A DNA stretch of 64,000 nucleotides, taken from NCBI GenBank assembly GCA_040753795.1, contig JBFMDX010000002.1, forward strand, positions 248,001 through 312,000, written 5' to 3'. Positions within the stretch are counted from its first letter, which is position 1. The number at the start of each line of letters is the position of its first letter. This stretch comes from Thermodesulfobacteriota bacterium (GTDB taxonomy: Bacteria > Desulfobacterota > Desulfobacteria > Desulfobacterales > Desulfosudaceae). This document shows, piece after piece, positions 1-64,000 of this stretch. The position numbers and the translations under genes were made by a program. A model generated the notes under the pieces. The model saw only the letters and a program-made list of their open reading frames with translations. It did not search any database and was not told the DNA's origin.

Positions 1-2
1 TC

Positions 3-785
3 AAAATAGCGCCTGTTACAGATAACAGCCCGTTCTTTTTTAACTACGCAAAACTGTCCACCGTTTTCAAGCCGCCCGACCCTTCTTTCTTTCTATACTT
101 TGTCGGGCAGATGGTCCTTTACGGCGGATTTTTTGTTGTCCTGGCCTTCTCTTCCGTGTTCATCTTATGGCCGGCAGCGATTTACAGGAAACGAAAGGTG
201 CCCGTCAAAAACGCCCGCTTTATAATTTTATATTTTACAGGCATCGGCATCGCATTCATGCTGGTGGAAAACCTTTTTATCCAAAAATATTCGTTGTTTC
301 TGGGGCAACCGGTCTACTCACTTGCTCTTGTGTTGTTCTGCGCGCTGGTCTTCGCCGGCGCTGGAAGCTACTGGTCCGGGACGTTTCAAAAAACAAGACA
401 CTGGCGAGCGCTGGTATCATGGGGCCTGCCTGCCTTCCCGCTGGCAACCTTTTTCGGCTCAGACGCTGTTTTCCCGGCCCTGCTCCACACCGGGCTTTTT
501 ACACGTGTCATGGTTTCCGTAGCCATGCTGGCCCCATGCTGCTTCCTGATGGGCATGCTTTTTCCATGGGGCATCCGCAGAATGGAGAAACACGCGCCAC
601 AGGCTATCCCCTGGGCATGGGCGTTGAACAGTTATGCCTCGGTTTTAGGCGCCTTTCTTGCAGTGATAGGCGGCATCACGCTGGGGTTTGCCGCCACGTG
701 CCTGATCGCAGCGGTCCTTTACGCCTTCTGCGGCTTTATGGCGGATGAACAGAAACCGGGGCGGGATATACCTCCACCTCCATGA
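3..785 (+). CDS. Spermidine-synthase-like membrane protein, C-terminal part
   Basis: Open at the left edge; the reading frame runs from base 3 to the TGA at 783-785, so only about 260 C-terminal codons are visible. The first residues read PVTDNSPFFFNYA, which resembles the (A/V)TDDxPFFF motif that closes the spermine/spermidine synthase fold in large membrane-anchored family members. It is followed by several hydrophobic segments, roughly six to seven membrane helices, and a short Pro-rich tail. The enzyme domain itself lies outside the window, so the substrate cannot be judged; many such membrane proteins are not proven polyamine synthases. The last 50 bases overlap the 3' end of the convergent gene on the minus strand. 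An internal ATG at 111 exists but has no clear ribosome binding site and would cut off the conserved motif. Confidence 0.6.
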   Translation, partial: KIAPVTDNSPFFFNYAKLSTVFKPPDPSFFLYFVGQMVLYGGFFVVLAFSSVFILWPAAIYRKRKVPVKNARFIILYFTGIGIAFMLVENLFIQKYSLFLGQPVYSLALVLFCALVFAGAGSYWSGTFQKTRHWRALVSWGLPAFPLATFFGSDAVFPALLHTGLFTRVMVSVAMLAPCCFLMGMLFPWGIRRMEKHAPQAIPWAWALNSYASVLGAFLAVIGGITLGFAATCLIAAVLYAFCGFMADEQKPGRDIPPPP

Positions 786-3432
786 GGCTTAGAACGCATC
801 TCCCGGCCGCCTGGATCTTTAAGTACCGCATTTTAACCGGCTCTTGAAAATCAATGCGAACCACCTGCCCATTTCCCCCGATAAGAGCGGATTGCCAACC
901 CTCCCCGTTTATTGAGAACGAAACGCTTAAGGGCCTCCCGTTAAACGGCAGAAAGTCGTAGGGAGGCGTCAGGTAAATAATAATGGATCCCACCTCGACC
1001 GGCGATTGCAGATCCACCTGCCACCAGGGATTTTCTTCCAGGTCGGTGTGTGAAGAAGACGTCAGCGCGCTAACGCTGTCTCCATCAACAGCGTGCCGGC
1101 TGTTGTAAAGATCAGGAAACCACAGATCTCCCTTTTTATAGCTGCTCATGGTCGTGTGTTTACCGTAGGCGATATTCGGAACAGTCCCCGGCGGCGGAGA
1201 TTCCCAGGTGTATTCTGTACCAAGGTTTTTGCCGGAGTAAAGACTGCCGCGCCAGAGGGCGAACACTCCTCCCGCCAGAACAATCGCGGCCGCGACGATC
1301 AGGTATCCATATGGTTTACGAATTCGAAAAAAAGCCAGCCAGCAACCGATCAGCGCCAGGGTGGCGCAGCTGACCCCCATGCCCAGAGCGGCGGCCCGGC
1401 TCCAGTACCTGAATTCAACCCGGCTGGTGCCAGCGGGAATGCGGACGGCATGTGAAACCCCATTGGCCCGGAAAGTCGGGCCTGGATGGCCATTGACCCA
1501 CGCCCGCCAGTGGCCGGTATGGGGATAGGCAAACACAAAAAACGCCGGCTGGCCGGTGGTGGCTGAAAAAACGAACCGGTTATATGAACTGTATTCTAAA
1601 ACTACCCGGTCGGGGATATCGGACAATGGCGCTCGCGCCTGTTCAGGCAGATCAAGACCGACTATGGTTTCGAGTACCACCTCGTCCGGCTGACGCCGTT
1701 GATTTAAAATCCGGTAAGCATCGGTTAAATTTCCGACGGTGATATGGTTCCTGTAAATTTTCCCGAGATGCGGTTCGACAAAATAGTTGCGGAGCTGCTC
1801 CGTGACAGCTTGATGGCCGCGGCCGGGATTGAGATAGTAATGATCCATGTGAATATTCATGGTGTTTCGTTTGTGGGCCATCATTTCGTCCAGGGTCTGC
1901 GATTGCTTCCTGGCGGCCAGGGGGGAATAATAAGGCGGTGCAAATTTGAAAATAAGGCCAAGATGCACGAGGGTAACCGCGCATAGAAATATCATACTGA
2001 CCTGTTTCCAGGGACAGGCCGCCATGCCGTATATAACCAGCGCGAGCAATGACAGGACACTCGTGACAAAGATCAAAGGTTCCGGCCAGGCCGGAAGTCG
2101 CGAAAGGTTCAAACGAGCATGCGGAGCAAGGTCTGTAGTGATCGATTCCGGAGCCGACAGCACGAACAGGGCGAGCAGGGCAAGGGCGGTTATGCCCAGG
2201 ACAGCCGGAGCGGTCGCCCCTTTTGTCACCCCGGCGATGCCGGCGGAAACGCGTCCGTCGGTTTGAAAAATCCAGGCCAGCACCAGCATGAACAGCAGCG
2301 GCAAGGTAAACGCCAGCCGCGCCGGTCCTCTTATCATATGATGCAGGGGAAGATATTCCCAGACAAGCCTGTGGACTGGCGTGGCGCTGCCCTGCATGTA
2401 AAGAAATACGAAAAGGATAATTCCCAGGATAGCCCATATGGTGCCGGGTGTTTTTGTTCGAAACAGCGCCATCATTGGAATCAGCAAAACAGCAAGAAAC
2501 AGGGGCGTGCCGGCAAACATGGCGTAGCCGGTTCGAAGCGGCAGGAAAAAATTGTTCAGGCATTCTCCGAACGGCTCCGGCTGAGAGGTGGCCCAGGCAT
2601 AGGGCTGATCCACAATGCCGGCGTTGGTTGAAACAAAATCGATATAATAGGGAATAATATAGCCGCCGGAGAGCAGCAGCGCCAGGGCGCAGAAAAGCGT
2701 TATTTTCCCCCAGAAACGCAAGCGGGTCTGAAAACTGGCGGCGCTGTTTTCAAAACGCATTGCCGGAGCATAAAAAGGCAGAAGAATCGTAAAGAGCGCG
2801 GCGGTTATCAGGCCGTAATAAGTCCAGACCGGGTGCCCGCAGGTAATCAGCCAGAAAGCGGCGCCGATGATCAGCAGCGGGCCTTTGACGGCGGTGGGCT
2901 TTAAATAATAGCAGCCGATGGCGCTGCAAAGCAGAATATGCCCGGACCAGGCCTCCATCGGGGAGCCGAACCAGGACAAAAAGACCATGCGCAAATTATA
3001 AACAGCGGTGGTAGATAGAAAAAAGGAAATCATGACGCTCATGTTCAGCCGCCGCAGAAAAGAAAACAGGGCCAGATGCGCCCCGGCCAGCCCCAGAAGA
3101 TGGAGCAGCATGGACCAGTCCGCGGCACGACCCTGCCAGTATCCGGGCAGATGGCGGATCACATGGAAAAACGGATGGAGCAACTGGCCTTCCGACAGGA
3201 CAAAGGCCGTCTGGCCGTGGAAATAGCCGGGTATAAACAGTGGGAAGGTCCCTGTTTTAAGGGCAAAAGCCAGTTCCATCTGATCCTGGATGTGATGGTG
3301 CCAGTAATCAAAGCCGTAATTTGTCCGGGACAAAAACGGATACGGCCATAGCAACAAAAGAAACGGCAACAGGATAATGATAGGACAAACTATCCATAAA
3401 GCCCGGGATCGATTTGTTTCTTGATTATTCAT
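736..3432 (-). CDS. YfhO-like multi-pass membrane protein with C-terminal discoidin (F5/8 type C) domain
   Basis: About 898 residues. The N-terminal ~400 residues and a block near residues 670-720 are strongly hydrophobic, giving about a dozen or more membrane helices in the style of YfhO/GT-C polytopic proteins thought to act in lipid-linked glycosyl transfer. After the last helix the C-terminal ~150 residues form a discoidin-like sugar-binding fold: NIAYGK, a VDGD segment, NPWWQVDLQ and a closing LKIQAAG...LMEVEVY strand. The start could be ATG at 3432 or GTG at 3438; neither has a good ribosome binding site. It sits beside a DegT aminotransferase and glycosyltransferases, which supports a role in surface glycan assembly. 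The substrate is unknown. Its 3' end overlaps the convergent gene by 50 bases. Confidence 0.65.
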   Translation of the reverse strand: MNNQETNRSRALWIVCPIIILLPFLLLLWPYPFLSRTNYGFDYWHHHIQDQMELAFALKTGTFPLFIPGYFHGQTAFVLSEGQLLHPFFHVIRHLPGYWQGRAADWSMLLHLLGLAGAHLALFSFLRRLNMSVMISFFLSTTAVYNLRMVFLSWFGSPMEAWSGHILLCSAIGCYYLKPTAVKGPLLIIGAAFWLITCGHPVWTYYGLITAALFTILLPFYAPAMRFENSAASFQTRLRFWGKITLFCALALLLSGGYIIPYYIDFVSTNAGIVDQPYAWATSQPEPFGECLNNFFLPLRTGYAMFAGTPLFLAVLLIPMMALFRTKTPGTIWAILGIILFVFLYMQGSATPVHRLVWEYLPLHHMIRGPARLAFTLPLLFMLVLAWIFQTDGRVSAGIAGVTKGATAPAVLGITALALLALFVLSAPESITTDLAPHARLNLSRLPAWPEPLIFVTSVLSLLALVIYGMAACPWKQVSMIFLCAVTLVHLGLIFKFAPPYYSPLAARKQSQTLDEMMAHKRNTMNIHMDHYYLNPGRGHQAVTEQLRNYFVEPHLGKIYRNHITVGNLTDAYRILNQRRQPDEVVLETIVGLDLPEQARAPLSDIPDRVVLEYSSYNRFVFSATTGQPAFFVFAYPHTGHWRAWVNGHPGPTFRANGVSHAVRIPAGTSRVEFRYWSRAAALGMGVSCATLALIGCWLAFFRIRKPYGYLIVAAAIVLAGGVFALWRGSLYSGKNLGTEYTWESPPPGTVPNIAYGKHTTMSSYKKGDLWFPDLYNSRHAVDGDSVSALTSSSHTDLEENPWWQVDLQSPVEVGSIIIYLTPPYDFLPFNGRPLSVSFSINGEGWQSALIGGNGQVVRIDFQEPVKMRYLKIQAAGRCVLSLMEVEVYPAPVSVHPP

Positions 3433-3620
3433 CGCCACGGTCGGTGAAAAGTGACGGAAGACATTGATTGGTTTTTGTGCCCATATGTTTGCTTTATTAA
3501 GCCAGGGGCTTTACATACCATATATAATTAGCGATAATTTTGATTGTTTACAAACGATTTCTTGCAAAGCGCTTTTTTAAACCCATTAAAATATAAACCG
3601 AAAAGCCACTAAGGATAACC

Positions 3621-4739
3621 GTGAAAAAAATTATACCTCAAATAGAGCCCTGGATAGACGAACAAGAGACAAAAGCGGTCATGGAGGCGGTCCGATCCAC
3701 GTGGCTGACCGAGGCAAAAAGGACCGAATCGTTTGAAGCCCTGTTCCGGAAAAAAACCGGGGCAAAATACGCCCGCGCCTTCTGTAATGGAACGATGGCC
3801 CTTTTTGCCGCCTTGAAAGTCGCGGGCATAGGGAAAGGGGATGAAGTCATTCTGCCTGACCTGACCTTTATCGCTTCCAGCAACGCCGTTGTTCTCTCCG
3901 GAGCCAGACCGGTTCTGGCGGATGTCGATCAGACCTCTTTTACGCTTTCCCCGGACGGAATCCGGCAAAAGATAACCCGGCGGACCCGGGCCATCATGCC
4001 GGTTCATCTGTATGGGCAGGCGGCTGATATGGACGCGATCATGGAGATCGCGGGCGCACACCGGCTGGTTGTCATAGAGGATGCCGCGCAGGGCGTGGGC
4101 GTGAAATTCAACGGCCGGCATGTCGGCACCTTCGGGGATTTCGGCTGTTTCTCTTTTTACGGCAATAAAACGATAACGACCGGAGAAGGAGGGATGGTCA
4201 TAACCCAATCCTCCACGCTTGATGCCAGAATTTACGCCCTTAAGAATCACGGCCGCGGCCGAAGAGGAACGTTCATCCATGATGAGATCGGTTATAATTT
4301 CAGTTTTAACGAAATGGCCGCCGCCGTCGGCATCACGCAGTTGAAAAAATTGAATCTAATCATAAAAAAGAAGGCTGCCCTGCGGCGGGAATATATGAAA
4401 CAGTTATCAGACCTGAGTGAAATTGAGTTCACCCGGGCAGACGAGCGGTGCGCGCCCGTGCACTGGTTTATCAATATTCTCGTCGAAGACCCGGAATCAC
4501 TCCAGGCTTATCTCGGCCGGAAAGGCATCGGCACCCGGCGGTTCTTCTACCCCCTGCACCAACAGCCCTGTTATCGATTAAAAGGACGGTTCCCATGCAG
4601 TGAGTACGCCTATGCCCACGGCCTGTCCCTTCCTTCTTCAGCCAGGCTTGAACCCGAATCGGTACATCGGATTTGCAGCGAGATTCACCATTATTACCGG
4701 CACCATCCGGCACGGCGTAACCGCCCGAGGCGTTGCTGA
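3621..4739 (+). CDS. DegT/DnrJ/EryC1/StrS family PLP aminotransferase
   Basis: 372 residues, the normal length for the family. These enzymes usually transaminate a keto-sugar nucleotide to an amino-sugar, here probably for a surface polysaccharide. The PLP lysine is in YGNKTITTGEGGM (Lys about 183), with the upstream LPDLTFIASSNAV and VIEDAAQGVG segments typical of the fold; the Asp of EDAAQ would contact the PLP ring nitrogen. The start is GTG at 3621, preceded by AAGGA about 6 bases upstream. The stop abuts the stop of the convergent glycosyltransferase at 4740. Family assignment is secure; the exact sugar is not visible. Confidence 0.85.
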   Translation: MKKIIPQIEPWIDEQETKAVMEAVRSTWLTEAKRTESFEALFRKKTGAKYARAFCNGTMALFAALKVAGIGKGDEVILPDLTFIASSNAVVLSGARPVLADVDQTSFTLSPDGIRQKITRRTRAIMPVHLYGQAADMDAIMEIAGAHRLVVIEDAAQGVGVKFNGRHVGTFGDFGCFSFYGNKTITTGEGGMVITQSSTLDARIYALKNHGRGRRGTFIHDEIGYNFSFNEMAAAVGITQLKKLNLIIKKKAALRREYMKQLSDLSEIEFTRADERCAPVHWFINILVEDPESLQAYLGRKGIGTRRFFYPLHQQPCYRLKGRFPCSEYAYAHGLSLPSSARLEPESVHRICSEIHHYYRHHPARRNRPRRC

Positions 4740-5633
4740 TTATTCGTTTCCGGGCTTAAGGGAGTTTTTGATTTCCCAGGTGTGAACAATTTTACCGGCC
4801 AGGATCAGCGGGGTATAGAAGATAATGCCGGGCCTGAACCGCAACCACTGCTTCAGGATAAAGAGCGTCAGCAGGCAGGCCAGGGGAAGGATATAAAGAA
4901 AGGCCGGATAGTACGCCGTCGGGATCAGAAAAGAATAGTCCATCTTTAACCGTGAGCGGATTTGAACCATATATGTCCCCATGCTTTTCTGATGCCGGAA
5001 ATAGTCCCGGCAATTATCCCGGTCGAAATGATAAACCACGATATCGGATTGAAAATAAATTTTCTCCCCCAGCCGTCTGGCCCGGAAGCAGAACTCCGTG
5101 TCTTCGCCGCCGTTTGTCAGGGTTTCATCAAACAGGCCGATGCGGTCAAGCGCTGTCTTTTTGACGGACATGTTGTTCGAGGCGACATGAAGTTTTCTGA
5201 TGTAATAACTGCCGCTGAAGGGAACGGAGGCATACCAGGTGCAGAAGGCGTCGGCTTTGCCGAAAACGGTCCGGGATACGCCCTGGATACCGCCGCCGAT
5301 GATGGCCGCGCCCGTTTTTTCGTGCGCTTCAACATGCCGGGCGATCCAGTCTTTCTCGACATAGGCATCCGAATCGAGAAAGAGGATAATCTCTCCGCCG
5401 GCTTTCTTTGTCCCGGCATTTCGGCTGTACGATACCTTTCGGTTGGTTGAATTCCGGAAATAATGCAAACGCTGGTCGCCTATCTTCTTGATGATATCGG
5501 GCGTACCGTCACGGGAACAATCATCCACGACAATCAGTTCATAATCATCGTATTCGTTGGCCAGTATTGACGCCAGGCACTTTGCGATGGTCTGTTCGGC
5601 ATTATAAGCGGTAACGACGACGCTGACTTTCAT
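4740..5633 (-). CDS. Family 2 glycosyltransferase
   Basis: 297 residues. The N-terminus has the GT-A nucleotide-sugar binding pattern VSVVVTAYNAEQTI, then VDDCSRDGT and FLDSDAYVEKDW, whose DSD is the metal-binding DxD. GGEDTEFCFRARRLG is the usual ED...R acceptor-side motif of inverting GT2 enzymes. Residues ~235-290 hold one or two hydrophobic helices that probably tether it to the inner membrane. Its ATG lies one base after the stop of the upstream radical SAM gene (TGAAATG), so the two are probably translationally coupled. The sugar and acceptor cannot be told from the sequence. Confidence 0.85.
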   Translation of the reverse strand: MKVSVVVTAYNAEQTIAKCLASILANEYDDYELIVVDDCSRDGTPDIIKKIGDQRLHYFRNSTNRKVSYSRNAGTKKAGGEIILFLDSDAYVEKDWIARHVEAHEKTGAAIIGGGIQGVSRTVFGKADAFCTWYASVPFSGSYYIRKLHVASNNMSVKKTALDRIGLFDETLTNGGEDTEFCFRARRLGEKIYFQSDIVVYHFDRDNCRDYFRHQKSMGTYMVQIRSRLKMDYSFLIPTAYYPAFLYILPLACLLTLFILKQWLRFRPGIIFYTPLILAGKIVHTWEIKNSLKPGNE

Positions 5634-5634
5634 T

Positions 5635-6645
5635 TCAAAGGCCCAGGAGAAGTTTGGGATACTGCCAAAGATTGAGGAAATAATTGTCCATCAGGTTGCA
5701 ATTGTGATAGCAGAAGCATCCCCCGATTTTTATCCGCCGGACTTGTTCGATGGCCTTTTCTTGCCGTAAAAGCCGCGGCAAGGCGGTCCGCAGGATATTG
5801 CCGAAGGGCTCCAGCATTTCACAGAAGGCGGCATCGCCGTTGGGGTAGACGACCAGATGGTGCTTGTGGGCCAGGCACGGCGGGGTTTGCCTGCTTTCCC
5901 GCATTACCCGGAGCGATGACGCGTACATATTCCGGTGGTAGTTGCGCAGGAAAAACTGATCCAGCCCTCGCTGACCATAGCCATAGGTTTTCCAGATGGC
6001 CAGCACCTTTTCCTTGATATCGGCCAGTTCTTTGACCGAGGGGCATTTTACGGATTCGTTCCGCGGCTTTCCCCTGAGAAAGATGATGGAGTGAAAATCG
6101 GGGGCCAGGGTCCGGGTGTATTCCATGAAGGCAATAATTTCAGGGTAGTTCCGGTCACTTAAGACCGTATTTATTTTCAGGTAAATGCCGGGAATTTTTT
6201 TCAAGGACAGAATGGTCTGGAGCGCGTTTTGAAAACTGCCGGCGCCCCTTATGGCATCATTGGTTTTTTCAAAACCATCGAGGGATACCGAAATACTCAG
6301 GATGGCGGCCGCCTTTTTCTGAATTTCGGTTATGGTATGATGAATCCTTTCCGGATCAAAACCGTTGGTCGGGATGGAAAGATACCGGGTTTTGAAAGCC
6401 GCGCAGATTTCGGGCAAATCGCTCCGCAGAAACGGTTCGCCGCCGCCGATGTCGACAAAAATAAGATTGTTTAAGCCCTCTGCCAAAGTTTTTATCTCCG
6501 ACAGGGAAATTTCTCCGGTTGGCGCCGCGTCGCGGGTACGAACAAAACAGGTCTGACAGCTGCGATTGCACCGGCTGGTGACATGCAAAACCAGATGAGA
6601 CGGGCCTTTATGGAACAATTGATTTTTTAATAACTGAAGCTTCAT
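5635..6645 (-). CDS. Radical SAM protein
   Basis: 336 residues. The canonical CxxxCxxC iron-sulfur motif is at Cys26, Cys30 and Cys33 (SRCNRSCQTC), followed by VDIGGGEPFLR, the GGEP strand that holds S-adenosylmethionine. The C-terminal part keeps extra cysteines (PPCLAHKHH, FCEML and GGCFCYHNCN), suggesting a SPASM/twitch-like auxiliary cluster. The last 15 residues are hydrophobic/aromatic. It lies between two glycosyltransferases on the same strand and is coupled to the downstream one, so it may modify a glycan or lipid carrier, but this is inference. No precursor peptide was seen next to it. Confidence 0.8.
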   Translation of the reverse strand: MKLQLLKNQLFHKGPSHLVLHVTSRCNRSCQTCFVRTRDAAPTGEISLSEIKTLAEGLNNLIFVDIGGGEPFLRSDLPEICAAFKTRYLSIPTNGFDPERIHHTITEIQKKAAAILSISVSLDGFEKTNDAIRGAGSFQNALQTILSLKKIPGIYLKINTVLSDRNYPEIIAFMEYTRTLAPDFHSIIFLRGKPRNESVKCPSVKELADIKEKVLAIWKTYGYGQRGLDQFFLRNYHRNMYASSLRVMRESRQTPPCLAHKHHLVVYPNGDAAFCEMLEPFGNILRTALPRLLRQEKAIEQVRRIKIGGCFCYHNCNLMDNYFLNLWQYPKLLLGL

Positions 6646-6709
6646 CTTATTTGTTCATCAGAAAATTAATCGGCAGGGCCATCCACGCCTTATTCAACAG
6701 GCGGGCCCA

Positions 6710-8155
6710 TCAGCGCAATCGGAAATCAATAAACGCCAGCCGGCATATCTTTAATAAAATTCGGGCATGGCGCAACAATCCCCACCGCGAACGGCCATAG
6801 GACTTGGGTTCCCCATATGTTCTGGGATGGTAATGGACGGGGACCTCCGCTATGGCCAGGTTGAATTTCACGGCGCCGAGGATGAGTTGAAAATCACCGA
6901 AGGGATCCAGTGCGTCGAAACGACTGGGGTTGCGGACGATATTCAGGTAGTGGGCCCGGGTGATCCCCTTGAAGCCGCACAGGGTGTCCGTCAATCGCCG
7001 GCCGGTGATCAGCGACAGGAGCAGGCTGAAAAAGCGGTTGCCCAGATTGTTTAAAAGGGGCATGGCCTTCGGCGCCATGGGGTAGATAAAACGGGTCCCA
7101 TTGATGTATTCACCATGCCCGTTGATATAAGCTTCCCAGATCAGCCGGGCCTCCTCCGGAGGAGTCGTCAAGTCGGCTTCGAGCCAAATCAGGAAATCAC
7201 CTCTGGCCCTGTCGCACCCAAGCCGGAACGCATCCCCCTGCCCTTTGCCGGTCTGGTGGAAGATCTTGATATCTTTTTCCGGATATTTTCTCATCATCTC
7301 CACGATTTTATCGGTCGTTTTATCAACCGAATGGCCTTCCACGAAAATAATTTCGGTTTTTTCCCCCAGGGATGGAATCCTTTCAACCAGGGCTTCGATA
7401 TTGCCTTCTTCGTCCCGGCAGGTAATCACCACCGAGGTGGATATCTCCTGGCGGTTCTCAGGAGGCCGGTGAGGCCGGGCTACCGTAAGACAGCCCCGAC
7501 GGGACCGGCTGGCCACCGGCAGCCTGGCGACGAGCCACCTGATTATGGAAGGCCTGGAATACACAGGCCCGGGAGATAATAGATAATTTCTCCGGGCAAT
7601 TACTTCATAGCCGGAAGCGGCGAGAAAAATTTCCAGGTCCCGGCGGGAAAACCGGTTCGGACAAGTTTCGCTGCCGGTGCCGGCATTTGTCCGGGGTTGT
7701 GGCTTTTTAACCAGGAAGCCCCGGCCGGAGTCGTCGCTGTTTATAATCAGCCTTGTCCCGGGCGTACTCATTTCCAGCAGGCGGCCGAGAAATCGCTGGA
7801 CATCGGAAATGTCGGGAAGTATCGAGTTTATAATAATATAGTCAAAAGACTGGGCTATAAAAAAGGTTTCGATATCCTCGACGTGATATGTAACGACGGG
7901 CGCGCTTTCATCGTCGATACCGCATTTGCCGGCAGAAGCAGATGCAACGCCGACGCCGACGGAAGGGCTCAGCCTTTTCAGAGAATCAGGATGCGGGCAG
8001 CCGAGCATGAGAATGCGGCTTTGCTGCGGGATAACAAAACGGCAGTATTCCCCAAATCCCTTCTCCGGAAAGTCGTTTCCGGCGGTTTTATCATGCATAA
8101 CGGCAGCCATAATGTTTAATTGAGAAAGGTAAGATCCAACCGATTTCCTGGCCAT
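6710..8155 (-). CDS. Fusion: degenerate methyltransferase-like domain plus family 2 glycosyltransferase
   Basis: 481 residues. Residues ~30-150 look like a class I methyltransferase fold: PQQSRILMLGCPHPD at motif I, an acidic HVEDIETFF, then SFDYIIINSILPDISD and LLEMSTPGTRLIIN. Motif I lacks the second and third glycines of GxGxG, so SAM binding is doubtful. Residues ~240-450 are a GT2 domain like dolichol-phosphate-mannose/ArnC-type enzymes: VVITCRDEEGNI, EGHSVDKT, GKGQGDAFRLG, WLEADLTTPPEE, and the basic C-terminal HYHPRTYGEPKSYGRSRWG. No membrane helices are obvious. It is 64 bases upstream of the radical SAM gene on the same strand. The start is uncertain because no strong ribosome binding site precedes 8155. 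Confidence 0.75.
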   Translation of the reverse strand: MARKSVGSYLSQLNIMAAVMHDKTAGNDFPEKGFGEYCRFVIPQQSRILMLGCPHPDSLKRLSPSVGVGVASASAGKCGIDDESAPVVTYHVEDIETFFIAQSFDYIIINSILPDISDVQRFLGRLLEMSTPGTRLIINSDDSGRGFLVKKPQPRTNAGTGSETCPNRFSRRDLEIFLAASGYEVIARRNYLLSPGPVYSRPSIIRWLVARLPVASRSRRGCLTVARPHRPPENRQEISTSVVITCRDEEGNIEALVERIPSLGEKTEIIFVEGHSVDKTTDKIVEMMRKYPEKDIKIFHQTGKGQGDAFRLGCDRARGDFLIWLEADLTTPPEEARLIWEAYINGHGEYINGTRFIYPMAPKAMPLLNNLGNRFFSLLLSLITGRRLTDTLCGFKGITRAHYLNIVRNPSRFDALDPFGDFQLILGAVKFNLAIAEVPVHYHPRTYGEPKSYGRSRWGLLRHARILLKICRLAFIDFRLR

Positions 8156-8186
8156 TATACTGCTTTTTCAAAAACAAAAAAGCCGT

Positions 8187-8215
8187 TTGATCTTTAAACA
8201 ATAGAATAGTATATC
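8187..8215 (+). promoter_or_regulatory. Probable sigma-70 promoter for the AICAR transformylase gene
   Basis: TTGATC at 8187-8192 and TATATC at 8210-8215 are separated by 17 bases. They lie about 115 bases upstream of the ATG in the divergent gap between the GT2 fusion and the purine gene. Confidence 0.4.
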
Positions 8216-8331
8216 AGCAGGCTATAGTGACGGCGGCCAGTATATCCCATTAATTTTGCGTAAGAACCTTGCGAAATCAATCAGTCCCGGTCATCCCGGG
8301 TCCCGGACCGGAATTGTAACAGGAGAAGACC

Positions 8332-9582
8332 ATGGAAAAAGACATGAAGCAGGCCTATCGGACCATCATGGACGACCATTTTCCACCGCAGATGGAGGTG
8401 TCTTTTGTGGACGGCGGCAAGCGGCAGACGCTTTTTTTTGAAAAGGTGTCCTGGCGTATTGATAATGTGGAAAAAGGGTTGCGCTACGGCGAAAATCCCG
8501 GTCAGGAGGCGGCCCTGTACCGGCTGGTCAACGGCAATCTGATCCTGGGCGAAACGGAAACCATCCAGCCCGGCCACTACCTGGCTTCGGACGTAGAGTT
8601 GCTGCAATCCGGCAAGCACCCCGGCAAAACCAACCTGACCGATGCGGACAACGCGTTGAACATATTGAGATATTTCAGCGATAAGCCAACCGCTGTCATC
8701 GTCAAGCACAACAACCCCTGCGGTGTGGCCCGGGCGGCCTCCCTGGAAACCGCCTATGCCCGGGCCTACATGGCCGACCGGATCGCCGCTTTCGGCGGCT
8801 GCATCGCCGTCAACCGGCCCCTTGACAAGGCCACGGCCGAAGCCGTGGCCGCCCAGTACGCGGAAGTGGTGGTGGCCCCGGAGTACGAGGAGGGCAGCCT
8901 GAAAATTCTCTCCGGCAGGAAAAATCTCCGGGTCATCCGTATCCGCAACATCGGGCAGCTGCAGAATTTTGTCAACAAGCGCTGGGTGGATTTCAAGAGT
9001 CTGATCGACGGCGGCATCATCGCCCAGTGGTCTTTTGTCTCGCAGGTGCTGTCAAAAGAGGATCTGCTGCCGGCCGAGTGCGCCTTCGAAGGAAAAACCT
9101 ACCGCATCAAGCGTTCGCCCACGGAAGCGGAGTACCGGGACATGATGTTCGGCTGGCTGGTGGAAACCGGGATCACGTCCAATTCGGTGATTTACGTCAA
9201 GGACGAGACCACCGTGGGCATCGGCACCGGCGAGCAGGACCGGGTGGGCGTGGCCGAGATCGCCCGGGACAAGGCCTATCGCAAGCTGGCCGACCGGTAT
9301 GCTTTCGAGCTGTTCGGCCTTCCCTACAAGGATCTGGATGACCGGGAGAAGATTGACGCCGTCAACCGGAAGGTAGCCGCGGAAAAAGGCGGTCTGATCG
9401 GCAGCGCCATGGTCAGCGACGCCTTTTTCCCGTTCCGCGACGGAGTGGACGTGGGCATCCAGGAGGGCGTTTCCGCGGTGATCCATCCCGGCGGCTCCCT
9501 GAACGACTACCAGGCCATCGAAGCCTGCAACGAGGCCAGCGTGACCATGGTGTTTACTGGTCAGCGCTGCTTCAAGCACTAA
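8332..9582 (+). CDS. Stand-alone AICAR transformylase (phosphoribosylaminoimidazolecarboxamide formyltransferase)
   Basis: 416 residues. This is the C-terminal half of bifunctional PurH without the IMP cyclohydrolase half. It formylates AICAR with 10-formyl-tetrahydrofolate, the penultimate step of de novo IMP synthesis, in the cytoplasm. The catalytic Lys-His pair is in VKHNNPCGVA at about residues 124-133. LRYGENPGQEAALY, AFGGCIAVNRP, GIGTGEQDRV, GSAMVSDAFFPF and IHPGGSLND are all conserved family segments. ATG 8332 is preceded by AGGAG. The gene ends four bases into the convergent RNase gene. A separate IMP cyclohydrolase must be encoded elsewhere, as is known in several bacteria and archaea with split PurH. 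Confidence 0.88.
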   Translation: MEKDMKQAYRTIMDDHFPPQMEVSFVDGGKRQTLFFEKVSWRIDNVEKGLRYGENPGQEAALYRLVNGNLILGETETIQPGHYLASDVELLQSGKHPGKTNLTDADNALNILRYFSDKPTAVIVKHNNPCGVARAASLETAYARAYMADRIAAFGGCIAVNRPLDKATAEAVAAQYAEVVVAPEYEEGSLKILSGRKNLRVIRIRNIGQLQNFVNKRWVDFKSLIDGGIIAQWSFVSQVLSKEDLLPAECAFEGKTYRIKRSPTEAEYRDMMFGWLVETGITSNSVIYVKDETTVGIGTGEQDRVGVAEIARDKAYRKLADRYAFELFGLPYKDLDDREKIDAVNRKVAAEKGGLIGSAMVSDAFFPFRDGVDVGIQEGVSAVIHPGGSLNDYQAIEACNEASVTMVFTGQRCFKH

Positions 9583-11579
9583 CCGAAGAAGATGGCGATG
9601 ACATTGTTCCGGGCGCTGACATGCTGGATGGTCACCTGGATCAGGTCTTTGGGTTTTAGCCTGGTGCCGGAGGTTTTCGGCAGCCGGCATTCCAGCAGAT
9701 AATCGGGGATAAGCACGGAGTAATCCTCGTTGAAACTGTCCAGCACGACGGCTTCTTCCTTGCGGCCGATCCTGGATTCCAGATATTTCAACACCCAGTA
9801 ACGCTGGCGGGCCTGCTGGATCCTGGCCACATTGCCCAGAACCGGCTCCAGCCTCTGAATGATATCCTGAACCTCCTCCCGGGTGTAGGGGGTTTCCAGG
9901 CCCAGGATCGATCTCACCTGACGCTGGGCCATCAGGTCCAGGTATTTTCTTATCGGCGACGTGGCCGTCGTGTACCGCTCCAGCCCCAGGCCGGCATGGT
10001 GCCCCGGGGTGCCGGACAGCACCACCCGGGCGACCATTTTGCGCTGTACCCAGTTCTGAAAGAGGGTCCCCGGTCCGTCGGTTTTTTTCATCAGCCGCTG
10101 TTTGGGCTCCACCTGGGAGCGGAAGGCCGCCGGGACATTATGCGCGGAAAGGAAATCGGCGAACAGCCGGTTGGCTATGATCATCATTTCCGCCACCATC
10201 ATCCGCGAGGGGCTGACGTCGTCAAGGCGTTTGACGGCCGGGCGGTTTCTATCAATGAACTGGATAAACAGTTCCGGTATAGTGATCTGCAGGGCGCCGG
10301 CGTGTATCCTTTGCCGGCGCAGCAGGATGGCCAGATCGTGGAGTTTTTTCAGTCGCGGGTCTTGCTCCATGGTTCGGTCGGCATCGCCGTATGATATGTG
10401 ACGATCCACCCGGATGATGGAGGGGATAATCTCGTGGCTGATCAATTCGCCGGAGGGAGAGAACCGCATCTGAATGGAAATTGCCGGACGGTCGACACCC
10501 GCTTTCAGGCTGCACGCCTCTTCGGAAAGGACCGGCGGCAGCATGGGGATTTTCTGGTCGGCGGTGTAAATGGAACTGCCGCGGGTCATGGCTTCCCGGT
10601 CGATGGCGCTGCCGCGGTTGATATAGTGGGCCACGTCGCTGATGTGAACACCTACCCGGCAGCCGCCGTCCGCTTCCAGTTCCACGTTCAGCGCGTCGTC
10701 ATAATCCATGGTGGTGCTGCCGTCAATGGTGAAAACAGGCAGCCCGGACAGATTGACCCGGCCGCCGTTCCGGGTTGCTCCCGTCGGCGCCCGGCCGATG
10801 GCCTCGGCCAGGGCGCTCGTCTCCGGGGGCCATGTTATGGGAACGCCATAACGGATGTAATCGGTGTTTTCGTTGACGTCCCACGCGCCCAGGCGAACCA
10901 TCAGGGAAAAAACAGCGTCCCGGGAAACGCCTCCGGCCCTGGTCAGCATTTCCCTGGCCAGGACCTTGTCCGCGGCATCCTGCTCAAAAACATAGTAGTC
11001 CTTGAGGATGTCGACATATTCCCGCTCATGGGCGGTCAATGCGGTGGCCCCGCCTTCGATCGTTTTTTTCAGCCACTGGGAGCCTTCATTGACGGTACGT
11101 TTTTTCCGCTCTTCCTGCTCCTTCCGGGCGGTGATCGCCGTGATCTGTTGCGGGGAGTGGGGAAAAAACCGGTGGTGATCGAACTTGAAATAGAGCCCGT
11201 CTTCAAACATGGCCCGGACCAGGGCCGCCTCATGATCCGCCGTGGCCTGACCGGGAAAACATAACGTTCTGATGGCGGAGAGAGAGACCCAGTCCTCTTT
11301 ATCTTTTAACTGGTTCCACAGGCGCTCCACGTTGATCTGCTTGGTCAGGGCGACGCGCCTGGCGGCTGTCTGTTTTAACAGTTCCAGCAGTTGCGTCCGA
11401 TTCAGTTCCGTGTCCAGGCGACCGCCGGCATGGGTTATTCTGCGGGCGGAGAGGTTAACGGTTTGATCGTTTTCGGTAAGTATCTGAAACCGCCTGTCCC
11501 CGGAAGTCGTTGAATCCAGGACAACCGCGCAGATCATCCGCTGCCGGTCAATGTATTCGACGATGGTCCCTTTATCCAT
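9579..11579 (-). CDS. RNB-domain 3'-5' exoribonuclease (RNase II/R family)
   Basis: 666 residues from ATG 11579 (an in-frame TTG at 11597 is the alternative). The RNB catalytic block is at about residues 285-300: TIDGSTTMDYDDAL, with the clustered aspartates that bind magnesium, followed by GVHISDVAHYI and a GSSIY segment. LERYTTATSPIRKYLDL is the conserved C-terminal RNB motif carrying the catalytic Arg region. The C-terminal ~70 residues form a short S1-like beta fold. N-terminal sequence resembles the winged-helix/cold-shock region but is shorter than in E. coli RNase R (about 800 residues). It should degrade single-stranded RNA in the cytoplasm. The stop overlaps that of the convergent AICAR transformylase by four bases. 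Confidence 0.85.
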   Translation of the reverse strand: MDKGTIVEYIDRQRMICAVVLDSTTSGDRRFQILTENDQTVNLSARRITHAGGRLDTELNRTQLLELLKQTAARRVALTKQINVERLWNQLKDKEDWVSLSAIRTLCFPGQATADHEAALVRAMFEDGLYFKFDHHRFFPHSPQQITAITARKEQEERKKRTVNEGSQWLKKTIEGGATALTAHEREYVDILKDYYVFEQDAADKVLAREMLTRAGGVSRDAVFSLMVRLGAWDVNENTDYIRYGVPITWPPETSALAEAIGRAPTGATRNGGRVNLSGLPVFTIDGSTTMDYDDALNVELEADGGCRVGVHISDVAHYINRGSAIDREAMTRGSSIYTADQKIPMLPPVLSEEACSLKAGVDRPAISIQMRFSPSGELISHEIIPSIIRVDRHISYGDADRTMEQDPRLKKLHDLAILLRRQRIHAGALQITIPELFIQFIDRNRPAVKRLDDVSPSRMMVAEMMIIANRLFADFLSAHNVPAAFRSQVEPKQRLMKKTDGPGTLFQNWVQRKMVARVVLSGTPGHHAGLGLERYTTATSPIRKYLDLMAQRQVRSILGLETPYTREEVQDIIQRLEPVLGNVARIQQARQRYWVLKYLESRIGRKEEAVVLDSFNEDYSVLIPDYLLECRLPKTSGTRLKPKDLIQVTIQHVSARNNVIAIFFG

Positions 11580-11657
11580 AGTGGGACAGCCTAACAACGG
11601 TTCCTCTGAAAGTCAATGAGATCAAACCATTGTATAGCCGGGGGACAAAGAAATATT

Positions 11658-11686
11658 TTGACAAAAAAAGAAAAAGCAATTATTTT
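11658..11686 (+). promoter_or_regulatory. Sigma-70 type promoter of the arylsulfotransferase unit
   Basis: TTGACA at 11658-11663, an exact 17-base spacer, and TATTTT at 11681-11686. This is the best promoter in the region and lies about 80 bases before the small membrane protein that leads the unit. Confidence 0.55.
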
Positions 11687-11768
11687 GCCTGAAATTCTTC
11701 CGGTCTTTTGCCCTTGAATGTATTGACGCAGGATGTTTTGTCGGGTCGTATTACCCTGGAGAAACCCC

Positions 11769-12014
11769 ATGTCACGTTCGGAACTGATTAAGTCGGCTGT
11801 TGTTGCGCTGCTTTTTGTGCTTGCTCCTTTTACTGTAACCTGGGCTTATGTCGGTCCCGGCGTAGGCATTACCATGCTTGGGGCTTTCTGGACCGTTCTG
11901 GGCGTTATCCTCGCCGCTGTCGGTGGTTTGCTGGTGTGGCCGATACGATCTTTCTGGCGCTGGAAGCAAGGACGCTCCAGCCGGCCGGCTGACCGGGGAA
12001 CTGAACAAGAGTAA
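11769..12014 (+). CDS. Small membrane protein (YVGPG type) leading the arylsulfotransferase pair
   Basis: 81 residues from ATG 11769, which has GGAG eight bases upstream; an in-frame earlier start at 11733 is less likely. Residues ~8-27 are a hydrophobic signal or membrane segment ending at TWA. They are followed by YVGPGVGITMLGAFWTVLG and a second hydrophobic helix through LVWPIR, then a basic tail (SFWRWKQGRSSRP). Small proteins with a Y(V/I)GPGxG segment are often found beside arylsulfotransferase- or phosphatase-like membrane proteins; this is from memory of such loci and needs a search. The function is unknown. Only about 100 bases separate it from the first sulfotransferase gene, so co-transcription is likely. 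Confidence 0.65.
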   Translation: MSRSELIKSAVVALLFVLAPFTVTWAYVGPGVGITMLGAFWTVLGVILAAVGGLLVWPIRSFWRWKQGRSSRPADRGTEQE

Positions 12015-12110
12015 ACCATTCTCGATGGTTGAAAGTATTTTCTGACCGGGCGATCGCCGCTCGGATGATAGATGCCGATACGGCAGAGCAGAGAATTGGG
12101 CTTGCCTCCG

Positions 12111-13544
12111 ATGGACATATGGCAAAAATTGAAGCGGCAATGGGACCGGTTATTGTTTTTCGTCTGTTTTTTCTTCCTTTCCGTTGTTATTGCCTTCGGC
12201 GTCGGATTTTTTGTGGCGGATCGCCACAAGTTTCCTTACTTTCAGATCAAGCTGGCTGTCGACTCCGCGATATGTAATTACGGATTAGAACTTTCCTCTC
12301 TTATTTTTAATGAAAAATACAGGAAGTATCCTTATGTATGGGTAAAAACACATGAACCGAAATCGGGGGTGGTTGTCAATGATCCATCCGGAACATACAA
12401 GGGGTATACGCTTATTGCCGATGGGGGTACCGGCGCCAGTCTGATCGACATGAAGGGAAAGGTGATCCATAAATGGCGTAAAGATTTTTTCGATGTGTGG
12501 CCGCTGCCGGACCATGTTAACCTGATTGATACGAATGGGAAAGTGCTCCACCCCTGGCATAAGCCCGCCAACTTTATGTGGCCGCAGCCGCTGCATGTTA
12601 AACCTTTAATGAGCTCGATTCCCGAGGACTTGATCTACTGGCATAAATTGTTTTTATTCCCCAACGGGGATCTTATCGCAATATACACAGGCCCTTTTAC
12701 CCCTTATGGCGCGGGGATAATCAAAATAAATTCCCGGTCCGAGCTTATCTGGAAAGCGGATATAAACGCCCATCATGATCTGACGATAGCGGATGACGGC
12801 CGGATCTTTGTATTAACACATAAATACAACTATGATTATTCCCGCCCCCGGATCGATGATTACATTACCGTCCTCTCCCCCGAAGGCATGGTGCTTGACG
12901 AAATATCAATCTATAATGCGATCCGAGAGTCTCCATATTATAATTTGATACCGGGTGAACCCTTTGACGATTATCTGCATACCAACAATATTGATTTGTT
13001 GACATCAGATAAAGTTAATGGTTTTCCTTTCTTGAGTGGCGGGGATATGCTGCTGTCCCATAGAAACTCGGTTTGCATGACGGTGGTCGATGCAAACACC
13101 TTTAAAGTCAAATGGGCTCTCACGGGTGTGGCAGGGGTCGTCCACGATGCGGACTTCCTTATGGATGGCAAGATCGCTTTTTTTGACAACAGAGCTTATC
13201 TGCAGGGAAGCGCGGTCGTTGAATGGGATTGCGGTCTAAACAAGCCTATCTGGGAATTTACCCCGGCCGATTATTATTATGGCTTTAGTCAACCGCTACC
13301 CTCCTATGATATTTTTGCCTCCGGAACCGGTGGGGCGCAGCAAAAGTTACCCAATGGTAATTATCTGATTGTGAATACCAACTGTGGTTCAATGTTTGAA
13401 GCTACGCCGGAAAAGAAAGTTGTATGGAAATATGTCTCCACAAAGAAACAAGGTAACAGCATTGCCAGACTCTTCTTTGCGGAGCGTTATTCAGAGGGCT
13501 ACTTAACCTTTTTGACGCCGTCTGACCAAGCCGCCTCTGAATAG
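12111..13544 (+). CDS. Arylsulfotransferase (ASST)-like membrane-anchored protein, copy 1
   Basis: 477 residues from ATG 12111; an in-frame ATG at 12072 is possible but lacks homology to copy 2. Residues ~10-37 form one membrane helix, placing the beta-propeller domain in the periplasm. Family-type segments include NAHHDLTIADDGRIF, LTHKYNY, HTNNIDLL, MLLSHRNS, VVHDADFL and a closing QQKLPNGNYLIV. PQQ-independent ASST enzymes move sulfuryl groups between phenolic donors and acceptors through an active-site histidine; whether this protein does so is not shown. Residues ~111-164 contain a tandem 27-residue duplication absent from copy 2. Third codon positions are visibly richer in A/T than in copy 2. 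Confidence 0.7.
   Translation: MDIWQKLKRQWDRLLFFVCFFFLSVVIAFGVGFFVADRHKFPYFQIKLAVDSAICNYGLELSSLIFNEKYRKYPYVWVKTHEPKSGVVVNDPSGTYKGYTLIADGGTGASLIDMKGKVIHKWRKDFFDVWPLPDHVNLIDTNGKVLHPWHKPANFMWPQPLHVKPLMSSIPEDLIYWHKLFLFPNGDLIAIYTGPFTPYGAGIIKINSRSELIWKADINAHHDLTIADDGRIFVLTHKYNYDYSRPRIDDYITVLSPEGMVLDEISIYNAIRESPYYNLIPGEPFDDYLHTNNIDLLTSDKVNGFPFLSGGDMLLSHRNSVCMTVVDANTFKVKWALTGVAGVVHDADFLMDGKIAFFDNRAYLQGSAVVEWDCGLNKPIWEFTPADYYYGFSQPLPSYDIFASGTGGAQQKLPNGNYLIVNTNCGSMFEATPEKKVVWKYVSTKKQGNSIARLFFAERYSEGYLTFLTPSDQAASE
12441..12602 (+). repeat. In-frame 81-bp tandem duplication inside ASST copy 1
   Basis: Two adjacent 81-base units encode LIDMKGKVIHKW...DHVN and LIDTNGKVLHPW...LHVK. The paralogous gene has a single unit (LIDMQGNVIHQW...KHVE). 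The units have diverged, so the duplication is not recent. Confidence 0.75.
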
Positions 13545-13585
13545 CCTTCCATTAACGGTAAAATAGTTCATAAGGCTTGCCTCCG

Positions 13586-14932
13586 ATGGAGATATGGCGA
13601 AAGTTGAAACGACAGTGGGACCGGCTATTGTTTTTCGCCTGCCTCGCATTCCTTTCCATCGTCATTGCCTTCGGGGCGGGAATGTATGTGGCGGACCGGC
13701 ATAAGTTTCCCTATTTTCAAGTCAGAATCGCCACCATCGCCGCGATATGCAACTACGGTCTGGAATTCGCCTCCGTATTTTTCAAGGAAAAACATAAAAA
13801 ATATCCGTTTGTATGGGCCAGCACCAGGGAAACCACCACCGGCGTGGTGATCCATGACCCCTCCAGGACCTTCCGGGGATATACGCTGATCACCGACAAC
13901 GACACCTCGGCCCGGCTGATTGATATGCAGGGAAACGTGATCCACCAATGGTGCAAGCCGTTTTCCGAGGTATGGCCGCAACCGAAACATGTGGAACCGT
14001 TGATTGATCCGGTTCCCCGGGAACTGATTTACTGGCAGAGAGCCTTTTTATTCCCCAACGGCGACCTGATCGCCATATACGCGGGACCTTTCGCGCCATA
14101 CGGCGCCGGGATCGCCAGGCTGAATGCCCGGTCCGGGTTGATCTGGAAAGCGGACATCAACGCCCATCATGATCTGGCGGTGGCTGAAGACGGGCGGATT
14201 ATCACCTTGACGCATAAGTACAATTATGAGCAGGGCCGTCCCCGCATCGACGACACCATCGTCGTCCTGTCGCCCGACGGCACCGTCCTGAATCAAGCGC
14301 CAATATATGAGGTGGTCAAGAAATCGCCTTACTACTACCTGATACCCGATGCGCCTTACGGCGATTATCTGCATACCAACAACATTGAACTGCTGACATC
14401 CGACAAGGCTTCCGGATTTCCTTTCCTGAAGGCCGGCGACATCCTTTTATCCCACCGGGAGGCGGTCGGCATAACGGTGGTCGACGCTGAAACGATGACG
14501 GTAAAATGGGCGCTGACCGGCGTGGCCTCCAGCGTTCATGACGCGGACTATCTTGAAAACGGCCGCATCGTTTTTTTTGAAAACAAGGCCTACCGGCAGG
14601 GAAGCCAGGTTCTCGAGTGGGATTGTACCCGGAATCAACCGGGCTGGCGTTTCACCCCGGCCGACTATGCCGGGTATTTTGCCCAATCGGGTATATATCC
14701 GCAAAGCCAAGACGGTTTTTTTTCCTATATCGGCGGGCGGCAGCAGAAACTGCCCAACGGCAATTACCTGATAGTGGAGACGACGGGCGGGACCGTATTT
14801 GAAGTCACCCCGGAAAAGGAAGTCGTCTGGAAATATGTTTCCACCCATTTTGACGGGGAAAGCATCGGCATGGTGTATGATGCCCAGCGGTATGCCCCGG
14901 ATGATTTACCCTTTATTCTCAACCATCCATAG
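13586..14932 (+). CDS. Arylsulfotransferase (ASST)-like membrane-anchored protein, copy 2
   Basis: 448 residues from ATG 13586 with AAGG about ten bases upstream; a TTG at 13577 is the alternative. It is co-linear with copy 1 over the whole length: M(D/E)IW(Q/R)KLKRQWDRLLFF, one N-terminal membrane helix, then the periplasmic propeller with NAHHDLAVAEDGRI, HTNNIELL, ILLSHREAVG, SVHDADYL and QQKLPNGNYLIVE. The histidines shared by both copies (HH of NAHHDL, His of HTNN, LLSH and VHDAD) are candidates for catalysis. It lies 41 bases after copy 1, and even the bases before the start (GGCTTGCCTCCGATGGA) match, marking the edge of the tandem gene duplication. Codon use is GC-rich like the rest of the window. 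Confidence 0.7.
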   Translation: MEIWRKLKRQWDRLLFFACLAFLSIVIAFGAGMYVADRHKFPYFQVRIATIAAICNYGLEFASVFFKEKHKKYPFVWASTRETTTGVVIHDPSRTFRGYTLITDNDTSARLIDMQGNVIHQWCKPFSEVWPQPKHVEPLIDPVPRELIYWQRAFLFPNGDLIAIYAGPFAPYGAGIARLNARSGLIWKADINAHHDLAVAEDGRIITLTHKYNYEQGRPRIDDTIVVLSPDGTVLNQAPIYEVVKKSPYYYLIPDAPYGDYLHTNNIELLTSDKASGFPFLKAGDILLSHREAVGITVVDAETMTVKWALTGVASSVHDADYLENGRIVFFENKAYRQGSQVLEWDCTRNQPGWRFTPADYAGYFAQSGIYPQSQDGFFSYIGGRQQKLPNGNYLIVETTGGTVFEVTPEKEVVWKYVSTHFDGESIGMVYDAQRYAPDDLPFILNHP

Positions 14933-14992
14933 AGACGGTGGTTTGGATCTCAAGTGGTAATCGGACGGAATCTCCGCCCGAAGGAGTTGATG

Positions 14993-16330
14993 ATGCGTTT
15001 TCTGATTATCGGCGGCGACGCCGCCGGCATGAGCGCGGCCAGCCGGGCCAGGCGGCATGAGCCTTCCCTGGACATCACCGTGCTGGAAAGGACCGCCGAT
15101 GTTTCTTACAGTGCCTGCGGTATGCCTTACAACATCGCCGATCCGGCAAACCCCATGGATGTGCTGGTGGTCCGGCGGGCGCAGGTTTTCCGGGAAAAGC
15201 AGGGAATCAACCTGCTGACCGGCCATGACGCCACGGCCATTGATCCGGCCGCGCGGCGGGTGTCCGGCGTATCCGAAGGCGGGCAGCCGTTTACGATTGA
15301 CTATGACAACCTGCTGATTGCCACCGGCGCCCGGCCGATCCTGCCCGATGTCCCCGGGTCCGACACGCCCGGCGTCATGGCCTTGAAAAGCCTGGGAGAC
15401 GGCCGGGCCATTAAAGCCTGGATCGAGACCCGTGACGTGCGGCACGTGCTCATCCTGGGTATCGGCTACATCGGTCTTGAGATGGCCGAGGCCTTCCGGG
15501 CAAGAGGCATTGCCGTGACCATGATCAAAAACCGGCCGGGTTTTCTCCCCTGGCTGGAGGAGGAACTGGCGGCCGTGGTTCAGCAGGAAGTGGAGGCCAA
15601 TCAGGTGAGCCTGCGACTGGGGCCTGTACTGCAGCGCATCGAACCCGGGGGCCGGCTGACCGCTGTTTTCGACACCATGACGGTGGATGCCGATATCATT
15701 CTGCCCGCCATCGGCGTCACCCCCAACAGTGATATCGCCGCCGCGGCAGGCATCGCCCTGGGGCCCGGCCGGGCCATCGCGGTGGACCGGCAGATGCGGA
15801 CCTCCATCGAAAATATTTACGCCGCCGGAGACTGCGCCGACGCTTATCACATGGTAACGGGTGAACGGGCCTGGGTGCCGCTGGCGCTGAGGGCCAACCG
15901 GGCCGGGTGGGCGGCGGCCGATCATGCCTGCGGAAAGCCGGTCGAAGTGCCCGGCATCACCGGTACGGCCGTCTTCAAGGTCTTCGGCCTGCAGGTGGCC
16001 CGCACCGGCCTGAACGTCGCGGAAGCCCGCCGGGCGGGGTTCGATCCGGCCAAAACCGTGGTGACCTCCCGCTCCCGGGCCCACGCCCAGCCGGGCTCGT
16101 CTCCCATTTACGTGCAGATGGTGGGCGACCGAAAATCCGGCCGCCTGCTGGGCGCGCAGATGGTCGGAAAGGATGGGGTGGCCCACCGCATCAACGCCGC
16201 GGCCACGGCCCTTTTTGTCCGCATGACCGTGGAGCAGTTCTCCCAGTGTGATCTGGCCTACGCGCCGCCTTTTGGGCCGGTCTGGGATCCGCTGCTGACC
16301 GCGGCCAACCAGCTGGCCAAATTGTTGTAA
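14993..16330 (+). CDS. CoA-disulfide reductase / NADH oxidase-like flavoprotein
   Basis: 445 residues. The FAD-binding GxGxxG variant is at the N-terminus (LIIGGDAAGMSAAS). The single redox cysteine is Cys42 in SACGMPYNIAD, the arrangement of CoA-disulfide reductases and related NADH/persulfide enzymes with one active cysteine rather than a CxxxxC pair. A second Rossmann motif ILGIGYIGLEMAEAF binds NAD(P)H, and YAAGDCAD is the second FAD contact. The C-terminal dimerisation domain ends with YAPPFGPVWDPLL, whose tyrosine is typical of CoA-disulfide reductases. No rhodanese domain is present. AAGGAG at 14981-14986 favours ATG 14993 over the overlapping ATG 14990. Cytoplasmic thiol redox or oxygen defence is likely; substrate not proven. 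Confidence 0.8.
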   Translation: MRFLIIGGDAAGMSAASRARRHEPSLDITVLERTADVSYSACGMPYNIADPANPMDVLVVRRAQVFREKQGINLLTGHDATAIDPAARRVSGVSEGGQPFTIDYDNLLIATGARPILPDVPGSDTPGVMALKSLGDGRAIKAWIETRDVRHVLILGIGYIGLEMAEAFRARGIAVTMIKNRPGFLPWLEEELAAVVQQEVEANQVSLRLGPVLQRIEPGGRLTAVFDTMTVDADIILPAIGVTPNSDIAAAAGIALGPGRAIAVDRQMRTSIENIYAAGDCADAYHMVTGERAWVPLALRANRAGWAAADHACGKPVEVPGITGTAVFKVFGLQVARTGLNVAEARRAGFDPAKTVVTSRSRAHAQPGSSPIYVQMVGDRKSGRLLGAQMVGKDGVAHRINAAATALFVRMTVEQFSQCDLAYAPPFGPVWDPLLTAANQLAKLL

Positions 16331-16391
16331 CCGCCATGACGATTCCGGATGAATCTAAACTTTAAACCCTCTGTCTGAATCGATTGTTTCA

Positions 16392-18134
16392 TTGTCTCAA
16401 ACCAGCGCCAGAAGCCTGTTAAAGGAAAATATCGTCCTTATTGCCGCCGGGGTCGTCAGCCTGGTGGTGGTGGATATCCTGCAGCTGCTGATTCCCCGGG
16501 TCACCAAGCATGCCATCGACGATCTGGCCGGCCTGACCCCGGATGCCGGAAAACTGCTGGAGTACGCCCTGCTCATCCTGCTGATGGCGTCGGTTATCGC
16601 CGTTTTCCGCTATGCCTGGCGTCGCTGTCTCATCGGCGCTTCCCGGAAGATCGAACAGGACCTGCGGGACCGGGTCTTTTTTCATCTACAGACCCTGGAC
16701 GCCGCCTATTTCGACCGCACCAGTACCGGCGATCTGATGGCGCGGGTCACCAACGACATTAACCATATCCGGATGGCCAGCGGTTTCGGGCTGGTGGCCC
16801 TGACCGACGCCGTCTTCCTGGGAACGGCCGCCATCGGGTTCATGGCCTATATCAACGTCCATCTGACCCTGTACAGTCTCATTCCCATGCCCCTGATCGT
16901 CATTTTTACCCGGCTGTTCGGCCGCAAGATGCACCGGATGTATCAGGAGGTCCAGGCCGCCTTTTCCGATATGACGGAAATCGTCCGGGAACGGTTTTCG
17001 GGCATCCGCGTTATTAAGGCGTTTGCCCGGCAGAACGCGGAAACGGCACTGTTTCAAACCGTTTCCGAACGGTATATCCGGAAGAACATGGGCCTGGCCC
17101 GGGTCACCGGCGCCTTTTTCCCCCTGATGGTCTTTTTCGCCAATACCAGCACGGCCATTGTTCTCTGCCTGGGCGGCCGTCAGGCCATTACCGCCGTCAT
17201 CACGCCCGGCGATTTCGTGGCCTTCATCAGTTACCTGGGCCTGCTGACCTGGCCCATGATGGCCCTGGGCTGGGTCACCAATCTGGTCCAGCGCGGGCGG
17301 GCCTCCCTGGATCGGATCAACCAGGTGCTGGCCGCGGTGCCGGGCATCACCGACGGGCCGGACGCGGTTTCCATCGCCGGCGTAAACCGGGAAATCGTCC
17401 TTGATCGGGTTTCCTTTATCTATCCCGGCGCGACCGCTCCCGCCCTGAAGGACATCGGCCTGACCTTGCCGGCGGGTAAAACGACCTTTGTCCTCGGCCC
17501 TCCCGGCAGCGGCAAAACCACCCTGGCGGGTCTTCTGGCCAGGAAATACGACCCGGACCACGGCGCTGTCCGCATCGACGGCCGGGATATCCGTCATATC
17601 CGGACGGATGACCTGCGGCGCCTGATCGCCTTCATGCCCCAGGAGCCGTTTTTGTTTTCCGCGACCATCAAGGAGAACATTACCTTCGATGACGCCGTGC
17701 CGGACGATGACCCGAGACTGGTGGCGGCCTGCCGCGACGCCGGGCTGTACAAGACGATCCGCGCCTTTCCCGGCGGATTTGACACCCTTACCGGAGAAAA
17801 GGGGGTCATCCTTTCCGGCGGACAGAAACAACGCGTGGCCCTGGCCCGGGCCTTTTATCACGCCGCGCCGGTTCTGATCCTGGACGATCCGGTCAGCCAG
17901 GTGGATCCGGAAACGGCCGATGAAATCCTGGCTGCCCTGCGGCAGGTCACCCGGGGGAAAACCGTGCTGCTCATTTCCCACCGCCCGTCCCTGGCCCGGT
18001 TTGCCGAATCGATCGTGGTGCTGCGGGACGGACGGATCACCGAGCACGGCGATCATGAGGAACTGTTGCGCCTGAAGGGTTACTATGCCGAGGCCTGGCG
18101 TATCCAGCAGCTGGAGGAGAGACGCGATGAATAG
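16392..18134 (+). CDS. ABC exporter half-transporter, subunit with degenerate ATP site
   Basis: About 580 residues, a six-helix transmembrane domain (residues ~1-320) fused to an ATPase domain. Walker A is GPPGSGKTT at about residues 369-377, the signature LSGGQKQR is near 474, and Walker B is VLILDDPVSQVD. The catalytic glutamate after Walker B is replaced by Asp (LDDP), the mark of the inactive-site subunit of heterodimeric exporters such as BmrC/TM287. The switch histidine (LISHRPS) is kept. TTG 16392 is used here; no ATG or good ribosome binding site precedes it, so the start is uncertain. It overlaps the next exporter gene by 8 bases, so the two subunits are made together. Substrate unknown; drug or lipid export is usual for the family. 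Confidence 0.85.
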   Translation: MSQTSARSLLKENIVLIAAGVVSLVVVDILQLLIPRVTKHAIDDLAGLTPDAGKLLEYALLILLMASVIAVFRYAWRRCLIGASRKIEQDLRDRVFFHLQTLDAAYFDRTSTGDLMARVTNDINHIRMASGFGLVALTDAVFLGTAAIGFMAYINVHLTLYSLIPMPLIVIFTRLFGRKMHRMYQEVQAAFSDMTEIVRERFSGIRVIKAFARQNAETALFQTVSERYIRKNMGLARVTGAFFPLMVFFANTSTAIVLCLGGRQAITAVITPGDFVAFISYLGLLTWPMMALGWVTNLVQRGRASLDRINQVLAAVPGITDGPDAVSIAGVNREIVLDRVSFIYPGATAPALKDIGLTLPAGKTTFVLGPPGSGKTTLAGLLARKYDPDHGAVRIDGRDIRHIRTDDLRRLIAFMPQEPFLFSATIKENITFDDAVPDDDPRLVAACRDAGLYKTIRAFPGGFDTLTGEKGVILSGGQKQRVALARAFYHAAPVLILDDPVSQVDPETADEILAALRQVTRGKTVLLISHRPSLARFAESIVVLRDGRITEHGDHEELLRLKGYYAEAWRIQQLEERRDE

Positions 18135-20118
18135 CCGGGCCGACGCCTTCCGGGAAAAGCAACCGGAACGGAAAAGGGATCTGCGGCTGCTGGCGCGGCT
18201 CTACCCCTTTATCCGGCCCCAGCTTCTCATCATTGGCGGCGCCGTGGTCATCATCATTCTGGTCACCCTGCTGGATCTGGCCGCGCCCCTGATCATCAAA
18301 ACCGCCATTGACCGCTACATTGTTCCCCGGGAAGCGGCGGAAACCGGCCCACCGGACCGGTATGTGCGCATCGCCCTGGATACGCCGCGACAGAGGGAAA
18401 TCGTCAACGCCTACCGCCCCCTGTTCACGGATATCGATCAGGCATCCGCCCTGATCCACCCGGATCGGCTGCGGGAGATGAACCCGGCGGATATCCGCGT
18501 GCTGCGGGAATCCGACCTGACCCGGACGGCCCTGGCCGCCGGCCTGATCCTGGTCATCGCCCTGGCGCTGTTTTTTCTCAACGCCGCCCAGGTCCTGGTC
18601 ATGGAATACGCCGGGCAGAAAACCATGCACCACCTGCGCCTGAAGGTGTTTACCCATATTCAGGACCAGAGCCTGGAATATTTTTCCCGCAATCCCGTGG
18701 GACGGCTGGTGACCCGGGCCACCAACGACATTCAGAACATGCACGAAATGTTCACCTCGGTCATCACCTTCGTGTTCAACGATCTGTTTCTGATCTTCGG
18801 TATTATCGTGGTGATGATGATGCTCTCCTGGCAACTGGCCCTGGCCTGTTTGATGGTCATTCCGCTGGTGGCCCTGGCGGCGACCTACTTTGCCACCGCG
18901 GCCCGGGAACCGTACCGACGGATGCGGGTAAAAATCGCCGAGATCAACGCCAGGACATCGGAAACCATCGAAGGCATGAGCGTTCTTCAGCTTTTTTCCC
19001 GGACCACCGACAACTACCGGCGGTTTCAGGCCATCAACCGGGACCATTATCTGGCCGGGATCCGGCAGATTCATGTTTTTGCCGTTTTCATGCCGGTCAT
19101 CGATATGCTCTGGGCCGTGTCCCTGGCTGTTATCATCTATTTCGGGGGGCGGGGGGTTCTTTCCGAGACCATGACCATCGGCGTGCTGGCGGCGTTCATC
19201 AGCTACATCAAAATGTTTTTCCGGCCCCTGCGGGACATGGCCGAAAAATTCAACATCACCCAGAACGCCATTTCATCGGCGGAGCGGATTTTCCTGGTGC
19301 TGGACACGGACAGCCGTCTGCCGCAGCCGGCACCGGAAGCGGAAGCGCCAGGGCCGGCGCCGGATTTTCGTATTCACCGGGTCCGTCTGGAGAATGTTTC
19401 GTTTGCCTACCAGCCGGACGAGCCGGTGTTAACCGATATCTCTTTTTCGGTGGAACGGGGGCAGACCGTGGCCCTTGTCGGGCCCACGGGCGCCGGGAAG
19501 ACATCGATCGCCAATCTGATACTCCGGTTTTATGACGTCAACCAGGGCCGCGTTCTGATCAACGACACGGATATCCGGCGGATCCCTTCTTCGGTTCTGC
19601 GGAGCCGGACGGGCCTGGTATCCCAGGACCCGTTCCTGTTCACCGGCACCATCCGCGACAATATCGCTTTCGGGAGAACGGACATAAGCGACCGGGATCT
19701 GGAAGCGATCATCGACATGGCCCGCTGCCGGTCACTGGTCAATGGCCTGGAGGGGGGCGTCAATGCCCCGGTAACCCAGAAGGGAAGCGCTTTTTCCAGC
19801 GGTCAGCGGCAGTTGCTGTCCATCGCCCGGGCCCTGGCCAATGATCCCGACCTGATTATTTTTGATGAAGCCACTTCCTATATCGATCTGGAAACGGACC
19901 GGATGATCCGGCAGGCCCTGGCCAATCTGACCCGGGACCGGACCGCCATCATCATCGCCCACCGGCTGTCCACTGTCCGGGACGCCACCGTCATTCTGGT
20001 GCTTTATCGCGGCCGCATCATCGAGTCCGGCGCCCATGAGGAACTGATGAACAGAAAAGGATATTATTTTCAGCTGTATCAGCTGCAGCAATCCGGCTCA
20101 TCGGCTCCCTCGTATTGA
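18127..20118 (+). CDS. ABC exporter half-transporter, subunit with intact Walker B glutamate
   Basis: 663 residues from ATG 18127, preceded by GGAGGAG; the ATG sits inside the end of the upstream subunit gene (ATGAATAG). The transmembrane domain carries a long extracytoplasmic insertion between helices 1 and 2 (residues ~50-135, hydrophilic), seen in one partner of TM287/288-like heterodimers. ATPase motifs are VGPTGAGKT (about 451-459), FSSGQRQ as a divergent signature, Walker B LIIFDEATS with the catalytic Glu, and the IIIAHRLST switch. Its altered signature would complete the degenerate ATP site of its partner. The 3' end overlaps the convergent hydrolase gene by about 20 bases. Confidence 0.87.
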   Translation: MNSRADAFREKQPERKRDLRLLARLYPFIRPQLLIIGGAVVIIILVTLLDLAAPLIIKTAIDRYIVPREAAETGPPDRYVRIALDTPRQREIVNAYRPLFTDIDQASALIHPDRLREMNPADIRVLRESDLTRTALAAGLILVIALALFFLNAAQVLVMEYAGQKTMHHLRLKVFTHIQDQSLEYFSRNPVGRLVTRATNDIQNMHEMFTSVITFVFNDLFLIFGIIVVMMMLSWQLALACLMVIPLVALAATYFATAAREPYRRMRVKIAEINARTSETIEGMSVLQLFSRTTDNYRRFQAINRDHYLAGIRQIHVFAVFMPVIDMLWAVSLAVIIYFGGRGVLSETMTIGVLAAFISYIKMFFRPLRDMAEKFNITQNAISSAERIFLVLDTDSRLPQPAPEAEAPGPAPDFRIHRVRLENVSFAYQPDEPVLTDISFSVERGQTVALVGPTGAGKTSIANLILRFYDVNQGRVLINDTDIRRIPSSVLRSRTGLVSQDPFLFTGTIRDNIAFGRTDISDRDLEAIIDMARCRSLVNGLEGGVNAPVTQKGSAFSSGQRQLLSIARALANDPDLIIFDEATSYIDLETDRMIRQALANLTRDRTAIIIAHRLSTVRDATVILVLYRGRIIESGAHEELMNRKGYYFQLYQLQQSGSSAPSY

Positions 20119-21114
20119 CGCCGGTTCCGGGTCCGTGGCCTGGAGAAAGGTCAGCAGGTCCATCAGCGTCCGGGACGGAATTTCCTCCATGGGGACATGG
20201 CCCGCGTCCGGGTAGACCGCGTGGGTCGCGTCGGGATAGGCCGCCTGCCACTGCTTGCCGACTGGATCGTAGGGAATCCAGGTGTCTTTTCCGCCCCACA
20301 TGGTCATCAACGGCTGCCGGACATCACGAATCCCGGCTTCCGGTTCCGAACCGAAGGGCTTTTCGGTTGATATGACCCAGTCCAGCGCCTCAAGCATGGC
20401 GTCCCGGTTGCCCTCCCGCAGCAGCAGCCGGTGATAGCGTTCAATGGTCCCCGGCGCCACCCGGCCATCGTCCCCGTAAGCCTGGTAAATGCCGATGGCG
20501 ATCGTGTAACGGGGCGTAATCAACGGGGCCAGTTGCCGCAAGGGGAACCAGGTGGGCGCCTTGACTATCCACGTCCATTGCTGCGGGAACGATACGGCGT
20601 CAATGAGGACCACCCGGTTCACCAGGTCAGGACGATCCACGGCCAGGCGCCAGCTGATATAGCCGCCCAGGGAATTGCCGATAAACGTGGCGGACGTGAC
20701 CTGCCGGTTTTCCAGTACCTTGATGACCGTATCCTTAACCAGATCCGGACTGAACGCCGCTGAGCCGTCCCCGGGCAGGCCGGTCAGGCCGAATGCCGGC
20801 AGGTCCATGCGGATCACCCGGTAGTCCTGTGACAGGACGGGTACCCACTCGTCCCAGGTATGGAGCGAAGACAGGGCGCCGTGAAGGAGCACCAGCACCG
20901 GGCCTGCGCCCTCGTCGCGCACATGAACCATCATGTTGTTGACGGGAATAAATTCCGATTCGGCATTGGCATACGTTGCCTTCAGTTCCTCCACGGAAAT
21001 ATCTTTGAGCCCGTAATAATTCGTGATAGCGGCGCAACCGCCGGACAGAAACATCATTATCGTCAGGGCGGGCGCAATCAGCAGGCGCGGCAGGTTGCGG
21101 CAATTTCGCGGCAT
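20098..21114 (-). CDS. Alpha/beta hydrolase, predicted lipoprotein
   Basis: 338 residues. The N-terminus is a lipoprotein signal: basic MPRNCRNLPR, a hydrophobic stretch, then the lipobox LSGGC with Cys at about 28, so it should be exported and lipid-anchored. The hydrolase core shows the oxyanion HG motif (VLLHGALSS), the nucleophile elbow GNSLGG (Ser about 143), TMWGGKDTWIP around the acid and DAGHVPMEE around the catalytic His near 305. This is the esterase/haloalkane-hydrolase-like superfamily; the substrate is unknown. AAGGAGG precedes the ATG. It converges on the exporter operon and overlaps it slightly. Confidence 0.8.
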   Translation of the reverse strand: MPRNCRNLPRLLIAPALTIMMFLSGGCAAITNYYGLKDISVEELKATYANAESEFIPVNNMMVHVRDEGAGPVLVLLHGALSSLHTWDEWVPVLSQDYRVIRMDLPAFGLTGLPGDGSAAFSPDLVKDTVIKVLENRQVTSATFIGNSLGGYISWRLAVDRPDLVNRVVLIDAVSFPQQWTWIVKAPTWFPLRQLAPLITPRYTIAIGIYQAYGDDGRVAPGTIERYHRLLLREGNRDAMLEALDWVISTEKPFGSEPEAGIRDVRQPLMTMWGGKDTWIPYDPVGKQWQAAYPDATHAVYPDAGHVPMEEIPSRTLMDLLTFLQATDPEPASIRGSR

Positions 21115-21170
21115 GGCCTCTTTTCCTCCTTAAGATTAATAATGTTAATCATTTTGATCGGGCCCGGGTT

Positions 21171-22016
21171 TCAGGCGCCGATCCAGCTCATGGTATAGAA
21201 TGTGTCCGGCGGCAGGCTGGCCAGGACCGGCTCCTGATATCGCCAGGCGCCGGGCAGACCCAGCTCTTTTGCCGCCAGTTCAAAATGGCACATGGCGATT
21301 CCCAGGTCGATATGATGCAGGCCCGCCCGGAAATAGAGGGCCTTGGCCTTGTGCAGGTAAAAATGATAGACGGATCCGTCCTTGTCCCTGACCACCCGCC
21401 AGGGCTGGGAGTTGCCGGAGGAGGGCGCCAGCCGGACCATTTCCAGGGCTTCCCGGTAAGGGTCTTTCGCGGGCAGTGACAAGGGAACGCTGAACCCCCC
21501 CTCGAAAAAAAGCGTCTCCGGGTTTTTCCGCTGGTCCGCCCGGATGGCCGCCCGGCTGATTTTCTCAAACAGCCGCCGGTCCGCGGCATGGCCAACGGTG
21601 CAGGCGGCCGGGAACAGTTCGTCGGGGGCCGTCTGAAAATCTTCAAAGAATTTGCGGTCGAAGAATCCGAGCCAGCAGGTCCCCAGCCCGAGCTCGGTGG
21701 CCTTGAGGACCAGTTGTTCCATCAGATAGCCGTAACTCTGGCGGGCCATTTCCGATTTTTTTACGGCGCCGGCAAAAAAATAGCGGGGATTCTTCTGCAG
21801 GCCATAGTTGCCCAGCCGGACTTTGGCTCCTTTGACAAAGGGCTTTTCAATGATGGTAAAACGGGCCGGTTCTTCCGCAAGACCCCGCTTCAGACGGGCG
21901 CAGTCATCAGTGAGCTCGGCCAGCACACCGGGCGGAATGGGGTCACCGGTGTGCGTTCTGGCGGATTGCCGCACGCGGATCAGGTCGCAAACGGATTTCC
22001 GGAATGTCAATGCCAT
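21171..22016 (-). CDS. Nitroreductase-family flavoprotein (TM1586-type)
   Basis: 281 residues made of two related FMN-binding halves, as in putative nitroreductases of the TM1586 type. The first half has RQSARTH (the usual RrSxR FMN phosphate contact), then QLVLKATELGLGTCWLGFFD. The second has MVRLAPSSGNSQPWRVV and DLGIAMCHFELAAKELG, a repeat of the same pattern. Such proteins bind FMN and may reduce nitro or quinone compounds, but many are uncharacterised. GGGAGG lies upstream of the ATG. It is followed by the lipoprotein hydrolase about 56 bases downstream on the same strand; the functional link is unclear. Confidence 0.8.
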   Translation of the reverse strand: MALTFRKSVCDLIRVRQSARTHTGDPIPPGVLAELTDDCARLKRGLAEEPARFTIIEKPFVKGAKVRLGNYGLQKNPRYFFAGAVKKSEMARQSYGYLMEQLVLKATELGLGTCWLGFFDRKFFEDFQTAPDELFPAACTVGHAADRRLFEKISRAAIRADQRKNPETLFFEGGFSVPLSLPAKDPYREALEMVRLAPSSGNSQPWRVVRDKDGSVYHFYLHKAKALYFRAGLHHIDLGIAMCHFELAAKELGLPGAWRYQEPVLASLPPDTFYTMSWIGA

Positions 22017-22106
22017 GGAGTCCTCCCTGTCAGCCTGTTCTTCTTTATGAAAAGCGACAATTACGTTGTAAGGGCCATGCGGGATGTTTCCGGTCGTTAT
22101 AGCAAG

Positions 22107-24671
22107 TTATCGGGTGATAAACAACGATGATCGAAAAAAATCCGGCGGACGCCCGCAGGCAGTGGCTATGGCCAGATCGGTCCCGCCGGTTGTCATCGTC
22201 ACGGCGCCCTGAAGATCGGTGCGGTAAATATCCGCTCCGGTCGCTATATACCGCTTCAGGGCGTCCGCGGAAGGGTATCCGAAACGATTCTGCCGCCCGG
22301 TGGAAATAACAACGATTTCCGGATTTACGCGGGAAAGAAAGAAGGCCGTGCCGGATGTTTTGCTGCCGTGGTGGGGCGCCATCAGTACCGTGCTGGCCAG
22401 GCGGCCCCCGGCCAGGGCCGTCAGTTCCCGTTCGCCTTCTTCCATCAGGTCGCCGGGAAAGAGAAAAGAAATCCGTCCCCGGCTGATCCGCGTCACCAGG
22501 CTGTTGTTATTGGTATTCCGCCAGGGCTGGGTTTGCCTGCGGCGCATGAAGTCATCGGGCGGATACAGGAATTCAAAACAAACGCCGTTGATGACGCGGG
22601 CTTTTCCCGTCCGGGTCAGGTCGAACTTTTCAATCCCTTTTTCCCGGATGATTTCCATAAACTGGCGGTAATGGTCCGTATCCGCCGGTTCACCGCCGGA
22701 CCATACCGTCCGGACATGAAAATGGTCGGCGATATAAATCAGGCCGGACAGATGATCCGTGTCCGGATGGGTCAGGATCAGCGTATCCACGGTCCCGATT
22801 TTGTGGCGCCATAGAAATGGCGCTATGATCATTTTACCGGTGTCAAAAACGGAACGGCCGGTAAAACCGCCGCCGTCGATCAGCAGGCATTTACCGCCGG
22901 GAAGTTCCGCCAGGGCGGCGTTGCCCTGCCCCACGTCCAGGACCGTTATCCGCAGTTCGTCATGGAGAAAGCGCCGGTTGATCCACCAGCCGATGTCCGC
23001 GATCAGGCCGGCGGCGGCGATGACGGTCAGCGCCAACGCGGCTCTGGTCATCGATTTTTTGGGGGCCGTTTCCTCCTGACCCGGCCCGGCGGAAGGGACC
23101 GGTTTCTGTCTCAACAGGATTCCCGCCGCGCCGACCAGGGCGTAATAACAACCGATTTCAAAAGGACTCGGTGTCACCGTGTGAAAAGCAGCGCCCGGCA
23201 GGGAGGCGACCTTTTCCGTGAAGAAGCACCCCAGGCGGAGAAGCAGGCCGCCGGCCTTGAAGATCATCTGGGAAAGATCCGGGGCCAGACCGCACAGGGC
23301 CGCCCCGCCCAGACCCAGCGGCACGGCCACGAGTTCCACCAGGGGGATCATGACGCAATTGGCCAGCAGGCCGACCCAGGACACCTGATTGAAATGGTAA
23401 GCGGTCAGGGGCGTGGTACCGATAATGGCCAGGAATGAAACCAGCACGAACCCCGTTCCTCTCCTGACCCATTTGTTCGGCAGGACGGTGAGCCGGTCTT
23501 TCATGGTATTCATGCCGGCCACGATAAAAAACACCGAGGCAAATGAGAGCTGAAAGGAAATGGAATAGAGGGCCGGCGGATACGCGGCCAGAATGGCCAG
23601 GGCCGCCAGCGCCAGGGTGTTCATGAGCTGATGCCGCCTGCCCGCCAGGATGGCCGCCAGAAAGACGACCGCCATGACCGTCGCCCGCTGGGTGGAAGGG
23701 GACAGGCCGGCCAGCAATCCATAGGCGACTACGCACGGCAGCGTGCCGGCGGCCGCGACTTTTCTGACCCATCCTCGCCAGGTCAGAGCGGGAATGAAGG
23801 CAAGCCCTCTGGCCAGGAGAAAAAAGACAAGACCGGCCACCACCGCCACCTGCATCCCGGATATGGCCAGCAGATGGGCCACCCCGGCCCGGCTGAACGC
23901 TTCCCGCAGGTCCGGGGAGATATCCGTCTGGCGGCCGATAACCAGGGCTTTTAATATCGCTACCGGTGGACCGGCGCCGCTTTTCTCGATTTCCCCCGCG
24001 ATTTTTCCGCGGATCATCTCGACCAACGGCCATAAGCCGGAGAAACGGCCGGAGGAGAGAACCTCGACCTTGTCGCCGTCGGTGTAGGCCAGATCGAAAA
24101 TTTTCTGGAAAGACAGAAACCGCTTATAATCAAAGCCGCCGGGATTCTTGAAGTTGTCGACTCCACGAATGCGGCTTCGAAAGCGGATGAGCGCACCGCA
24201 GGGAAGTTCCGGACCGCCGGCGCCAAAGACGGTAACCCGCAGGCGGCCGACGACCGGGATTTGTCTCCGGCCGCTGTCAAGGCAGTGGACCTGCAATACG
24301 AAATGGCGCCGTTCCGGTCCGGCCACCGGCTCTTCCAGGATGGCGCCGGTAATGTCCCAGGACGTTTCCCCGGCAAAGCGGCTGACATGATGATCCGGGA
24401 ATGTCGGAAAAGAGAAACCGGTGATACAGAACCAGCCCAGAAAGAAGAAAAGAAGAAGCGGAACCACCGCGGCCGCCCGCGCCCGGAGGATGGACCACGC
24501 CGTTCCGAACAGGCAGATGCCGATCAGAAGGACTGCCAGCGGTGGCGGCAAATAAATCCATTCCCCGCACAGGATTCCGGCGGCGAAAACCAGTAAAAGG
24601 GGAATGACGGGTCGCTGATACGCATCCCGGCTGAATAAAAAGGAAGAAACAGTCGTTCGCCAGGCATCCAT
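22107..24671 (-). CDS. comEC: ComEC/Rec2 family DNA-uptake channel protein
   Basis: 854 residues with the three-part plan of ComEC. N-terminal helices and a soluble OB-like DUF4131 region lie at about residues 20-200, the polytopic Competence domain at about 220-520 (HLLAISGMQVAVVAG, GLSPSTQRATVMAVVFL), and a C-terminal metallo-beta-lactamase domain at about 575-840. The last carries ITVLDVGQGNAALAE, the metal motif LTHPDTDHLSG and MAPHHGSKTSGT. ComEC forms the inner-membrane pore for single-stranded DNA entry in transformation, and the lactamase domain may degrade the non-transported strand. No other competence genes are in the window, and many non-competent bacteria keep comEC. No strong ribosome binding site was found before ATG 24671. 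Confidence 0.88.
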   Translation of the reverse strand: MDAWRTTVSSFLFSRDAYQRPVIPLLLVFAAGILCGEWIYLPPPLAVLLIGICLFGTAWSILRARAAAVVPLLLFFFLGWFCITGFSFPTFPDHHVSRFAGETSWDITGAILEEPVAGPERRHFVLQVHCLDSGRRQIPVVGRLRVTVFGAGGPELPCGALIRFRSRIRGVDNFKNPGGFDYKRFLSFQKIFDLAYTDGDKVEVLSSGRFSGLWPLVEMIRGKIAGEIEKSGAGPPVAILKALVIGRQTDISPDLREAFSRAGVAHLLAISGMQVAVVAGLVFFLLARGLAFIPALTWRGWVRKVAAAGTLPCVVAYGLLAGLSPSTQRATVMAVVFLAAILAGRRHQLMNTLALAALAILAAYPPALYSISFQLSFASVFFIVAGMNTMKDRLTVLPNKWVRRGTGFVLVSFLAIIGTTPLTAYHFNQVSWVGLLANCVMIPLVELVAVPLGLGGAALCGLAPDLSQMIFKAGGLLLRLGCFFTEKVASLPGAAFHTVTPSPFEIGCYYALVGAAGILLRQKPVPSAGPGQEETAPKKSMTRAALALTVIAAAGLIADIGWWINRRFLHDELRITVLDVGQGNAALAELPGGKCLLIDGGGFTGRSVFDTGKMIIAPFLWRHKIGTVDTLILTHPDTDHLSGLIYIADHFHVRTVWSGGEPADTDHYRQFMEIIREKGIEKFDLTRTGKARVINGVCFEFLYPPDDFMRRRQTQPWRNTNNNSLVTRISRGRISFLFPGDLMEEGERELTALAGGRLASTVLMAPHHGSKTSGTAFFLSRVNPEIVVISTGRQNRFGYPSADALKRYIATGADIYRTDLQGAVTMTTGGTDLAIATACGRPPDFFRSSLFITR

Positions 24672-24874
24672 GCCGTTGATTTCGCTGTAATTTCTATTTC
24701 GCAGGCCGATCCGTCGGCCGCATTCGTTGTTTCCTTACCATACATCAGGGGAGGCCGGACTTCAATTTTTTTTAGGGCGCCTGGAGTGTTTTTTCAGGGT
24801 AAAAAAAGCGAATCCGCCACAAAGCAAATGACCGTTGCCGGCCGATCGTCCTGACCCGGTCGGGATGAAACATA

Positions 24875-24903
24875 TTGACTCATAACCTCGGCCCTGTTAT
24901 AGG
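24875..24903 (+). promoter_or_regulatory. Candidate sigma-70 promoter upstream of the TPR/FecR/beta-helix unit
   Basis: TTGACT at 24875-24880, a 17-base spacer and TATAGG at 24898-24903, oriented toward the three-gene unit that starts near 25175. Confidence 0.45.
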
Positions 24904-25003
24904 TTGTCGATAATAAGGGACAAACATATTTTTAGAATTGAAGCGCCGTGAACGGTCATTTTTTCTCTCCGGGATCGCCATGGAGGGGGCAGGCATCTTT
25001 TTG

Positions 25004-25026
25004 CGACGGCAATCGGATTGCCGTCG
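25004..25026. repeat. 23-base palindrome in the long leader
   Basis: CGACGGCAATC at 25004-25014 and GATTGCCGTCG at 25016-25026 are perfect 11-base inverted arms around a single G. It could be a DNA operator, or in RNA a nine-pair hairpin with loop TCGGA followed by a weak T-run. Confidence 0.6.
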
Positions 25027-25174
25027 GCCGTTTTCCCAAAAAGCCCGCTCAACATCATACCCGGAAACCATAAAAAGCCGTTCGCGGGAGAGTGGTCTGG
25101 CCTGAATAGATATGACTGTGTCTGGTAAACGACGCGCTGTCGCGCTAATTTAATAATGAATGATGGGGGTGGCC

Positions 25175-26698
25175 ATGGCTAAAAATCGAATTCTTTTCGT
25201 CTGTCTGCTGCTGGTTGTGCTGCTGGCGGTATGGACACTGCCCGGGCTGGCCCGGGATGCCCGGGACAAGGGGCAGAGCCAGTTTACGCTGGGCGTTTTC
25301 GCCTTTGAGAACGGGGACTATCAGGCCGCGGAAAATCATTTCCAGCAGGCCCTTTCCGCTGACGGCGGTAATCCATACTACAATTATTATATGGGAAAGG
25401 TGTGCCTGCAGAAAGAAGACTATTCCCGGGCCGCCGTCTATCTGGAAAAGGCCGCCCAGGCGGGCAAGGGGCTGCCCGATCTGGCCTATAACTGGGCCTA
25501 TGTCAATTACAAGCTGAATGATTATGCCGCCGCCGGAAAACTGTTTGAGGCCCTGACCGTATCCGAACCCGGCAACGTTTTGGCCCAATATTATGCCGGC
25601 CTGTCCCTCTATAAACAGGAGAAATACCAGCCGGCCCTGACGCATTTGAACCGGGCCGCCGGCCTGGAAACTCCCGTCCGTTATAATGCCGACTATCACG
25701 CCGGCCTCTGCGATATCAAGCTCGGTGATCTGGCCTCGGCCAGGGAGCGGCTGACCCGGGTTCAGCAGAATGCCGGGGAGAGTGAGTTGCGGCAGTCCGC
25801 CGCCGCTCTTCTGGAAAAAATTCCCCAGATGGAGCGGGAAGCGCGTCGGTATTCCCTGACGGCCAAACTGGGCTGGGAATATGACGACAATATCGCCCTG
25901 GAACCGATTGATGAGAATGATCTTTATGCGGATGAAGGCGATCATTTTTTCAGCGGCTATGTCTTCGGCACCTATGACCTCATCAAGACCGATACGCTGG
26001 TCATGGGGGCGGGATATGGCCAATACTGCACCCTTCACGACGATCTGGATGAATACGATTTAACCGCCAGTCTGTTTGATCTTTATGCCCGGTACCGGCT
26101 GCAAGATTACACCTTTGCCATTTCCTACAACCCCGATTACTACTGGCTGGATTCGGAAAGCTATCTGTGCCGGAACGAGATCACCACCACCATCAGCCGT
26201 GAATTCGACCGTTTTCTGACGGAATTTTCCTATAACCATCAGCGGGATAACAACATGTACGATTCCGATCAGGACGGTTATGCCAACGAAATATTTTTCA
26301 GGTGCCAGTACGCCCTGCCGGAGGAACGGGGAGCGCTTCGGGCCGGAGTCGGCTACGAAGTCAAATCCGCCGACAGTGACGACTACGACTATGATACCGT
26401 CTCCACCGAACTGGTGGCCACGTTCAGGACATGGTGGAAGGTTTACCTCGGCCTGTGCGGAGAATGCGAAGTCCAGCAGTATGACCATGCCAACTCTGTT
26501 TACGGCAAAAAACGGGATGATACCAAATATACCGGCAATGTTCTGCTGTCCCGGAATATCATCAACGAGATGATCGCGGCTCATATCGGCTACGAATACA
26601 CGAAAAACAATTCGAACATAGACGACGTTACCCGGTATAATGAAAGCTTCGAATACGAAAGCAACGCCGTCAAAGTTTTCTGCACATTCCAACTCTAA
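25175..26698 (+). CDS. TPR protein with C-terminal outer-membrane beta-barrel
   Basis: 507 residues from ATG 25175, which has GGGGGTGG just upstream; ATG 25160 and 25163 are alternatives. A signal peptide covers about residues 1-27 (FVCLLLVVLLAVWTLPGLA). Residues ~35-230 are tetratricopeptide repeats (FTLGVFAFENGDYQAAENHF, YNYYMGKVCLQKEDYSRAA, and so on). Residues ~235-507 alternate polar and aromatic residues (KLGWEYDDNIAL, SGYVFGTYDL, VMGAGYGQY, YRLQDYTFAISYNP) and end in VKVFCTFQL, as expected of a barrel. The layout recalls TPR-plus-barrel exporters such as Slam/DUF560 proteins, though no direct homology is claimed. It is first in a unit with a FecR-domain protein and a beta-helix protein. 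Confidence 0.7.
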   Translation: MAKNRILFVCLLLVVLLAVWTLPGLARDARDKGQSQFTLGVFAFENGDYQAAENHFQQALSADGGNPYYNYYMGKVCLQKEDYSRAAVYLEKAAQAGKGLPDLAYNWAYVNYKLNDYAAAGKLFEALTVSEPGNVLAQYYAGLSLYKQEKYQPALTHLNRAAGLETPVRYNADYHAGLCDIKLGDLASARERLTRVQQNAGESELRQSAAALLEKIPQMEREARRYSLTAKLGWEYDDNIALEPIDENDLYADEGDHFFSGYVFGTYDLIKTDTLVMGAGYGQYCTLHDDLDEYDLTASLFDLYARYRLQDYTFAISYNPDYYWLDSESYLCRNEITTTISREFDRFLTEFSYNHQRDNNMYDSDQDGYANEIFFRCQYALPEERGALRAGVGYEVKSADSDDYDYDTVSTELVATFRTWWKVYLGLCGECEVQQYDHANSVYGKKRDDTKYTGNVLLSRNIINEMIAAHIGYEYTKNNSNIDDVTRYNESFEYESNAVKVFCTFQL

Positions 26699-26717
26699 TA
26701 TTCAGGAGTTTACCGCC

Positions 26718-27701
26718 ATGACAGCTTTTAAAAATAATAAATATGCGTTCGTTTTTTTGCCGGTCCTGCTGGCGTTTATGGCCGTCATTCTGGTCAGTGA
26801 CGTCAGGCGCGCTTCGGCCGCCCAGGACAGCGTCATCCCGGAAAATCTAACCATTGAGCAGACCTATCGGCCGGGCCCCGGACAGAGCGTGGGGGTCGCC
26901 AGGCAGGCCCGTGGCAAAGTGGTGGTTCAGCATGAAAAGGAAGACCACGGCTACGCGGTCAGCAATGGAATGAACCTGTATAATGGGGACACCCTTTATA
27001 CCGCCCATGACGGGCACCTTGAGCTGGCCTTCAATGACGGCAGCAACCTGGTCCTGGCTGCCGACACCAAGCTGGCCATCGATAAAAGCATTTTCGATCC
27101 TGATTCCAAGAGCCGGCTCTCTTTTCTCAATATGGCGGCCGGGAAAGCCCGTTTCATGGTCAAGAAAATGTCCGACTACCATCATTCCCAGTTCAACGTC
27201 AAAACCGAGTCGTCCGTGGTGGGCGTCCGCGGGTCGGACTTTATCCTGGAAATCAGCCAGCAGGGCAAGAAGACGGTGATTACGGCCCTGGGCAACACGG
27301 TTCTGGAAATACTCGACCCGGCTCACCCCCTGGAGGAACCGGTCCTGGTCACCTCATTCCAGCAACTGGTGACCGTGCTGGGAGAAATCATGGGCAGGCC
27401 GGTGGATATTTCCGAGGAAGAAATCATGAAGCTCCTAAAGAAGCTGGACCTGTTGTCTTCAGGCGGTGGAGAGGGCGGCGGCCAGGGCGGTGAGGAAGGC
27501 GGTTATGTCCCGGACGGCGGCAGCATGGAATACCTGACGGGCGGAGATATTGACCAGTCGCAATTCAGGCCCGGACCCCGCAAGCCCTTTCCGGATGCCA
27601 TTGAAGACGCCGGACCGGACGAAGCCGGTGATGATCCGGACCGGGAGATGAGGCCCCGCCCGCCGGTTCCCCAACTGCCGGATGTGCCGTCCCATCCGTA
27701 A
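26718..27701 (+). CDS. FecR-domain periplasmic protein
   Basis: 327 residues from ATG 26718 with CAGGAG upstream, only 19 bases after the TPR/barrel gene. Residues ~1-37 are a signal peptide (hydrophobic FLPVLLAFMAVILV, then ASAA). Residues ~50-190 form a FecR-type beta fold: VGVARQARGKVVV, LYNGDTLYTAHDGHLELAF, KLAIDKSIFD, SSVVGVRGSDFIL. The GVRGTxF-like block is the usual FecR/LysM-associated signature. A helical segment near residues 200-245 is followed by a Gly-rich linker and a Pro-rich tail. FecR domains occur in anti-sigma sensors and in surface or periplasmic proteins; no cytoplasmic anti-sigma part is present, so a structural or envelope role is more likely. Confidence 0.75.
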   Translation: MTAFKNNKYAFVFLPVLLAFMAVILVSDVRRASAAQDSVIPENLTIEQTYRPGPGQSVGVARQARGKVVVQHEKEDHGYAVSNGMNLYNGDTLYTAHDGHLELAFNDGSNLVLAADTKLAIDKSIFDPDSKSRLSFLNMAAGKARFMVKKMSDYHHSQFNVKTESSVVGVRGSDFILEISQQGKKTVITALGNTVLEILDPAHPLEEPVLVTSFQQLVTVLGEIMGRPVDISEEEIMKLLKKLDLLSSGGGEGGGQGGEEGGYVPDGGSMEYLTGGDIDQSQFRPGPRKPFPDAIEDAGPDEAGDDPDREMRPRPPVPQLPDVPSHP

Positions 27702-27762
27702 ACAGGGGCGCCCCGGAAATGAACGGACCAATAAAATGATCAAATAGCAGGAGATGAACGTC

Positions 27763-30738
27763 ATGAAAACAACCCGACTGATTATATTAACCATAATTCT
27801 GGCCCTGCTGGCCGTGCCGGCCGTTCTGATGGCGGCGGCGGGACCGGGGGCCACTTCATACTATGTGGACATCGCCAACGGTGACGACGCCAATAATGGG
27901 TTGGCCGCCTATTCCCCGCTGAATGTTCCGCCTGACGGTCCCTGGAAGACCCTCCATTACGCGGCCAGCACGCTGGAGGACACGGACAACAATATCATTT
28001 ACGTGGCGGCGGGTGTTTACAGTGCACTCAATGGCGAACCCGATGATACCCTGCAATTTTTCATGTCCAACTCCTCCATTCTGGGCGCTCCCGGCGGCGG
28101 CACCATCATTGATGCCAGCGGAGATCTCGCCTTCTGGGATACCGCCGTTTATATGTACGCCTGCAACAACGTTCTGTTCAGTGATTTTGAGGTGCGCAAT
28201 GCCTCCCTTGACGGCATCTATGTCGAATTCGGGTCAGGCGTCGTTATCACCCGGTGCAATGTCCATGACAACTTGAGTTACGGTATTGTTTTGTATGAAT
28301 GCGACAGCGCCACCACGGTGAACCGGAACCGGATTTACAACAACCCGGACGGGATTGAGGTTTCGTCCTTCGGTTCTATTTTTTCTTCTTCTCCCTGGAT
28401 CGTCAACAACCTGATTTTCGGGCAATCGGAAAACATGGGCCGGGGGATTGTCGTCCAAGCCATGGGCTCCACGACCAACGTCTCTCCCACGATCTTCCAT
28501 AACACGATCGACCGGGGGATGAGTTACGGAATAGAGTTAAACAATCCGGATCTCGGGACTATGTCGCCGAGCATCCAGTACAACATCATCACCAACTGCG
28601 GCACGGGTATTTACGGTTATAACTTGTCCGGCACACTTGACCCCTACATTGATTATAATGATCTGTTCGGAAACGGCGTTGACTACAACGGCGTTGTTTC
28701 CGGGGCGAACGATCTGGCCCTGGATCCCCTGTATGTTGATCCCGCGTCGGGCACCAACTATCATTTAACGGCTGGTTCTCCCTGTATTGACGCGGCCGTC
28801 GGTTCGGAGAATCCCGAAGACCTGGACGGAACAACGCGGCCCCAGGGGATGGGGATCGATATCGGCTGTTACGAATATTACCTTTCCACTCCGGTGCCCC
28901 CCGTCTATATCCCCGGCATCACGGTGGTTCCTACCGAGGGCCTGGTTACCGGTGAAGACGGCTCCGGGGCCACCTTTACGGTGGTACTTAACAGCCCGCC
29001 GGCGGCCGACGTGACCATCCCCCTGTCCAGTTCGGATACCAGCGAAGGTACGGTTTCACCCGCTTCGCTGACGTTTACGCCGACCAACTGGTATACCCCC
29101 CGGATTGTCACCGTGAAAGGCGTTGACGACAGCTTAAACGACGGGGATATCCCCTACACGGTCGTTCTCGGCCCGGCGGTCAGTAACGCCAGCGATTATA
29201 ACGGGCTGGACGGAGCCGATGTCGGCGTCGTCAACAATGACAATGACGGCCCGGGCTTCCGGGTTACCCCGACCTCAGGCCTGATGACCTCCCGGTTCGG
29301 CGGCAGCGACACCTTCACGGTGGTGCTGACCTGTCAGCCCGCGGCGCCGGTGAATGTTTCCCTGTCCAGTTCCGACACCGGCGTCGGCATCGTGTCTCCC
29401 CAGGAGTTGATCTTTACTCCCGTCAACTGGAATGTTCCCCAGTCCGTTACCGTCACCGGTCAGGACAACGGGACCGCCGGGAATGTGCCCTATACGGTGA
29501 TCACTGCTCCGGGTGTCAGCGACGACCCGGACTATAACGGACTCGATCCCGATGACGTGGGCGTAACCAACATCGACAACCTGCCGGCGAGCCAGCCCCA
29601 GTATGTCTATCCGTTGCCTTCTCAACGGTTCGCTCCGGGCAATCCGGTTGCCCTGCGGGGCAGTGCTTTTTATGATCCTGACGGGGACAGCCACGTGGAA
29701 AGCTACTGGCGCATCGGGCTGGCGGGCCGGAACACCTTCGGCTGCCAGGATTACCCGGAATTTTTTGATCACCTTTCGTCCAGTGATCTGACGGAATATT
29801 CTCTGCCCGTCGATCTCCTGGCTACCGGCGTGGCGTATCAATGGGTCGTCGCTTACCGGGATGCGGGCAGCGGTGTTTTCTCCTGGTCCGACAGGGATGA
29901 GCAGGAAAACAACGTGTTTATTATCGGCCAGGAGGAGACGGTGGAGCTGCCGCCCATTCCGCCGGGGAACCGGGCCCGGGATTTTCAGATGCGGTCTTTC
30001 CATCATTATATCAGCGGGGATGCAAGCGCCGCGGGCGTGATCGGCGACGACCTGGTCGGCGGGTACAATACCCGTTATTATCGTATCGGCACCTATGACA
30101 CCGAGAACAACGGCGCCTATCAGGAATATCCCTCATTCAGCGTTTATCCCGGCCAGGCCGCCTGGTTTCTGGCCAGAAACGGCCTGACCGTCGATCTTAC
30201 GGGCGTGCCGGTGACCGTAACCGAGGACGTGGATGTGCCGCTGAAATTTTATGACGATACCGATAACGGCTGGAACATGATCGGCCCTCCCAACGACCGG
30301 AATTACCGCTGGGAGGACGTGGAGGTGGTGGTCTACGGCGGCGGCGGCAACTGCGATATCGTCTCCGGCCCCACCCGGATCGGCGATCTGGGCGACTCCA
30401 ACCCTTATATTGATCTGCGACTGTGGGAATGGGTCGACGGCGCCTATGTCGAGGCCGGCATGATGATGTCGGGCTACGGCTACTGGGTGAAGGCCAGGCA
30501 GAAAGGGGTGGTCCTGCGGTTCCCCGCCAGCTCTCAGGCCACGCTGAAAAATCCGGGCGTGCTTCTGGCCGTGGCCATGGACAAAATCAGGGAGGAGGCC
30601 CGGGCGCTGGTTTCGCCGGCGGAAGCGCTGGCCGATGCCGATAAGGATTCCCCGCCCCGGCCCATGGACGTGATCGAGGATGAAGGAAAAGAGGGCTCGT
30701 CTTCCGGAGGCACCTGCTTTATCAACACCCTGGAATAA
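27763..30738 (+). CDS. Large secreted beta-helix protein with Ig-like repeats and Gly-Cys-Phe-Ile tail
   Basis: 991 residues. AGGAG at 27749-27753 favours ATG 27763 over ATG 27754. The signal peptide is LIILTIILALLAVPAVLMAAA. Residues ~25-370 form a parallel right-handed beta-helix (SDFEVRNASLDGIYV, NNLIFGQ, PTIFHNTIDRG, PSIQYNIITNCGTGIYG). Residues ~385-490 and ~490-605 are two tandem ~105-residue domains sharing FTVVL...SSSDT...VSP...FTP.NW and PYTV...DYNGLD...DVGV.N.DN. A further fold of uncertain type follows to about residue 940. The C-terminus is Glu/Lys-rich, then SSSGGTCFINTLE, like a shortened Gly-rich Cys-Phe-Ile C-terminal box known from deltaproteobacterial surface proteins. It is probably the surface or secreted product of this three-gene unit. 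Confidence 0.75.
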   Translation: MKTTRLIILTIILALLAVPAVLMAAAGPGATSYYVDIANGDDANNGLAAYSPLNVPPDGPWKTLHYAASTLEDTDNNIIYVAAGVYSALNGEPDDTLQFFMSNSSILGAPGGGTIIDASGDLAFWDTAVYMYACNNVLFSDFEVRNASLDGIYVEFGSGVVITRCNVHDNLSYGIVLYECDSATTVNRNRIYNNPDGIEVSSFGSIFSSSPWIVNNLIFGQSENMGRGIVVQAMGSTTNVSPTIFHNTIDRGMSYGIELNNPDLGTMSPSIQYNIITNCGTGIYGYNLSGTLDPYIDYNDLFGNGVDYNGVVSGANDLALDPLYVDPASGTNYHLTAGSPCIDAAVGSENPEDLDGTTRPQGMGIDIGCYEYYLSTPVPPVYIPGITVVPTEGLVTGEDGSGATFTVVLNSPPAADVTIPLSSSDTSEGTVSPASLTFTPTNWYTPRIVTVKGVDDSLNDGDIPYTVVLGPAVSNASDYNGLDGADVGVVNNDNDGPGFRVTPTSGLMTSRFGGSDTFTVVLTCQPAAPVNVSLSSSDTGVGIVSPQELIFTPVNWNVPQSVTVTGQDNGTAGNVPYTVITAPGVSDDPDYNGLDPDDVGVTNIDNLPASQPQYVYPLPSQRFAPGNPVALRGSAFYDPDGDSHVESYWRIGLAGRNTFGCQDYPEFFDHLSSSDLTEYSLPVDLLATGVAYQWVVAYRDAGSGVFSWSDRDEQENNVFIIGQEETVELPPIPPGNRARDFQMRSFHHYISGDASAAGVIGDDLVGGYNTRYYRIGTYDTENNGAYQEYPSFSVYPGQAAWFLARNGLTVDLTGVPVTVTEDVDVPLKFYDDTDNGWNMIGPPNDRNYRWEDVEVVVYGGGGNCDIVSGPTRIGDLGDSNPYIDLRLWEWVDGAYVEAGMMMSGYGYWVKARQKGVVLRFPASSQATLKNPGVLLAVAMDKIREEARALVSPAEALADADKDSPPRPMDVIEDEGKEGSSSGGTCFINTLE

Positions 30739-30759
30739 TCAATTCGGCGCTTATTGTTT

Positions 30760-30799
30760 CATGGCGGGGGAGGGCTTGTTTTCCCCCGCCATGTTTTTT
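30760..30799 (+). terminator. Strong intrinsic terminator
   Basis: Perfect 12-base arms CATGGCGGGGGA (30760-30771) and TCCCCCGCCATG (30782-30793), a 10-base loop, then six T. It closes the TPR/FecR/beta-helix unit and separates it from asnB. Confidence 0.9.
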
Positions 30800-30828
30800 C
30801 TTGCGGCATGGTGATATGAGAACCGGTT

Positions 30829-32721
30829 ATGTGCGGAATCAGCGGCATCATTTCAGCTTCCCTGGACGGGAAAGAAATACTGGCCCGCCTGGAGCGGATG
30901 GGCGGGCTCCAGCGCCACCGCGGGCCAGATGATCAGCGGGAACAGGTTTTCGCGGCCGCCGGCCGCCGGGCGGGCCTGGGGCTGGTCCGGTTGTCCATCA
31001 TCGATCTGGCCACCGGCATGCAGCCCATTGTCTGTCCGGAAGACGGCACCGCCATTGTCTGCAACGGACAGGTCTATAATTATATCGAGTTAAGACAGGA
31101 ACTGCCGGGCCAGGCGTTTGTCACCAGCGGGGACATCGAGGCGGCCCTTCATCTGTATCGCCGGAACGGCGTCGACTTCCTCAACTCGCTCAACGGGATG
31201 TACGCCGGCGCCATTTACGACCCGGTCCGGCGGCAGGTGGTGCTGTTCCGGGACCGCTTCGGCGTCAAGCCCCTCTATTACACGGAATATGAAGGCAACT
31301 TGGTTTTTGCCTCGGAGATCAAACCCCTGCTGGCCGGCAGCCTTCGGCCGGCCCGGCTCAACCGGTCGCGTCTTGCCACCTATTTTACCTATCGCTATGT
31401 GCCGGGTGAACAGACCCTGTTTGAAGGCGTGCGGCGGCTGCCGCCGGCCAGCTTCCTGGTCTACGACCTGTGCAGCGGTCAGTACGAGGTTCGCCGCTAC
31501 TGGAACTACCGGCCGGACCGGCCGGAACCGGCCATGACGGAAGCGGCGGCGGAGGAAATCTTTTACGAGATTTTTTCCGACGCGGTTCGGATCCGGCTGC
31601 GCTCGGACGTACCGGTGGGCGCCCTGGTCAGTGGCGGCATCGATTCTTCGGCCGTGGCCGCTTACACGGCGGACCTGACCGGCCCGGTGCGGTTGTTTAC
31701 CATCTCCTTCGCCGAACCGGACTATGATGAACTGGATGATGTGCGGGCGTTTCTGGCCGCCGGCCGGAAGCGGTTTTCCGGGTGCGAACATATGGTCCGC
31801 TCCTGCGATCGGCAGATGCTGGATCGTCTGCCCGACATTGTCGAGGCAATCGAAGAGCCCCTTTGTCTGGGGACCATTCTGCCCACTGACCAGGTCTGCG
31901 AACTGGCCGGAAATCATCTGAAGGTGGTGGTCAGCGGTGAAGGGGCCGACGAAATCTTCGCCGGATACCGCAAATTTCTGATCGAGGCGGCGGCCCATGC
32001 CTATCCCGCCCTTGGCCCGGACGATCGGCAACGGCTGGACGAGGAATACCCGGAGCTGAAGCCCTATCTGGCCGTCCGGGAGAACGATCCGGCCAGGCGC
32101 TATATTCAGAGCGAGCTCCTGTTTGACGGTGCGGCCCTGCGCCGGCTCCTGGGAAGTGATGGCGGCAATGCCGCTTTCCCGTCGGACGCGTTGCCCGATA
32201 TCGATCCGGACGGAAATCCGGTGAACGCAGCCATTGCCTTTGAATGCCGGTCCCGACTGCCGGATTATGTGGCCCTGCGGCTCGACAAACTTTCCATGCG
32301 CCACTCCCTGGAAACGCGCACGCCTTTTCTGGATTACCGGCTGGCTGAATTCGCCGCCCGGCTGCCCCTGCATCTGAAAGTGGATATCGCCGCCGGCATG
32401 GAGAAAGTCGTCTGCCGCCGGGCCTTTGACCGTTTCGGCGTCCTGGACCGGGCTACCGCTTTTCGCCGGAAAAAACCCTTTACTATTCCCATGGCTCGCT
32501 GGCTGGCGGAGCCGGAACGGCTGCCCGAGTCCATTCAGCAGGTGGTGCGCGGCGACATGGTGGTCCGTCAGGGCATTATAAACCCGGATGTCTTTGCCGG
32601 GCTTGTCCGTGGCATATCGGCCGACAACGTCGGGCCCCATACCCTGGTTTCCGGGGCGGACAGGGTTTTTTCGATAATCGTATTTACGCTGTGGTATGAT
32701 CGCTTTATGCGTTCATCATAA
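30829..32721 (+). CDS. asnB: Glutamine-hydrolysing asparagine synthase
   Basis: 630 residues. The mature N-terminal nucleophile is Cys2 (MCGISGII), starting a class II glutamine amidotransferase domain (residues ~2-210, with RHRGPDDQ, LVRLSIIDLATG and the oxyanion CNGQVYN). The synthetase domain follows, with the ATP pyrophosphatase loop LVSGGIDSSAVAAY at about residues 263-276 and SGEGADEIFAGY and RLDKLSMRHSLETRTPFLD later. At 630 residues it is longer than E. coli AsnB (554) and matches the larger AsnB/AsnO-type proteins, some of which amidate substrates other than aspartate. It is 15 bases upstream of a glutamate-cysteine-ligase-like gene, so it may serve a small-molecule pathway. No close ribosome binding site is obvious. 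Confidence 0.87.
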   Translation: MCGISGIISASLDGKEILARLERMGGLQRHRGPDDQREQVFAAAGRRAGLGLVRLSIIDLATGMQPIVCPEDGTAIVCNGQVYNYIELRQELPGQAFVTSGDIEAALHLYRRNGVDFLNSLNGMYAGAIYDPVRRQVVLFRDRFGVKPLYYTEYEGNLVFASEIKPLLAGSLRPARLNRSRLATYFTYRYVPGEQTLFEGVRRLPPASFLVYDLCSGQYEVRRYWNYRPDRPEPAMTEAAAEEIFYEIFSDAVRIRLRSDVPVGALVSGGIDSSAVAAYTADLTGPVRLFTISFAEPDYDELDDVRAFLAAGRKRFSGCEHMVRSCDRQMLDRLPDIVEAIEEPLCLGTILPTDQVCELAGNHLKVVVSGEGADEIFAGYRKFLIEAAAHAYPALGPDDRQRLDEEYPELKPYLAVRENDPARRYIQSELLFDGAALRRLLGSDGGNAAFPSDALPDIDPDGNPVNAAIAFECRSRLPDYVALRLDKLSMRHSLETRTPFLDYRLAEFAARLPLHLKVDIAAGMEKVVCRRAFDRFGVLDRATAFRRKKPFTIPMARWLAEPERLPESIQQVVRGDMVVRQGIINPDVFAGLVRGISADNVGPHTLVSGADRVFSIIVFTLWYDRFMRSS

Positions 32722-32736
32722 ATTAAGGAAGAAGCA

Positions 32737-33684
32737 ATGACACCGATCGATGGCGGCGATCTGATCGAAACATTTTCCGGGCAACTGCTGGCGTGTATCA
32801 GCGAGAAGCTGGCTCCCGCTGCTCCCCGAACTTACGGGTTTGAACACGAGTTTCTGGCCAGGGCGGCCCCCACCTCGGACTGCGTCCGCAAGATGCAGGG
32901 TTGCCTGGCGGAAATGGGGTTTACCTGGAGCGGCAAATACATGGAAAACAGCCGGGGCATGCACGTCACCTTTGAGCCGGGAGGGCAGATCGAATATCAC
33001 AGCATGCCCCTGCCGGCCGGTGCCGATGCTGAATTTGACGCCACCCTCAAGGAGATCGACGCCGTCAATGACGCCATTCGCTGGGAATGCGGTGTGGATT
33101 ATCTCCCGGTCCCTTATATGGCAGGCCGGGGGGAGGGGCCGCTGTGCCTGACCAGCGAGCGCTACGTCAATCTCCACAAGCGGCTGGCCGTTAGCGGTAC
33201 CCGCGGTCATGAGATGATGAAGGGCACGGCCTCGATTCATCTCCACGCCCGGATCCTGACCCTGTCCGAGATGCCGGCCCTGTTTGCGCTCATGACCCGG
33301 ATGGCCGAAAGCCAGGCGTTTTGCATGGGGCCGGACCGAAGGGACATCTGGAACAACACCGATCCTTCCCGGTGCGGCATGCCTTACCTGCGGCCCGACG
33401 ACGGAACGACGGCCCACGCCCTGTGCCGGGATATCGTCCGGGTGGGCATGGCGGCAGTGGTCCTGGGAGCGGAAGTTCCGTTTCGGGAAATGAAAAATCC
33501 GGGCTTTGAATCGTTTTTATACCATCTGACCACTGTTTTCACCGATGTCCGTCTGAACATGAGCGCCCCCACCCTGGAGCTGCGCACCCTGGACGCCATG
33601 CCGGCGGAAGATTTCAAGGGGAAATGGAAGCTGTTTATCGATCAGGTTGAAACGCTGGGAGGACAACATGACCAAAGCCGTTGA
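32737..33684 (+). CDS. Glutamate-cysteine ligase-like (GCS2/EgtA-type) carboxylate-amine ligase
   Basis: 315 residues, preceded by AAGGAAGAAG. Segments match the GCS2 superfamily, which joins an amino group to the gamma-carboxyl of glutamate using ATP. These are YGFEHEF at about residues 31-37 (metal/ATP glutamates), GMHVTFEPGGQIEYHS, KGTASIHLHA and DIWNNTDPSRCGMPYL; the last resembles the W..TDP.R.G substrate loop of plant/alphaproteobacterial GshA and of EgtA. At 315 residues it is shorter than those enzymes (about 400-450). Substrate is therefore open: gamma-glutamylcysteine or another gamma-glutamyl product. It lies between asnB and a glutaredoxin and overlaps the latter by 17 bases, so the three form one operon. 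Confidence 0.65.
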   Translation: MTPIDGGDLIETFSGQLLACISEKLAPAAPRTYGFEHEFLARAAPTSDCVRKMQGCLAEMGFTWSGKYMENSRGMHVTFEPGGQIEYHSMPLPAGADAEFDATLKEIDAVNDAIRWECGVDYLPVPYMAGRGEGPLCLTSERYVNLHKRLAVSGTRGHEMMKGTASIHLHARILTLSEMPALFALMTRMAESQAFCMGPDRRDIWNNTDPSRCGMPYLRPDDGTTAHALCRDIVRVGMAAVVLGAEVPFREMKNPGFESFLYHLTTVFTDVRLNMSAPTLELRTLDAMPAEDFKGKWKLFIDQVETLGGQHDQSR

Positions 33685-33934
33685 AATTTACACCACGGGC
33701 GTGTGCCCTTACTGCATCCGGGCCAAGGCCCTGCTGGACAAAAAGAAGATCGCCTACGCCGAGCGCCGGGTGGATGAAACGCCGGCTTTTGCCGACGAGG
33801 CGGTCAGGCGAAGCGGTGGCCGGACCACCGTCCCCCAGATTTTCATCAACGGCGTTCATGTGGGCGGCTGTGACGAGCTGTATGCGCTGGAAAGGGAGAA
33901 GAAGCTGGATGCCTTGCTACCGATTCCAAATTAA
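33668..33934 (+). CDS. Glutaredoxin (GrxC type)
   Basis: 88 residues from ATG 33668, with GGGAGG upstream inside the end of the preceding gene. The thioredoxin fold is complete: EIYTTGVCPYCIRAKALLDKK with the CPYC redox pair, VDETP, TTVPQIFINGVHVGGCDEL (the cis-Pro TVPxIFI and GGxDDL glutathione-binding motifs, here with GGCDEL). The protein reduces disulfides with glutathione or a similar thiol in the cytoplasm. Its last codons (LPIPN and the stop) lie in the left arm of a 123-base inverted-repeat element, so the element appears to have supplied the C-terminus. The ligase-like neighbour could make the cognate thiol, but no GshB is seen. Confidence 0.87.
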   Translation: MTKAVEIYTTGVCPYCIRAKALLDKKKIAYAERRVDETPAFADEAVRRSGGRTTVPQIFINGVHVGGCDELYALEREKKLDALLPIPN

Positions 33935-34040
33935 AGCGCTCTCTTCGTTGGCTGCGTCGTCGGCTCCTCGACGTATTATCAATACGCCTGCGTCGCCTCC
34001 TTCTGGCCGCCTTGAGATCATCTTTAATTTGGAATCGGTA
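33918..34040. mobile_element. 123-bp inverted-repeat element (MITE/REP-like)
   Basis: Perfect 19-base terminal arms: TACCGATTCCAAATTAAAG at 33918-33936 and its exact reverse complement at 34022-34040. Inside is a second palindrome, CGTATT-ATC-AATACG (33972-33986), flanked by GCTGCGTCG and CCTGCGTCG copies. No transposase is encoded. The left arm overlaps the last codons and stop of the glutaredoxin gene. The shape fits a non-autonomous mobile repeat or REP cluster. Confidence 0.6.
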
Positions 34041-34052
34041 TTAAAGGGTGCC

Positions 34053-34829
34053 TCATATGCCGGCAATTTTATCCAATGCCGGGGTGGGGATTCCGGCTTT
34101 CCGGGCAATCTTCAGAATCCTGGCCAGCCGGTCTTCGGCCACCCGTCCCCGGCAGCTGTGATCCGGCACCTTGAGCAGGATAGTCTCCAGGAATTTGATC
34201 ATGTCCCTCCGGTCAAGCGCATTTCCCGTCAGATGCTCCATGACCGTCAGCACGTCATGAGCCACGGCTTCGGCCAGGGACCGGTGATTGGTCCACAAGG
34301 CGCCGGTGGTGCCGCCCACGGAGATCCCGGCGATATTGATGGTCAGCACATAGAGGCTTTTTTTGACCAGTTCAAGCATCAGCTGCTGCGCGTCCGGCAG
34401 GATCTCACAGGCAATATCCAGAGCCGTCAGCGCGTCGCGCACGGTCTCCGCGGCCGGACCGAAAATCTGCGTGGGCTGAAATACGGTAAACTCCCGGCCC
34501 GGTTTTTTTTCAAACCACACCGCCATGGCAGTGGGCGACGCGATCCCTTCCGATTTCCAGACATGGGGCAGAAGTTCATTCTGCAGCAGGCCCAACCGGT
34601 CCCGCCAGATGTGCGGTACCTGCCGGATGGCTTCCGCCAGGACGTTTTCCGGCACGGCCAGCAGCACCAGGACCGGGTCGGGAATACGGCCGGCCAATGC
34701 TGAAAGCGGCTTCTCCGGGGTGGCCGGGTAAACGGGATATCCCGCCTTCAGAAAACCCGTGGAAAACACCCCGCCCAATTGACCGATACCGGCGACCACC
34801 ACCGGTTGTAACCTATCTTTATCGTTCAT
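34053..34829 (-). CDS. Ketopantoate-reductase-like Rossmann protein
   Basis: 258 residues from ATG 34829, with GAAAGAAG upstream; a longer frame reaches 34925 but its extra residues look non-coding. The N-terminal Rossmann signature is VVVAGIGQLGGVFSTGFLKAGYPVYP, followed by DPVLVLLAVPENVLAEAI and a central NELLPHVW segment (the GxQNG-like region of ApbA/PanE-type proteins). The helical C-terminal half (LVKKSLYVLTINIAGISVGGTTGALW, then a Glu/Lys-rich helix bundle) resembles the ketopantoate reductase dimerisation domain. NAD(P)H-dependent reduction of a 2-keto acid is the likely activity, with the substrate unknown. It is convergent with the asnB operon and separated from it by the inverted-repeat element. 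Confidence 0.6.
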   Translation of the reverse strand: MNDKDRLQPVVVAGIGQLGGVFSTGFLKAGYPVYPATPEKPLSALAGRIPDPVLVLLAVPENVLAEAIRQVPHIWRDRLGLLQNELLPHVWKSEGIASPTAMAVWFEKKPGREFTVFQPTQIFGPAAETVRDALTALDIACEILPDAQQLMLELVKKSLYVLTINIAGISVGGTTGALWTNHRSLAEAVAHDVLTVMEHLTGNALDRRDMIKFLETILLKVPDHSCRGRVAEDRLARILKIARKAGIPTPALDKIAGI

Positions 34830-35058
34830 TTGTTCTTCTTTCTTCCGGTCGTCAAAAGGTTTCCGGGGGCCGCCTTCGGGTATCGGTTGCGGCAGCCGGT
34901 TCCGGTTTGTCCGTTTACTTTTCATCGGAATGACGGTATAGTGATCTTTAAAAATTTGATTATATACAACTTGTCCCGCGAGGGTAAAGACGAATTAACC
35001 GGCCATAACCGGCGTCCGTAAAAAAGTGAGTGAAGGTAGCGGAGTACCAGGAAGCGAA

Positions 35059-35799
35059 ATGACCAGTGATGAAAAAATCGGTTTTCTTAAAACCCATCGA
35101 ACCAAACTGATCGGCAGCTGGATTCTTAACGTTCCGGAGAACAAGGTCTTCCTGGGAGACACCACCGCCCAGATTCTGGAAGTGGATAAAGAGACCTTCG
35201 ATAATTCCTTTGACAGCATCCTGAAGATGATTCACCGGGACGATTTCGAGCGGGTTCAGAATTTTATGCGGGAAGTGCTCAAGACCAGAGAGCCGGATTA
35301 TTACCGGCTGGAACACCGTATCCGGAAAAAATTCGGGGAGGTTCGTATCCTCAGCCAGATCATGCGCACCAGTTTTGACGATCAGGGCCGGCTGACCGTC
35401 ATCAACGGAACGGTTTCCGACGTGACAGATCAGCGCCTGGCGGAAAAAGCCCTGAAGGAGAGCGAGGAGCGGTACCGGTCCATATTTGAATGCTCCCTGG
35501 CCATGCTGATCACAGTGGACAATAACCGCAAAATCACCGGTTTCAACCCTGCGGCCTACAAGAAGCTCGGCTATCCGCCGGAGGAAATGCTTCATCAGCC
35601 CATCAGCATTATTTACGCCGATCCTGAAGATGAAAAAAAGGTCAGCCAGGCGCTGAAAAAAGACGGGAAATTTTACGGCCGGATAAAAAACAAGAAAAAG
35701 ACCGGTGAGGTCTTTACGGTCCTTCTCTCCGCCGCCATCCTCTATGACGGAGAAGGCAATAAGGTCGGGACCGTCGGCAGTTCCCTCAAACTTATATAA
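35059..35799 (+). CDS. PAS-domain protein without output domain
   Basis: 246 residues from ATG 35059 (AGGAAG four bases upstream); GTG 35026 is an alternative. Two PAS modules are visible. The first, at about residues 15-130, has IGSWILNVPENKVFLGDTTAQIL, MIHRDDFERVQ and a PAC-like RLTVINGTVSDVTDQR. The second, at about 140-246, has RYRSIFECSLAMLITVDNNRKITGFN, KLGYPPEEM and VGTVGSSLKLI. No kinase, GGDEF, EAL or HTH follows: the gene stops straight after the second PAS. It may act as a sensory adaptor for another protein or be a remnant of a longer sensor. Its 3' end overlaps the convergent saccharopine-dehydrogenase-like gene by eight bases. Confidence 0.75.
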   Translation: MTSDEKIGFLKTHRTKLIGSWILNVPENKVFLGDTTAQILEVDKETFDNSFDSILKMIHRDDFERVQNFMREVLKTREPDYYRLEHRIRKKFGEVRILSQIMRTSFDDQGRLTVINGTVSDVTDQRLAEKALKESEERYRSIFECSLAMLITVDNNRKITGFNPAAYKKLGYPPEEMLHQPISIIYADPEDEKKVSQALKKDGKFYGRIKNKKKTGEVFTVLLSAAILYDGEGNKVGTVGSSLKLI

Positions 35800-36967
35800 C
35801 TTCCCATGACCGTGTCACGATGAGCATTTCCGAGGCGTTTTTGCGCGGCGGGTCGCAGAGGGGCGCCATGAAATCGAGGAATGCCCTGGGCTCGACGATG
35901 CCTTCAGGCGCGTAGACACCCGGCTTGACTTCCTTTTGAAAAAGCGACAGGCCGGCCGCCAGGGGAACACCCGTAGCGCCGCCCATGCCGCCTGCCGGCG
36001 CGCCGGAAACAGTCACCGCCACGGACGCCGGCCGGCCGTTTTTCTCCCCTTCGGCCAGGGCAAATATCGGCGGTAGCCGCAGTTTTCCGCCTTCTTTCGT
36101 TTCCCGGATAAAATCGTCGGGTGTTCGACCCACGCCGGTGCCTTCCACCTTCTCGGCAATCCGGGCCGCCGCTTCAATCGACAGGAGTCCGGTGTTCACC
36201 ATGGCGCCTACCACTCGCAGAGCGATAATATTCAGACGGGACGTCACCATCAGGTTCCGGGATGTCTTCAACTTCGGGAAATAGCGGGGCAGGGTAATGG
36301 CTTCGGGGTGGCCGATGCTCCAGGAAGGGCGGAGCCCGATGCCCGGATAGTTCACCATCACTTTGCGGACCGGTCTGACTTCCCGGTAGCCGCCGTTTTC
36401 CCAGACCCTGATGGTTCCGGTCAGCTGCAGCATGCCGTGGATCATGGCGGCGCTGGGCGTCGGGCCGATGGTTTCCGGCTTGGCGCTGTCCAGGTCCCAG
36501 ACGGTGTAGATCCTGTCCGCCCGGTCCAGTTCGCGGATGGCCAGGACCGCCAGCAGGTTGGTGATGCCCGGGCTGGCCCCCAGGCCGATAACGGCCGTTA
36601 TACCGGCCCGGTCCGCCGCTTCATGCAGATCAAGCATTTCCAGGGTGGGTTCCCAGTCGTCGCACAGGTCAATGTAATTCCGGCCGGTACGCATGGCTGC
36701 TTTCAGGATCGGAACCCCGAACCGGAAGAAAGGCCCGACGGTATTTAAAACAATATCGCCCTGGGCCAGGACGGAATCCAACAGCTCGGGATTTCTCACA
36801 TCTACAGCCAGGCCCCGGGATTTTTTCCCCAGTTGCGAGGCAAAGGCTTCGGCCGCCGTGCCGTTTAAGTCGGCGATGACGATTTCATCAACAAAATCAA
36901 AGGCCGCGGCCGTGCGTGCGGCATAACGTCCCATCCCGCCGGTCCCCCCCAGGCAGATGACTTTCAT
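35792..36967 (-). CDS. Saccharopine dehydrogenase-like NAD(P)-binding protein
   Basis: 391 residues from ATG 36967, which has GGGAGG upstream. The N-terminal Rossmann loop is KVICLGGTGGMGRYAARTA, followed by IADLNGTAAEAFA, DVRNPELLDSVLAQGDIVLNTVGPFFRFG and a GRNYIDLCDDWE segment, all typical of saccharopine dehydrogenase/lysine-ketoglutarate-reductase-like proteins. The later IGLGASPGITNLLAV and GLRPSW strands also match. These proteins couple NAD(P)H to amino-acid or polyamine imine chemistry, but bacterial members are diverse. It is divergent from the AtuA-like gene, with about 200 bases between starts, so the two could share regulation. Confidence 0.8.
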   Translation of the reverse strand: MKVICLGGTGGMGRYAARTAAAFDFVDEIVIADLNGTAAEAFASQLGKKSRGLAVDVRNPELLDSVLAQGDIVLNTVGPFFRFGVPILKAAMRTGRNYIDLCDDWEPTLEMLDLHEAADRAGITAVIGLGASPGITNLLAVLAIRELDRADRIYTVWDLDSAKPETIGPTPSAAMIHGMLQLTGTIRVWENGGYREVRPVRKVMVNYPGIGLRPSWSIGHPEAITLPRYFPKLKTSRNLMVTSRLNIIALRVVGAMVNTGLLSIEAAARIAEKVEGTGVGRTPDDFIRETKEGGKLRLPPIFALAEGEKNGRPASVAVTVSGAPAGGMGGATGVPLAAGLSLFQKEVKPGVYAPEGIVEPRAFLDFMAPLCDPPRKNASEMLIVTRSWEVI

Positions 36968-37166
36968 GGATGTTCCTCCCTGCACCTTAAACCTTGAACC
37001 TCTTCATATTCATATAACAGGGTGCCGATGATCGTCAAATAAACCGTGGGCGGCGTCGGTAATTTTCACAAAACTGTGGAAAAAAACCCGCCGCCGGGCT
37101 AATAGTATGAGCAGGCCGGAGGTTTTACCGGCGAAAAACCTGTTTCCATGAAAAAGGAGAAAAAAA

Positions 37167-38927
37167 TTGAACGCGGATCAATTGATTATTGCCAACTGCA
37201 GCGGATTTTTTGGAGACCGCATCACCGCCGCCGAAGAGATGGTCAATGGCGGAGAAATTGATGTCCTTACCGGAGATTACCTGGCCGAGCTGACCATGGC
37301 CATTCTGTTTCAGCAGAAGATGAAAAAGCCGGACAGCGGGTATGTCGGCACTTTTTTAAAACAGATGAAGGCTGTCATGCGTCAGTGTCTGGACCGGAAG
37401 ATAAAAGTGGTCAGCAATGCCGGCGGCCTGAATCCGCAGGGATTGGCCAGGGCCCTGACCGAACTGGCCGGACAACTGGGTGTTTCCCCCAAAATTGCCT
37501 GGATCGAGGGCGATGACCTGATGCCGCGCTTAAAAGACCTGCAGGCGGCCGGAGAGCCGCTGGCCCATCTGGATCGGGGCATTGCCCTGGCCGATTCCGG
37601 CGGCATGCCGGTGTCCGCCAACGCCTATCTGGGCGGCTGGGGCATCACCGAGGCGCTCAAAAGGGGCGCCGATATCGTCGTCTGCGGCCGGGTGGCTGAC
37701 GCGGCCCTGATTTCCGGCCCCTGCGCCTGGCATTTCAACTGGGCTGAAAACGACTGGGACCGGCTGGCCGGGGCCTATGCCGCCGGTCATGTCATCGAAT
37801 GCGGCGCCCAGGCCACGGGCGGCAACTATTCCTTCCTGGATGAAGTGCCGGACTATTCCAATGTCGGATTTCCCCTGGCCGTCATGTATCCGGACGGTTC
37901 TTCGGTCATCACCAAGCATGAGGGCACCGGCGGCCTGGTTTCGGTGGGGACGGTGACGGCCCAGCTCATGTACGAGATCCGGACGCCCGCCTATCTGACG
38001 CCCGATGTCCGGGCGCGCTTTGATACGCTCAAACTGACACCCGATGGTGAAAACCGCGTGCGTCTGTCGGGCGTCCGGGGCGAGCCGGCGCCGGACACGA
38101 CCAAGGTCTGCCTGAATATCATGTCGGGATACAGAAATTCCATGACGGTGGTACTGACCGGCCTTGATATTGAAAAAAAGGCCCGCATCGTGGAAGAGAC
38201 CCTGTGGAAGACACTGGGCGGCAAAGAGCGGTTCGGCAGGGTCAATGTTCAGCTCATCCGGTTTGACAAGGAAAACCCTCCCACCAACGAGGAGGCCTTC
38301 GCCCATCTGAAAATAACCGTCATGGACGCCGACCCGGCCAAGGTGGGCCGGGCCTTTTCATCGGCCCTGGTGGAAATGGCCCTGGCCAGCATCCCCGGGT
38401 TCACCATGACCCACCCGCCGGACAAGGAATCGCCGGTGATTTGCCACTGGCCGGCCCTGATCGCCAACCGGCATATCTCCCAGACCGTGCACGTGGATGA
38501 TCAGGTGCTGACCATTCCGCCGGTTCCGGGAAGGGCAACCGTCGCTCCGGTCCCGGTTCCGGCCGTTTCCATTCCGGAGGTTCCCGGGGGCCCGACGCGG
38601 CGGGTGCCCCTGGGACGCCTGTTCGCCACACGGTCCGGGGACAAGGGCGGCAACGCCAACCTCGGCGTCTGGGCGAAATCACCCGAGGCCTTTGCTTTTC
38701 TGCGGCAGTTTCTGACAGTCGACCGGCTGCGGGACCTGCTTCCGGATATCAGGCCGTTTGCGGTGGAGCGGCATGAACTGGCCAATCTGCTGGCCGTCAA
38801 TTTTTATATTCAGGGGCTTCTGGGCGATGGTGCGGCCGCTTCCTGGCGTAACGATCCCCAGGCCAAGACCCTGGGGGAATATCTGCGGGCAAAAATGATC
38901 GAGGTCCCTGTGAAGCTGCTTTCCTGA
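37167..38927 (+). CDS. AtuA-like (DUF1446) acyclic terpene utilisation family protein
   Basis: 586 residues. The AtuA core starts at once (LIIANCSGFFGDRITAAEEMV, GGEIDVLTGDYLAELTM, VVSNAGGLNP, WGITEALKRGADIVVCGRVADAAL, EGTGGLVSVGTVTAQLMYEI). The C-terminal ~110 residues (PLGRLFATRSGDKGGNANLGVWA, HELANLLAVNFYIQGLLG) are the small AtuA-like C-terminal domain, which in other species is a separate partner gene. In Pseudomonas AtuA is needed for citronellol/geraniol breakdown, but its reaction is not established, so a terpene role here is not implied. Start is TTG 37167, with AAGGAGA six bases upstream; the ATG at 37148 is out of frame. Confidence 0.83.
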   Translation: MNADQLIIANCSGFFGDRITAAEEMVNGGEIDVLTGDYLAELTMAILFQQKMKKPDSGYVGTFLKQMKAVMRQCLDRKIKVVSNAGGLNPQGLARALTELAGQLGVSPKIAWIEGDDLMPRLKDLQAAGEPLAHLDRGIALADSGGMPVSANAYLGGWGITEALKRGADIVVCGRVADAALISGPCAWHFNWAENDWDRLAGAYAAGHVIECGAQATGGNYSFLDEVPDYSNVGFPLAVMYPDGSSVITKHEGTGGLVSVGTVTAQLMYEIRTPAYLTPDVRARFDTLKLTPDGENRVRLSGVRGEPAPDTTKVCLNIMSGYRNSMTVVLTGLDIEKKARIVEETLWKTLGGKERFGRVNVQLIRFDKENPPTNEEAFAHLKITVMDADPAKVGRAFSSALVEMALASIPGFTMTHPPDKESPVICHWPALIANRHISQTVHVDDQVLTIPPVPGRATVAPVPVPAVSIPEVPGGPTRRVPLGRLFATRSGDKGGNANLGVWAKSPEAFAFLRQFLTVDRLRDLLPDIRPFAVERHELANLLAVNFYIQGLLGDGAAASWRNDPQAKTLGEYLRAKMIEVPVKLLS

Positions 38928-39068
38928 GCGGTTTGCCGTGGCAAGCAGGCCGGTTAATCTTTTTGCGCGGGTGCAGGGACGGGTCACCGTATGCCTTGGG
39001 AAGGCCGATGCCTTCCGCTACATATGCGTCCCGTGCCCTGCGATTGGGATTCGCGTGAGATATCCGGA

Positions 39069-40319
39069 TTAACGGACGGCCGCGCTGTAATGTCTGCCGC
39101 GTCCTTTATATCCGCTGGAAGCCTTGCGGCCCGGTTTTTGTTGAGGTCTCGTCGGGCTGTCGTCTCGAATTGACGCGGATGCCGGGGCGTTGTAATTAAA
39201 GGTTGTCAAGGTCCGTTGTTCGATTTTTGAACCGATAATCCGATTGATGGCGCTGACCATGTCCCTGTCTTCTCCGGTAATCAGCGTGAAGGCTTCGCCG
39301 GTGCGTTCCGCCCGACCGGTCCGGCCGATACGGTGAATGTACGCTTCCGGCGTCGATGGAATATCGTAGTTGATGACATGGGACACGCGGCTGACATCGA
39401 TCCCGCGCGCGGCGATATCGGTGGCCACCAGGATCTGGTACTTCCCGTTTCGAAAGCCGTCCAGGGCGGCCTGGCGTTTTACCTGGGAAAGGTTTCCCTG
39501 CAGCGAGGCCGAGCGGTAACCGGCGCCGGTCAGTTTTTTTTCAAGGGTCCGGGCGCGGTGTTTGGTGCGGGTAAAGACCAGGACCGAACCGGTCGACGTG
39601 TTTTGCAGCAGATTCAGCAGCAGCGCTGTTTTTAAATGCTGGGCCACCGGGTAAAGGGCGTGGCTGACCGTTTCCGCCGGAGCGGTGTTGCCGATTTGAA
39701 CCGTGACAGGGTCCTTCAGGATCTCTTTTGCCAGGCTGCGTATTTCCGCGGGCATGGTGGCCGAGAAAAACAGCGTCTGCCGCTGCCGGGGAAGGCGGGC
39801 CAGAATTTTTCTGACATCCGGGAGAAACCCCATGTCACACATCAGGTCCGCTTCATCGATGACCAGCACTTCCACTCCTGACAAGTTGACGGTCCGTCGA
39901 CCGATATGATCCAGCAGTCGGCCGGGGCAGGCGACGATAATATCGGCGCGATTCAGGTTCTGCATCTGCCGGATAATGTTGACGCCTCCGTAAATGGCGA
40001 CGCTCTTCAGGCGGGTCTTACGGCCCAGTTCCCTGATGGCCTGATGAATCTGCTCGGCCAATTCACGGGTGGGCGCCAGAATCAGGGCGCGGGCGCCGTC
40101 CTGCCGCTGGTCCGTCCGTGGATGTGTTACTAATCGATGCAGGAGCGGCAGAACGAAAGCCGCTGTTTTGCCGGTACCGGTCTGTGCCCTTCCCATTACG
40201 TCCTGATGTTTCATGATCGGCGGAATGGCCTGTACCTGGATGGGGGTTGGTGCCGCGTAACCGGCTTGTAAAACGCCTGCCGCGACGGTCGGGTGGAAAT
40301 TAAATACTTCAAAGTTCAC
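39069..40319 (-). CDS. DEAD-box ATP-dependent RNA helicase
   Basis: 416 residues. All helicase motifs are visible: Q motif (GYAAPTPIQVQAIP), I (AQTGTGKT, about 43-50), Ia (PTRELAEQ), II (DEAD, about 155), III (FFSAT), IV (VLVFTRTK), V (ATDIAARGID) and VI (HRIGRTGR). The basic Gly/Lys/Arg-rich C-terminal tail (KPGRKASSGYKGRGRHY) is typical of RhlE-type helicases that remodel ribosomal or decaying RNA. The start is GTG 40319, with GAGG upstream. It is preceded by a hairpin with nine T on this strand at 40342-40373, and a promoter at 40415-40443, so expression may be controlled by attenuation. Confidence 0.9.
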   Translation of the reverse strand: MNFEVFNFHPTVAAGVLQAGYAAPTPIQVQAIPPIMKHQDVMGRAQTGTGKTAAFVLPLLHRLVTHPRTDQRQDGARALILAPTRELAEQIHQAIRELGRKTRLKSVAIYGGVNIIRQMQNLNRADIIVACPGRLLDHIGRRTVNLSGVEVLVIDEADLMCDMGFLPDVRKILARLPRQRQTLFFSATMPAEIRSLAKEILKDPVTVQIGNTAPAETVSHALYPVAQHLKTALLLNLLQNTSTGSVLVFTRTKHRARTLEKKLTGAGYRSASLQGNLSQVKRQAALDGFRNGKYQILVATDIAARGIDVSRVSHVINYDIPSTPEAYIHRIGRTGRAERTGEAFTLITGEDRDMVSAINRIIGSKIEQRTLTTFNYNAPASASIRDDSPTRPQQKPGRKASSGYKGRGRHYSAAVR

Positions 40320-40341
40320 TGTCTACCTCTTTCCGTGTTCC

Positions 40342-40373
40342 AAAAAAAAAGCCCCGGAGTCATTCCGGGGCTT
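40342..40373 (-). terminator. Intrinsic terminator in the helicase leader
   Basis: Ten-base arms AAGCCCCGGA (40349-40358) and TCCGGGGCTT (40364-40373) around loop GTCAT. On the minus strand the stem is followed by nine T (40342-40350 read in reverse). It lies about 25 bases upstream of the helicase start. Confidence 0.85.
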
Positions 40374-40408
40374 ATGTATGTTATTTACAACCAGGAACAC
40401 AATTTAAT
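40342..40408 (-). ncRNA. Candidate attenuated leader or small RNA upstream of the RNA helicase
   Basis: A transcript beginning about seven bases after the -10 box at 40415-40420 and ending at the terminator T-run would be about 67 nucleotides. It has no coding frame of note. It may be the 5' leader of the helicase mRNA that terminates early unless anti-terminated, or an independent small RNA. Limits are predicted, not mapped. Confidence 0.4.
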
Positions 40409-40414
40409 GGAGAA

Positions 40415-40443
40415 ACCATACAGGTAGCCGGGAGCCAAGTCAA
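40415..40443 (-). promoter_or_regulatory. Sigma-70 promoter for the helicase leader
   Basis: On the minus strand TTGACT (40438-40443) and TATGGT (40415-40420) are exactly 17 bases apart. Confidence 0.55.
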
Positions 40444-40551
40444 GAAGAAAAGGGGGTTTTCTGAAAAACCTTGCAAAAAGGCGTATAATATTCTGGTATA
40501 AGCGGAAAAGATCATTAAACGACCGGATCGACGAACCCCGAAAGCCGTGAC

Positions 40552-42390
40552 ATGCGATTGACGCGAAAACAACGGACCATTACGCTGCGCGCCCGGTTGA
40601 TGGCTATCTTTCTGGCGCTTGCCCTAATTCCTCTGGTGGTTATCGGCTGGTTTTCCCTGCGGACAACGGAAGAACTGATCGCCAGCATGGTGATCCGTCA
40701 GCTGGAAAACGCGGCGGCGGACAAGGCCGCCATTCTGGAGCGCTGGCTGGAAGAGCGCCAGGCCGATTTGAAGGTAATGGCCGGATCGTCCATCCTGAAG
40801 TCCATGGATCCCGGCCGGATCGCGCCTTATCTGGAGCTGGTCCGGAAGGAGTACGGTGTTTACAGAGACCTGACCGTTTTGTCCGCCGCCGGCCACACCG
40901 TCTTTACCAGCCGTGCCGGCACCCGCCCGGATTCGGTGACGGACGTGGTCCGGGACGCGCTCTACCTGTCCGACATTGCCTGCCAGCCGGAGGAAAAGGA
41001 GTCTTATTTTTACATTGCCGCGCCCGTCAGGGATGACGCCGGGCAGTTGGCGGGTACGCTTTACGGCAGCGTGGGAACCGGGAAAATCATTTCCGTTATT
41101 CTTCGCATCTCCCTGGGGAGGACCGGTGAATGCTATCTGGTGAACGAACAGGGGTTGTTTCTGGCTCACCAGGATCCGGCCCGGATTTTAACGGAGAATA
41201 TCTCCCAGTCGGACAGTTTTAAAAACATATTTCAAAAAGACCGCTTTCGGAAAACCTACCTGGACTACCGCGGCATCGAGGTCCTGGGCACGTCGCGAAA
41301 CGTGACCGGCACCAACTGGCATCTGGTCGTCGAGCAGGACCGCGAGGAAGCCTTTCACAGTCTGCAAACCCTGAAATTCATCATCGGCCTGACCGTGCTG
41401 CTGTGCATCGGCAGCGCGCTGATGCTGACCTGGATCGTTTCCCGCCACATTGTTAATCCTATTCGCGTTTTGAGCCGGTATGCCGGATTCATTGCTGACG
41501 CCAAACCCGACCAGACGGTATTGCGGACGTCCCGGGGAGACGAGATCGGCATGCTTTACCGCGCTTTTGATAACATGCTGTCCCGGCTGCGGGAGCGGCA
41601 AAATACCCTTGAACTGGAAGTGGAGTCAAAGGAGGCCCGGATCAAGGAGACGGACTCCAAGTTGCTGGAAACCCGGCGGATGGCGGAGCGGTCCGAAAAA
41701 TTCGCCGCCATGGGCCGCATGGGCGCGGCCGTGGCCCATGAAATCCGGACGCCGCTGACTTCGCTGAAGCTGTTTTTGGAGTCGGTGTCGGATCAGGTCG
41801 AGCATTCCGCCGAGGAGCAGGAGGATTTCCGGGTTGCCATGGATCAGATCCGGCGGATGGAGGGCACCATCAACCGTTTTCTGGAGTTTGCCCGGCCCCG
41901 GGACCCGGTTTTGGGGGAAGTCGACGTGGCCGCCCTGATGGCCGATGTGTTGTTGATGGTCAAGCCGCTGGCCAACCGCCAGGAGTGTCTCATCCAGGTG
42001 CACGCCGCCGACCGCCTGCCGGCCGTCACCGGCGACCGGCAACTGTTGAGCGAGGCGCTGATCAACCTGCTGGTCAACGCCCTGGAGGCGACGCCGGTCC
42101 ATGGGACGGTCGCCGTCACCGCCGAACCGGACCGGTTTGAAATGGACGGCGGGAAAACGGCCTGCGTCAGAATTGACATCCAGGACAGCGGCCAGGGCAT
42201 CCCCGAAGACCGCCTGAATGTCATTTTTGAGCCGTTCTTTACCACCAAGGCTTCGGGCACCGGCCTGGGCCTGCCGCTGGTGCTGCACACCATCCAGAGC
42301 CACGGCGGCACCATCCGGGTGAAAAGCGAAACGCGGAAGGGGACCGTGTTTTCCCTCTTTCTCCCGGCCAGGGACGCTTCGCCGGCATAA
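40552..42390 (+). CDS. Membrane sensor histidine kinase (dCache-HAMP-HisKA-HATPase)
   Basis: 612 residues. A first membrane helix lies at about residues 12-35. An extracytoplasmic sensor domain of the double-Cache type (about 36-275, ending NWHLVVEQDREEAF), a second helix (about 277-300), HAMP (RHIVNPIRVLSRYAG...) and a short coiled coil follow. The phosphoacceptor His (about 396) is in MGAAVAHEIRTPLTSLKLF. The ATPase has N (INLLVNALEA), G1 (DSGQGIPED), F (FEPFFTTK) and G2 (GTGLGLPLV) boxes. Its own response regulator is not adjacent; nrfHA starts about 110 bases downstream and a sigma-54 regulator lies 9 kb away. It may sense nitrite, nitrate or small carboxylates, but this is not shown. Confidence 0.87.
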   Translation: MRLTRKQRTITLRARLMAIFLALALIPLVVIGWFSLRTTEELIASMVIRQLENAAADKAAILERWLEERQADLKVMAGSSILKSMDPGRIAPYLELVRKEYGVYRDLTVLSAAGHTVFTSRAGTRPDSVTDVVRDALYLSDIACQPEEKESYFYIAAPVRDDAGQLAGTLYGSVGTGKIISVILRISLGRTGECYLVNEQGLFLAHQDPARILTENISQSDSFKNIFQKDRFRKTYLDYRGIEVLGTSRNVTGTNWHLVVEQDREEAFHSLQTLKFIIGLTVLLCIGSALMLTWIVSRHIVNPIRVLSRYAGFIADAKPDQTVLRTSRGDEIGMLYRAFDNMLSRLRERQNTLELEVESKEARIKETDSKLLETRRMAERSEKFAAMGRMGAAVAHEIRTPLTSLKLFLESVSDQVEHSAEEQEDFRVAMDQIRRMEGTINRFLEFARPRDPVLGEVDVAALMADVLLMVKPLANRQECLIQVHAADRLPAVTGDRQLLSEALINLLVNALEATPVHGTVAVTAEPDRFEMDGGKTACVRIDIQDSGQGIPEDRLNVIFEPFFTTKASGTGLGLPLVLHTIQSHGGTIRVKSETRKGTVFSLFLPARDASPA

Positions 42391-42419
42391 AATTTTTATT
42401 GACGACCATAATAAATTTC

Positions 42420-42449
42420 TTGTTTGCGCCGGCCGTTCGCCGTTATATT
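42420..42449 (+). promoter_or_regulatory. Weak candidate promoter of nrfHA
   Basis: TTGTTT at 42420-42425, an 18-base spacer and TATATT at 42444-42449, about 54 bases before nrfH. The -35 match is poor. No clear FNR-type palindrome was seen. Confidence 0.3.
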
Positions 42450-42502
42450 AAAAAGATCAAGCAATTTGCGGCCAACGACAGCTCTGATCCAAAGGGGGAT
42501 TG

Positions 42503-42964
42503 ATGCTGGCCAAATTTTTTCGAAAAAAAATCATTATTCCCGCAATGGTGGGCGGCGCCTGCCTGTTTCTGTTTGTTTTTTTCGGGCCGCCGGACGTCTA
42601 TACCCGGACATCCTCGCCGGAGTTCTGCGCCTCCTGCCACGTTATGGAATACCAGCACGACGCCTGGTTTAAAACCGGTGTCCACCGCCAGATCAAGTGC
42701 GTCGACTGCCATCTGCCCAATGACAACTTTGCCCGTCACATGGTCTGGAAGGGGATAGACGGAACAAAGGACGTGGTCCTTTTTTACGGCCGGATGTTTT
42801 CCGGCGATCAGGCGATTTCCGGCCACGGCAAAGCCGTTGCCCAGGAGAACTGTGTCCGCTGTCATGAGGGAACGGTATCCCGCATCACCATGGGCGAACG
42901 GACCTGCTGGTCCTGTCATCGCCGGATAACCCATAAGGCGCCCCTTGCCGGGGGTCTGTTTTAA
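42503..42964 (+). CDS. nrfH: Cytochrome c nitrite reductase small subunit NrfH (NapC/NirT family)
   Basis: 153 residues from ATG 42503 with a GGGGG ribosome binding site. One N-terminal membrane helix (IIIPAMVGGACLFLFVFF) anchors a periplasmic domain carrying four CxxCH haem sites: CASCH, CVDCH, CVRCH and CWSCH. This matches the tetrahaem NrfH that takes electrons from menaquinol and passes them to NrfA. The CASCH-VMEY spacing resembles the first haem of Desulfovibrio NrfH, where a methionine serves as ligand. It is followed by nrfA after 20 bases, with AAGGAGAG between them. Confidence 0.92.
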   Translation: MLAKFFRKKIIIPAMVGGACLFLFVFFGPPDVYTRTSSPEFCASCHVMEYQHDAWFKTGVHRQIKCVDCHLPNDNFARHMVWKGIDGTKDVVLFYGRMFSGDQAISGHGKAVAQENCVRCHEGTVSRITMGERTCWSCHRRITHKAPLAGGLF

Positions 42965-42984
42965 ACAACATAAGGAGAGAAATC

Positions 42985-44451
42985 ATGGCCAGAAAAAACA
43001 TCTTCGCGATTGTCGTTATGATGGCGGTCGCTGCCGCGCTCCTGTGGGCCTGTGCGCCGGAAAAGCCGGAACCGGTGAAGATCGGCCAGATTCCCGAAGG
43101 GGAATTCGACCCCGAGGTCTGGGGCAAGGTTTATCCCCTGCACTTTGAGTCCTGGCTCAAGACCAAAGACCCCAAGCCCGCGGGATTGAGCAAATACCGG
43201 CGGGGATGGGACACGGACGGGGTCGTGTATGACCGGCTCAGCGAGCTTCCTTTTTCGGCCCTGCTTTACAATGGCTGGGGCTTCGGGATCGAATACAACG
43301 AGCCCCGGGGCCACTACTACGCGCTCATTGACCAGATCGAAGTCGATCCCTCCCGGACCAAAGCCGGCGGCGTCTGCCTGGCCTGCAAGAACCCCTACCA
43401 TAAAACCTACACCGAAACGCACGGCATGAAATACCTGACCGCGCCCTTCCTGGAGGCGGTGGCCATGTTTCCGGAAAAGATGCAAAGGTCCGGCCCCGCC
43501 TGCATCGATTGTCACACGCCCGACAGCATGGGCCTGCGTCCCAACAAGACCCATCTGGAAAAGGGCCTGGCCCGGATCGGCAAGGATAACCCCGGTCATC
43601 AGGAGATGCGTATCATTGCCTGCGGTCAGTGCCATTGCACCTATTTCGTTCCCCGGGACAAAGAAAAGAAGGTGGCCGGAGACATCAATCTGCCCTGGAC
43701 CGGAAGCGCCTGGGGGAATATCCCCATTGAAAATATCATTACGGACCTGCTCACCGATTACCAGCGCGTGGAATGGACTCAGGCTGTGACCGGTCTTGAC
43801 CTGCCCTATATTCGCCATCCGGAATTTGAATTCTTTACCCGGCAGAGCACCCACTTCAACGCTGGCGTGGCCTGCGCCGACTGCCATATGCCCTATACCC
43901 GGGCGGGCTCCTACAAAATATCCGATCATAACGTCACCAGCCCCCTGAAACGGGAAATGGCGGCCTGCGCCCAGTGCCACACTGAGTCCGCCACCTGGCT
44001 GAAAAATCAGGTTCTGACGATCCAGGACCGGACCGCTTCCCTGCTGAACCGGGCCGGATACGCCACCGCCGCCGCGGCCAAGCTTATCGAGCGGGTCCAT
44101 GCCGAGCAGAAAAACGGATTTGTCCCCGATCCGGCGCTCTATGAAAAAGCCGTTGAACTTTACAAAAACGCCTTCCTGCGAGTGGTGTTTATCGGCGCGG
44201 AAAACTCCATGGGCTTTCACAATCCGTCGGAGGCCGGCCGGGTCATGGGGGATGCCATCCGGTTCGCGTCCAAATCAGAGGGCCTGCTGCGCCAGATCCT
44301 GGCATCCGGCGGCATTTCCGTCCCCGAAAAGATCGATCTGGAACTGGCCAAATATCTGGACAACCGGGGGGCCAAGAAGCTGATGTTTAAAAAGGATCAG
44401 GAAATGCCCGATCCCTTTGGCCTGGAAGCGGCATTTACGAACCTGCCGTAG
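42985..44451 (+). CDS. nrfA: Ammonia-forming cytochrome c nitrite reductase NrfA
   Basis: 488 residues. A signal sequence ends in a lipobox-like LLWAC, so the protein may be a periplasmic lipoprotein or simply exported. Five haem sites are present. The catalytic one is the special CLACK (about residues 131-135), in which lysine replaces the distal histidine. The others are CIDCH, CGQCH, CADCH and CAQCH. The Ca-site/active-site region includes CTYFVPRDKE. It reduces nitrite by six electrons to ammonium in the periplasm, in complex with NrfH. Sulfate reducers of this group often use it for nitrite detoxification. The stop is five bases from the convergent Omp85 gene. Confidence 0.94.
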   Translation: MARKNIFAIVVMMAVAAALLWACAPEKPEPVKIGQIPEGEFDPEVWGKVYPLHFESWLKTKDPKPAGLSKYRRGWDTDGVVYDRLSELPFSALLYNGWGFGIEYNEPRGHYYALIDQIEVDPSRTKAGGVCLACKNPYHKTYTETHGMKYLTAPFLEAVAMFPEKMQRSGPACIDCHTPDSMGLRPNKTHLEKGLARIGKDNPGHQEMRIIACGQCHCTYFVPRDKEKKVAGDINLPWTGSAWGNIPIENIITDLLTDYQRVEWTQAVTGLDLPYIRHPEFEFFTRQSTHFNAGVACADCHMPYTRAGSYKISDHNVTSPLKREMAACAQCHTESATWLKNQVLTIQDRTASLLNRAGYATAAAAKLIERVHAEQKNGFVPDPALYEKAVELYKNAFLRVVFIGAENSMGFHNPSEAGRVMGDAIRFASKSEGLLRQILASGGISVPEKIDLELAKYLDNRGAKKLMFKKDQEMPDPFGLEAAFTNLP

Positions 44452-44455
44452 CCGA

Positions 44456-47278
44456 TCAGAAGGTGTACCCGATGGAGAAATGAAACCGGCCGGGGCTTTC
44501 CCCTTCCTTGCGGTCAAGCTTTGAGCCGTAGTAGATGCTCAACGGACCCACCGGCGTCCGGTAGCCCAGGCCGACGCCAACGGAAGACCGGGTATCCGTA
44601 TAGGCCGGTTCGGCCAACCGGCTCAGTTTGCCGATATCGTAAAACAGGACCAGGCTGAGTTTTTTTCCCGCGGCCATTCTGGCTTCAACGGTTCCGGACA
44701 GAGACAGGCGCCCGCCGACAGGATCATTCCGGTCGTCTACCACCAGCTCGTTTTCATTGAATCCGCGAACCGAGGAGATGCCGCCGAGGAAAAAAAGCTG
44801 GTCATCGGAAACGTCCGCTGAGCCGCTCTGGGGGTCGATGTAGCCGGCCCTGCCGGTCAGGGCCAGGGTGACCGTCTGGAAAAGGGGCCGGTAGCAGCGA
44901 AGGTCGCCCCGGTACTTGATAAAATCATCCGGGCTGGTGCTGATCCCCCGGGAAAAGGTTACATTGCCGGAAACCATTGCCCCCCTGGTCGGCATCATCT
45001 TGTTGTCCCGGCTGTCGTAAAGAACGCCGGGGGTTACGGCCAGAGCGCTGCGCTTCTCGTAAGTTTCGTTTTCATCTTCTTCGATCAAAGACAGCGGGTA
45101 CGAATCCCTTTGCTCCGCGTTCATATTGATGCCGGTGGACAGGTCCTCGGACCATTCCCGGTCGACGCCAAAAGAGACCCCTTGTGTCCGGACGCCGAAA
45201 TTCTGGTTGAAGTCCTCTCTTTTTTCCGTGGACAGGTTCAGGACCGACGACAGGCGGGTGGAAAAAAACCGCGGTGAGCGGATGCCCGCATCGCCGCGGT
45301 AGCCGGTTTCCCGGAGCTCCCAGGCGGCGTAACCGTCACGGTTCGTTCCCAGCAGGTTATGGTCACCCGCCGACACTTTTCCAAAGGCGCCCTGATCCGA
45401 GGTGTAGCCGCCGGCCAGTTCGATGAAAAACGGATTTTTTTCAACCGTTTCAATAAACAGGTCAACCCGGTCGTCCTTTTCCGCCAGGCCGACGGGGGTG
45501 AAGTTGACCGCCCGGAATATGTCCAGATCCCGGAGATTCCGCTGGCTTTCGGCCATCCGGGTCAGGGAAAAGGGCTCCCTTTCCGTCATTTTCATCTCCT
45601 GCTTCACCACGCTTTCCCGGGTGCGGAGATTGCCGGACACATATATCGCCCCCATGGACACCGCCGGGCCTTCGTCCACCTGATAGACGATCGCCGCGGT
45701 CCGGCGGTTTTCGTCCATGACGATTGACGAATCCACGCGTACGTGGGGACGGCCTTGTTCCGAAATCAGGGTCGCCAGATCCGCCTTGTCTTTTTGCGCC
45801 GATTTTTCGTCAAACAGTTCGTCAGGCTTCAATCGCAGGGCTTTCAGCGCCCGGTCTTCCGTTACGGCGGCCAGCCCCTCAAAACGGACGGACGACACCC
45901 GGACGGTATCCCCCTCGTCGATGCTGATGGTGATGTCCGCCTCAGTGCCGGCTTCGTTGAAGGTCACGGCCTGCTCTACCCGGGCGTGGGCGTATCCCCT
46001 TTTCCGGTACAATTGCTCAATGGCCCGGATATCCTCCTCCAGTTTCTGCGGCACATAGACCCATGTCTTTTTCCACCATGGCGGACGGGAGCGGATCCGG
46101 CGTTCTATGGCCCGGGTCGGGATGCGGGCGTTTCCCCGGATGGTCAGCGAGCGGACAACCGTTCCCGGGCCTTCCTCGATCACGAACCGGACCTGTTTCG
46201 GTGCTCCGGACTCCTCCGCCCGGGCGCCTTCCTCCACGCGCACATCCGCGTTCAGATAGCCGGCGTTCCAGTAGCGGGCTTTCATGTCCTTCACGCTTTT
46301 GCGGATTCCCATGCCGCCCCGGTTTCCCCGGGAATAGACGGCCGCTTCCTTTTTGAGTGCCCGGCCTGAAAAGCGGTTATTCCCGGAAAAAGCGATCTCA
46401 TACCGGGGGCCTTCGTCAACGAGAACCACGATGGCCACGCGACTCTGTCGGTCGTCCGTATTCAGGGCATAGGTGATGGCGACTTCGGCGAACCCTTTTT
46501 TCCGATAGAACTCGGTCAGCGTTTCCATGTCCCTGTCCAGATCGTGTTGATTGAACCGGGCCCGGCCCAGGTGTAAAAGAGAGGCGCGCCAGGTTTTCAT
46601 GCGGCTTTTCAGTCGCGTATCCGAAAAGGCGCGGTTGCCGGATATGTGAATCGACCGGACGCGCCGCCATGGGCCCGGCGTTATATCTATCTTCAACACC
46701 ACCGTGTTATCATCGCGATCCTCGCGGGCGAAGATGTCGATGGCCGGGGAAGAAAATCCCCTGGTTTTAAACAGCTCCGCGATAATGTCTTTCTGCGCCT
46801 CCATTTCAACGGGACTGAAGTTTTTCCCGGGATAAACGGACAGGCTGCGGAGCACATCCTGCGTAAAGAGACCGCTCCACCCTTTGATATGGATGTCGAT
46901 ATCCCGAATGACGCGGCTGACCGACAGATGGAAACGCAGGGCCACGGCTTCCCCTTCCGGCGTTGCCTCGGCCCGGGCCCCGGCAAAACGGCCGCAGGCC
47001 TTCAGATGTTCCAGGGAACGATCGAGAAGCGCCGGGGAAAAAGAGGCGCCGGGGGGCAGGTTGATCAGCGTTGACGCCATCTCGATCCAGCCGGTGGTGT
47101 CCCCTGGCGGACCGGCGACTTCGATATCCAGGCGGGAAACCGGCCGGCCGGACAGCCGGTTCCAGTCGACGCCGGCGGCGGAAGCTTCCGGGCCGGTGTC
47201 CGCGGCTGCCCGTCCGCCCGGCAAAACAACGGCCGCGATCATCATATAAAGCAGCAGCGTTCTTACTGTTACCATCAT
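44456..47278 (-). CDS. Omp85 (BamA/TamA) family outer-membrane protein with seven POTRA domains
   Basis: 940 residues. A signal peptide (LLLYMMIAAVVLPGGRAAA) is followed by seven POTRA-like repeats over residues ~36-600. Their first strands read VSRLDIEV, VIRDIDIHI, RVRSIHISGN, YEIAFSGNN, VVRSLTIRGN, RVSSVRFEG and MGAIYVSGN. The C-terminal barrel (about 610-940) ends in RFHFSIGYTF, the aromatic terminus required for outer-membrane insertion, and has the SSVRGFNENEL lid-lock-like (VRGF) motif. It starts 27 bases after tamB, so it is best read as the TamA-like partner, but TamA usually has three POTRA domains and BamA five. It may act in outer-membrane protein or lipid transfer. Confidence 0.85.
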   Translation of the reverse strand: MMVTVRTLLLYMMIAAVVLPGGRAAADTGPEASAAGVDWNRLSGRPVSRLDIEVAGPPGDTTGWIEMASTLINLPPGASFSPALLDRSLEHLKACGRFAGARAEATPEGEAVALRFHLSVSRVIRDIDIHIKGWSGLFTQDVLRSLSVYPGKNFSPVEMEAQKDIIAELFKTRGFSSPAIDIFAREDRDDNTVVLKIDITPGPWRRVRSIHISGNRAFSDTRLKSRMKTWRASLLHLGRARFNQHDLDRDMETLTEFYRKKGFAEVAITYALNTDDRQSRVAIVVLVDEGPRYEIAFSGNNRFSGRALKKEAAVYSRGNRGGMGIRKSVKDMKARYWNAGYLNADVRVEEGARAEESGAPKQVRFVIEEGPGTVVRSLTIRGNARIPTRAIERRIRSRPPWWKKTWVYVPQKLEEDIRAIEQLYRKRGYAHARVEQAVTFNEAGTEADITISIDEGDTVRVSSVRFEGLAAVTEDRALKALRLKPDELFDEKSAQKDKADLATLISEQGRPHVRVDSSIVMDENRRTAAIVYQVDEGPAVSMGAIYVSGNLRTRESVVKQEMKMTEREPFSLTRMAESQRNLRDLDIFRAVNFTPVGLAEKDDRVDLFIETVEKNPFFIELAGGYTSDQGAFGKVSAGDHNLLGTNRDGYAAWELRETGYRGDAGIRSPRFFSTRLSSVLNLSTEKREDFNQNFGVRTQGVSFGVDREWSEDLSTGINMNAEQRDSYPLSLIEEDENETYEKRSALAVTPGVLYDSRDNKMMPTRGAMVSGNVTFSRGISTSPDDFIKYRGDLRCYRPLFQTVTLALTGRAGYIDPQSGSADVSDDQLFFLGGISSVRGFNENELVVDDRNDPVGGRLSLSGTVEARMAAGKKLSLVLFYDIGKLSRLAEPAYTDTRSSVGVGLGYRTPVGPLSIYYGSKLDRKEGESPGRFHFSIGYTF

Positions 47279-47305
47279 TTTATTTAAAATCCCGACGAAG
47301 GGTTG

Positions 47306-50300
47306 CTACCGGAACTCATACCGAAAAATCAGTTCGCCGCCGAAAACGCCCTGGGTGTTCTGAAATCCCGAAACGGTCATGGTTTCCGTCAAACGATAAT
47401 CGGTGGCGCTTTCCTGAACCAGACCGTACTGGCCGGACTCAACGGAATACTTGAGGGTCAATCGGTCGGAAACCTTCGACCCCACGGTGATGCGGCTCCG
47501 GCCGTTTGTCTGCTCCTCGGTTGTTTCTTCCGTCGCCCGGCTTTCTTCGGCGGTGGACACCTCGACGATATCCAGGCCCGTTGCCTTTCTGATGTCGCCG
47601 GACATGGTTCCGGCCAGGAATGCCGCCAGCGTCTCCGCCTGGTTTTCCGAGCTGCCGGCGCCGGCGGTCATCTCACGGGTCGGCATGCCGAACACCAGCA
47701 GGGAAAGAATGTCTCCCGGTTCCTCGTCAGGATCAGAGGTCAGCGTGATTTCCAGCTGATCCGGTGTTCCGGTGGCTTTCAGGTTGATTTTCCAATGTTT
47801 GATGGCGGTATCGGCCGTAAGGTCGATGCGGGGTTCAGTTTTATAAGGGTTGGCAAAGATGACGGCGCCTTTATCCACCTTGAAGGGGGTCCGTTGAAAG
47901 AGGATCTCCCCTGATTCAATTCTGGCTTCCCCCATAATAACGGGATGGTCCAGGTTCCCTTTGACGGCCAGGTCGGGCAAAATCTCCAGCAGACCGATGT
48001 TGTTGTCGACCTTGAGCGGAAGCCGGTGCCTGAGGGCCAGGTCCAGGGACAGCCCCCGCAGAAAGGACGGCAACCGGAAGACAATATCCGGCCCGGGCGC
48101 CTTTTTCTTTACAAACGGAGACTGGAATATGTCCGTTTGAGTGACCAGTTCCGTATCCTGGAAATACACGCCGTCCACCAGCACCACCTCTCCGCGGACA
48201 ACCGCCTGCCCGGCATCTCTGACCAGGGCCAGATTCGCGTCCAGTTTCAGGTCCAGTTTATCCGGGACAACCACCGGTAGTGATTCGGCCGTCAGCCGGA
48301 TATCCATGGCGGCCGGCCGCCAACCTTCCAGGGAAGCCATGCCGGTAACCCGGAAGCGGCCGGTTCCCAGCAGACCGGTGATTTCATTGATCGTAATGTT
48401 TTCCTGCTGAAAGCGGACGGTGCCGCTGATGTCATGAACCCTGCCGGACAGGTCCGGCAGGGTCAGGCCGATGTTGGACAGTTTCATCTCGCCGGTCACG
48501 GCCGGCCGGTCCAGGGTTCCGGTGACCCGGGCGGCCAGGTTTATCCGGCCGGTCATGTCCTGGATGTCCGTTGCCATTATTTCGGCCATGGAGAAGGGGG
48601 CCCGGCAGTTAATGTCCAGGGCAACCGACTGGTCAAAGCCCATCCGGCCGCTGATATTCACTGTTCCCTCGTCGGCTACGGTGAGGTTGATCCCCGGAAC
48701 ATGAATGATGCCGCCTTCGCAATACAGGCGGAAAGGTCCGGCCCGGCACCAGTCGCGCCGGCCATCGGACAGGACGACCTGATCGATTTCAGCCGAAGCC
48801 TTCATGGCCGGAATGTCGCTCAGCCTGCCTGCGGCCTCCAGCCGGCCGGTGACCGTTCCGCTCAAGTCCGGCCGGTCGATCATCGCCAGCCAGGGAGAAA
48901 GCGGTGCCGCTCCGGCATCGCACCGGGCGGTAAAAGCCAGGTCCGTCAGGTCCAGGGTACCGGTCAGGACGATCCCGTCACCGTGAATGTCGGCCCGGAT
49001 CAGGCGGCCGTCAAACCGGAAATCAGGCGCCATGTTATTTAAAGCGTTGCCGGCGATGGCCAGTTGACGGATTTGCATGTCTCCCCAAAGGGCCGGAATT
49101 TCCCCCCAGTCGCCGTTTCCGGATAGGGAAAAGCGCGCTGTTCCGTCAACCGGCCCATAATCCTGGATCGCCCGGATCCGGCCGAGAGCAAGCGCCTCTG
49201 ACGCGGCTTCGAACCGATAGGTCCGCTCCTTCAGGGACAGGACGCCGGAACCCCGCAGGATCTGGTCACCGGGAAAGAAGGCCTCAACGGAACGGATATC
49301 GACGGTATCGCCCTTCAGGGCCGCGGAAAGATTGATCCGGTCGGCCCGGGCCAGGCCGATATCCGGTTCAACAGCCTCCAGAGACATCTCTCCGGTCGGT
49401 TTTTTAAACGTGCCCCCGATGTTGCCGGACAAGGTCACTTCGCCTTTCAGCCTGTCCGGCAGAATGTCTTCCAGGCGGATTCTGCCTGGGGCTACCGTCA
49501 GGTCCATGGCCGGGTCGGAAGCCGCTGTGCCGGTCCGCTCATCAACAAGATGGATGACGCCCCGGACCTGGCTATAGGACGCTCCCCGGCGGATATCCAT
49601 TTGTTCAACGGTCAGGAGCCCCCGGGACAGAACCAGCCGGCCGTCCACATCACCGACGGTAAAAGGGGCGATGGACAGGCCGGCTCCGTGGACTAGTCCC
49701 GTGGCCGTCATTTCAGGGAAAGCACCCGACACATCGGCCGTCATTTCCAGGCCGCCGCTGACCCGGTCGTATCCGGCCAGGGCGGCCAGGCCGCTGATGT
49801 CGTCGGCGGTCAGTCTGAACCGGCCGGCGACATCACTTGTTGCCAGGACATAGTGGCCGGAGCCGGTCAGGCGCAGCCCGGCTGTTTCAGCTGAAATCTG
49901 ATCCAGACGGAGAATCCCGTCCCGGCATTGTCCGGCCAACTCAATAGCCAGGGGCTCAGTCGGCTTATGGTTTTCCGGTCGGAAATCAGTTACGTCAATT
50001 TTTCCGGCCAGATCGGCGCTGAGCCGGTGCGGCGATATCCCCCGGCCGGTAATGGTGATGTCCGATCCGATCCGGCCCTTCATCCGGGGGGTGATGTTCA
50101 GGAGGCGGTTCAGGTCCGCTCCGGCCGCGCGGATTTGAAGCGTATAGGCCACCCGGTCAACGTCATATTTCCAGGCCGTTAGGCCACCCGGGAAAACGCC
50201 GATTAAATCCAGGTTTCCGGCAGCGGTTATCTGTCCCGGCCCCGGGACAGTGGCGCGGGCATCCACGGCGAGCGCCTGAATGTTTCCGTCCAGGCGGCAG

Positions 50301-51169
50301 ACCAGTTCATCCAGGACGACCGGCCCGACCACGGGCTGCCGGCAGGTCAGTTCGGCGTGAATCTCCGGATTTCCCGGATCGCCCCTGATATCGGCCTGAA
50401 GGATTGTCTGTCCGGAAAGATCACGGGTGGTGTTGAGCAGGGGCTTGAGCGCCTCCAGACCGGCCGCGCCTTTCACGGACAGGTCCAGTTCCGGGCGACC
50501 GAATACCTGCCGGATGTCTCCGCTGACGTCAAGCCCGTCAGGCGGCTGGCCGATTTCAATCCGCAGTCCCTTTATGTCTTTTTCATTCAGCGTTCCCGCC
50601 AGGCGTATGAAGGCAAGAGACAGTGCCCGCGGGTCGGTTGACGAATCAGGGCGGGGAGAATAAGGTGCGATTTCCAGGTTGGTGATTTCCGCGGATTCAA
50701 CGATCAGTGTCCGGGGCATGAACAGACGGAGCAGGCTGTTACCGGGCAGGGACTGGATTGTGTCCAAAAGCTTCCGCATGGCCGGAGGCAGGCTGTTTTT
50801 CACGTCGGTCGGTAATCGAACCGAGACATGATTCAGGCGCAGGGATTTTATTTTCAGTGTTTGTTTCAAAAGAGACGCCGGACGCCAATCGAGACGGACG
50901 TGATCGATAGCCAGAATCGGTTGGCTCCGGCTGGAAAAAAGGGCCAGTTTTTCGATTTCCAGGGCCTGCCCCGTTATCGACAGACGGTGATCGCCAATGA
51001 CCACGCGACCGGCCATGTGGCGGCTGAGTCCCTGCTCCAGCCAATGCCGGGCTACGCCGGTATTGACCATGGCCGAGACAATAAAAAGACACCCCGGCAG
51101 TATGATCAGCAGGGCCGCAACGACACCGGCCGCCCGGTTGCGGGCGTTTATTTTGTTTATTGTTTTCAA
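47306..51169 (-). CDS. tamB: TamB-like translocation and assembly module / AsmA-superfamily bridge protein
   Basis: 1287 residues. One N-terminal membrane helix (AAGVVAALLIILPGCLFIVSAMV) is followed by a very long beta-rich periplasmic region of repeated amphipathic strands (for example LDISGDIRQ, LKGEVTLSGNIGG). The C-terminal ~350 residues form the DUF490/TamB domain, with ILSLLVFGMPTREM, LAGTMSGDIRKATGLDIVEVS and a final VGSKVSDRLTLKYSVESG...FRYEFR. Such proteins span the periplasm as a hydrophobic groove, moving lipid between membranes or aiding barrel assembly. It is upstream of and probably co-transcribed with the Omp85 gene. No CDS-disrupting lesion was seen. Confidence 0.82.
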   Translation of the reverse strand: MKTINKINARNRAAGVVAALLIILPGCLFIVSAMVNTGVARHWLEQGLSRHMAGRVVIGDHRLSITGQALEIEKLALFSSRSQPILAIDHVRLDWRPASLLKQTLKIKSLRLNHVSVRLPTDVKNSLPPAMRKLLDTIQSLPGNSLLRLFMPRTLIVESAEITNLEIAPYSPRPDSSTDPRALSLAFIRLAGTLNEKDIKGLRIEIGQPPDGLDVSGDIRQVFGRPELDLSVKGAAGLEALKPLLNTTRDLSGQTILQADIRGDPGNPEIHAELTCRQPVVGPVVLDELVCRLDGNIQALAVDARATVPGPGQITAAGNLDLIGVFPGGLTAWKYDVDRVAYTLQIRAAGADLNRLLNITPRMKGRIGSDITITGRGISPHRLSADLAGKIDVTDFRPENHKPTEPLAIELAGQCRDGILRLDQISAETAGLRLTGSGHYVLATSDVAGRFRLTADDISGLAALAGYDRVSGGLEMTADVSGAFPEMTATGLVHGAGLSIAPFTVGDVDGRLVLSRGLLTVEQMDIRRGASYSQVRGVIHLVDERTGTAASDPAMDLTVAPGRIRLEDILPDRLKGEVTLSGNIGGTFKKPTGEMSLEAVEPDIGLARADRINLSAALKGDTVDIRSVEAFFPGDQILRGSGVLSLKERTYRFEAASEALALGRIRAIQDYGPVDGTARFSLSGNGDWGEIPALWGDMQIRQLAIAGNALNNMAPDFRFDGRLIRADIHGDGIVLTGTLDLTDLAFTARCDAGAAPLSPWLAMIDRPDLSGTVTGRLEAAGRLSDIPAMKASAEIDQVVLSDGRRDWCRAGPFRLYCEGGIIHVPGINLTVADEGTVNISGRMGFDQSVALDINCRAPFSMAEIMATDIQDMTGRINLAARVTGTLDRPAVTGEMKLSNIGLTLPDLSGRVHDISGTVRFQQENITINEITGLLGTGRFRVTGMASLEGWRPAAMDIRLTAESLPVVVPDKLDLKLDANLALVRDAGQAVVRGEVVLVDGVYFQDTELVTQTDIFQSPFVKKKAPGPDIVFRLPSFLRGLSLDLALRHRLPLKVDNNIGLLEILPDLAVKGNLDHPVIMGEARIESGEILFQRTPFKVDKGAVIFANPYKTEPRIDLTADTAIKHWKINLKATGTPDQLEITLTSDPDEEPGDILSLLVFGMPTREMTAGAGSSENQAETLAAFLAGTMSGDIRKATGLDIVEVSTAEESRATEETTEEQTNGRSRITVGSKVSDRLTLKYSVESGQYGLVQESATDYRLTETMTVSGFQNTQGVFGGELIFRYEFR

Positions 51170-51438
51170 TAAATTATATTAAATTTCAAAAACATGGCCA
51201 AACGGTGCTTTGAAGTTGTTTTTCCTTTGAAACATTATATTATACAGGCAGTCGTTGCCTGCTGGACATAATAATGGCGCTGACCGGCGACGACCGGTAA
51301 CGCTGAACCGACTATATCGTATTCTCCGGAGAAAATCGACCAGGCGGCGCAAAAGACACCGGCGTGGCTGACGGTTTTCTTCTGGCCAGTCAGATGTCTT
51401 GACACGATGTTTCCGGTACTTTGTTCATAAGAGGGGAC

Positions 51439-52899
51439 ATGGAAAAAATACTGATCATAGATGACGATGAGGGGCTGGTTCATTTTTTAAGCCGGTTTTT
51501 TCAGCGCAAGGGATTTGACGTGACCGTCTGCCTGACCGGGCAGGAGGCCTTGAACACCATCTCTCAGAACGGTTTTGACCTGATTCTCCTGGATTATAAA
51601 ATGCCTGATTTTAACGGGCTGGATGTCCTGTCGGAAATCCGGCGAATCGAGGTAAAAACGCCCGTCATCCTGATGACCGCCTACGGAACCACCGAACTGG
51701 CCATAGAAACCATGAAGCACGGCGCCTACGACTACCTGACCAAACCGTTTGACCGCCAGGATCTGTCCCGCATCGTCACCGACGCCTTGTGCGTCAACCG
51801 TCAGGTGAAGGAGCGGGTTCTGATTTCAGCCGGATGCGCGGACACGATCGACCCGGCCGACGGGAAAACGATCCGGATGGTGGGCCACGGCAAAAAGATG
51901 CAGGAGGTATTCAAGCTGATCGGACAGGTGGCGCCCAATGATGTGTCGGTTCTGATCACCGGCGAAAGCGGCACCGGCAAGGAACTGGTGGCCAGGGCTA
52001 TTTACCACCACAGCCGCCGCAGCGACAAGCCGTTTATTACGGTCAACTGCGGCGCCATTCCGGAAGCCCTGTTTGAAAGCGAACTGTTCGGGCACGAAAG
52101 AGGTGCGTTCACCGGAGCGGACCGGACCTATATCGGCAAGCTGGAGCGATGCGATCAGGGCACCCTTTTCCTGGATGAAATCGGCGAGATGGCACCGTCG
52201 GCACAGGTCAAGCTGCTGCGGGCCCTGCAGGAGGGCGAAATCGAACGGGTCGGCGGCTCTCATCCCGTCCGGGTGAATGTGCGTGTTATCGCCGCCACCA
52301 ACAAAAACCTGGAAAAGGAAATCGAGGCCGGCCGGTTTCGCAAGGACCTGTACTGGCGGCTCAAGGTCATTACCATGGAACTGCCCCCGCTCCGACAGCG
52401 GCAGGAGGATATTCCCCATCTGGCCGACTATTTTCTGCTGCGGTTCTGCGCCGAATACAAGCGGCCTTCCTGCTATCTGTCCGAATCCGCTTTGAACAAG
52501 TTGATGGCTTACACCTGGCCGGGCAATGTGCGCGAGCTTGAAAACTGCATCCGCCGGGCCGTGCTGCTGGCCGCCGGGGATGTAATTCCCGAAAGCAATC
52601 TGATGATTCCCGACGCCGAGGCGGAGCCGATGCCGGAGGAAACAACCTCCGGACAACTCATGGCCCGGCTGAAGGATCAGATTGAAGAAATTTTCCCGCT
52701 GCTGCTTCGCCTGCCCGGACAGAATATTTACGCCGATATCATTGATCTGGTCGAAACTACCCTGATGGCCAGGGCCATGGATGCCTGTGAGGGCAATCAG
52801 GTCCAGGCCGCCGCCATGCTGGGCATCAGCCGCAATACCCTGCGCAGCCGGCTGAAAAAGCAGCAGGATGAACCAGAAAGAAGCGGCGGCGCCGATTGA
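51439..52899 (+). CDS. Sigma-54-dependent response regulator (REC-AAA-Fis)
   Basis: 486 residues from ATG 51439 with GAGGGG upstream. The receiver domain (about 1-118) has IIDDDEG, the phosphoacceptor Asp in [13 protein letters not shown] and the switch Lys in LTKPF. The AAA+ domain (about 140-375) has Walker A GESGTGKE at about 175-182, the GAFTGA sigma-54 contact loop near 221 and Walker [12 protein letters not shown]. The C-terminal Fis-type helix-turn-helix is [19 protein letters not shown]. Such regulators use ATP to open sigma-54 promoters. No cognate kinase is adjacent. A palindrome and a sigma-54 promoter lie just downstream, ahead of the 191-aa protein and gdhA, which are the likely targets. 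Confidence 0.92.
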
Positions 52900-52924
52900 C
52901 GGCCGGCCTGTTCAACACGTGACC

Positions 52925-52949
52925 AGGCTGTTCATGTTCTGAACAGCCT
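52925..52949. promoter_or_regulatory. Palindrome, candidate enhancer (UAS) for the sigma-54 regulator
   Basis: AGGCTGTTCA (52925-52934) and TGAACAGCCT (52940-52949) flank TGTTC. No T-run follows, so it is a poor terminator. It lies about 200 bases upstream of the sigma-54 promoter, a usual enhancer distance. Confidence 0.5.
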
Positions 52950-53137
52950 CTCTGAATCCCATTGAATCAAGGGTTTATCTCCCTGATTCGGCCCCGGCCT
53001 TTCCGGCCGGATGTCTGTTTTTAACCTTTTTCCCCGTTTCATTTTTGCCTTCCGCAATGAATCCCGTTGTTTTAATTAGAAGTAAATTAAATATGTTGGT
53101 CAGCATTTACTCGATAATTTCACTTCCGCTATCAGCC

Positions 53138-53151
53138 GGCACGAGACTTGC
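53138..53151 (+). promoter_or_regulatory. Sigma-54 (-24/-12) promoter
   Basis: GGCAC-GAGAC-TTGC: GG at 53138-53139 and GC at 53150-53151 with ten bases between, matching the consensus TGGCACG-N4-TTGC closely. It lies about 80 bases before the ATG of the 191-aa protein. Confidence 0.75.
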
Positions 53152-53228
53152 TCCTGCAAGTGAACCAGAGCCCGCCCCGTAAAGAGGGCCGGGTAAAGAT
53201 AAACAGTATTTATAAGGAGGCTGTCCCC

Positions 53229-53804
53229 ATGAAGAACAATCCCATCCACGATATGGACGTGACGTTTTCGGTAACCCGAGCGCTGGCGCAGAAAAGCGCG
53301 GGCATAAACCAGGAAGGCCTGCTGGCTTCCGAACGGATTGACGAAATCATGATGATGTGCGACCGGCAGCAGCCTGTATATGAGCAGATCAGCAGCTTCA
53401 GCGTCGCGCTTTACACCCTTGGGTTTTTTGACTGTCCGGACCTGATGTCGTTTGAGGATGTGGATGCCCATGAGGCAGCCGCGATTCTCAGGGAGCATTT
53501 CACCGAAATCCGGTCGGCGGCCCTGCCGGCCGATTACCGGATCACCGAATCCGGTGAAAGATACCTGCTGGTCGTGGGGGATCCGCTTCTTCCCGTTCAT
53601 TTCGCGGCCCTGGTGGACGCGCGGAGCGACAGGCCATTTTTTTCAAAGCTGCCTTTTTTCGGCAGCGGGTTTGACAGCCTGAAAGAACTGACCGAGGCGT
53701 TTTCTCCGACGGACGGGGTATCACCCGATGACTTTCATTATTTTAAAAGAGTCTGGCACGGCAGGATACCGCCGGAAGCTGTCGGCAAAATATTTATTGT
53801 GTAA
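53229..53804 (+). CDS. Uncharacterised 191-aa protein under a sigma-54 promoter
   Basis: 191 residues from ATG 53229, with a perfect AAGGAGG eight bases upstream. I do not recognise the family. It is soluble, with no signal peptide or membrane segment. The N-terminal third looks helical (VTFSVTRALAQKSAGINQEGLLASERIDEIMMMC). The middle contains EAAAILREHFTEIR, and a beta-rich YLLVVGDPLLPVHFAALVDA follows. The C-terminus is aromatic and ends KIFIV. There are only two cysteines, so no metal-cluster motif. It lies 54 bases before gdhA, behind a sigma-54 promoter and downstream of a sigma-54 activator, so a role in nitrogen or amino-acid metabolism, or in controlling GdhA, is a reasonable guess only. 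Confidence 0.7.
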   Translation: MKNNPIHDMDVTFSVTRALAQKSAGINQEGLLASERIDEIMMMCDRQQPVYEQISSFSVALYTLGFFDCPDLMSFEDVDAHEAAAILREHFTEIRSAALPADYRITESGERYLLVVGDPLLPVHFAALVDARSDRPFFSKLPFFGSGFDSLKELTEAFSPTDGVSPDDFHYFKRVWHGRIPPEAVGKIFIV

Positions 53805-53837
53805 AAGAAGCGGCGGGTATTTTTTAAAACCTCTTAA

Positions 53838-55214
<1,377 letters not shown>

Positions 55215-55242
55215 CCGTTACGTTCCTGACTGCTGATACAAT

Positions 55243-55286
55243 AAAGAGGGGGCCGGCTCCGGAAGGAGGCCGGCCCCCTCTTTATT
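55243..55286 (+). terminator. Intrinsic terminator after gdhA
   Basis: Fifteen-base perfect arms (55243-55257 and 55269-55283), GC-rich with AAAG/CTTT ends, an 11-base loop, then TTTATT. The A-run on the left may also let it stop transcription from the other side. Confidence 0.9.
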
Positions 55287-55371
55287 GTTTTCGGTCCGGA
55301 TGTTTCAATCGTGGCGCCCTGGCCGCAAAGCGTCCCGGGGTTGATCCGCCAAGGCCGATTTGTTATGGTAT

Positions 55372-55388
55372 AAAAAAAATGGGGGGGG
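55372..55388 (+). repeat. A8-T-G8 homopolymer pair at the start of the TPR membrane gene
   Basis: Eight A (55372-55379), one T, then eight G (55381-55388), with the last A and the T forming part of an ATG. A tract change of +1 or -2 would put that ATG in frame with the gene. It could be phase-variable or a sequencing error. Confidence 0.6.
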
Positions 55389-55398
55389 CGGCGAACGC

Positions 55399-57210
55399 TT
55401 GGAAACAGGGAAGACCAGACGTTATCTTATTGCCTGCATTGTCGTTACTCTTTTCACCCTGCTGCCCGTGGTTCGCAACGGTTTTGTCAACTGGGACGAC
55501 AACCTGTATGTGTATGAGAATCCGGCCATCCGGACGTTGTCGCCGGCGCAGGTTAAATCGTTTTTCACCTCATTCTACGCCGCCAATTATCATCCCCTGG
55601 TACTGGTTTCCTACGCGGTGGAATACCGCTTTTTCGGGCTTGACCCGAGGCCCTACCACATCACAAACCTCACCCTTCATTTAACTAACTGCGCACTGGT
55701 CTTCTGGCTGATTTACCTGATCTCCCGGGGAAATCCGTTCGTTTCCGCCGGCACGGCCCTGCTTTTCGGCATTCATCCCCTGCATGTCGAGCCGGTCGCC
55801 TGGATATCCGGGCGCAAGGATGTCCTCTATGCCTTTTTCTTTCTGGCCGCCGCCATCGCTTATATCCGATCCCGCGGCCGTCAAAACGGATCCGTCCGGA
55901 TGTATGGGCTGTCGCTCGTTTTCTTTCTATGTTCGCTGCTGTCGAAACCCATGGCGGTAACACTCCCCGCCCTGCTGCTGTTGCTTATTGACTGGTATTG
56001 GAGCAGGGAGAAACTGTCGGGCGCCGCTTTCCGGCTGATTCCATTTTTTGCCTTTTCGGCAACTGCCATTGCGTTGACGGCCAGGGCCCAGAGCGCTTTT
56101 AACGCCCTCCGGTATGACCGGATTCTTAACCTGGCGGATAACGTCATGAACGCGGCCCGGGGACTGGTTTTTTATCTGGCCAAGACGCTTGTCCCGGTCG
56201 GACTCTCCTGCCGCTACCCGCCGCTGGATGAAATCGGCGGTATGCTTTCCCCGGTGCTGGCGGCGGCCGTCCCGATACTGGCGCTGCTGACGGTGATCGT
56301 GTGGGTTGGCGGCCGATATAACCGCAATATCGTGTTCGGCGCCATTTTTTTTCTGGTGACGATTCTGCCGGTGCTGCAGCTGGTGCCGGTGGGCCGGGCT
56401 CTGCCGGCGGACCGCTATACTTATCTGCCTCTTATCGGGCTCTTTTATATCGCCGCGGAGGGGGTTGGCCGTCTGCTGGCAACCGTCAGCAGAGGCCGCG
56501 TGGCCCTGAAGCTCGGGCTCCTTGCGGGACTGATAACGCTTTCCGTCATGTCCTGGAACCAGACGAGGGTCTGGAAGGACAGCATCACGCTCTGGAGCCA
56601 TGTCCTCCAACATTATGACAATTTGTCCACCGCCTATTATAACCGGGGACTGGCGCACCGGAACCGGGGGGATTATGACAGCGCCCTGGCGGACTATAAC
56701 CGCGCCATCACCCTGTGCGAGGACTGTGCCGATGTTTACAACAACCGGGCCAATATCTATCTGATAAGAAAACAATACGAAGCGGCCTTAAAAGACTATT
56801 CGCTGGCCATTCAACTGATGAGCGAAGAACCGGCCAATGAGATACGCAACCGGGACCTGGCCAGGGTCTATACCAATCGGGGGATACTCTTCCTGCAGCA
56901 GAAGTCGTATGACCTGGCAGTGTCGGATGTCACCGCGGCCGTCAGGCTCGTCCCGGATTTCCCGGAGGCCTACGGCCATCGGGCCAAAGCCCACGCGGCC
57001 ATGGGGCGGTTTGATCTGGCGGCCGCCGACTGCACCCGGCTGATCGGTATGAACGCGCAGGACGCTAAAGCGTTCTACAACCGCGCTTACTGTCATCAAA
57101 TGATGGGTGATCAACGCCGGGCCCGGGCGGATTTGGACAGGGCCCGGTCGCTGGGGTTGGTGCCGGATCCGCGTGTGGTCGAGACGATTTGCGAGGAGAC
57201 CCGTCAGTGA
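55399..57210 (+). CDS. Polytopic membrane protein with C-terminal TPR repeats (TMTC/GT-C-like)
   Basis: About 603 residues. Residues ~5-400 hold around ten membrane helices, with an early NWDDNLYVYENPAIR loop, whose DD lies in the first extracytoplasmic loop as in GT-C glycosyltransferases, and a YHPLVLVSYAVEYRFFG segment like TMTC/O-mannosyl proteins. Residues ~425-590 are TPR repeats (AYYNRGLAHRNRGDYDSALADYNRAI and similar). A role as a lipid-linked glycosyltransferase or an assembly scaffold is likely; the sugar is unknown. The start is doubtful: TTG 55399 or TTG 55360 in frame. An ATG at 55379 is out of frame across an eight-G tract, but would be in frame with nine. Confidence 0.72.
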   Translation: METGKTRRYLIACIVVTLFTLLPVVRNGFVNWDDNLYVYENPAIRTLSPAQVKSFFTSFYAANYHPLVLVSYAVEYRFFGLDPRPYHITNLTLHLTNCALVFWLIYLISRGNPFVSAGTALLFGIHPLHVEPVAWISGRKDVLYAFFFLAAAIAYIRSRGRQNGSVRMYGLSLVFFLCSLLSKPMAVTLPALLLLLIDWYWSREKLSGAAFRLIPFFAFSATAIALTARAQSAFNALRYDRILNLADNVMNAARGLVFYLAKTLVPVGLSCRYPPLDEIGGMLSPVLAAAVPILALLTVIVWVGGRYNRNIVFGAIFFLVTILPVLQLVPVGRALPADRYTYLPLIGLFYIAAEGVGRLLATVSRGRVALKLGLLAGLITLSVMSWNQTRVWKDSITLWSHVLQHYDNLSTAYYNRGLAHRNRGDYDSALADYNRAITLCEDCADVYNNRANIYLIRKQYEAALKDYSLAIQLMSEEPANEIRNRDLARVYTNRGILFLQQKSYDLAVSDVTAAVRLVPDFPEAYGHRAKAHAAMGRFDLAAADCTRLIGMNAQDAKAFYNRAYCHQMMGDQRRARADLDRARSLGLVPDPRVVETICEETRQ

Positions 57211-57220
57211 AGCCCGCGGC

Positions 57221-58219
57221 CTATGGCCCCTTTTCTTCTTTCAGAAAACCGTTGTCCCGGTACCAGGCATAGGCGTCGTCCAGCATTTGGGCCAGGGGCG
57301 GGATCACGTAATCCAGTTCCCTGATCGCCTTGGAGGAATCAAAAAAGGCTTTGACCGACATGTACCGGGCCATGCCGGGATCCATGTCCGGGGCTGTACC
57401 GGTTACGGTGGAAAGCGCCTGCATGAGATGCCCGTAAGCGACCAGTACCCAGCGGGGCAGGGTCAGCCGCGGGGCCGATTTTCCGAAATACCCGGCAATG
57501 GCCTGGAACAGTTCCCGGTAGGTTATATTGACGCCGGCGCATACGTACCCTTCACCGGAACGGCCTTTTTTTGCCGCCGCGATATGGGCCCGGGCCACTT
57601 CCGTCACATGCCCGAAACTGACACCGCCAGCCGGGCAGCCCGGCACTTTGCCGTCCCGCAAGTCAAAAAACAGCCGGCCATACTGCAGCGTGAAGTCAAA
57701 AGGCCCGAGCATGCTCCCGGGATAGATGACGACCGCGTCAAGTCCCCGGCCCATGTAATCCCTCAGGCGTAGCTCGCCTTCGCGTTTGGTGTCGGCGTAA
57801 TTATACCCGGTGCCGGCGTAATTGTAGGGCTGCCATGTCTCATCGGCAATGCCGTCGGGGTTGTATCCGATGGCGTCGATGGTGCAGGTGTGAACCATTC
57901 GCCGGATGCCGTGCCTGAGACAGGCGGCGGCCACGTTCACCGTGCCGTCCACATTGATGGTCCGCTGTCTGGCAAAGTGCTTTTTCCACCAGGAGGTGTC
58001 GCCGGCCACGTGAAAAACCACTTCGCATCCGGACACGGCCCGGTCGATGTCATCCGGGACGGTGATGTCGCCGAAGACGACCTCCACCGGAAGGCCCTTG
58101 ATATAATCGGTCGGGGAGCCGGGCAGGCCGAAGGCCCTGACCCGCCAGCCGTCTTTGACCAGTTCATGCACCAGGTTGGTGCCCAGAAAACCGGTAGCCC
58201 CGGTTACCAGACATTTCAT
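57221..58219 (-). CDS. NAD(P)-dependent epimerase/dehydratase (HpnA/dihydroflavonol-reductase-like)
   Basis: 332 residues, an extended short-chain dehydrogenase. The nucleotide motif is LVTGATGFLGTNLVHEL (about 4-20); VVFHVAGDTSWW and the catalytic YxxxK in YNYADTKREGEL (about residue 142) are in place, with a Ser/Thr-rich VHTCTIDAIG strand before it. HpnA-type members occur with hopanoid genes, but none is nearby here, so a sugar or sterol-like substrate cannot be named. It converges with the TPR membrane gene, ten bases apart, and is 11 bases downstream of the AsmA-like gene's stop on the same strand. Confidence 0.8.
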   Translation of the reverse strand: MKCLVTGATGFLGTNLVHELVKDGWRVRAFGLPGSPTDYIKGLPVEVVFGDITVPDDIDRAVSGCEVVFHVAGDTSWWKKHFARQRTINVDGTVNVAAACLRHGIRRMVHTCTIDAIGYNPDGIADETWQPYNYAGTGYNYADTKREGELRLRDYMGRGLDAVVIYPGSMLGPFDFTLQYGRLFFDLRDGKVPGCPAGGVSFGHVTEVARAHIAAAKKGRSGEGYVCAGVNITYRELFQAIAGYFGKSAPRLTLPRWVLVAYGHLMQALSTVTGTAPDMDPGMARYMSVKAFFDSSKAIRELDYVIPPLAQMLDDAYAWYRDNGFLKEEKGP

Positions 58220-58230
58220 GGCAGACCTCG

Positions 58231-60066
58231 CTATTGAGCGCTGACAAATGTTTCCGGCGTTTCCCCTTGGGCCAGCTGGATTCCCGCGGGAAAAATTTCC
58301 AGGTCAAACTTGTCGATGGTGCCGGTATGGAGAAATCCGAGGACAATGGAACCGTTGGACAGATAAAGGGCGCTGCCGGGGGCTATGTCGAGGATGCGCC
58401 GGCTCAGCTCCTCGGAAATGATGATCTCTCCCTTTATGTTCAGCGAGTTGTCGCTGAAATTGACCATGCCGTTCAGGACGGCATCAATGCCCGGTCGCTT
58501 TTCCGGGGCCAGATTGACGATACGGATGTCGCTGATCCGGGCCTGGTCGTCCTTATACGAGAGTTCGCCGGTGATTTTTTCAAAGGCATGAGGCAGATGA
58601 CGGTAGCATTCCAGCAGTTTTTCTTTTTCTTTCTGGTTGGCGGCGTTGGCCAGCAGCCGGTTCAAAATATCCTCGATAAAATTGTAGTGGCCCAGCTCAA
58701 ATCGGCCCATTTCAAATTTGCCACCTGCTTCCAGGATCTGGCTGGTGTTGACCCTGGCCTTAAAATCCATGGTCAGGGGCTCTTGCGGCGGCTTGAAGAA
58801 GTAGTCGGCAAAACGGAAGGTCAGGTCTGTCAGATCCATCCGTCCCTCGATGGTGGCGTCCGTCTGGTTTCCCGCCAGCCGCACGTCCATGTCAAGATCC
58901 CCGCCGAAGCTGACCTGTTCCGGAAAGGCCCTGAGCAGAAAGGGATAACTGGCGTTCATGGTTTCAATCTTCAAGTCTTCGGTGAAAACCCGGGTATCGA
59001 CCCGGGGTAGTCCGTTGAGGTTGGTCATTTTTCCGGAAAGAGAAAACCGGTTGCCGTTGATGCAAAGATCAAGACCCTTCATTTCCAGCAGATCGTTTTT
59101 CAGGGACAAGGTGATCGGCTCGCGCAGGGTCATATCCATATTGATGGGCTCACCGCTCATGGCGCCGTCGGCGGATTGAAGCACCACCTCGCTCAGCTGC
59201 AGGCCCCCGGTCAGGGCCATGCCTGACCAGGCGTCGCCGTTCAGATGATAGCCGATATTGATCAGTCCCGATACCGGCTTGGCCGGAGAGTTCTTAGGGA
59301 AGGAGTATCCAAGATAAGGAATGATGGGCAGATCCTTCACGGTCAGATCGCCGTTGATGGGAATCTCTTCGTTTTTCTGATTCAATTCCATGGGCCCGGC
59401 TTTTCCAGCCAGAGACATGTTCTGGGCGGAGGCGCCGGGTGACCTGGCCTTAATGTCCAGATTGAACACCTCGCCGATGGTAAAATCGGTGACCAGCACA
59501 TCCACGTCGTCGACGGTATATTCCACCGGACCGTCCAGGGCGCTGTCGTCATGGACCCGATACTCGCCGTCGGTAACGGTAAGTTTTTTGACGCGCAACC
59601 ATTTGAGCAGTTTGCTGTCCTGGGCCTCGCTGAGATCATCAAAATTGAAATTGCCTTCCTTGTCGCGGATGATCTGATAGCGGGGGGAGTTGACCGTCAT
59701 TTCGTCGACAAAGACCTGGCCGACCAGAAGCATAAGAGGACTGATCCGTACCAGAATGCTTTCCGCGGTCATGAACACCGGGTTGATGCCGGGGTGTGCT
59801 TTGAGAAATTTCGCGTTTTCCGTCATCAGGAACCGGTCAATGCGGGCTCCCTGCAGGCCGAACAGAAAGGTGTCCATGGCGCCCACGCGGATGCGTCGAG
59901 GCAGATTTTTGGTGATTATCTTTTTTAATATTTCAAGCCGCTTGCGGTTAAGGTAGCTCAGCTTGGCGGGGTCTTCCTTATCGGTCTCCGCCTGAGTCAT
60001 GTCCGGCAAGGAGCTCAAGGCGATAAAGAGGAAAGAGAACAGCAGGACGACAATGATTTTTTTCAT
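58231..60066 (-). CDS. AsmA/DUF748-like periplasmic protein
   Basis: 611 residues from ATG 60066; a frame open further upstream only shadows the next gene. The N-terminus is a signal peptide or anchor (IIVVLLFSFLFIALSSLPDMTQA). The rest is beta-rich, with repeats like those of AsmA-family envelope proteins: FVDEMTVNSPRYQIIRDKEGNFNFDDL, KKLTVTDGEYRVHDD, LDLCINGNRFSLSGKMTNLNG, VSFGGDLDMDVRLAG. Such proteins are thought to help lipid or barrel-protein transport in the periplasm. Its ATG overlaps the stop of the acyl-CoA synthetase gene (ATGA), implying translational coupling between an envelope protein and a metabolic enzyme. Confidence 0.72.
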   Translation of the reverse strand: MKKIIVVLLFSFLFIALSSLPDMTQAETDKEDPAKLSYLNRKRLEILKKIITKNLPRRIRVGAMDTFLFGLQGARIDRFLMTENAKFLKAHPGINPVFMTAESILVRISPLMLLVGQVFVDEMTVNSPRYQIIRDKEGNFNFDDLSEAQDSKLLKWLRVKKLTVTDGEYRVHDDSALDGPVEYTVDDVDVLVTDFTIGEVFNLDIKARSPGASAQNMSLAGKAGPMELNQKNEEIPINGDLTVKDLPIIPYLGYSFPKNSPAKPVSGLINIGYHLNGDAWSGMALTGGLQLSEVVLQSADGAMSGEPINMDMTLREPITLSLKNDLLEMKGLDLCINGNRFSLSGKMTNLNGLPRVDTRVFTEDLKIETMNASYPFLLRAFPEQVSFGGDLDMDVRLAGNQTDATIEGRMDLTDLTFRFADYFFKPPQEPLTMDFKARVNTSQILEAGGKFEMGRFELGHYNFIEDILNRLLANAANQKEKEKLLECYRHLPHAFEKITGELSYKDDQARISDIRIVNLAPEKRPGIDAVLNGMVNFSDNSLNIKGEIIISEELSRRILDIAPGSALYLSNGSIVLGFLHTGTIDKFDLEIFPAGIQLAQGETPETFVSAQ

Positions 60067-61541
60067 TTTTCGGTCATTTCCATTATCCCGGCGGCATTGC
60101 GGATGCCCCGCAGGGCTCTCTCCGCGGAAGGGTAAACGGCTATCCCCTGGCGTTGATACTGACCGGCAACCCGCCTTCGTATCAGCTCCACGTTGACATC
60201 TTCCAGCCGGTAGGTCTTGTTTTCCAGGACAACGGCAATGTCTTTGTCCGTGGTGGCTCTGATTTCGGTTAAAATATTCAACAGGCCGGTCAGGTAAGGC
60301 TCGGCCGGCGATTCGTCCACCGTCAGCCCGGCGGTTTTCATGAACGCGGCCGGGACCACCTCCAGGGGATGCAGCAGCATGATCAGTAACAGGACATCCA
60401 CCGGTTCCCGGGTTGTGATTTCCCGGATCATGCCGCCCAGGCCTTCCAGCGGGAACGCCGGCGTACCGGTGTCCAGGGGGTTGACCACGCTGTTTCCCGG
60501 GGTGGGAAAATAGGCGGCCAGCCGGCGCCGGGTTTCGTCGCCAAAGGCCGGGATGTCCATCCCCCACCGGTGCGCCAGGTCGGAACTGAACACGCCGATG
60601 GCGCCGCCGCCGCCGGCCAGGGCGATGCGTCTGCCCCGCCTTTTAAGGTAGTTTAGGGCGACCAGGGTATCCACCATTTCGTCCAGACCCGTTACCTGAA
60701 TCGCCCCTGCCTGCGCCAGCGCGCCTTGCCATACTTGCTCCTCGCCCCCCAGGGATCCGGTATGGCTGAGCGTGGCCCGGGCGCCGAGAGGGGTGAGTCC
60801 GCCCTTCCAGATGATTACCGGCTTGCGGGCGGATACGGCCCGGACGGTTTCAATGAAGCGGCGCCCGTCCCGAACCCCTTCAAGATAGGCCGCGATAAAT
60901 CGGGTGTCCCCGTCTTCGGCCAGATATTCCAGAAGCTCCGTGGCTTCAAGATCGCAGCCGTTGCCGTAGGATATGACTTTGCTGATTTTGAGCCCGGCGG
61001 CGATGGCTTCGTGGCCAAAGTCATTGGCTATCCCGCCGCTCTGGGAAATCAGGGCGATGGATCCCGGTTCCCGGGAAAAATCGAACCCGGGCAGCAGGGT
61101 TATTCCCCCGGCCGGGCAATGGAGGCCAAAGCAGTTGGGGCCGATGACCGGCAGTCCCTGCCCGGCGATAACTTTCATCTTCCGCTGCAGCTCGACCCCG
61201 CCAGGTTCACCGGTTTCCGCGAATCCGGAAGTGTGGACCTCGGCGCCGGCGACCCCGTGCTTCAGGCAATCTTCCAGAACACCCGGCACCGCCTCCGCCG
61301 GCACTGATATCGAGGCCAGGTCGACGGGTCCGTCCACCTCATCCAGGCTGTGACGTACCCGAAGGCCCAGCACCGACCCTCCCGCCGGCGATACGGGATA
61401 GAGCGCCCCTGGATAGCCGTAGGCGACCAGGCTGGTCAGGATCATGTTGGCAAAGGCGCCCGGTTTGGTCACGCCCCCGAACACCGCCAGCCCCCGGGGT
61501 GAGAACATGCGGTCCAGCCGGTTCTTCTTTTCTGCGTCCAT
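60063..61541 (-). CDS. ADP-forming acyl-CoA synthetase alpha-type subunit (CoA-binding, no ATP-grasp domain)
   Basis: 492 residues from ATG 61541 with AGGAAA upstream. The first domain is a CoA-binding Rossmann fold (MFSPRGLAVFGGVTKPGAFANMI, GPVDLASISVPAEAVPGVLEDC). It is followed by succinyl-CoA-ligase-like domains (PVIGPNCFGLHCPAGG, GSIALISQSGGIANDFGHEA, HTGSLGGEEQVWQGAL). The phospho-histidine is probably His of SHTGSL. The ATP-grasp (beta) subunit is absent here, so a partner must be elsewhere. It would convert acyl-CoA plus ADP and phosphate to acid plus ATP, or the reverse. A short C-terminal tail (about 440-492) lies beyond the usual fold. It overlaps the AsmA-like gene by four bases. 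Confidence 0.8.
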   Translation of the reverse strand: MDAEKKNRLDRMFSPRGLAVFGGVTKPGAFANMILTSLVAYGYPGALYPVSPAGGSVLGLRVRHSLDEVDGPVDLASISVPAEAVPGVLEDCLKHGVAGAEVHTSGFAETGEPGGVELQRKMKVIAGQGLPVIGPNCFGLHCPAGGITLLPGFDFSREPGSIALISQSGGIANDFGHEAIAAGLKISKVISYGNGCDLEATELLEYLAEDGDTRFIAAYLEGVRDGRRFIETVRAVSARKPVIIWKGGLTPLGARATLSHTGSLGGEEQVWQGALAQAGAIQVTGLDEMVDTLVALNYLKRRGRRIALAGGGGAIGVFSSDLAHRWGMDIPAFGDETRRRLAAYFPTPGNSVVNPLDTGTPAFPLEGLGGMIREITTREPVDVLLLIMLLHPLEVVPAAFMKTAGLTVDESPAEPYLTGLLNILTEIRATTDKDIAVVLENKTYRLEDVNVELIRRRVAGQYQRQGIAVYPSAERALRGIRNAAGIMEMTEK

Positions 61542-61736
61542 AGGTTTTCCTGAAAAATTAATGGAGTTTAAGTTATGCGTCGTGGTATTGCAAGGGTCAT
61601 GTGGGAACGGCAAACAACAAAATCAAAGAGAATGCTGACAATAGCGAACGGATAATATATAATATTAAGGATTAATAATACCGGGAGCCGGACGCTTTGC
61701 CGGACGAGGCAATGTAAACCGCGGGAACAGATTGTC

Positions 61737-62447
61737 ATGAATACCAGCGAAATTGTCAGCGGGCAGGAAAAGATAGACATCTTCAGCCAAATGGAGAAAG
61801 AGGGGATCATTATTAATGTTCACCTGCGGGGGTCCTGCTTAAAACACCTGGCGGTCATCAAACGGCTGACAACCAAAAAAAAGGAGTGGTATTTTCTGAT
61901 CGAGTGTCCCCAATCATTCAAGTCCGCCAAGCCTGAAGTTAGTGAGTGGGAGCTGGCTTTCGCTTTTATCGGTGATCAGGGTGTCCCCTATCGGTTCATC
62001 ACCAGCGGGGGCGGCATGGTCGGCGACCGGGATGTGCTGATTCCGGTTCCGGAATCCATTGAGCGAATTCACCGGAGAAAACATTTTCGCATCAGATGCC
62101 ACCCGGCGGCACTGCTGAAAGCCAAAACCGACGGGGGTGAGGTGGCGATGAAGATGGTCGATATCAGCCAGGGCGGCTCACTGGTCATGTTCCCGGACAA
62201 CAAGGGCCGGATGCTGGCCAAGGGACAGATCCTGATGAACATCCGGATCATGCTCCTGCCCGGTGAAAAGGAAGAGGAGTCGCTGCGGGTCGGCCGGGCC
62301 GAAGTCCGGAGCGTGTCCCTTGAGCCCAAAAGCGGCCTCTATCATTTCGGGCTGATGTTCGCCGATCTGAACCAGCGGGAAGAAAAAGCCATCAAAGACC
62401 GGATTTATGTGGATCAGCGGCAGACGCTGAGAAAAAAATCCATGTAA
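61737..62447 (+). CDS. PilZ-domain protein (YcgR-like)
   Basis: 236 residues. Residues ~1-105 form a beta-rich N-terminal domain like the YcgR/PilZN partner (GIIINVHLRGSCLKHLAVIKRL, AFAFIGDQGVPYRFITSGGG). The PilZ domain (about 110-220) has the c-di-GMP motifs RRKHFR (RxxxR) and VDISQGGSLV (DxSxxG), ending FADLNQREEKAIKDRIY. It should bind cyclic di-GMP and alter motility, adhesion or envelope output. No motility genes are next to it. The start ATG 61737 has no strong ribosome binding site. Confidence 0.87.
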   Translation: MNTSEIVSGQEKIDIFSQMEKEGIIINVHLRGSCLKHLAVIKRLTTKKKEWYFLIECPQSFKSAKPEVSEWELAFAFIGDQGVPYRFITSGGGMVGDRDVLIPVPESIERIHRRKHFRIRCHPAALLKAKTDGGEVAMKMVDISQGGSLVMFPDNKGRMLAKGQILMNIRIMLLPGEKEEESLRVGRAEVRSVSLEPKSGLYHFGLMFADLNQREEKAIKDRIYVDQRQTLRKKSM

Positions 62448-62829
62448 TTTTATATGTGTCCTTTTCTTTGGCGCAAAGAAAAGGACCAAAAAAAACATTG
62501 CCCGACAGCGCGGCTTCCCTCGCGCGGCCGCTTTTTTCGGCGCGGGCAGAAACTCGCTTGGGGATTTTTTTCATAACCGGGTTTCCGGTTTTATTACTTC
62601 CTCACTTTATTGTGCTTCATCAGAGCTCGGCGCTCAAACAGTCTGCCCCCTTTCTCCGAAAAAACCAACCGCGCTCGGCAGCGCTGTAACGGGCGGGGGA
62701 GCACCATCCCGTCTCCCACTTTCGGAACCCCCGCTGGGCGGTGATTCCTCCGCGCATCAACGCTGACGTTATTGACAAACTTGTTCAGAACATGTACTGT
62801 TATCGTGTACATAAAATCAGGAGATAATC
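62448..62829. other. Intergenic, non-coding, repeat-like stretch before the toxin-antitoxin pair
   Basis: About 380 bases without a gene. Near 62458-62486 is a hairpin with arms TCCTTTTCTTT and AAAGAAAAGGA around GGCGC. GC-rich snapbacks follow (for example GCCCG...CGGGC, 62501-62548), then a tail at about 62628-62700 with CGCTCAAACAGT and CCAACCGCGCTCGG. These look like a dispersed intergenic repeat of proteobacteria. The last ~60 bases carry the yefM promoter/operator. Confidence 0.5.
62772..62812 (+). promoter_or_regulatory. Promoter/operator of the YefM-YoeB pair
   Basis: TTGACA at 62772-62777 and TACTGT at 62795-62800 are 17 bases apart. TGTACT (62793-62798) and TGTACA (62806-62811), 13 bases apart, match the TGTACA cores known to be bound by YefM and YefM-YoeB. 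Confidence 0.6.
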
Positions 62830-63108
62830 ATGGCAATTCAAACAACATATACTCAAGCCCGGGCAGGCCTGGCTTCTTTATTGGATGCCGTCACCGAAAA
62901 CCGGGAAGTCGTAATTATCCAGCGACGTGGTCGTGAAGATGTGGCCATGATAACCGCTGACGAGTTGGCTGGTGTGCTCGAAACAGCGCACCTTCTCCGG
63001 TCACCCCGAAACGCAAAAAGACTGCTTACAGCGCTTGAAAGAGTCCGTAAAGGATCAGGTTCCCCTCAAAAGATTGATGACCTTCGAAAAGAGGTCGGCT
63101 TTGAGTAA
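62830..63108 (+). CDS. yefM: Antitoxin of the Phd/YefM family
   Basis: 92 residues from ATG 62830 with AGGAG upstream. The N-terminal DNA-binding fold is typical: TTYTQARAGLASLLDAVTENREVVIIQRRGREDVAMITADEL. The C-terminal helix (ETAHLLRSPRNAKRLLTALERVRKG) wraps the toxin. It represses its own operon, alone and with the toxin. The YoeB-like toxin gene overlaps its last codons, as in most such pairs. Confidence 0.92.
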   Translation: MAIQTTYTQARAGLASLLDAVTENREVVIIQRRGREDVAMITADELAGVLETAHLLRSPRNAKRLLTALERVRKGSGSPQKIDDLRKEVGFE

Positions 63109-63397
63109 GAAGGAGAGAACCCCATCTGGTACTAAACAACTGAAAGAATCTGTATTCCAACCAGAATTCAGAGAGGATCTGCGGTACTGGGTGGAGACTG
63201 ATCGCAAGACAGCTCTTCGAGTTTTTCAACTGATCGAGGCGATTATGCGAGACCCCTTTCAGGGTATTGGTAAGCCTGAACCGCTTAAGTTTTTAGGCGC
63301 TGGTGTCTGGTCTCGTCGGATAACGCAGGAACATCGGCTGGTTTATGTCGTTGAACATGATAAAGTCGATTTTGTGCAAGCACGTTATCATTATTGA
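63101..63397 (+). CDS. yoeB: YoeB-family mRNA-cleaving toxin
   Basis: About 98 residues. The start is uncertain: TTG 63101, with AAGAGG six bases upstream, is preferred; ATG 63077 is possible but lacks a ribosome binding site. The fold is YoeB/RelE: VFQPEFREDLRYWVETDRKTALRVFQLIEAIMRDPFQGIGKPEPLK, then WSRRITQEHRLVYVVEHD and the catalytic C-terminal RYHY. Conserved catalytic Glu, Arg and His are all present, so it should be active. It cleaves mRNA at the ribosomal A site when freed from YefM. Its 5' end overlaps the antitoxin's stop. Confidence 0.9.
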   Translation: MSKKERTPSGTKQLKESVFQPEFREDLRYWVETDRKTALRVFQLIEAIMRDPFQGIGKPEPLKFLGAGVWSRRITQEHRLVYVVEHDKVDFVQARYHY

Positions 63398-63477
63398 AAA
63401 TCAACAAGCCGTCAACCTATCGTCTTCTGAGAACAAAAGGATATAATAAAAAAACCAATCAAGGCGGGAAGAACACC

Positions 63478-64000
63478 ATGCCGTTTTTAAACAGAGACAA
63501 CGCATCCATATATTATGAGGATACCGGGGCTGGTGAGCCGGTGGTGGCCGTTCACGGCCTGATCGAAAACACCGCCTACTGGAACCTTTCCGGGATAACC
63601 GGCCGGCTGACAATGGCCGGGTATCGGGTGGCGGCCATGGACATGCGCGGCCATGGCCGCACCGTGACGGCGGGCGAACCGGCCGGTGATGACGCCGAAA
63701 CCGTGGCCGCGGATTTTGAAGCACTGGCCGATCATCTCGGCCTGGGCCGCTTTTACCTGCTGACCCATTCTACCGGCGGTTTCGCGGCCTCCCGCTGGGC
63801 CATGAACAACAGCGCCCGTCTGGCCGGGCTGATCCTGACCAACACCAGTTCGGCCACCAGCCCGTTCCCGGGCACAAAGGAGCAACGGGATCAGTTCTAT
63901 GAAAAGTTTGCCGCCAGTTTTGAAAAACAGACCTGGGAACAGATCATAGAATACGTCAAGCGCAAGCCCTTTCCCTTTTTCCGGGGGATCGCCGAGACGA
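63478..64000 (+). CDS. Alpha/beta hydrolase, 5' part (runs off the right edge)
   Basis: About 174 codons are visible from ATG 63478, after GGCGGGAAG. The alpha/beta hydrolase start is clear: a YYEDTGAGEPVVAVHGLIEN segment with the HG oxyanion loop, MDMRGHGRT (the usual D.RGHG.S) and the nucleophile elbow LLTHSTGGFAA, with Ser at about 100. The elbow's first Gly is replaced by Thr (THSTGG), a tolerated variant. The catalytic His is beyond the window. A TATAAT box lies 30 bases upstream at 63442. Substrate unknown. Confidence 0.8.
   Translation, partial: MPFLNRDNASIYYEDTGAGEPVVAVHGLIENTAYWNLSGITGRLTMAGYRVAAMDMRGHGRTVTAGEPAGDDAETVAADFEALADHLGLGRFYLLTHSTGGFAASRWAMNNSARLAGLILTNTSSATSPFPGTKEQRDQFYEKFAASFEKQTWEQIIEYVKRKPFPFFRGIAET

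Follow-up and report, generated by a model that had tools for sequence, protein, structure and literature searches.

A three-gene unit on the forward strand

The window, the whole 64,000-nucleotide stretch of DNA that was analyzed, carries three closely spaced genes that we call T, F and M. The ORF calls agree with the initial annotation on their spacing, with T followed after a gap of 19 nucleotides by F, and F after a gap of 61 nucleotides by M. The features of the unit are as follows.

25175..26698, + strand: T gene, encoding a signal peptide, TPRs and a 14-strand outer-membrane barrel (ORF and start, Pfam, AlphaFold2)
25262..25843, + strand: TPR domain of T, residues ~35-228 numbered from 25160 (Pfam TPR_2/TPR_16; helices in the model)
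25850..26692, + strand: 14-strand beta barrel of T, residues 231-511 numbered from 25160 (AlphaFold2 strands)
26718..27701, + strand: F gene, 327 aa, encoding a signal peptide (by eye), a FecR domain and a Gly/Pro-rich tail (ORF)
26988..27302, + strand: FecR domain of F (PF04773, 2.6e-14)
27763..30738, + strand: M gene, 991 aa, encoding a signal peptide (by eye), a beta-helix, two similar repeats (by eye), the M domain and a CFI box (ORF, Pfam, NCBIfam)
28135..28545, + strand: right-handed beta-helix of M (PF13229 Beta_helix, 5.2e-15)
28744..28878, + strand: choice-of-anchor Q domain of M (NF041518, 35.3 bits, cut-off 25)
29977..30534, + strand: M domain, ~186 aa, in the C-terminal region of M and common to proteins adjoining other T-F pairs
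30697..30732, + strand: terminal CFI box, within GGTCFINTLE (NF041763 sort_motif_CFI)
30760..30793, + strand: intrinsic terminator at the end of the unit (15-pair stem, 4-base loop, T run)

T measures 507 aa from the start at 25175, close 5' of which lies a GGGGG tract, and possibly 512 aa if the in-frame ATG at 25160 is used. The terminator is as strong as first proposed, and its stem is the longest among 13 terminator-like sites listed (chance expectation 8.4). The candidate promoter did not hold up, as the sigma-70 scan lists no + strand site between 24000 and T; a looser promoter search gives a site at 24904, counted 8/12. Pfam recovers the TPRs of the first gene and the FecR domain of the second, and the ORF together with the Beta_helix match confirms the third as a 991-aa beta-helix protein with a GGTCFINTLE end. 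The unit is flanked by a gene that reads as ComEC-like by eye (upstream) and by an asparagine synthase gene (downstream).

T has the layout of T11SS outer-membrane proteins

The barrel that the initial annotation sensed in the C-terminal half of T is modeled confidently by AlphaFold2 from a 35-sequence alignment (mean pLDDT 91.8), with 14 strands at residues 231-511; folded from the single sequence, the barrel half has a pLDDT below 50. N-terminal TPRs followed by a 14-stranded barrel are the layout described for T11SS (PMC8406197), and the window T shows this layout in Pfam and AlphaFold2. The POTRA domains of two-partner secretion (TpsB) have no row in the Pfam scan of T, which finds TPRs instead. 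The nearest solved barrels in VIA-align are CymA (Z 22.9) and OmpG (Z 21.0). T11SS structures are absent from the VIA-align rows for T, and this absence is no evidence against a T11SS relation.

The earlier description of T as 'Slam type' holds for many of its relatives, which exceed the cut-off of SlipAM (PF04575). The window T itself falls just short, with 19.3 bits against a cut-off of 22, and its Pfam scan (E up to 1) yields no SlipAM row. Across 297 genomes, SlipAM passes its cut-off in 36; 19 of these places are fetched T sites, eight of them fetched because of the SlipAM search. The T protein of locus L203 exceeds the cut-off by a wide margin (63.6 bits, 2.9e-17); it is also above the DUF2860 cut-off, which we count against the T11SS reading. 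In a Pfam scan of 35 T relatives (E up to 1), 21 match BBP2_2, the best at 6.3e-7. The 25 families listed for these relatives do not include SlipAM, which therefore matches at most 19 of the 35. Judged by sequence, a relation of the T family to SlipAM is supported at the level of the family.

The BBP2_2 matches also bear on the possibility that T, together with accessory proteins, serves exopolysaccharide export as a porin of the BcsC/PgaA/PelB kind. In Foldseek T matches BcsC best, and PelB is the next hit to span both parts, at TM-scores by query of only 0.33-0.44, and elsewhere in the genome (L087) a FecR gene is followed by a BBP2_2 barrel gene and polysaccharide-export-type genes (by eye). 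However, the T barrel has 14 strands as against the 16-stranded PgaA cluster (PMC8406197), no polysaccharide synthase lies directly beside the unit with its ComEC-like and asparagine synthase neighbors, and the SlipAM score of L203 is far above the cut-off. We regard such a porin as highly improbable.

FecR proteins are the most constant partners of T

Of 81 T sites, 68 encode a FecR protein within 3 kb of T and on its strand. This pairing was seen at 32 of the 39 sites found with the window protein and then again at 17 of 20 sites newly fetched with a family profile. FecR is the most constant partner of T and not an incidental spacer. The view of FecR as a periplasmic spacer or chaperone is incomplete in this light, as FecR proteins in two branches of the T tree often share one chain with the putative cargo.

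F itself reads as a signal peptide followed by the FecR domain (topology by eye), and in this reading it has neither the cytoplasmic anti-sigma part nor the inner-membrane helix of FecR/FecI surface signaling. No TbpB-type C-terminal barrel is matched in the window F or M at Pfam E up to 1. We further note a weak match of the LapA-type retention module NF033682 to residues 61-133 of P0002 (4.6e-6, 26.9 bits, cut-off 50); the P0001 search of plasmids gave no match.

M proteins share a C-terminal domain, often with a box of the Cys-Phe-Ile type

Neither Pfam nor NCBIfam matches the M-domain stretch at E up to 1, and comparing M-domain and A3-tail profiles with solved structures returns nothing credible. 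The CFI tail of M scores 12.0 bits in the protein scan and 16.5 in the genome scan, against an NCBIfam cut-off of 15.9 for NF041763. In the genome scan 10 of 14 control genomes also match, one of them over the cut-off, and taken alone the match is weak. In context, a CFI-type box in M-domain proteins is beyond chance: Gly followed by a Cys-[FYW]-[IVLM] box occurs in the last 150 residues of 20/36 C-terminally complete M-domain ORFs as compared with 11/993 other ORFs.

The initial annotation had set beforehand that the three families should co-occur elsewhere and that the C-terminal half of T should be predicted as a barrel, and it is refuted on neither count. T occurs with FecR as given above and an M relative adjoins T at 15/81 sites, and T-F-M units are present in relatives, although the triple is restricted in distribution. 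M is near T at 10 of the 39 sites from the window-protein search and at none of the 20 further sites from the family profile. L189, L188, L191 and L197 likewise have the genes in the order T-F-M and a Cys-Phe box at the end. M lies beside a short F at 13/39 sites and beside a long F at 0/24 (Fisher p 0.00096, kinship ignored; 0.0011 without L209). Of the 24 M rows at E < 1e-20, seven are seeds taken from T loci; seven of the other 17 adjoin T, and in L107 the contig holds only the TPR part of T.

Several scoring rules define these counts. A site cut by a contig end is scored as without its partner, and L069 and L075 are scored as without M because the M domain sits in a giant protein past the fetched stretch, as seen in L109 and L110. 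In the counts over the 39 and the 20 sites, no T is scored in L045, L066 and L077; the first two of these have a longer antisense ORF in its place. L166, whose genes equal those of L189, is excluded. In L209 an apparent FecR-CHASE2 fusion crosses an N stretch in the assembly and is treated as an artefact, with L209 kept among the 24 long-F sites.

M proteins are also found away from T, which we count against export by T. In G396, of the same family, the best M-protein match lies ~1.1 Mb from T. T and F might be mere operon-mates of M. The genome has GspD over the cut-off at two places, and its T2SS secretins could export M instead of T. MYXO-CTERM proteins are reported to combine an invariant Cys with a CPBP protease and T2SS (PMC11980579), and the genome holds one CPBP-family protease gene, of a family that is common and present in 11/14 controls. 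M shares with the MYXO-CTERM/myxosortase system a Cys motif near the C-terminus, and some M relatives (L101, L103, L108, L109, L110) end in the full form of a Cys, a hydrophobic stretch and a basic tail. The window box, in contrast, stops five residues past Cys-Phe and has neither hydrophobic nor basic parts. Moreover, M sites are confined to one T branch, except for L198, where M adjoins a T of the outer branch and no FecR was called, and none was found at long-FecR sites. We consider an association of M with T through the operon only to be somewhat unlikely.

Cargo types follow the branches of the T tree

The T tree has three branches that differ in the proteins encoded beside T: all 12 A3-type FecR rows fall in one, all 13 rows with M and a short F in another, and all TbpB-type rows in the third. 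The branch of the window has a short FecR protein, and M, if there is one, is encoded separately. In one of the other branches FecR is often fused to large passengers, and in the other FecR has at its own C-terminus a TbpB-type barrel, the domain of classic T11SS cargo. Because other branches often have both on one chain, a FecR-passenger protein of this sort may have been split into F and M in the window. Shuffling the labels on the tree gave values as low or lower in 0/500 cases for TbpB-type, 15/500 for M with short F and 53/500 for A3-type. TbpB-type rows are thus strongly clustered, M with short F modestly and A3-type not clearly, and ancestry alone could align cargo with branch. The Shinella row, labeled TbpB-type from a sub-threshold match, sits on a long branch.

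The operons of the outer branch encode T, then a FecR protein with a C-terminal TbpB_B_D, and mostly a CHASE2 cyclase next. Among nine scanned, TbpB_B_D is over the cut-off in L203, L204, L208 and L211, just under it in L206, L207 and L210, and absent from L205 and L209. Two alphaproteobacterial FecR tails (A4) give 19 matches (E 0.0053-0.19), all to fHbp/lipoprotein or GNA2132 chains, which is suggestive but weak; their Pfam TbpB_B_D matches are below the cut-off, and a profile built from TbpB-type tails of Desulfobacterota does not hit them at 1e-3. Profile comparisons of A3 with A4 and of A2 with A3 detect no relation, nor do comparisons among enlarged M, A3 and TbpB-type sets, in which M cannot be linked by sequence to the tails of either other type. 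Of the twelve A3-type tails, ten were scanned with Pfam, and none of these has a TbpB match.

Proposed export by T compared with NsrA-like signaling

The FecR proteins with TbpB-type tails beside SlipAM barrels point to export. The best reading of the window unit, which we hold with middling confidence, is that T belongs to a FecR-partnered branch of the T11SS (Slam/DUF560) superfamily and exports M. T has in common with T11SS the N-terminal TPRs, the 14-strand barrel, SlipAM scores over the cut-off in many relatives, cargo-like neighbors and, in one branch, FecR-TbpB_B_D proteins. It differs in that the window T is under the SlipAM cut-off, FecR is the usual partner, the M domain and CFI box replace the TbpB-type barrel, and no lipobox was seen by eye in T, F or M. 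Within T11SS, PMC12282271 describes only cluster 1 members as verified and cluster 3 as rarely near a known cargo barrel.

Under this export reading, T would be the outer-membrane protein and F its dedicated periplasmic partner. M would enter the periplasm via Sec and be recognized at T through its C-terminal M domain, which would take the role of the TbpB-type barrel of classic T11SS cargo. M may then pass through the T barrel or be assembled at it, and could be held at the surface with help of the Cys-Phe-Ile box. FecR probably stays periplasmic, at the TPRs of T, and may report to a CHASE2 cyclase where a cyclase gene adjoins. For the T11SS field, the unit supplies FecR as a named partner, together with two putative cargo domains.

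The cyclases raise a different possibility, that T and F form an NsrA-like receptor in which the barrel or M senses the outside, FecR relays to a CHASE2 cyclase encoded elsewhere, and T exports nothing. CHASE2 cyclase genes lie within 8 kb of T at 17 of 59 sites, a linkage quoted from the phylum sites only because L203-L211 were chosen after their SlipAM and CHASE2 coordinates had been seen. Shinella and Paracoccus plasmids encode a T-like protein, a FecR protein and a CHASE2 cyclase in a row, and the window genome has five CHASE2 matches. In Sinorhizobium meliloti, nsrA overlaps cyaK by one base and NsrA and CyaK are both reported as required for signal 1 (PMC7529298). NsrA carries FecR (2.3e-15) and TPRs ahead of its barrel stretch (600-1200; PMC7529298). 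It shares the FecR, TPR and barrel modules with the window unit, on one chain instead of two genes, and loci related to the unit share its CHASE2 cyclase neighbors.

Against a receptor of this kind, NsrA is a single 1200-aa chain with a barrel stretch of ~600 aa, about twice the ~280 residues of the T barrel, and it does not match the T-barrel profile. This stretch gives only a sub-threshold OMP_b-brl_3 match and has no credible solved relative. The window unit is without an adjacent cyclase, with no CHASE2 gene called in the window, and a full-length relative of NsrA is encoded separately in the genome, next to a CHASE2 cyclase (L086, 30% identity, 4e-150). Given the barrel length, the profile miss and the separate L086 relative, NsrA does not qualify as a 'Rosetta stone' in which T and F are fused. 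In S. meliloti, smc02177, a FecR gene near cyaD1, is reported as not needed for plant signal perception (PMC5498481), and the TbpB-type tails of FecR proteins adjoining SlipAM barrels favor export. We judge the receptor explanation to be distinctly unlikely.

Export by T could also be combined with signaling in one machine, an extension that we find rather unlikely. In it the barrel would export the passenger and FecR at the TPRs would be a periplasmic plug that informs the CHASE2 cyclase of export or ligand binding, in parallel to NsrA/CyaK. Cargo would then be recognized by two new domains, that of M and that of the A3 tail, in addition to the TbpB-type barrel, and the branch of the window would have FecR and its passenger as two proteins. 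Operons that combine a SlipAM-type barrel with a FecR protein and a CHASE2 cyclase make a possible coupling of protein export to cyclic-nucleotide signaling testable. The Burkholderia BiofilmReg operon (PMC5192318) likewise encodes a periplasmic FecR protein (LysM-FecR) with a CHASE2 sensor; it differs in that the sensor is a histidine kinase and not a cyclase, and the main text of that report mentions neither TPR nor outer membrane.

Organization of the T-F-M unit

The three genes lie close together, with gaps of 19 bases between T and F and 61 bases between F and M, and a strong terminator follows M:

25175-26698, + strand, T, TPR protein with a 14-strand outer-membrane barrel
26718-27701, + strand, F, FecR-domain protein
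27763-30738, + strand, M, beta-helix protein
30760-30793, strong terminator 3' of M

Promoter searches of the window did not confirm the candidate promoter that the initial annotation had placed 5' of T. By eye, an ordinary signal peptide is present at the N-terminus of T, F and M, and none of the three has a clear lipobox. In Pfam, T matches TPRs, F matches FecR and M matches a right-handed beta-helix; in NCBIfam, M also has a choice-of-anchor Q domain, together with a CFI (terminal Gly-rich Cys-Phe-Ile) sorting motif that is borderline. About 14 kb from the unit, the minus strand carries a TamA-TamB-like pair (44456-51169), an Omp85/POTRA protein and a TamB protein.

We favour, with about even confidence, a reading in which T would export M with F acting as its periplasmic partner, and we describe the unit as belonging to a T11SS branch that has FecR partners and alternative cargo domains. 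We found no literature linking the surface lipoprotein assembly modifier with FecR, and the available passages of the CHASE2 and FecR literature do not describe such a unit. FecR is unmentioned in the main texts of PMC8406197 and PMC12282271, as is CHASE2 in the latter.

Relation of T to the T11SS barrel family

The model of T (mean pLDDT 91.8, folded with a 35-sequence alignment) has TPR helices up to residue 228, followed by 14 strands (231-511). Foldseek places BcsC first, with PelB as the next match covering both the TPR part and the barrel (TM-scores by query 0.33-0.44 for the two), while in VIA-align the barrel is closest to CymA (Z 22.9, rmsd 2.9, 264 aligned), with OmpG at Z 21.0. The predicted fold alone does not tell what the barrel transports.

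T has matches at E <=1e-10 in 44 of 395 genomes of the phylum, some covering the TPRs only. Of 297 genomes, 36 have a match above the cut-off of SlipAM (PF04575), the Pfam Slam/T11SS barrel family, and their coordinates identify 19 of these matches as fetched T sites. They lie in genomes G224, G152, G097, G060, G177, G215, G140, G286, G124, G022 and G167 and, on an outer branch of the T tree, in G195, G240, G072, G293, G207, G230, G261 and G145, these last eight having been fetched on account of the SlipAM search itself. T sites under the cut-off include those of G047, G056, G062, G275, G273 (contig C49) and the window, whose T is the single SlipAM match at E <=0.01 in its genome (19.3 bits against a cut-off of 22). 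When 35 T proteins were scanned individually at E <=1, TPR_Slam matched 29, BBP2_2 21 and SlipAM at most 19. The T of locus L203 passes both SlipAM (63.6 bits) and DUF2860 (31.9 bits, cut-off 22.9). Since SlipAM is above the cut-off in many relatives and below it in the window protein, kinship with T11SS holds at the level of the family, and the T of the window shares in it indirectly.

FecR partners and their C-terminal domains

In the first set, 32 of 39 sites, the window included, encode a FecR protein within 3 kb of T and on its strand (31 of them downstream). A profile search added 20 sites, 17 of which have such a FecR protein, always downstream, and a further 22 sites bring the count to 68 of 81. 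With 93 FecR matches across 44 genomes, or 2.1 per genome, we calculate that such adjacency would arise by chance about once or twice per thousand.

The FecR partner is a short protein at some T sites, in many cases with a Pro-rich tail, but elsewhere FecR occupies the N-terminus of a longer chain, the largest reaching 2885 residues. Several of the short ones end in Pro-rich sequences such as LPDVPSHP or LPDMPSQP (27660-27701 in the window, and short-F relatives). A sub-threshold match to the LapA retention module (4.6e-6, 26.9 bits against a cut-off of 50) is seen at residues 61-133 of the window protein P0002, and likewise in the FecR proteins of L049 and L057.

Twelve long FecR proteins share a C-terminal domain, A3, for which neither Pfam (ten tails scanned) nor a profile search of solved structures gave a credible match. 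Outer-branch FecR proteins end instead in a TbpB-type barrel, a domain that passages of PMC8406197 and PMC12282271 treat as a mark of classic T11SS cargo. Among nine outer-branch downstream proteins scanned, eight contain FecR; TbpB_B_D is above its cut-off in L203 (1.7e-8), L204, L208 and L211, slightly below it in L206, L207 and L210, and not found in L205 or L209 (interrupted by an assembly gap). The L205 protein is the one lacking a FecR match, and its tail matches the profile of the other TbpB-type tails (1.5e-12).

A quick T tree of 81 rows (80 T sites and one Shinella protein, one short-T site being left out) places the TbpB-type sites on the 11-row outer branch (support 99), all 12 A3-type sites on a 37-row branch (support 99) and all 13 M plus short-F rows on a 33-row branch that includes the window (support 91, below the starred level). 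Rows of other kinds occur in each branch. Label shuffles scored as low in 0 of 500 trials for TbpB-type, 15 for M plus short F and 53 for A3-type, which is thus not clearly clustered by this measure. Fisher tests of branch confinement, chosen after the tree was seen, gave 2.6e-5 for A3-type sites and 1.6e-5 for sites with M.

Among sites with a short F, 13 of 39 have M; among the 24 with a long F, none does (p 0.00096, uncorrected for kinship). F and M of the window may correspond to the two halves of a chain that is single elsewhere. Two observations count against this idea: in G396, which belongs to the same family as the window's genome, about 1.1 Mb separates T from the best M-protein match, and in L198 M adjoins an outer-branch T.

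The M domain and the terminal Cys box

Within the C-terminal quarter of M is a domain of about 186 residues that has no Pfam or NCBIfam match; a tail ending in the CFI box comes after it. The domain profile A2, built from seven seeds that all come from T loci, returned 24 rows at E <1e-20 in 395 genomes. T adjoins 14 of these, and 7 of the 17 non-seed rows; four others, in three loci (L098, L099 and L106), adjoin CHASE2 cyclases. By site, M is near T at 10 of 39 first-set and 0 of 20 second-set sites.

The Cys box is present in 20 of 36 C-terminally complete M ORFs versus 11 of 993 other ORFs. It forms the extreme end in loci of the window's family or order (L188, L189, L191, L197, L198, L200 and L202), precedes a hydrophobic segment and basic residues in L101, L103, L108, L109 and L110, and corresponds to the NCBIfam CFI_box_CTERM domain in L052 and L100. 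Loci L188 (M gene interrupted), L189 (the same genes as in MAG locus L166), L191 and L197 repeat the T-F-M order together with the terminal Cys-Phe box. CFI-box terms were not found in the choice-of-anchor literature among the matches listed. A PPxPM or PPAPPG motif precedes the box in several M proteins. In L110 a giant M protein comes after a T-F pair on the same contig, and near it lies a choice-of-anchor U protein ending in a GGCFISALK box (L110:3816-5489).

M might alternatively be exported by the T2SS, a live reading that we consider less likely. Passages of PMC11980579 assign this route to MYXO-CTERM proteins; in the window's genome two GspD genes are above the cut-off and one CPBP protease is encoded, so that M may take a route of that kind.

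CHASE2 cyclases and comparison with NsrA

A CHASE2 cyclase gene is found no more than 8 kb from T at 17 of 59 sites; CHASE2 itself is present in 236 of 395 genomes. On Shinella and Paracoccus plasmids, the genes of a TPR protein, FecR protein and CHASE2 cyclase follow one another. A third reading takes T-F as a receptor; we rate it somewhat below T2SS export of M but live, and it can be compatible with export by T.

The S. meliloti outer-membrane receptor NsrA contains FecR and TPRs, as T-F does, and nsrA overlaps the cyclase gene cyaK. According to passages of PMC7529298, signal 1 requires both NsrA and CyaK, and the NsrA barrel lies at 600-1200; the strain 1021 protein is identical to the annotated NsrA at 1198 of 1200 positions. 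FecR and TPR are unmentioned in the main texts of the later NsrA-related papers PMC7529298 and PMC13001267, the original NsrA paper being outside this comparison. The window's own genome encodes a full-length, 1274-residue NsrA relative adjoining a CHASE2 cyclase (contig C9, L086:1637-7497; 30% identity, 4e-150). Because the NsrA barrel is different and this relative is separate, NsrA is a parallel to T-F and no fused T-F. In Burkholderia, a FecR protein and a CHASE2 kinase make up a biofilm-related operon (passages of PMC5192318), and passages of PMC5498481 describe smc02177, a FecR gene near cyaD1 in S. meliloti, as dispensable for plant signal perception.

Elsewhere in the window's genome, contig C8 encodes a FecR protein, a SpoIID-TPR protein and a CHASE2 cyclase consecutively, with no T gene (L088:5741-10383). 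Contig C23 (L087:156-5559) has a FecR-barrel pair within a polysaccharide-type locus, comprising a FecR protein, a BBP2_2 barrel and, by eye, export-type and Wzc-like proteins. CHASE2 cyclases of L049, L057, L061, L063, L099, L106, L203, L204, L206, L207 and L209-L211 share a similar post-cyclase tail, roughly PPxxWDGxFxxxxK.
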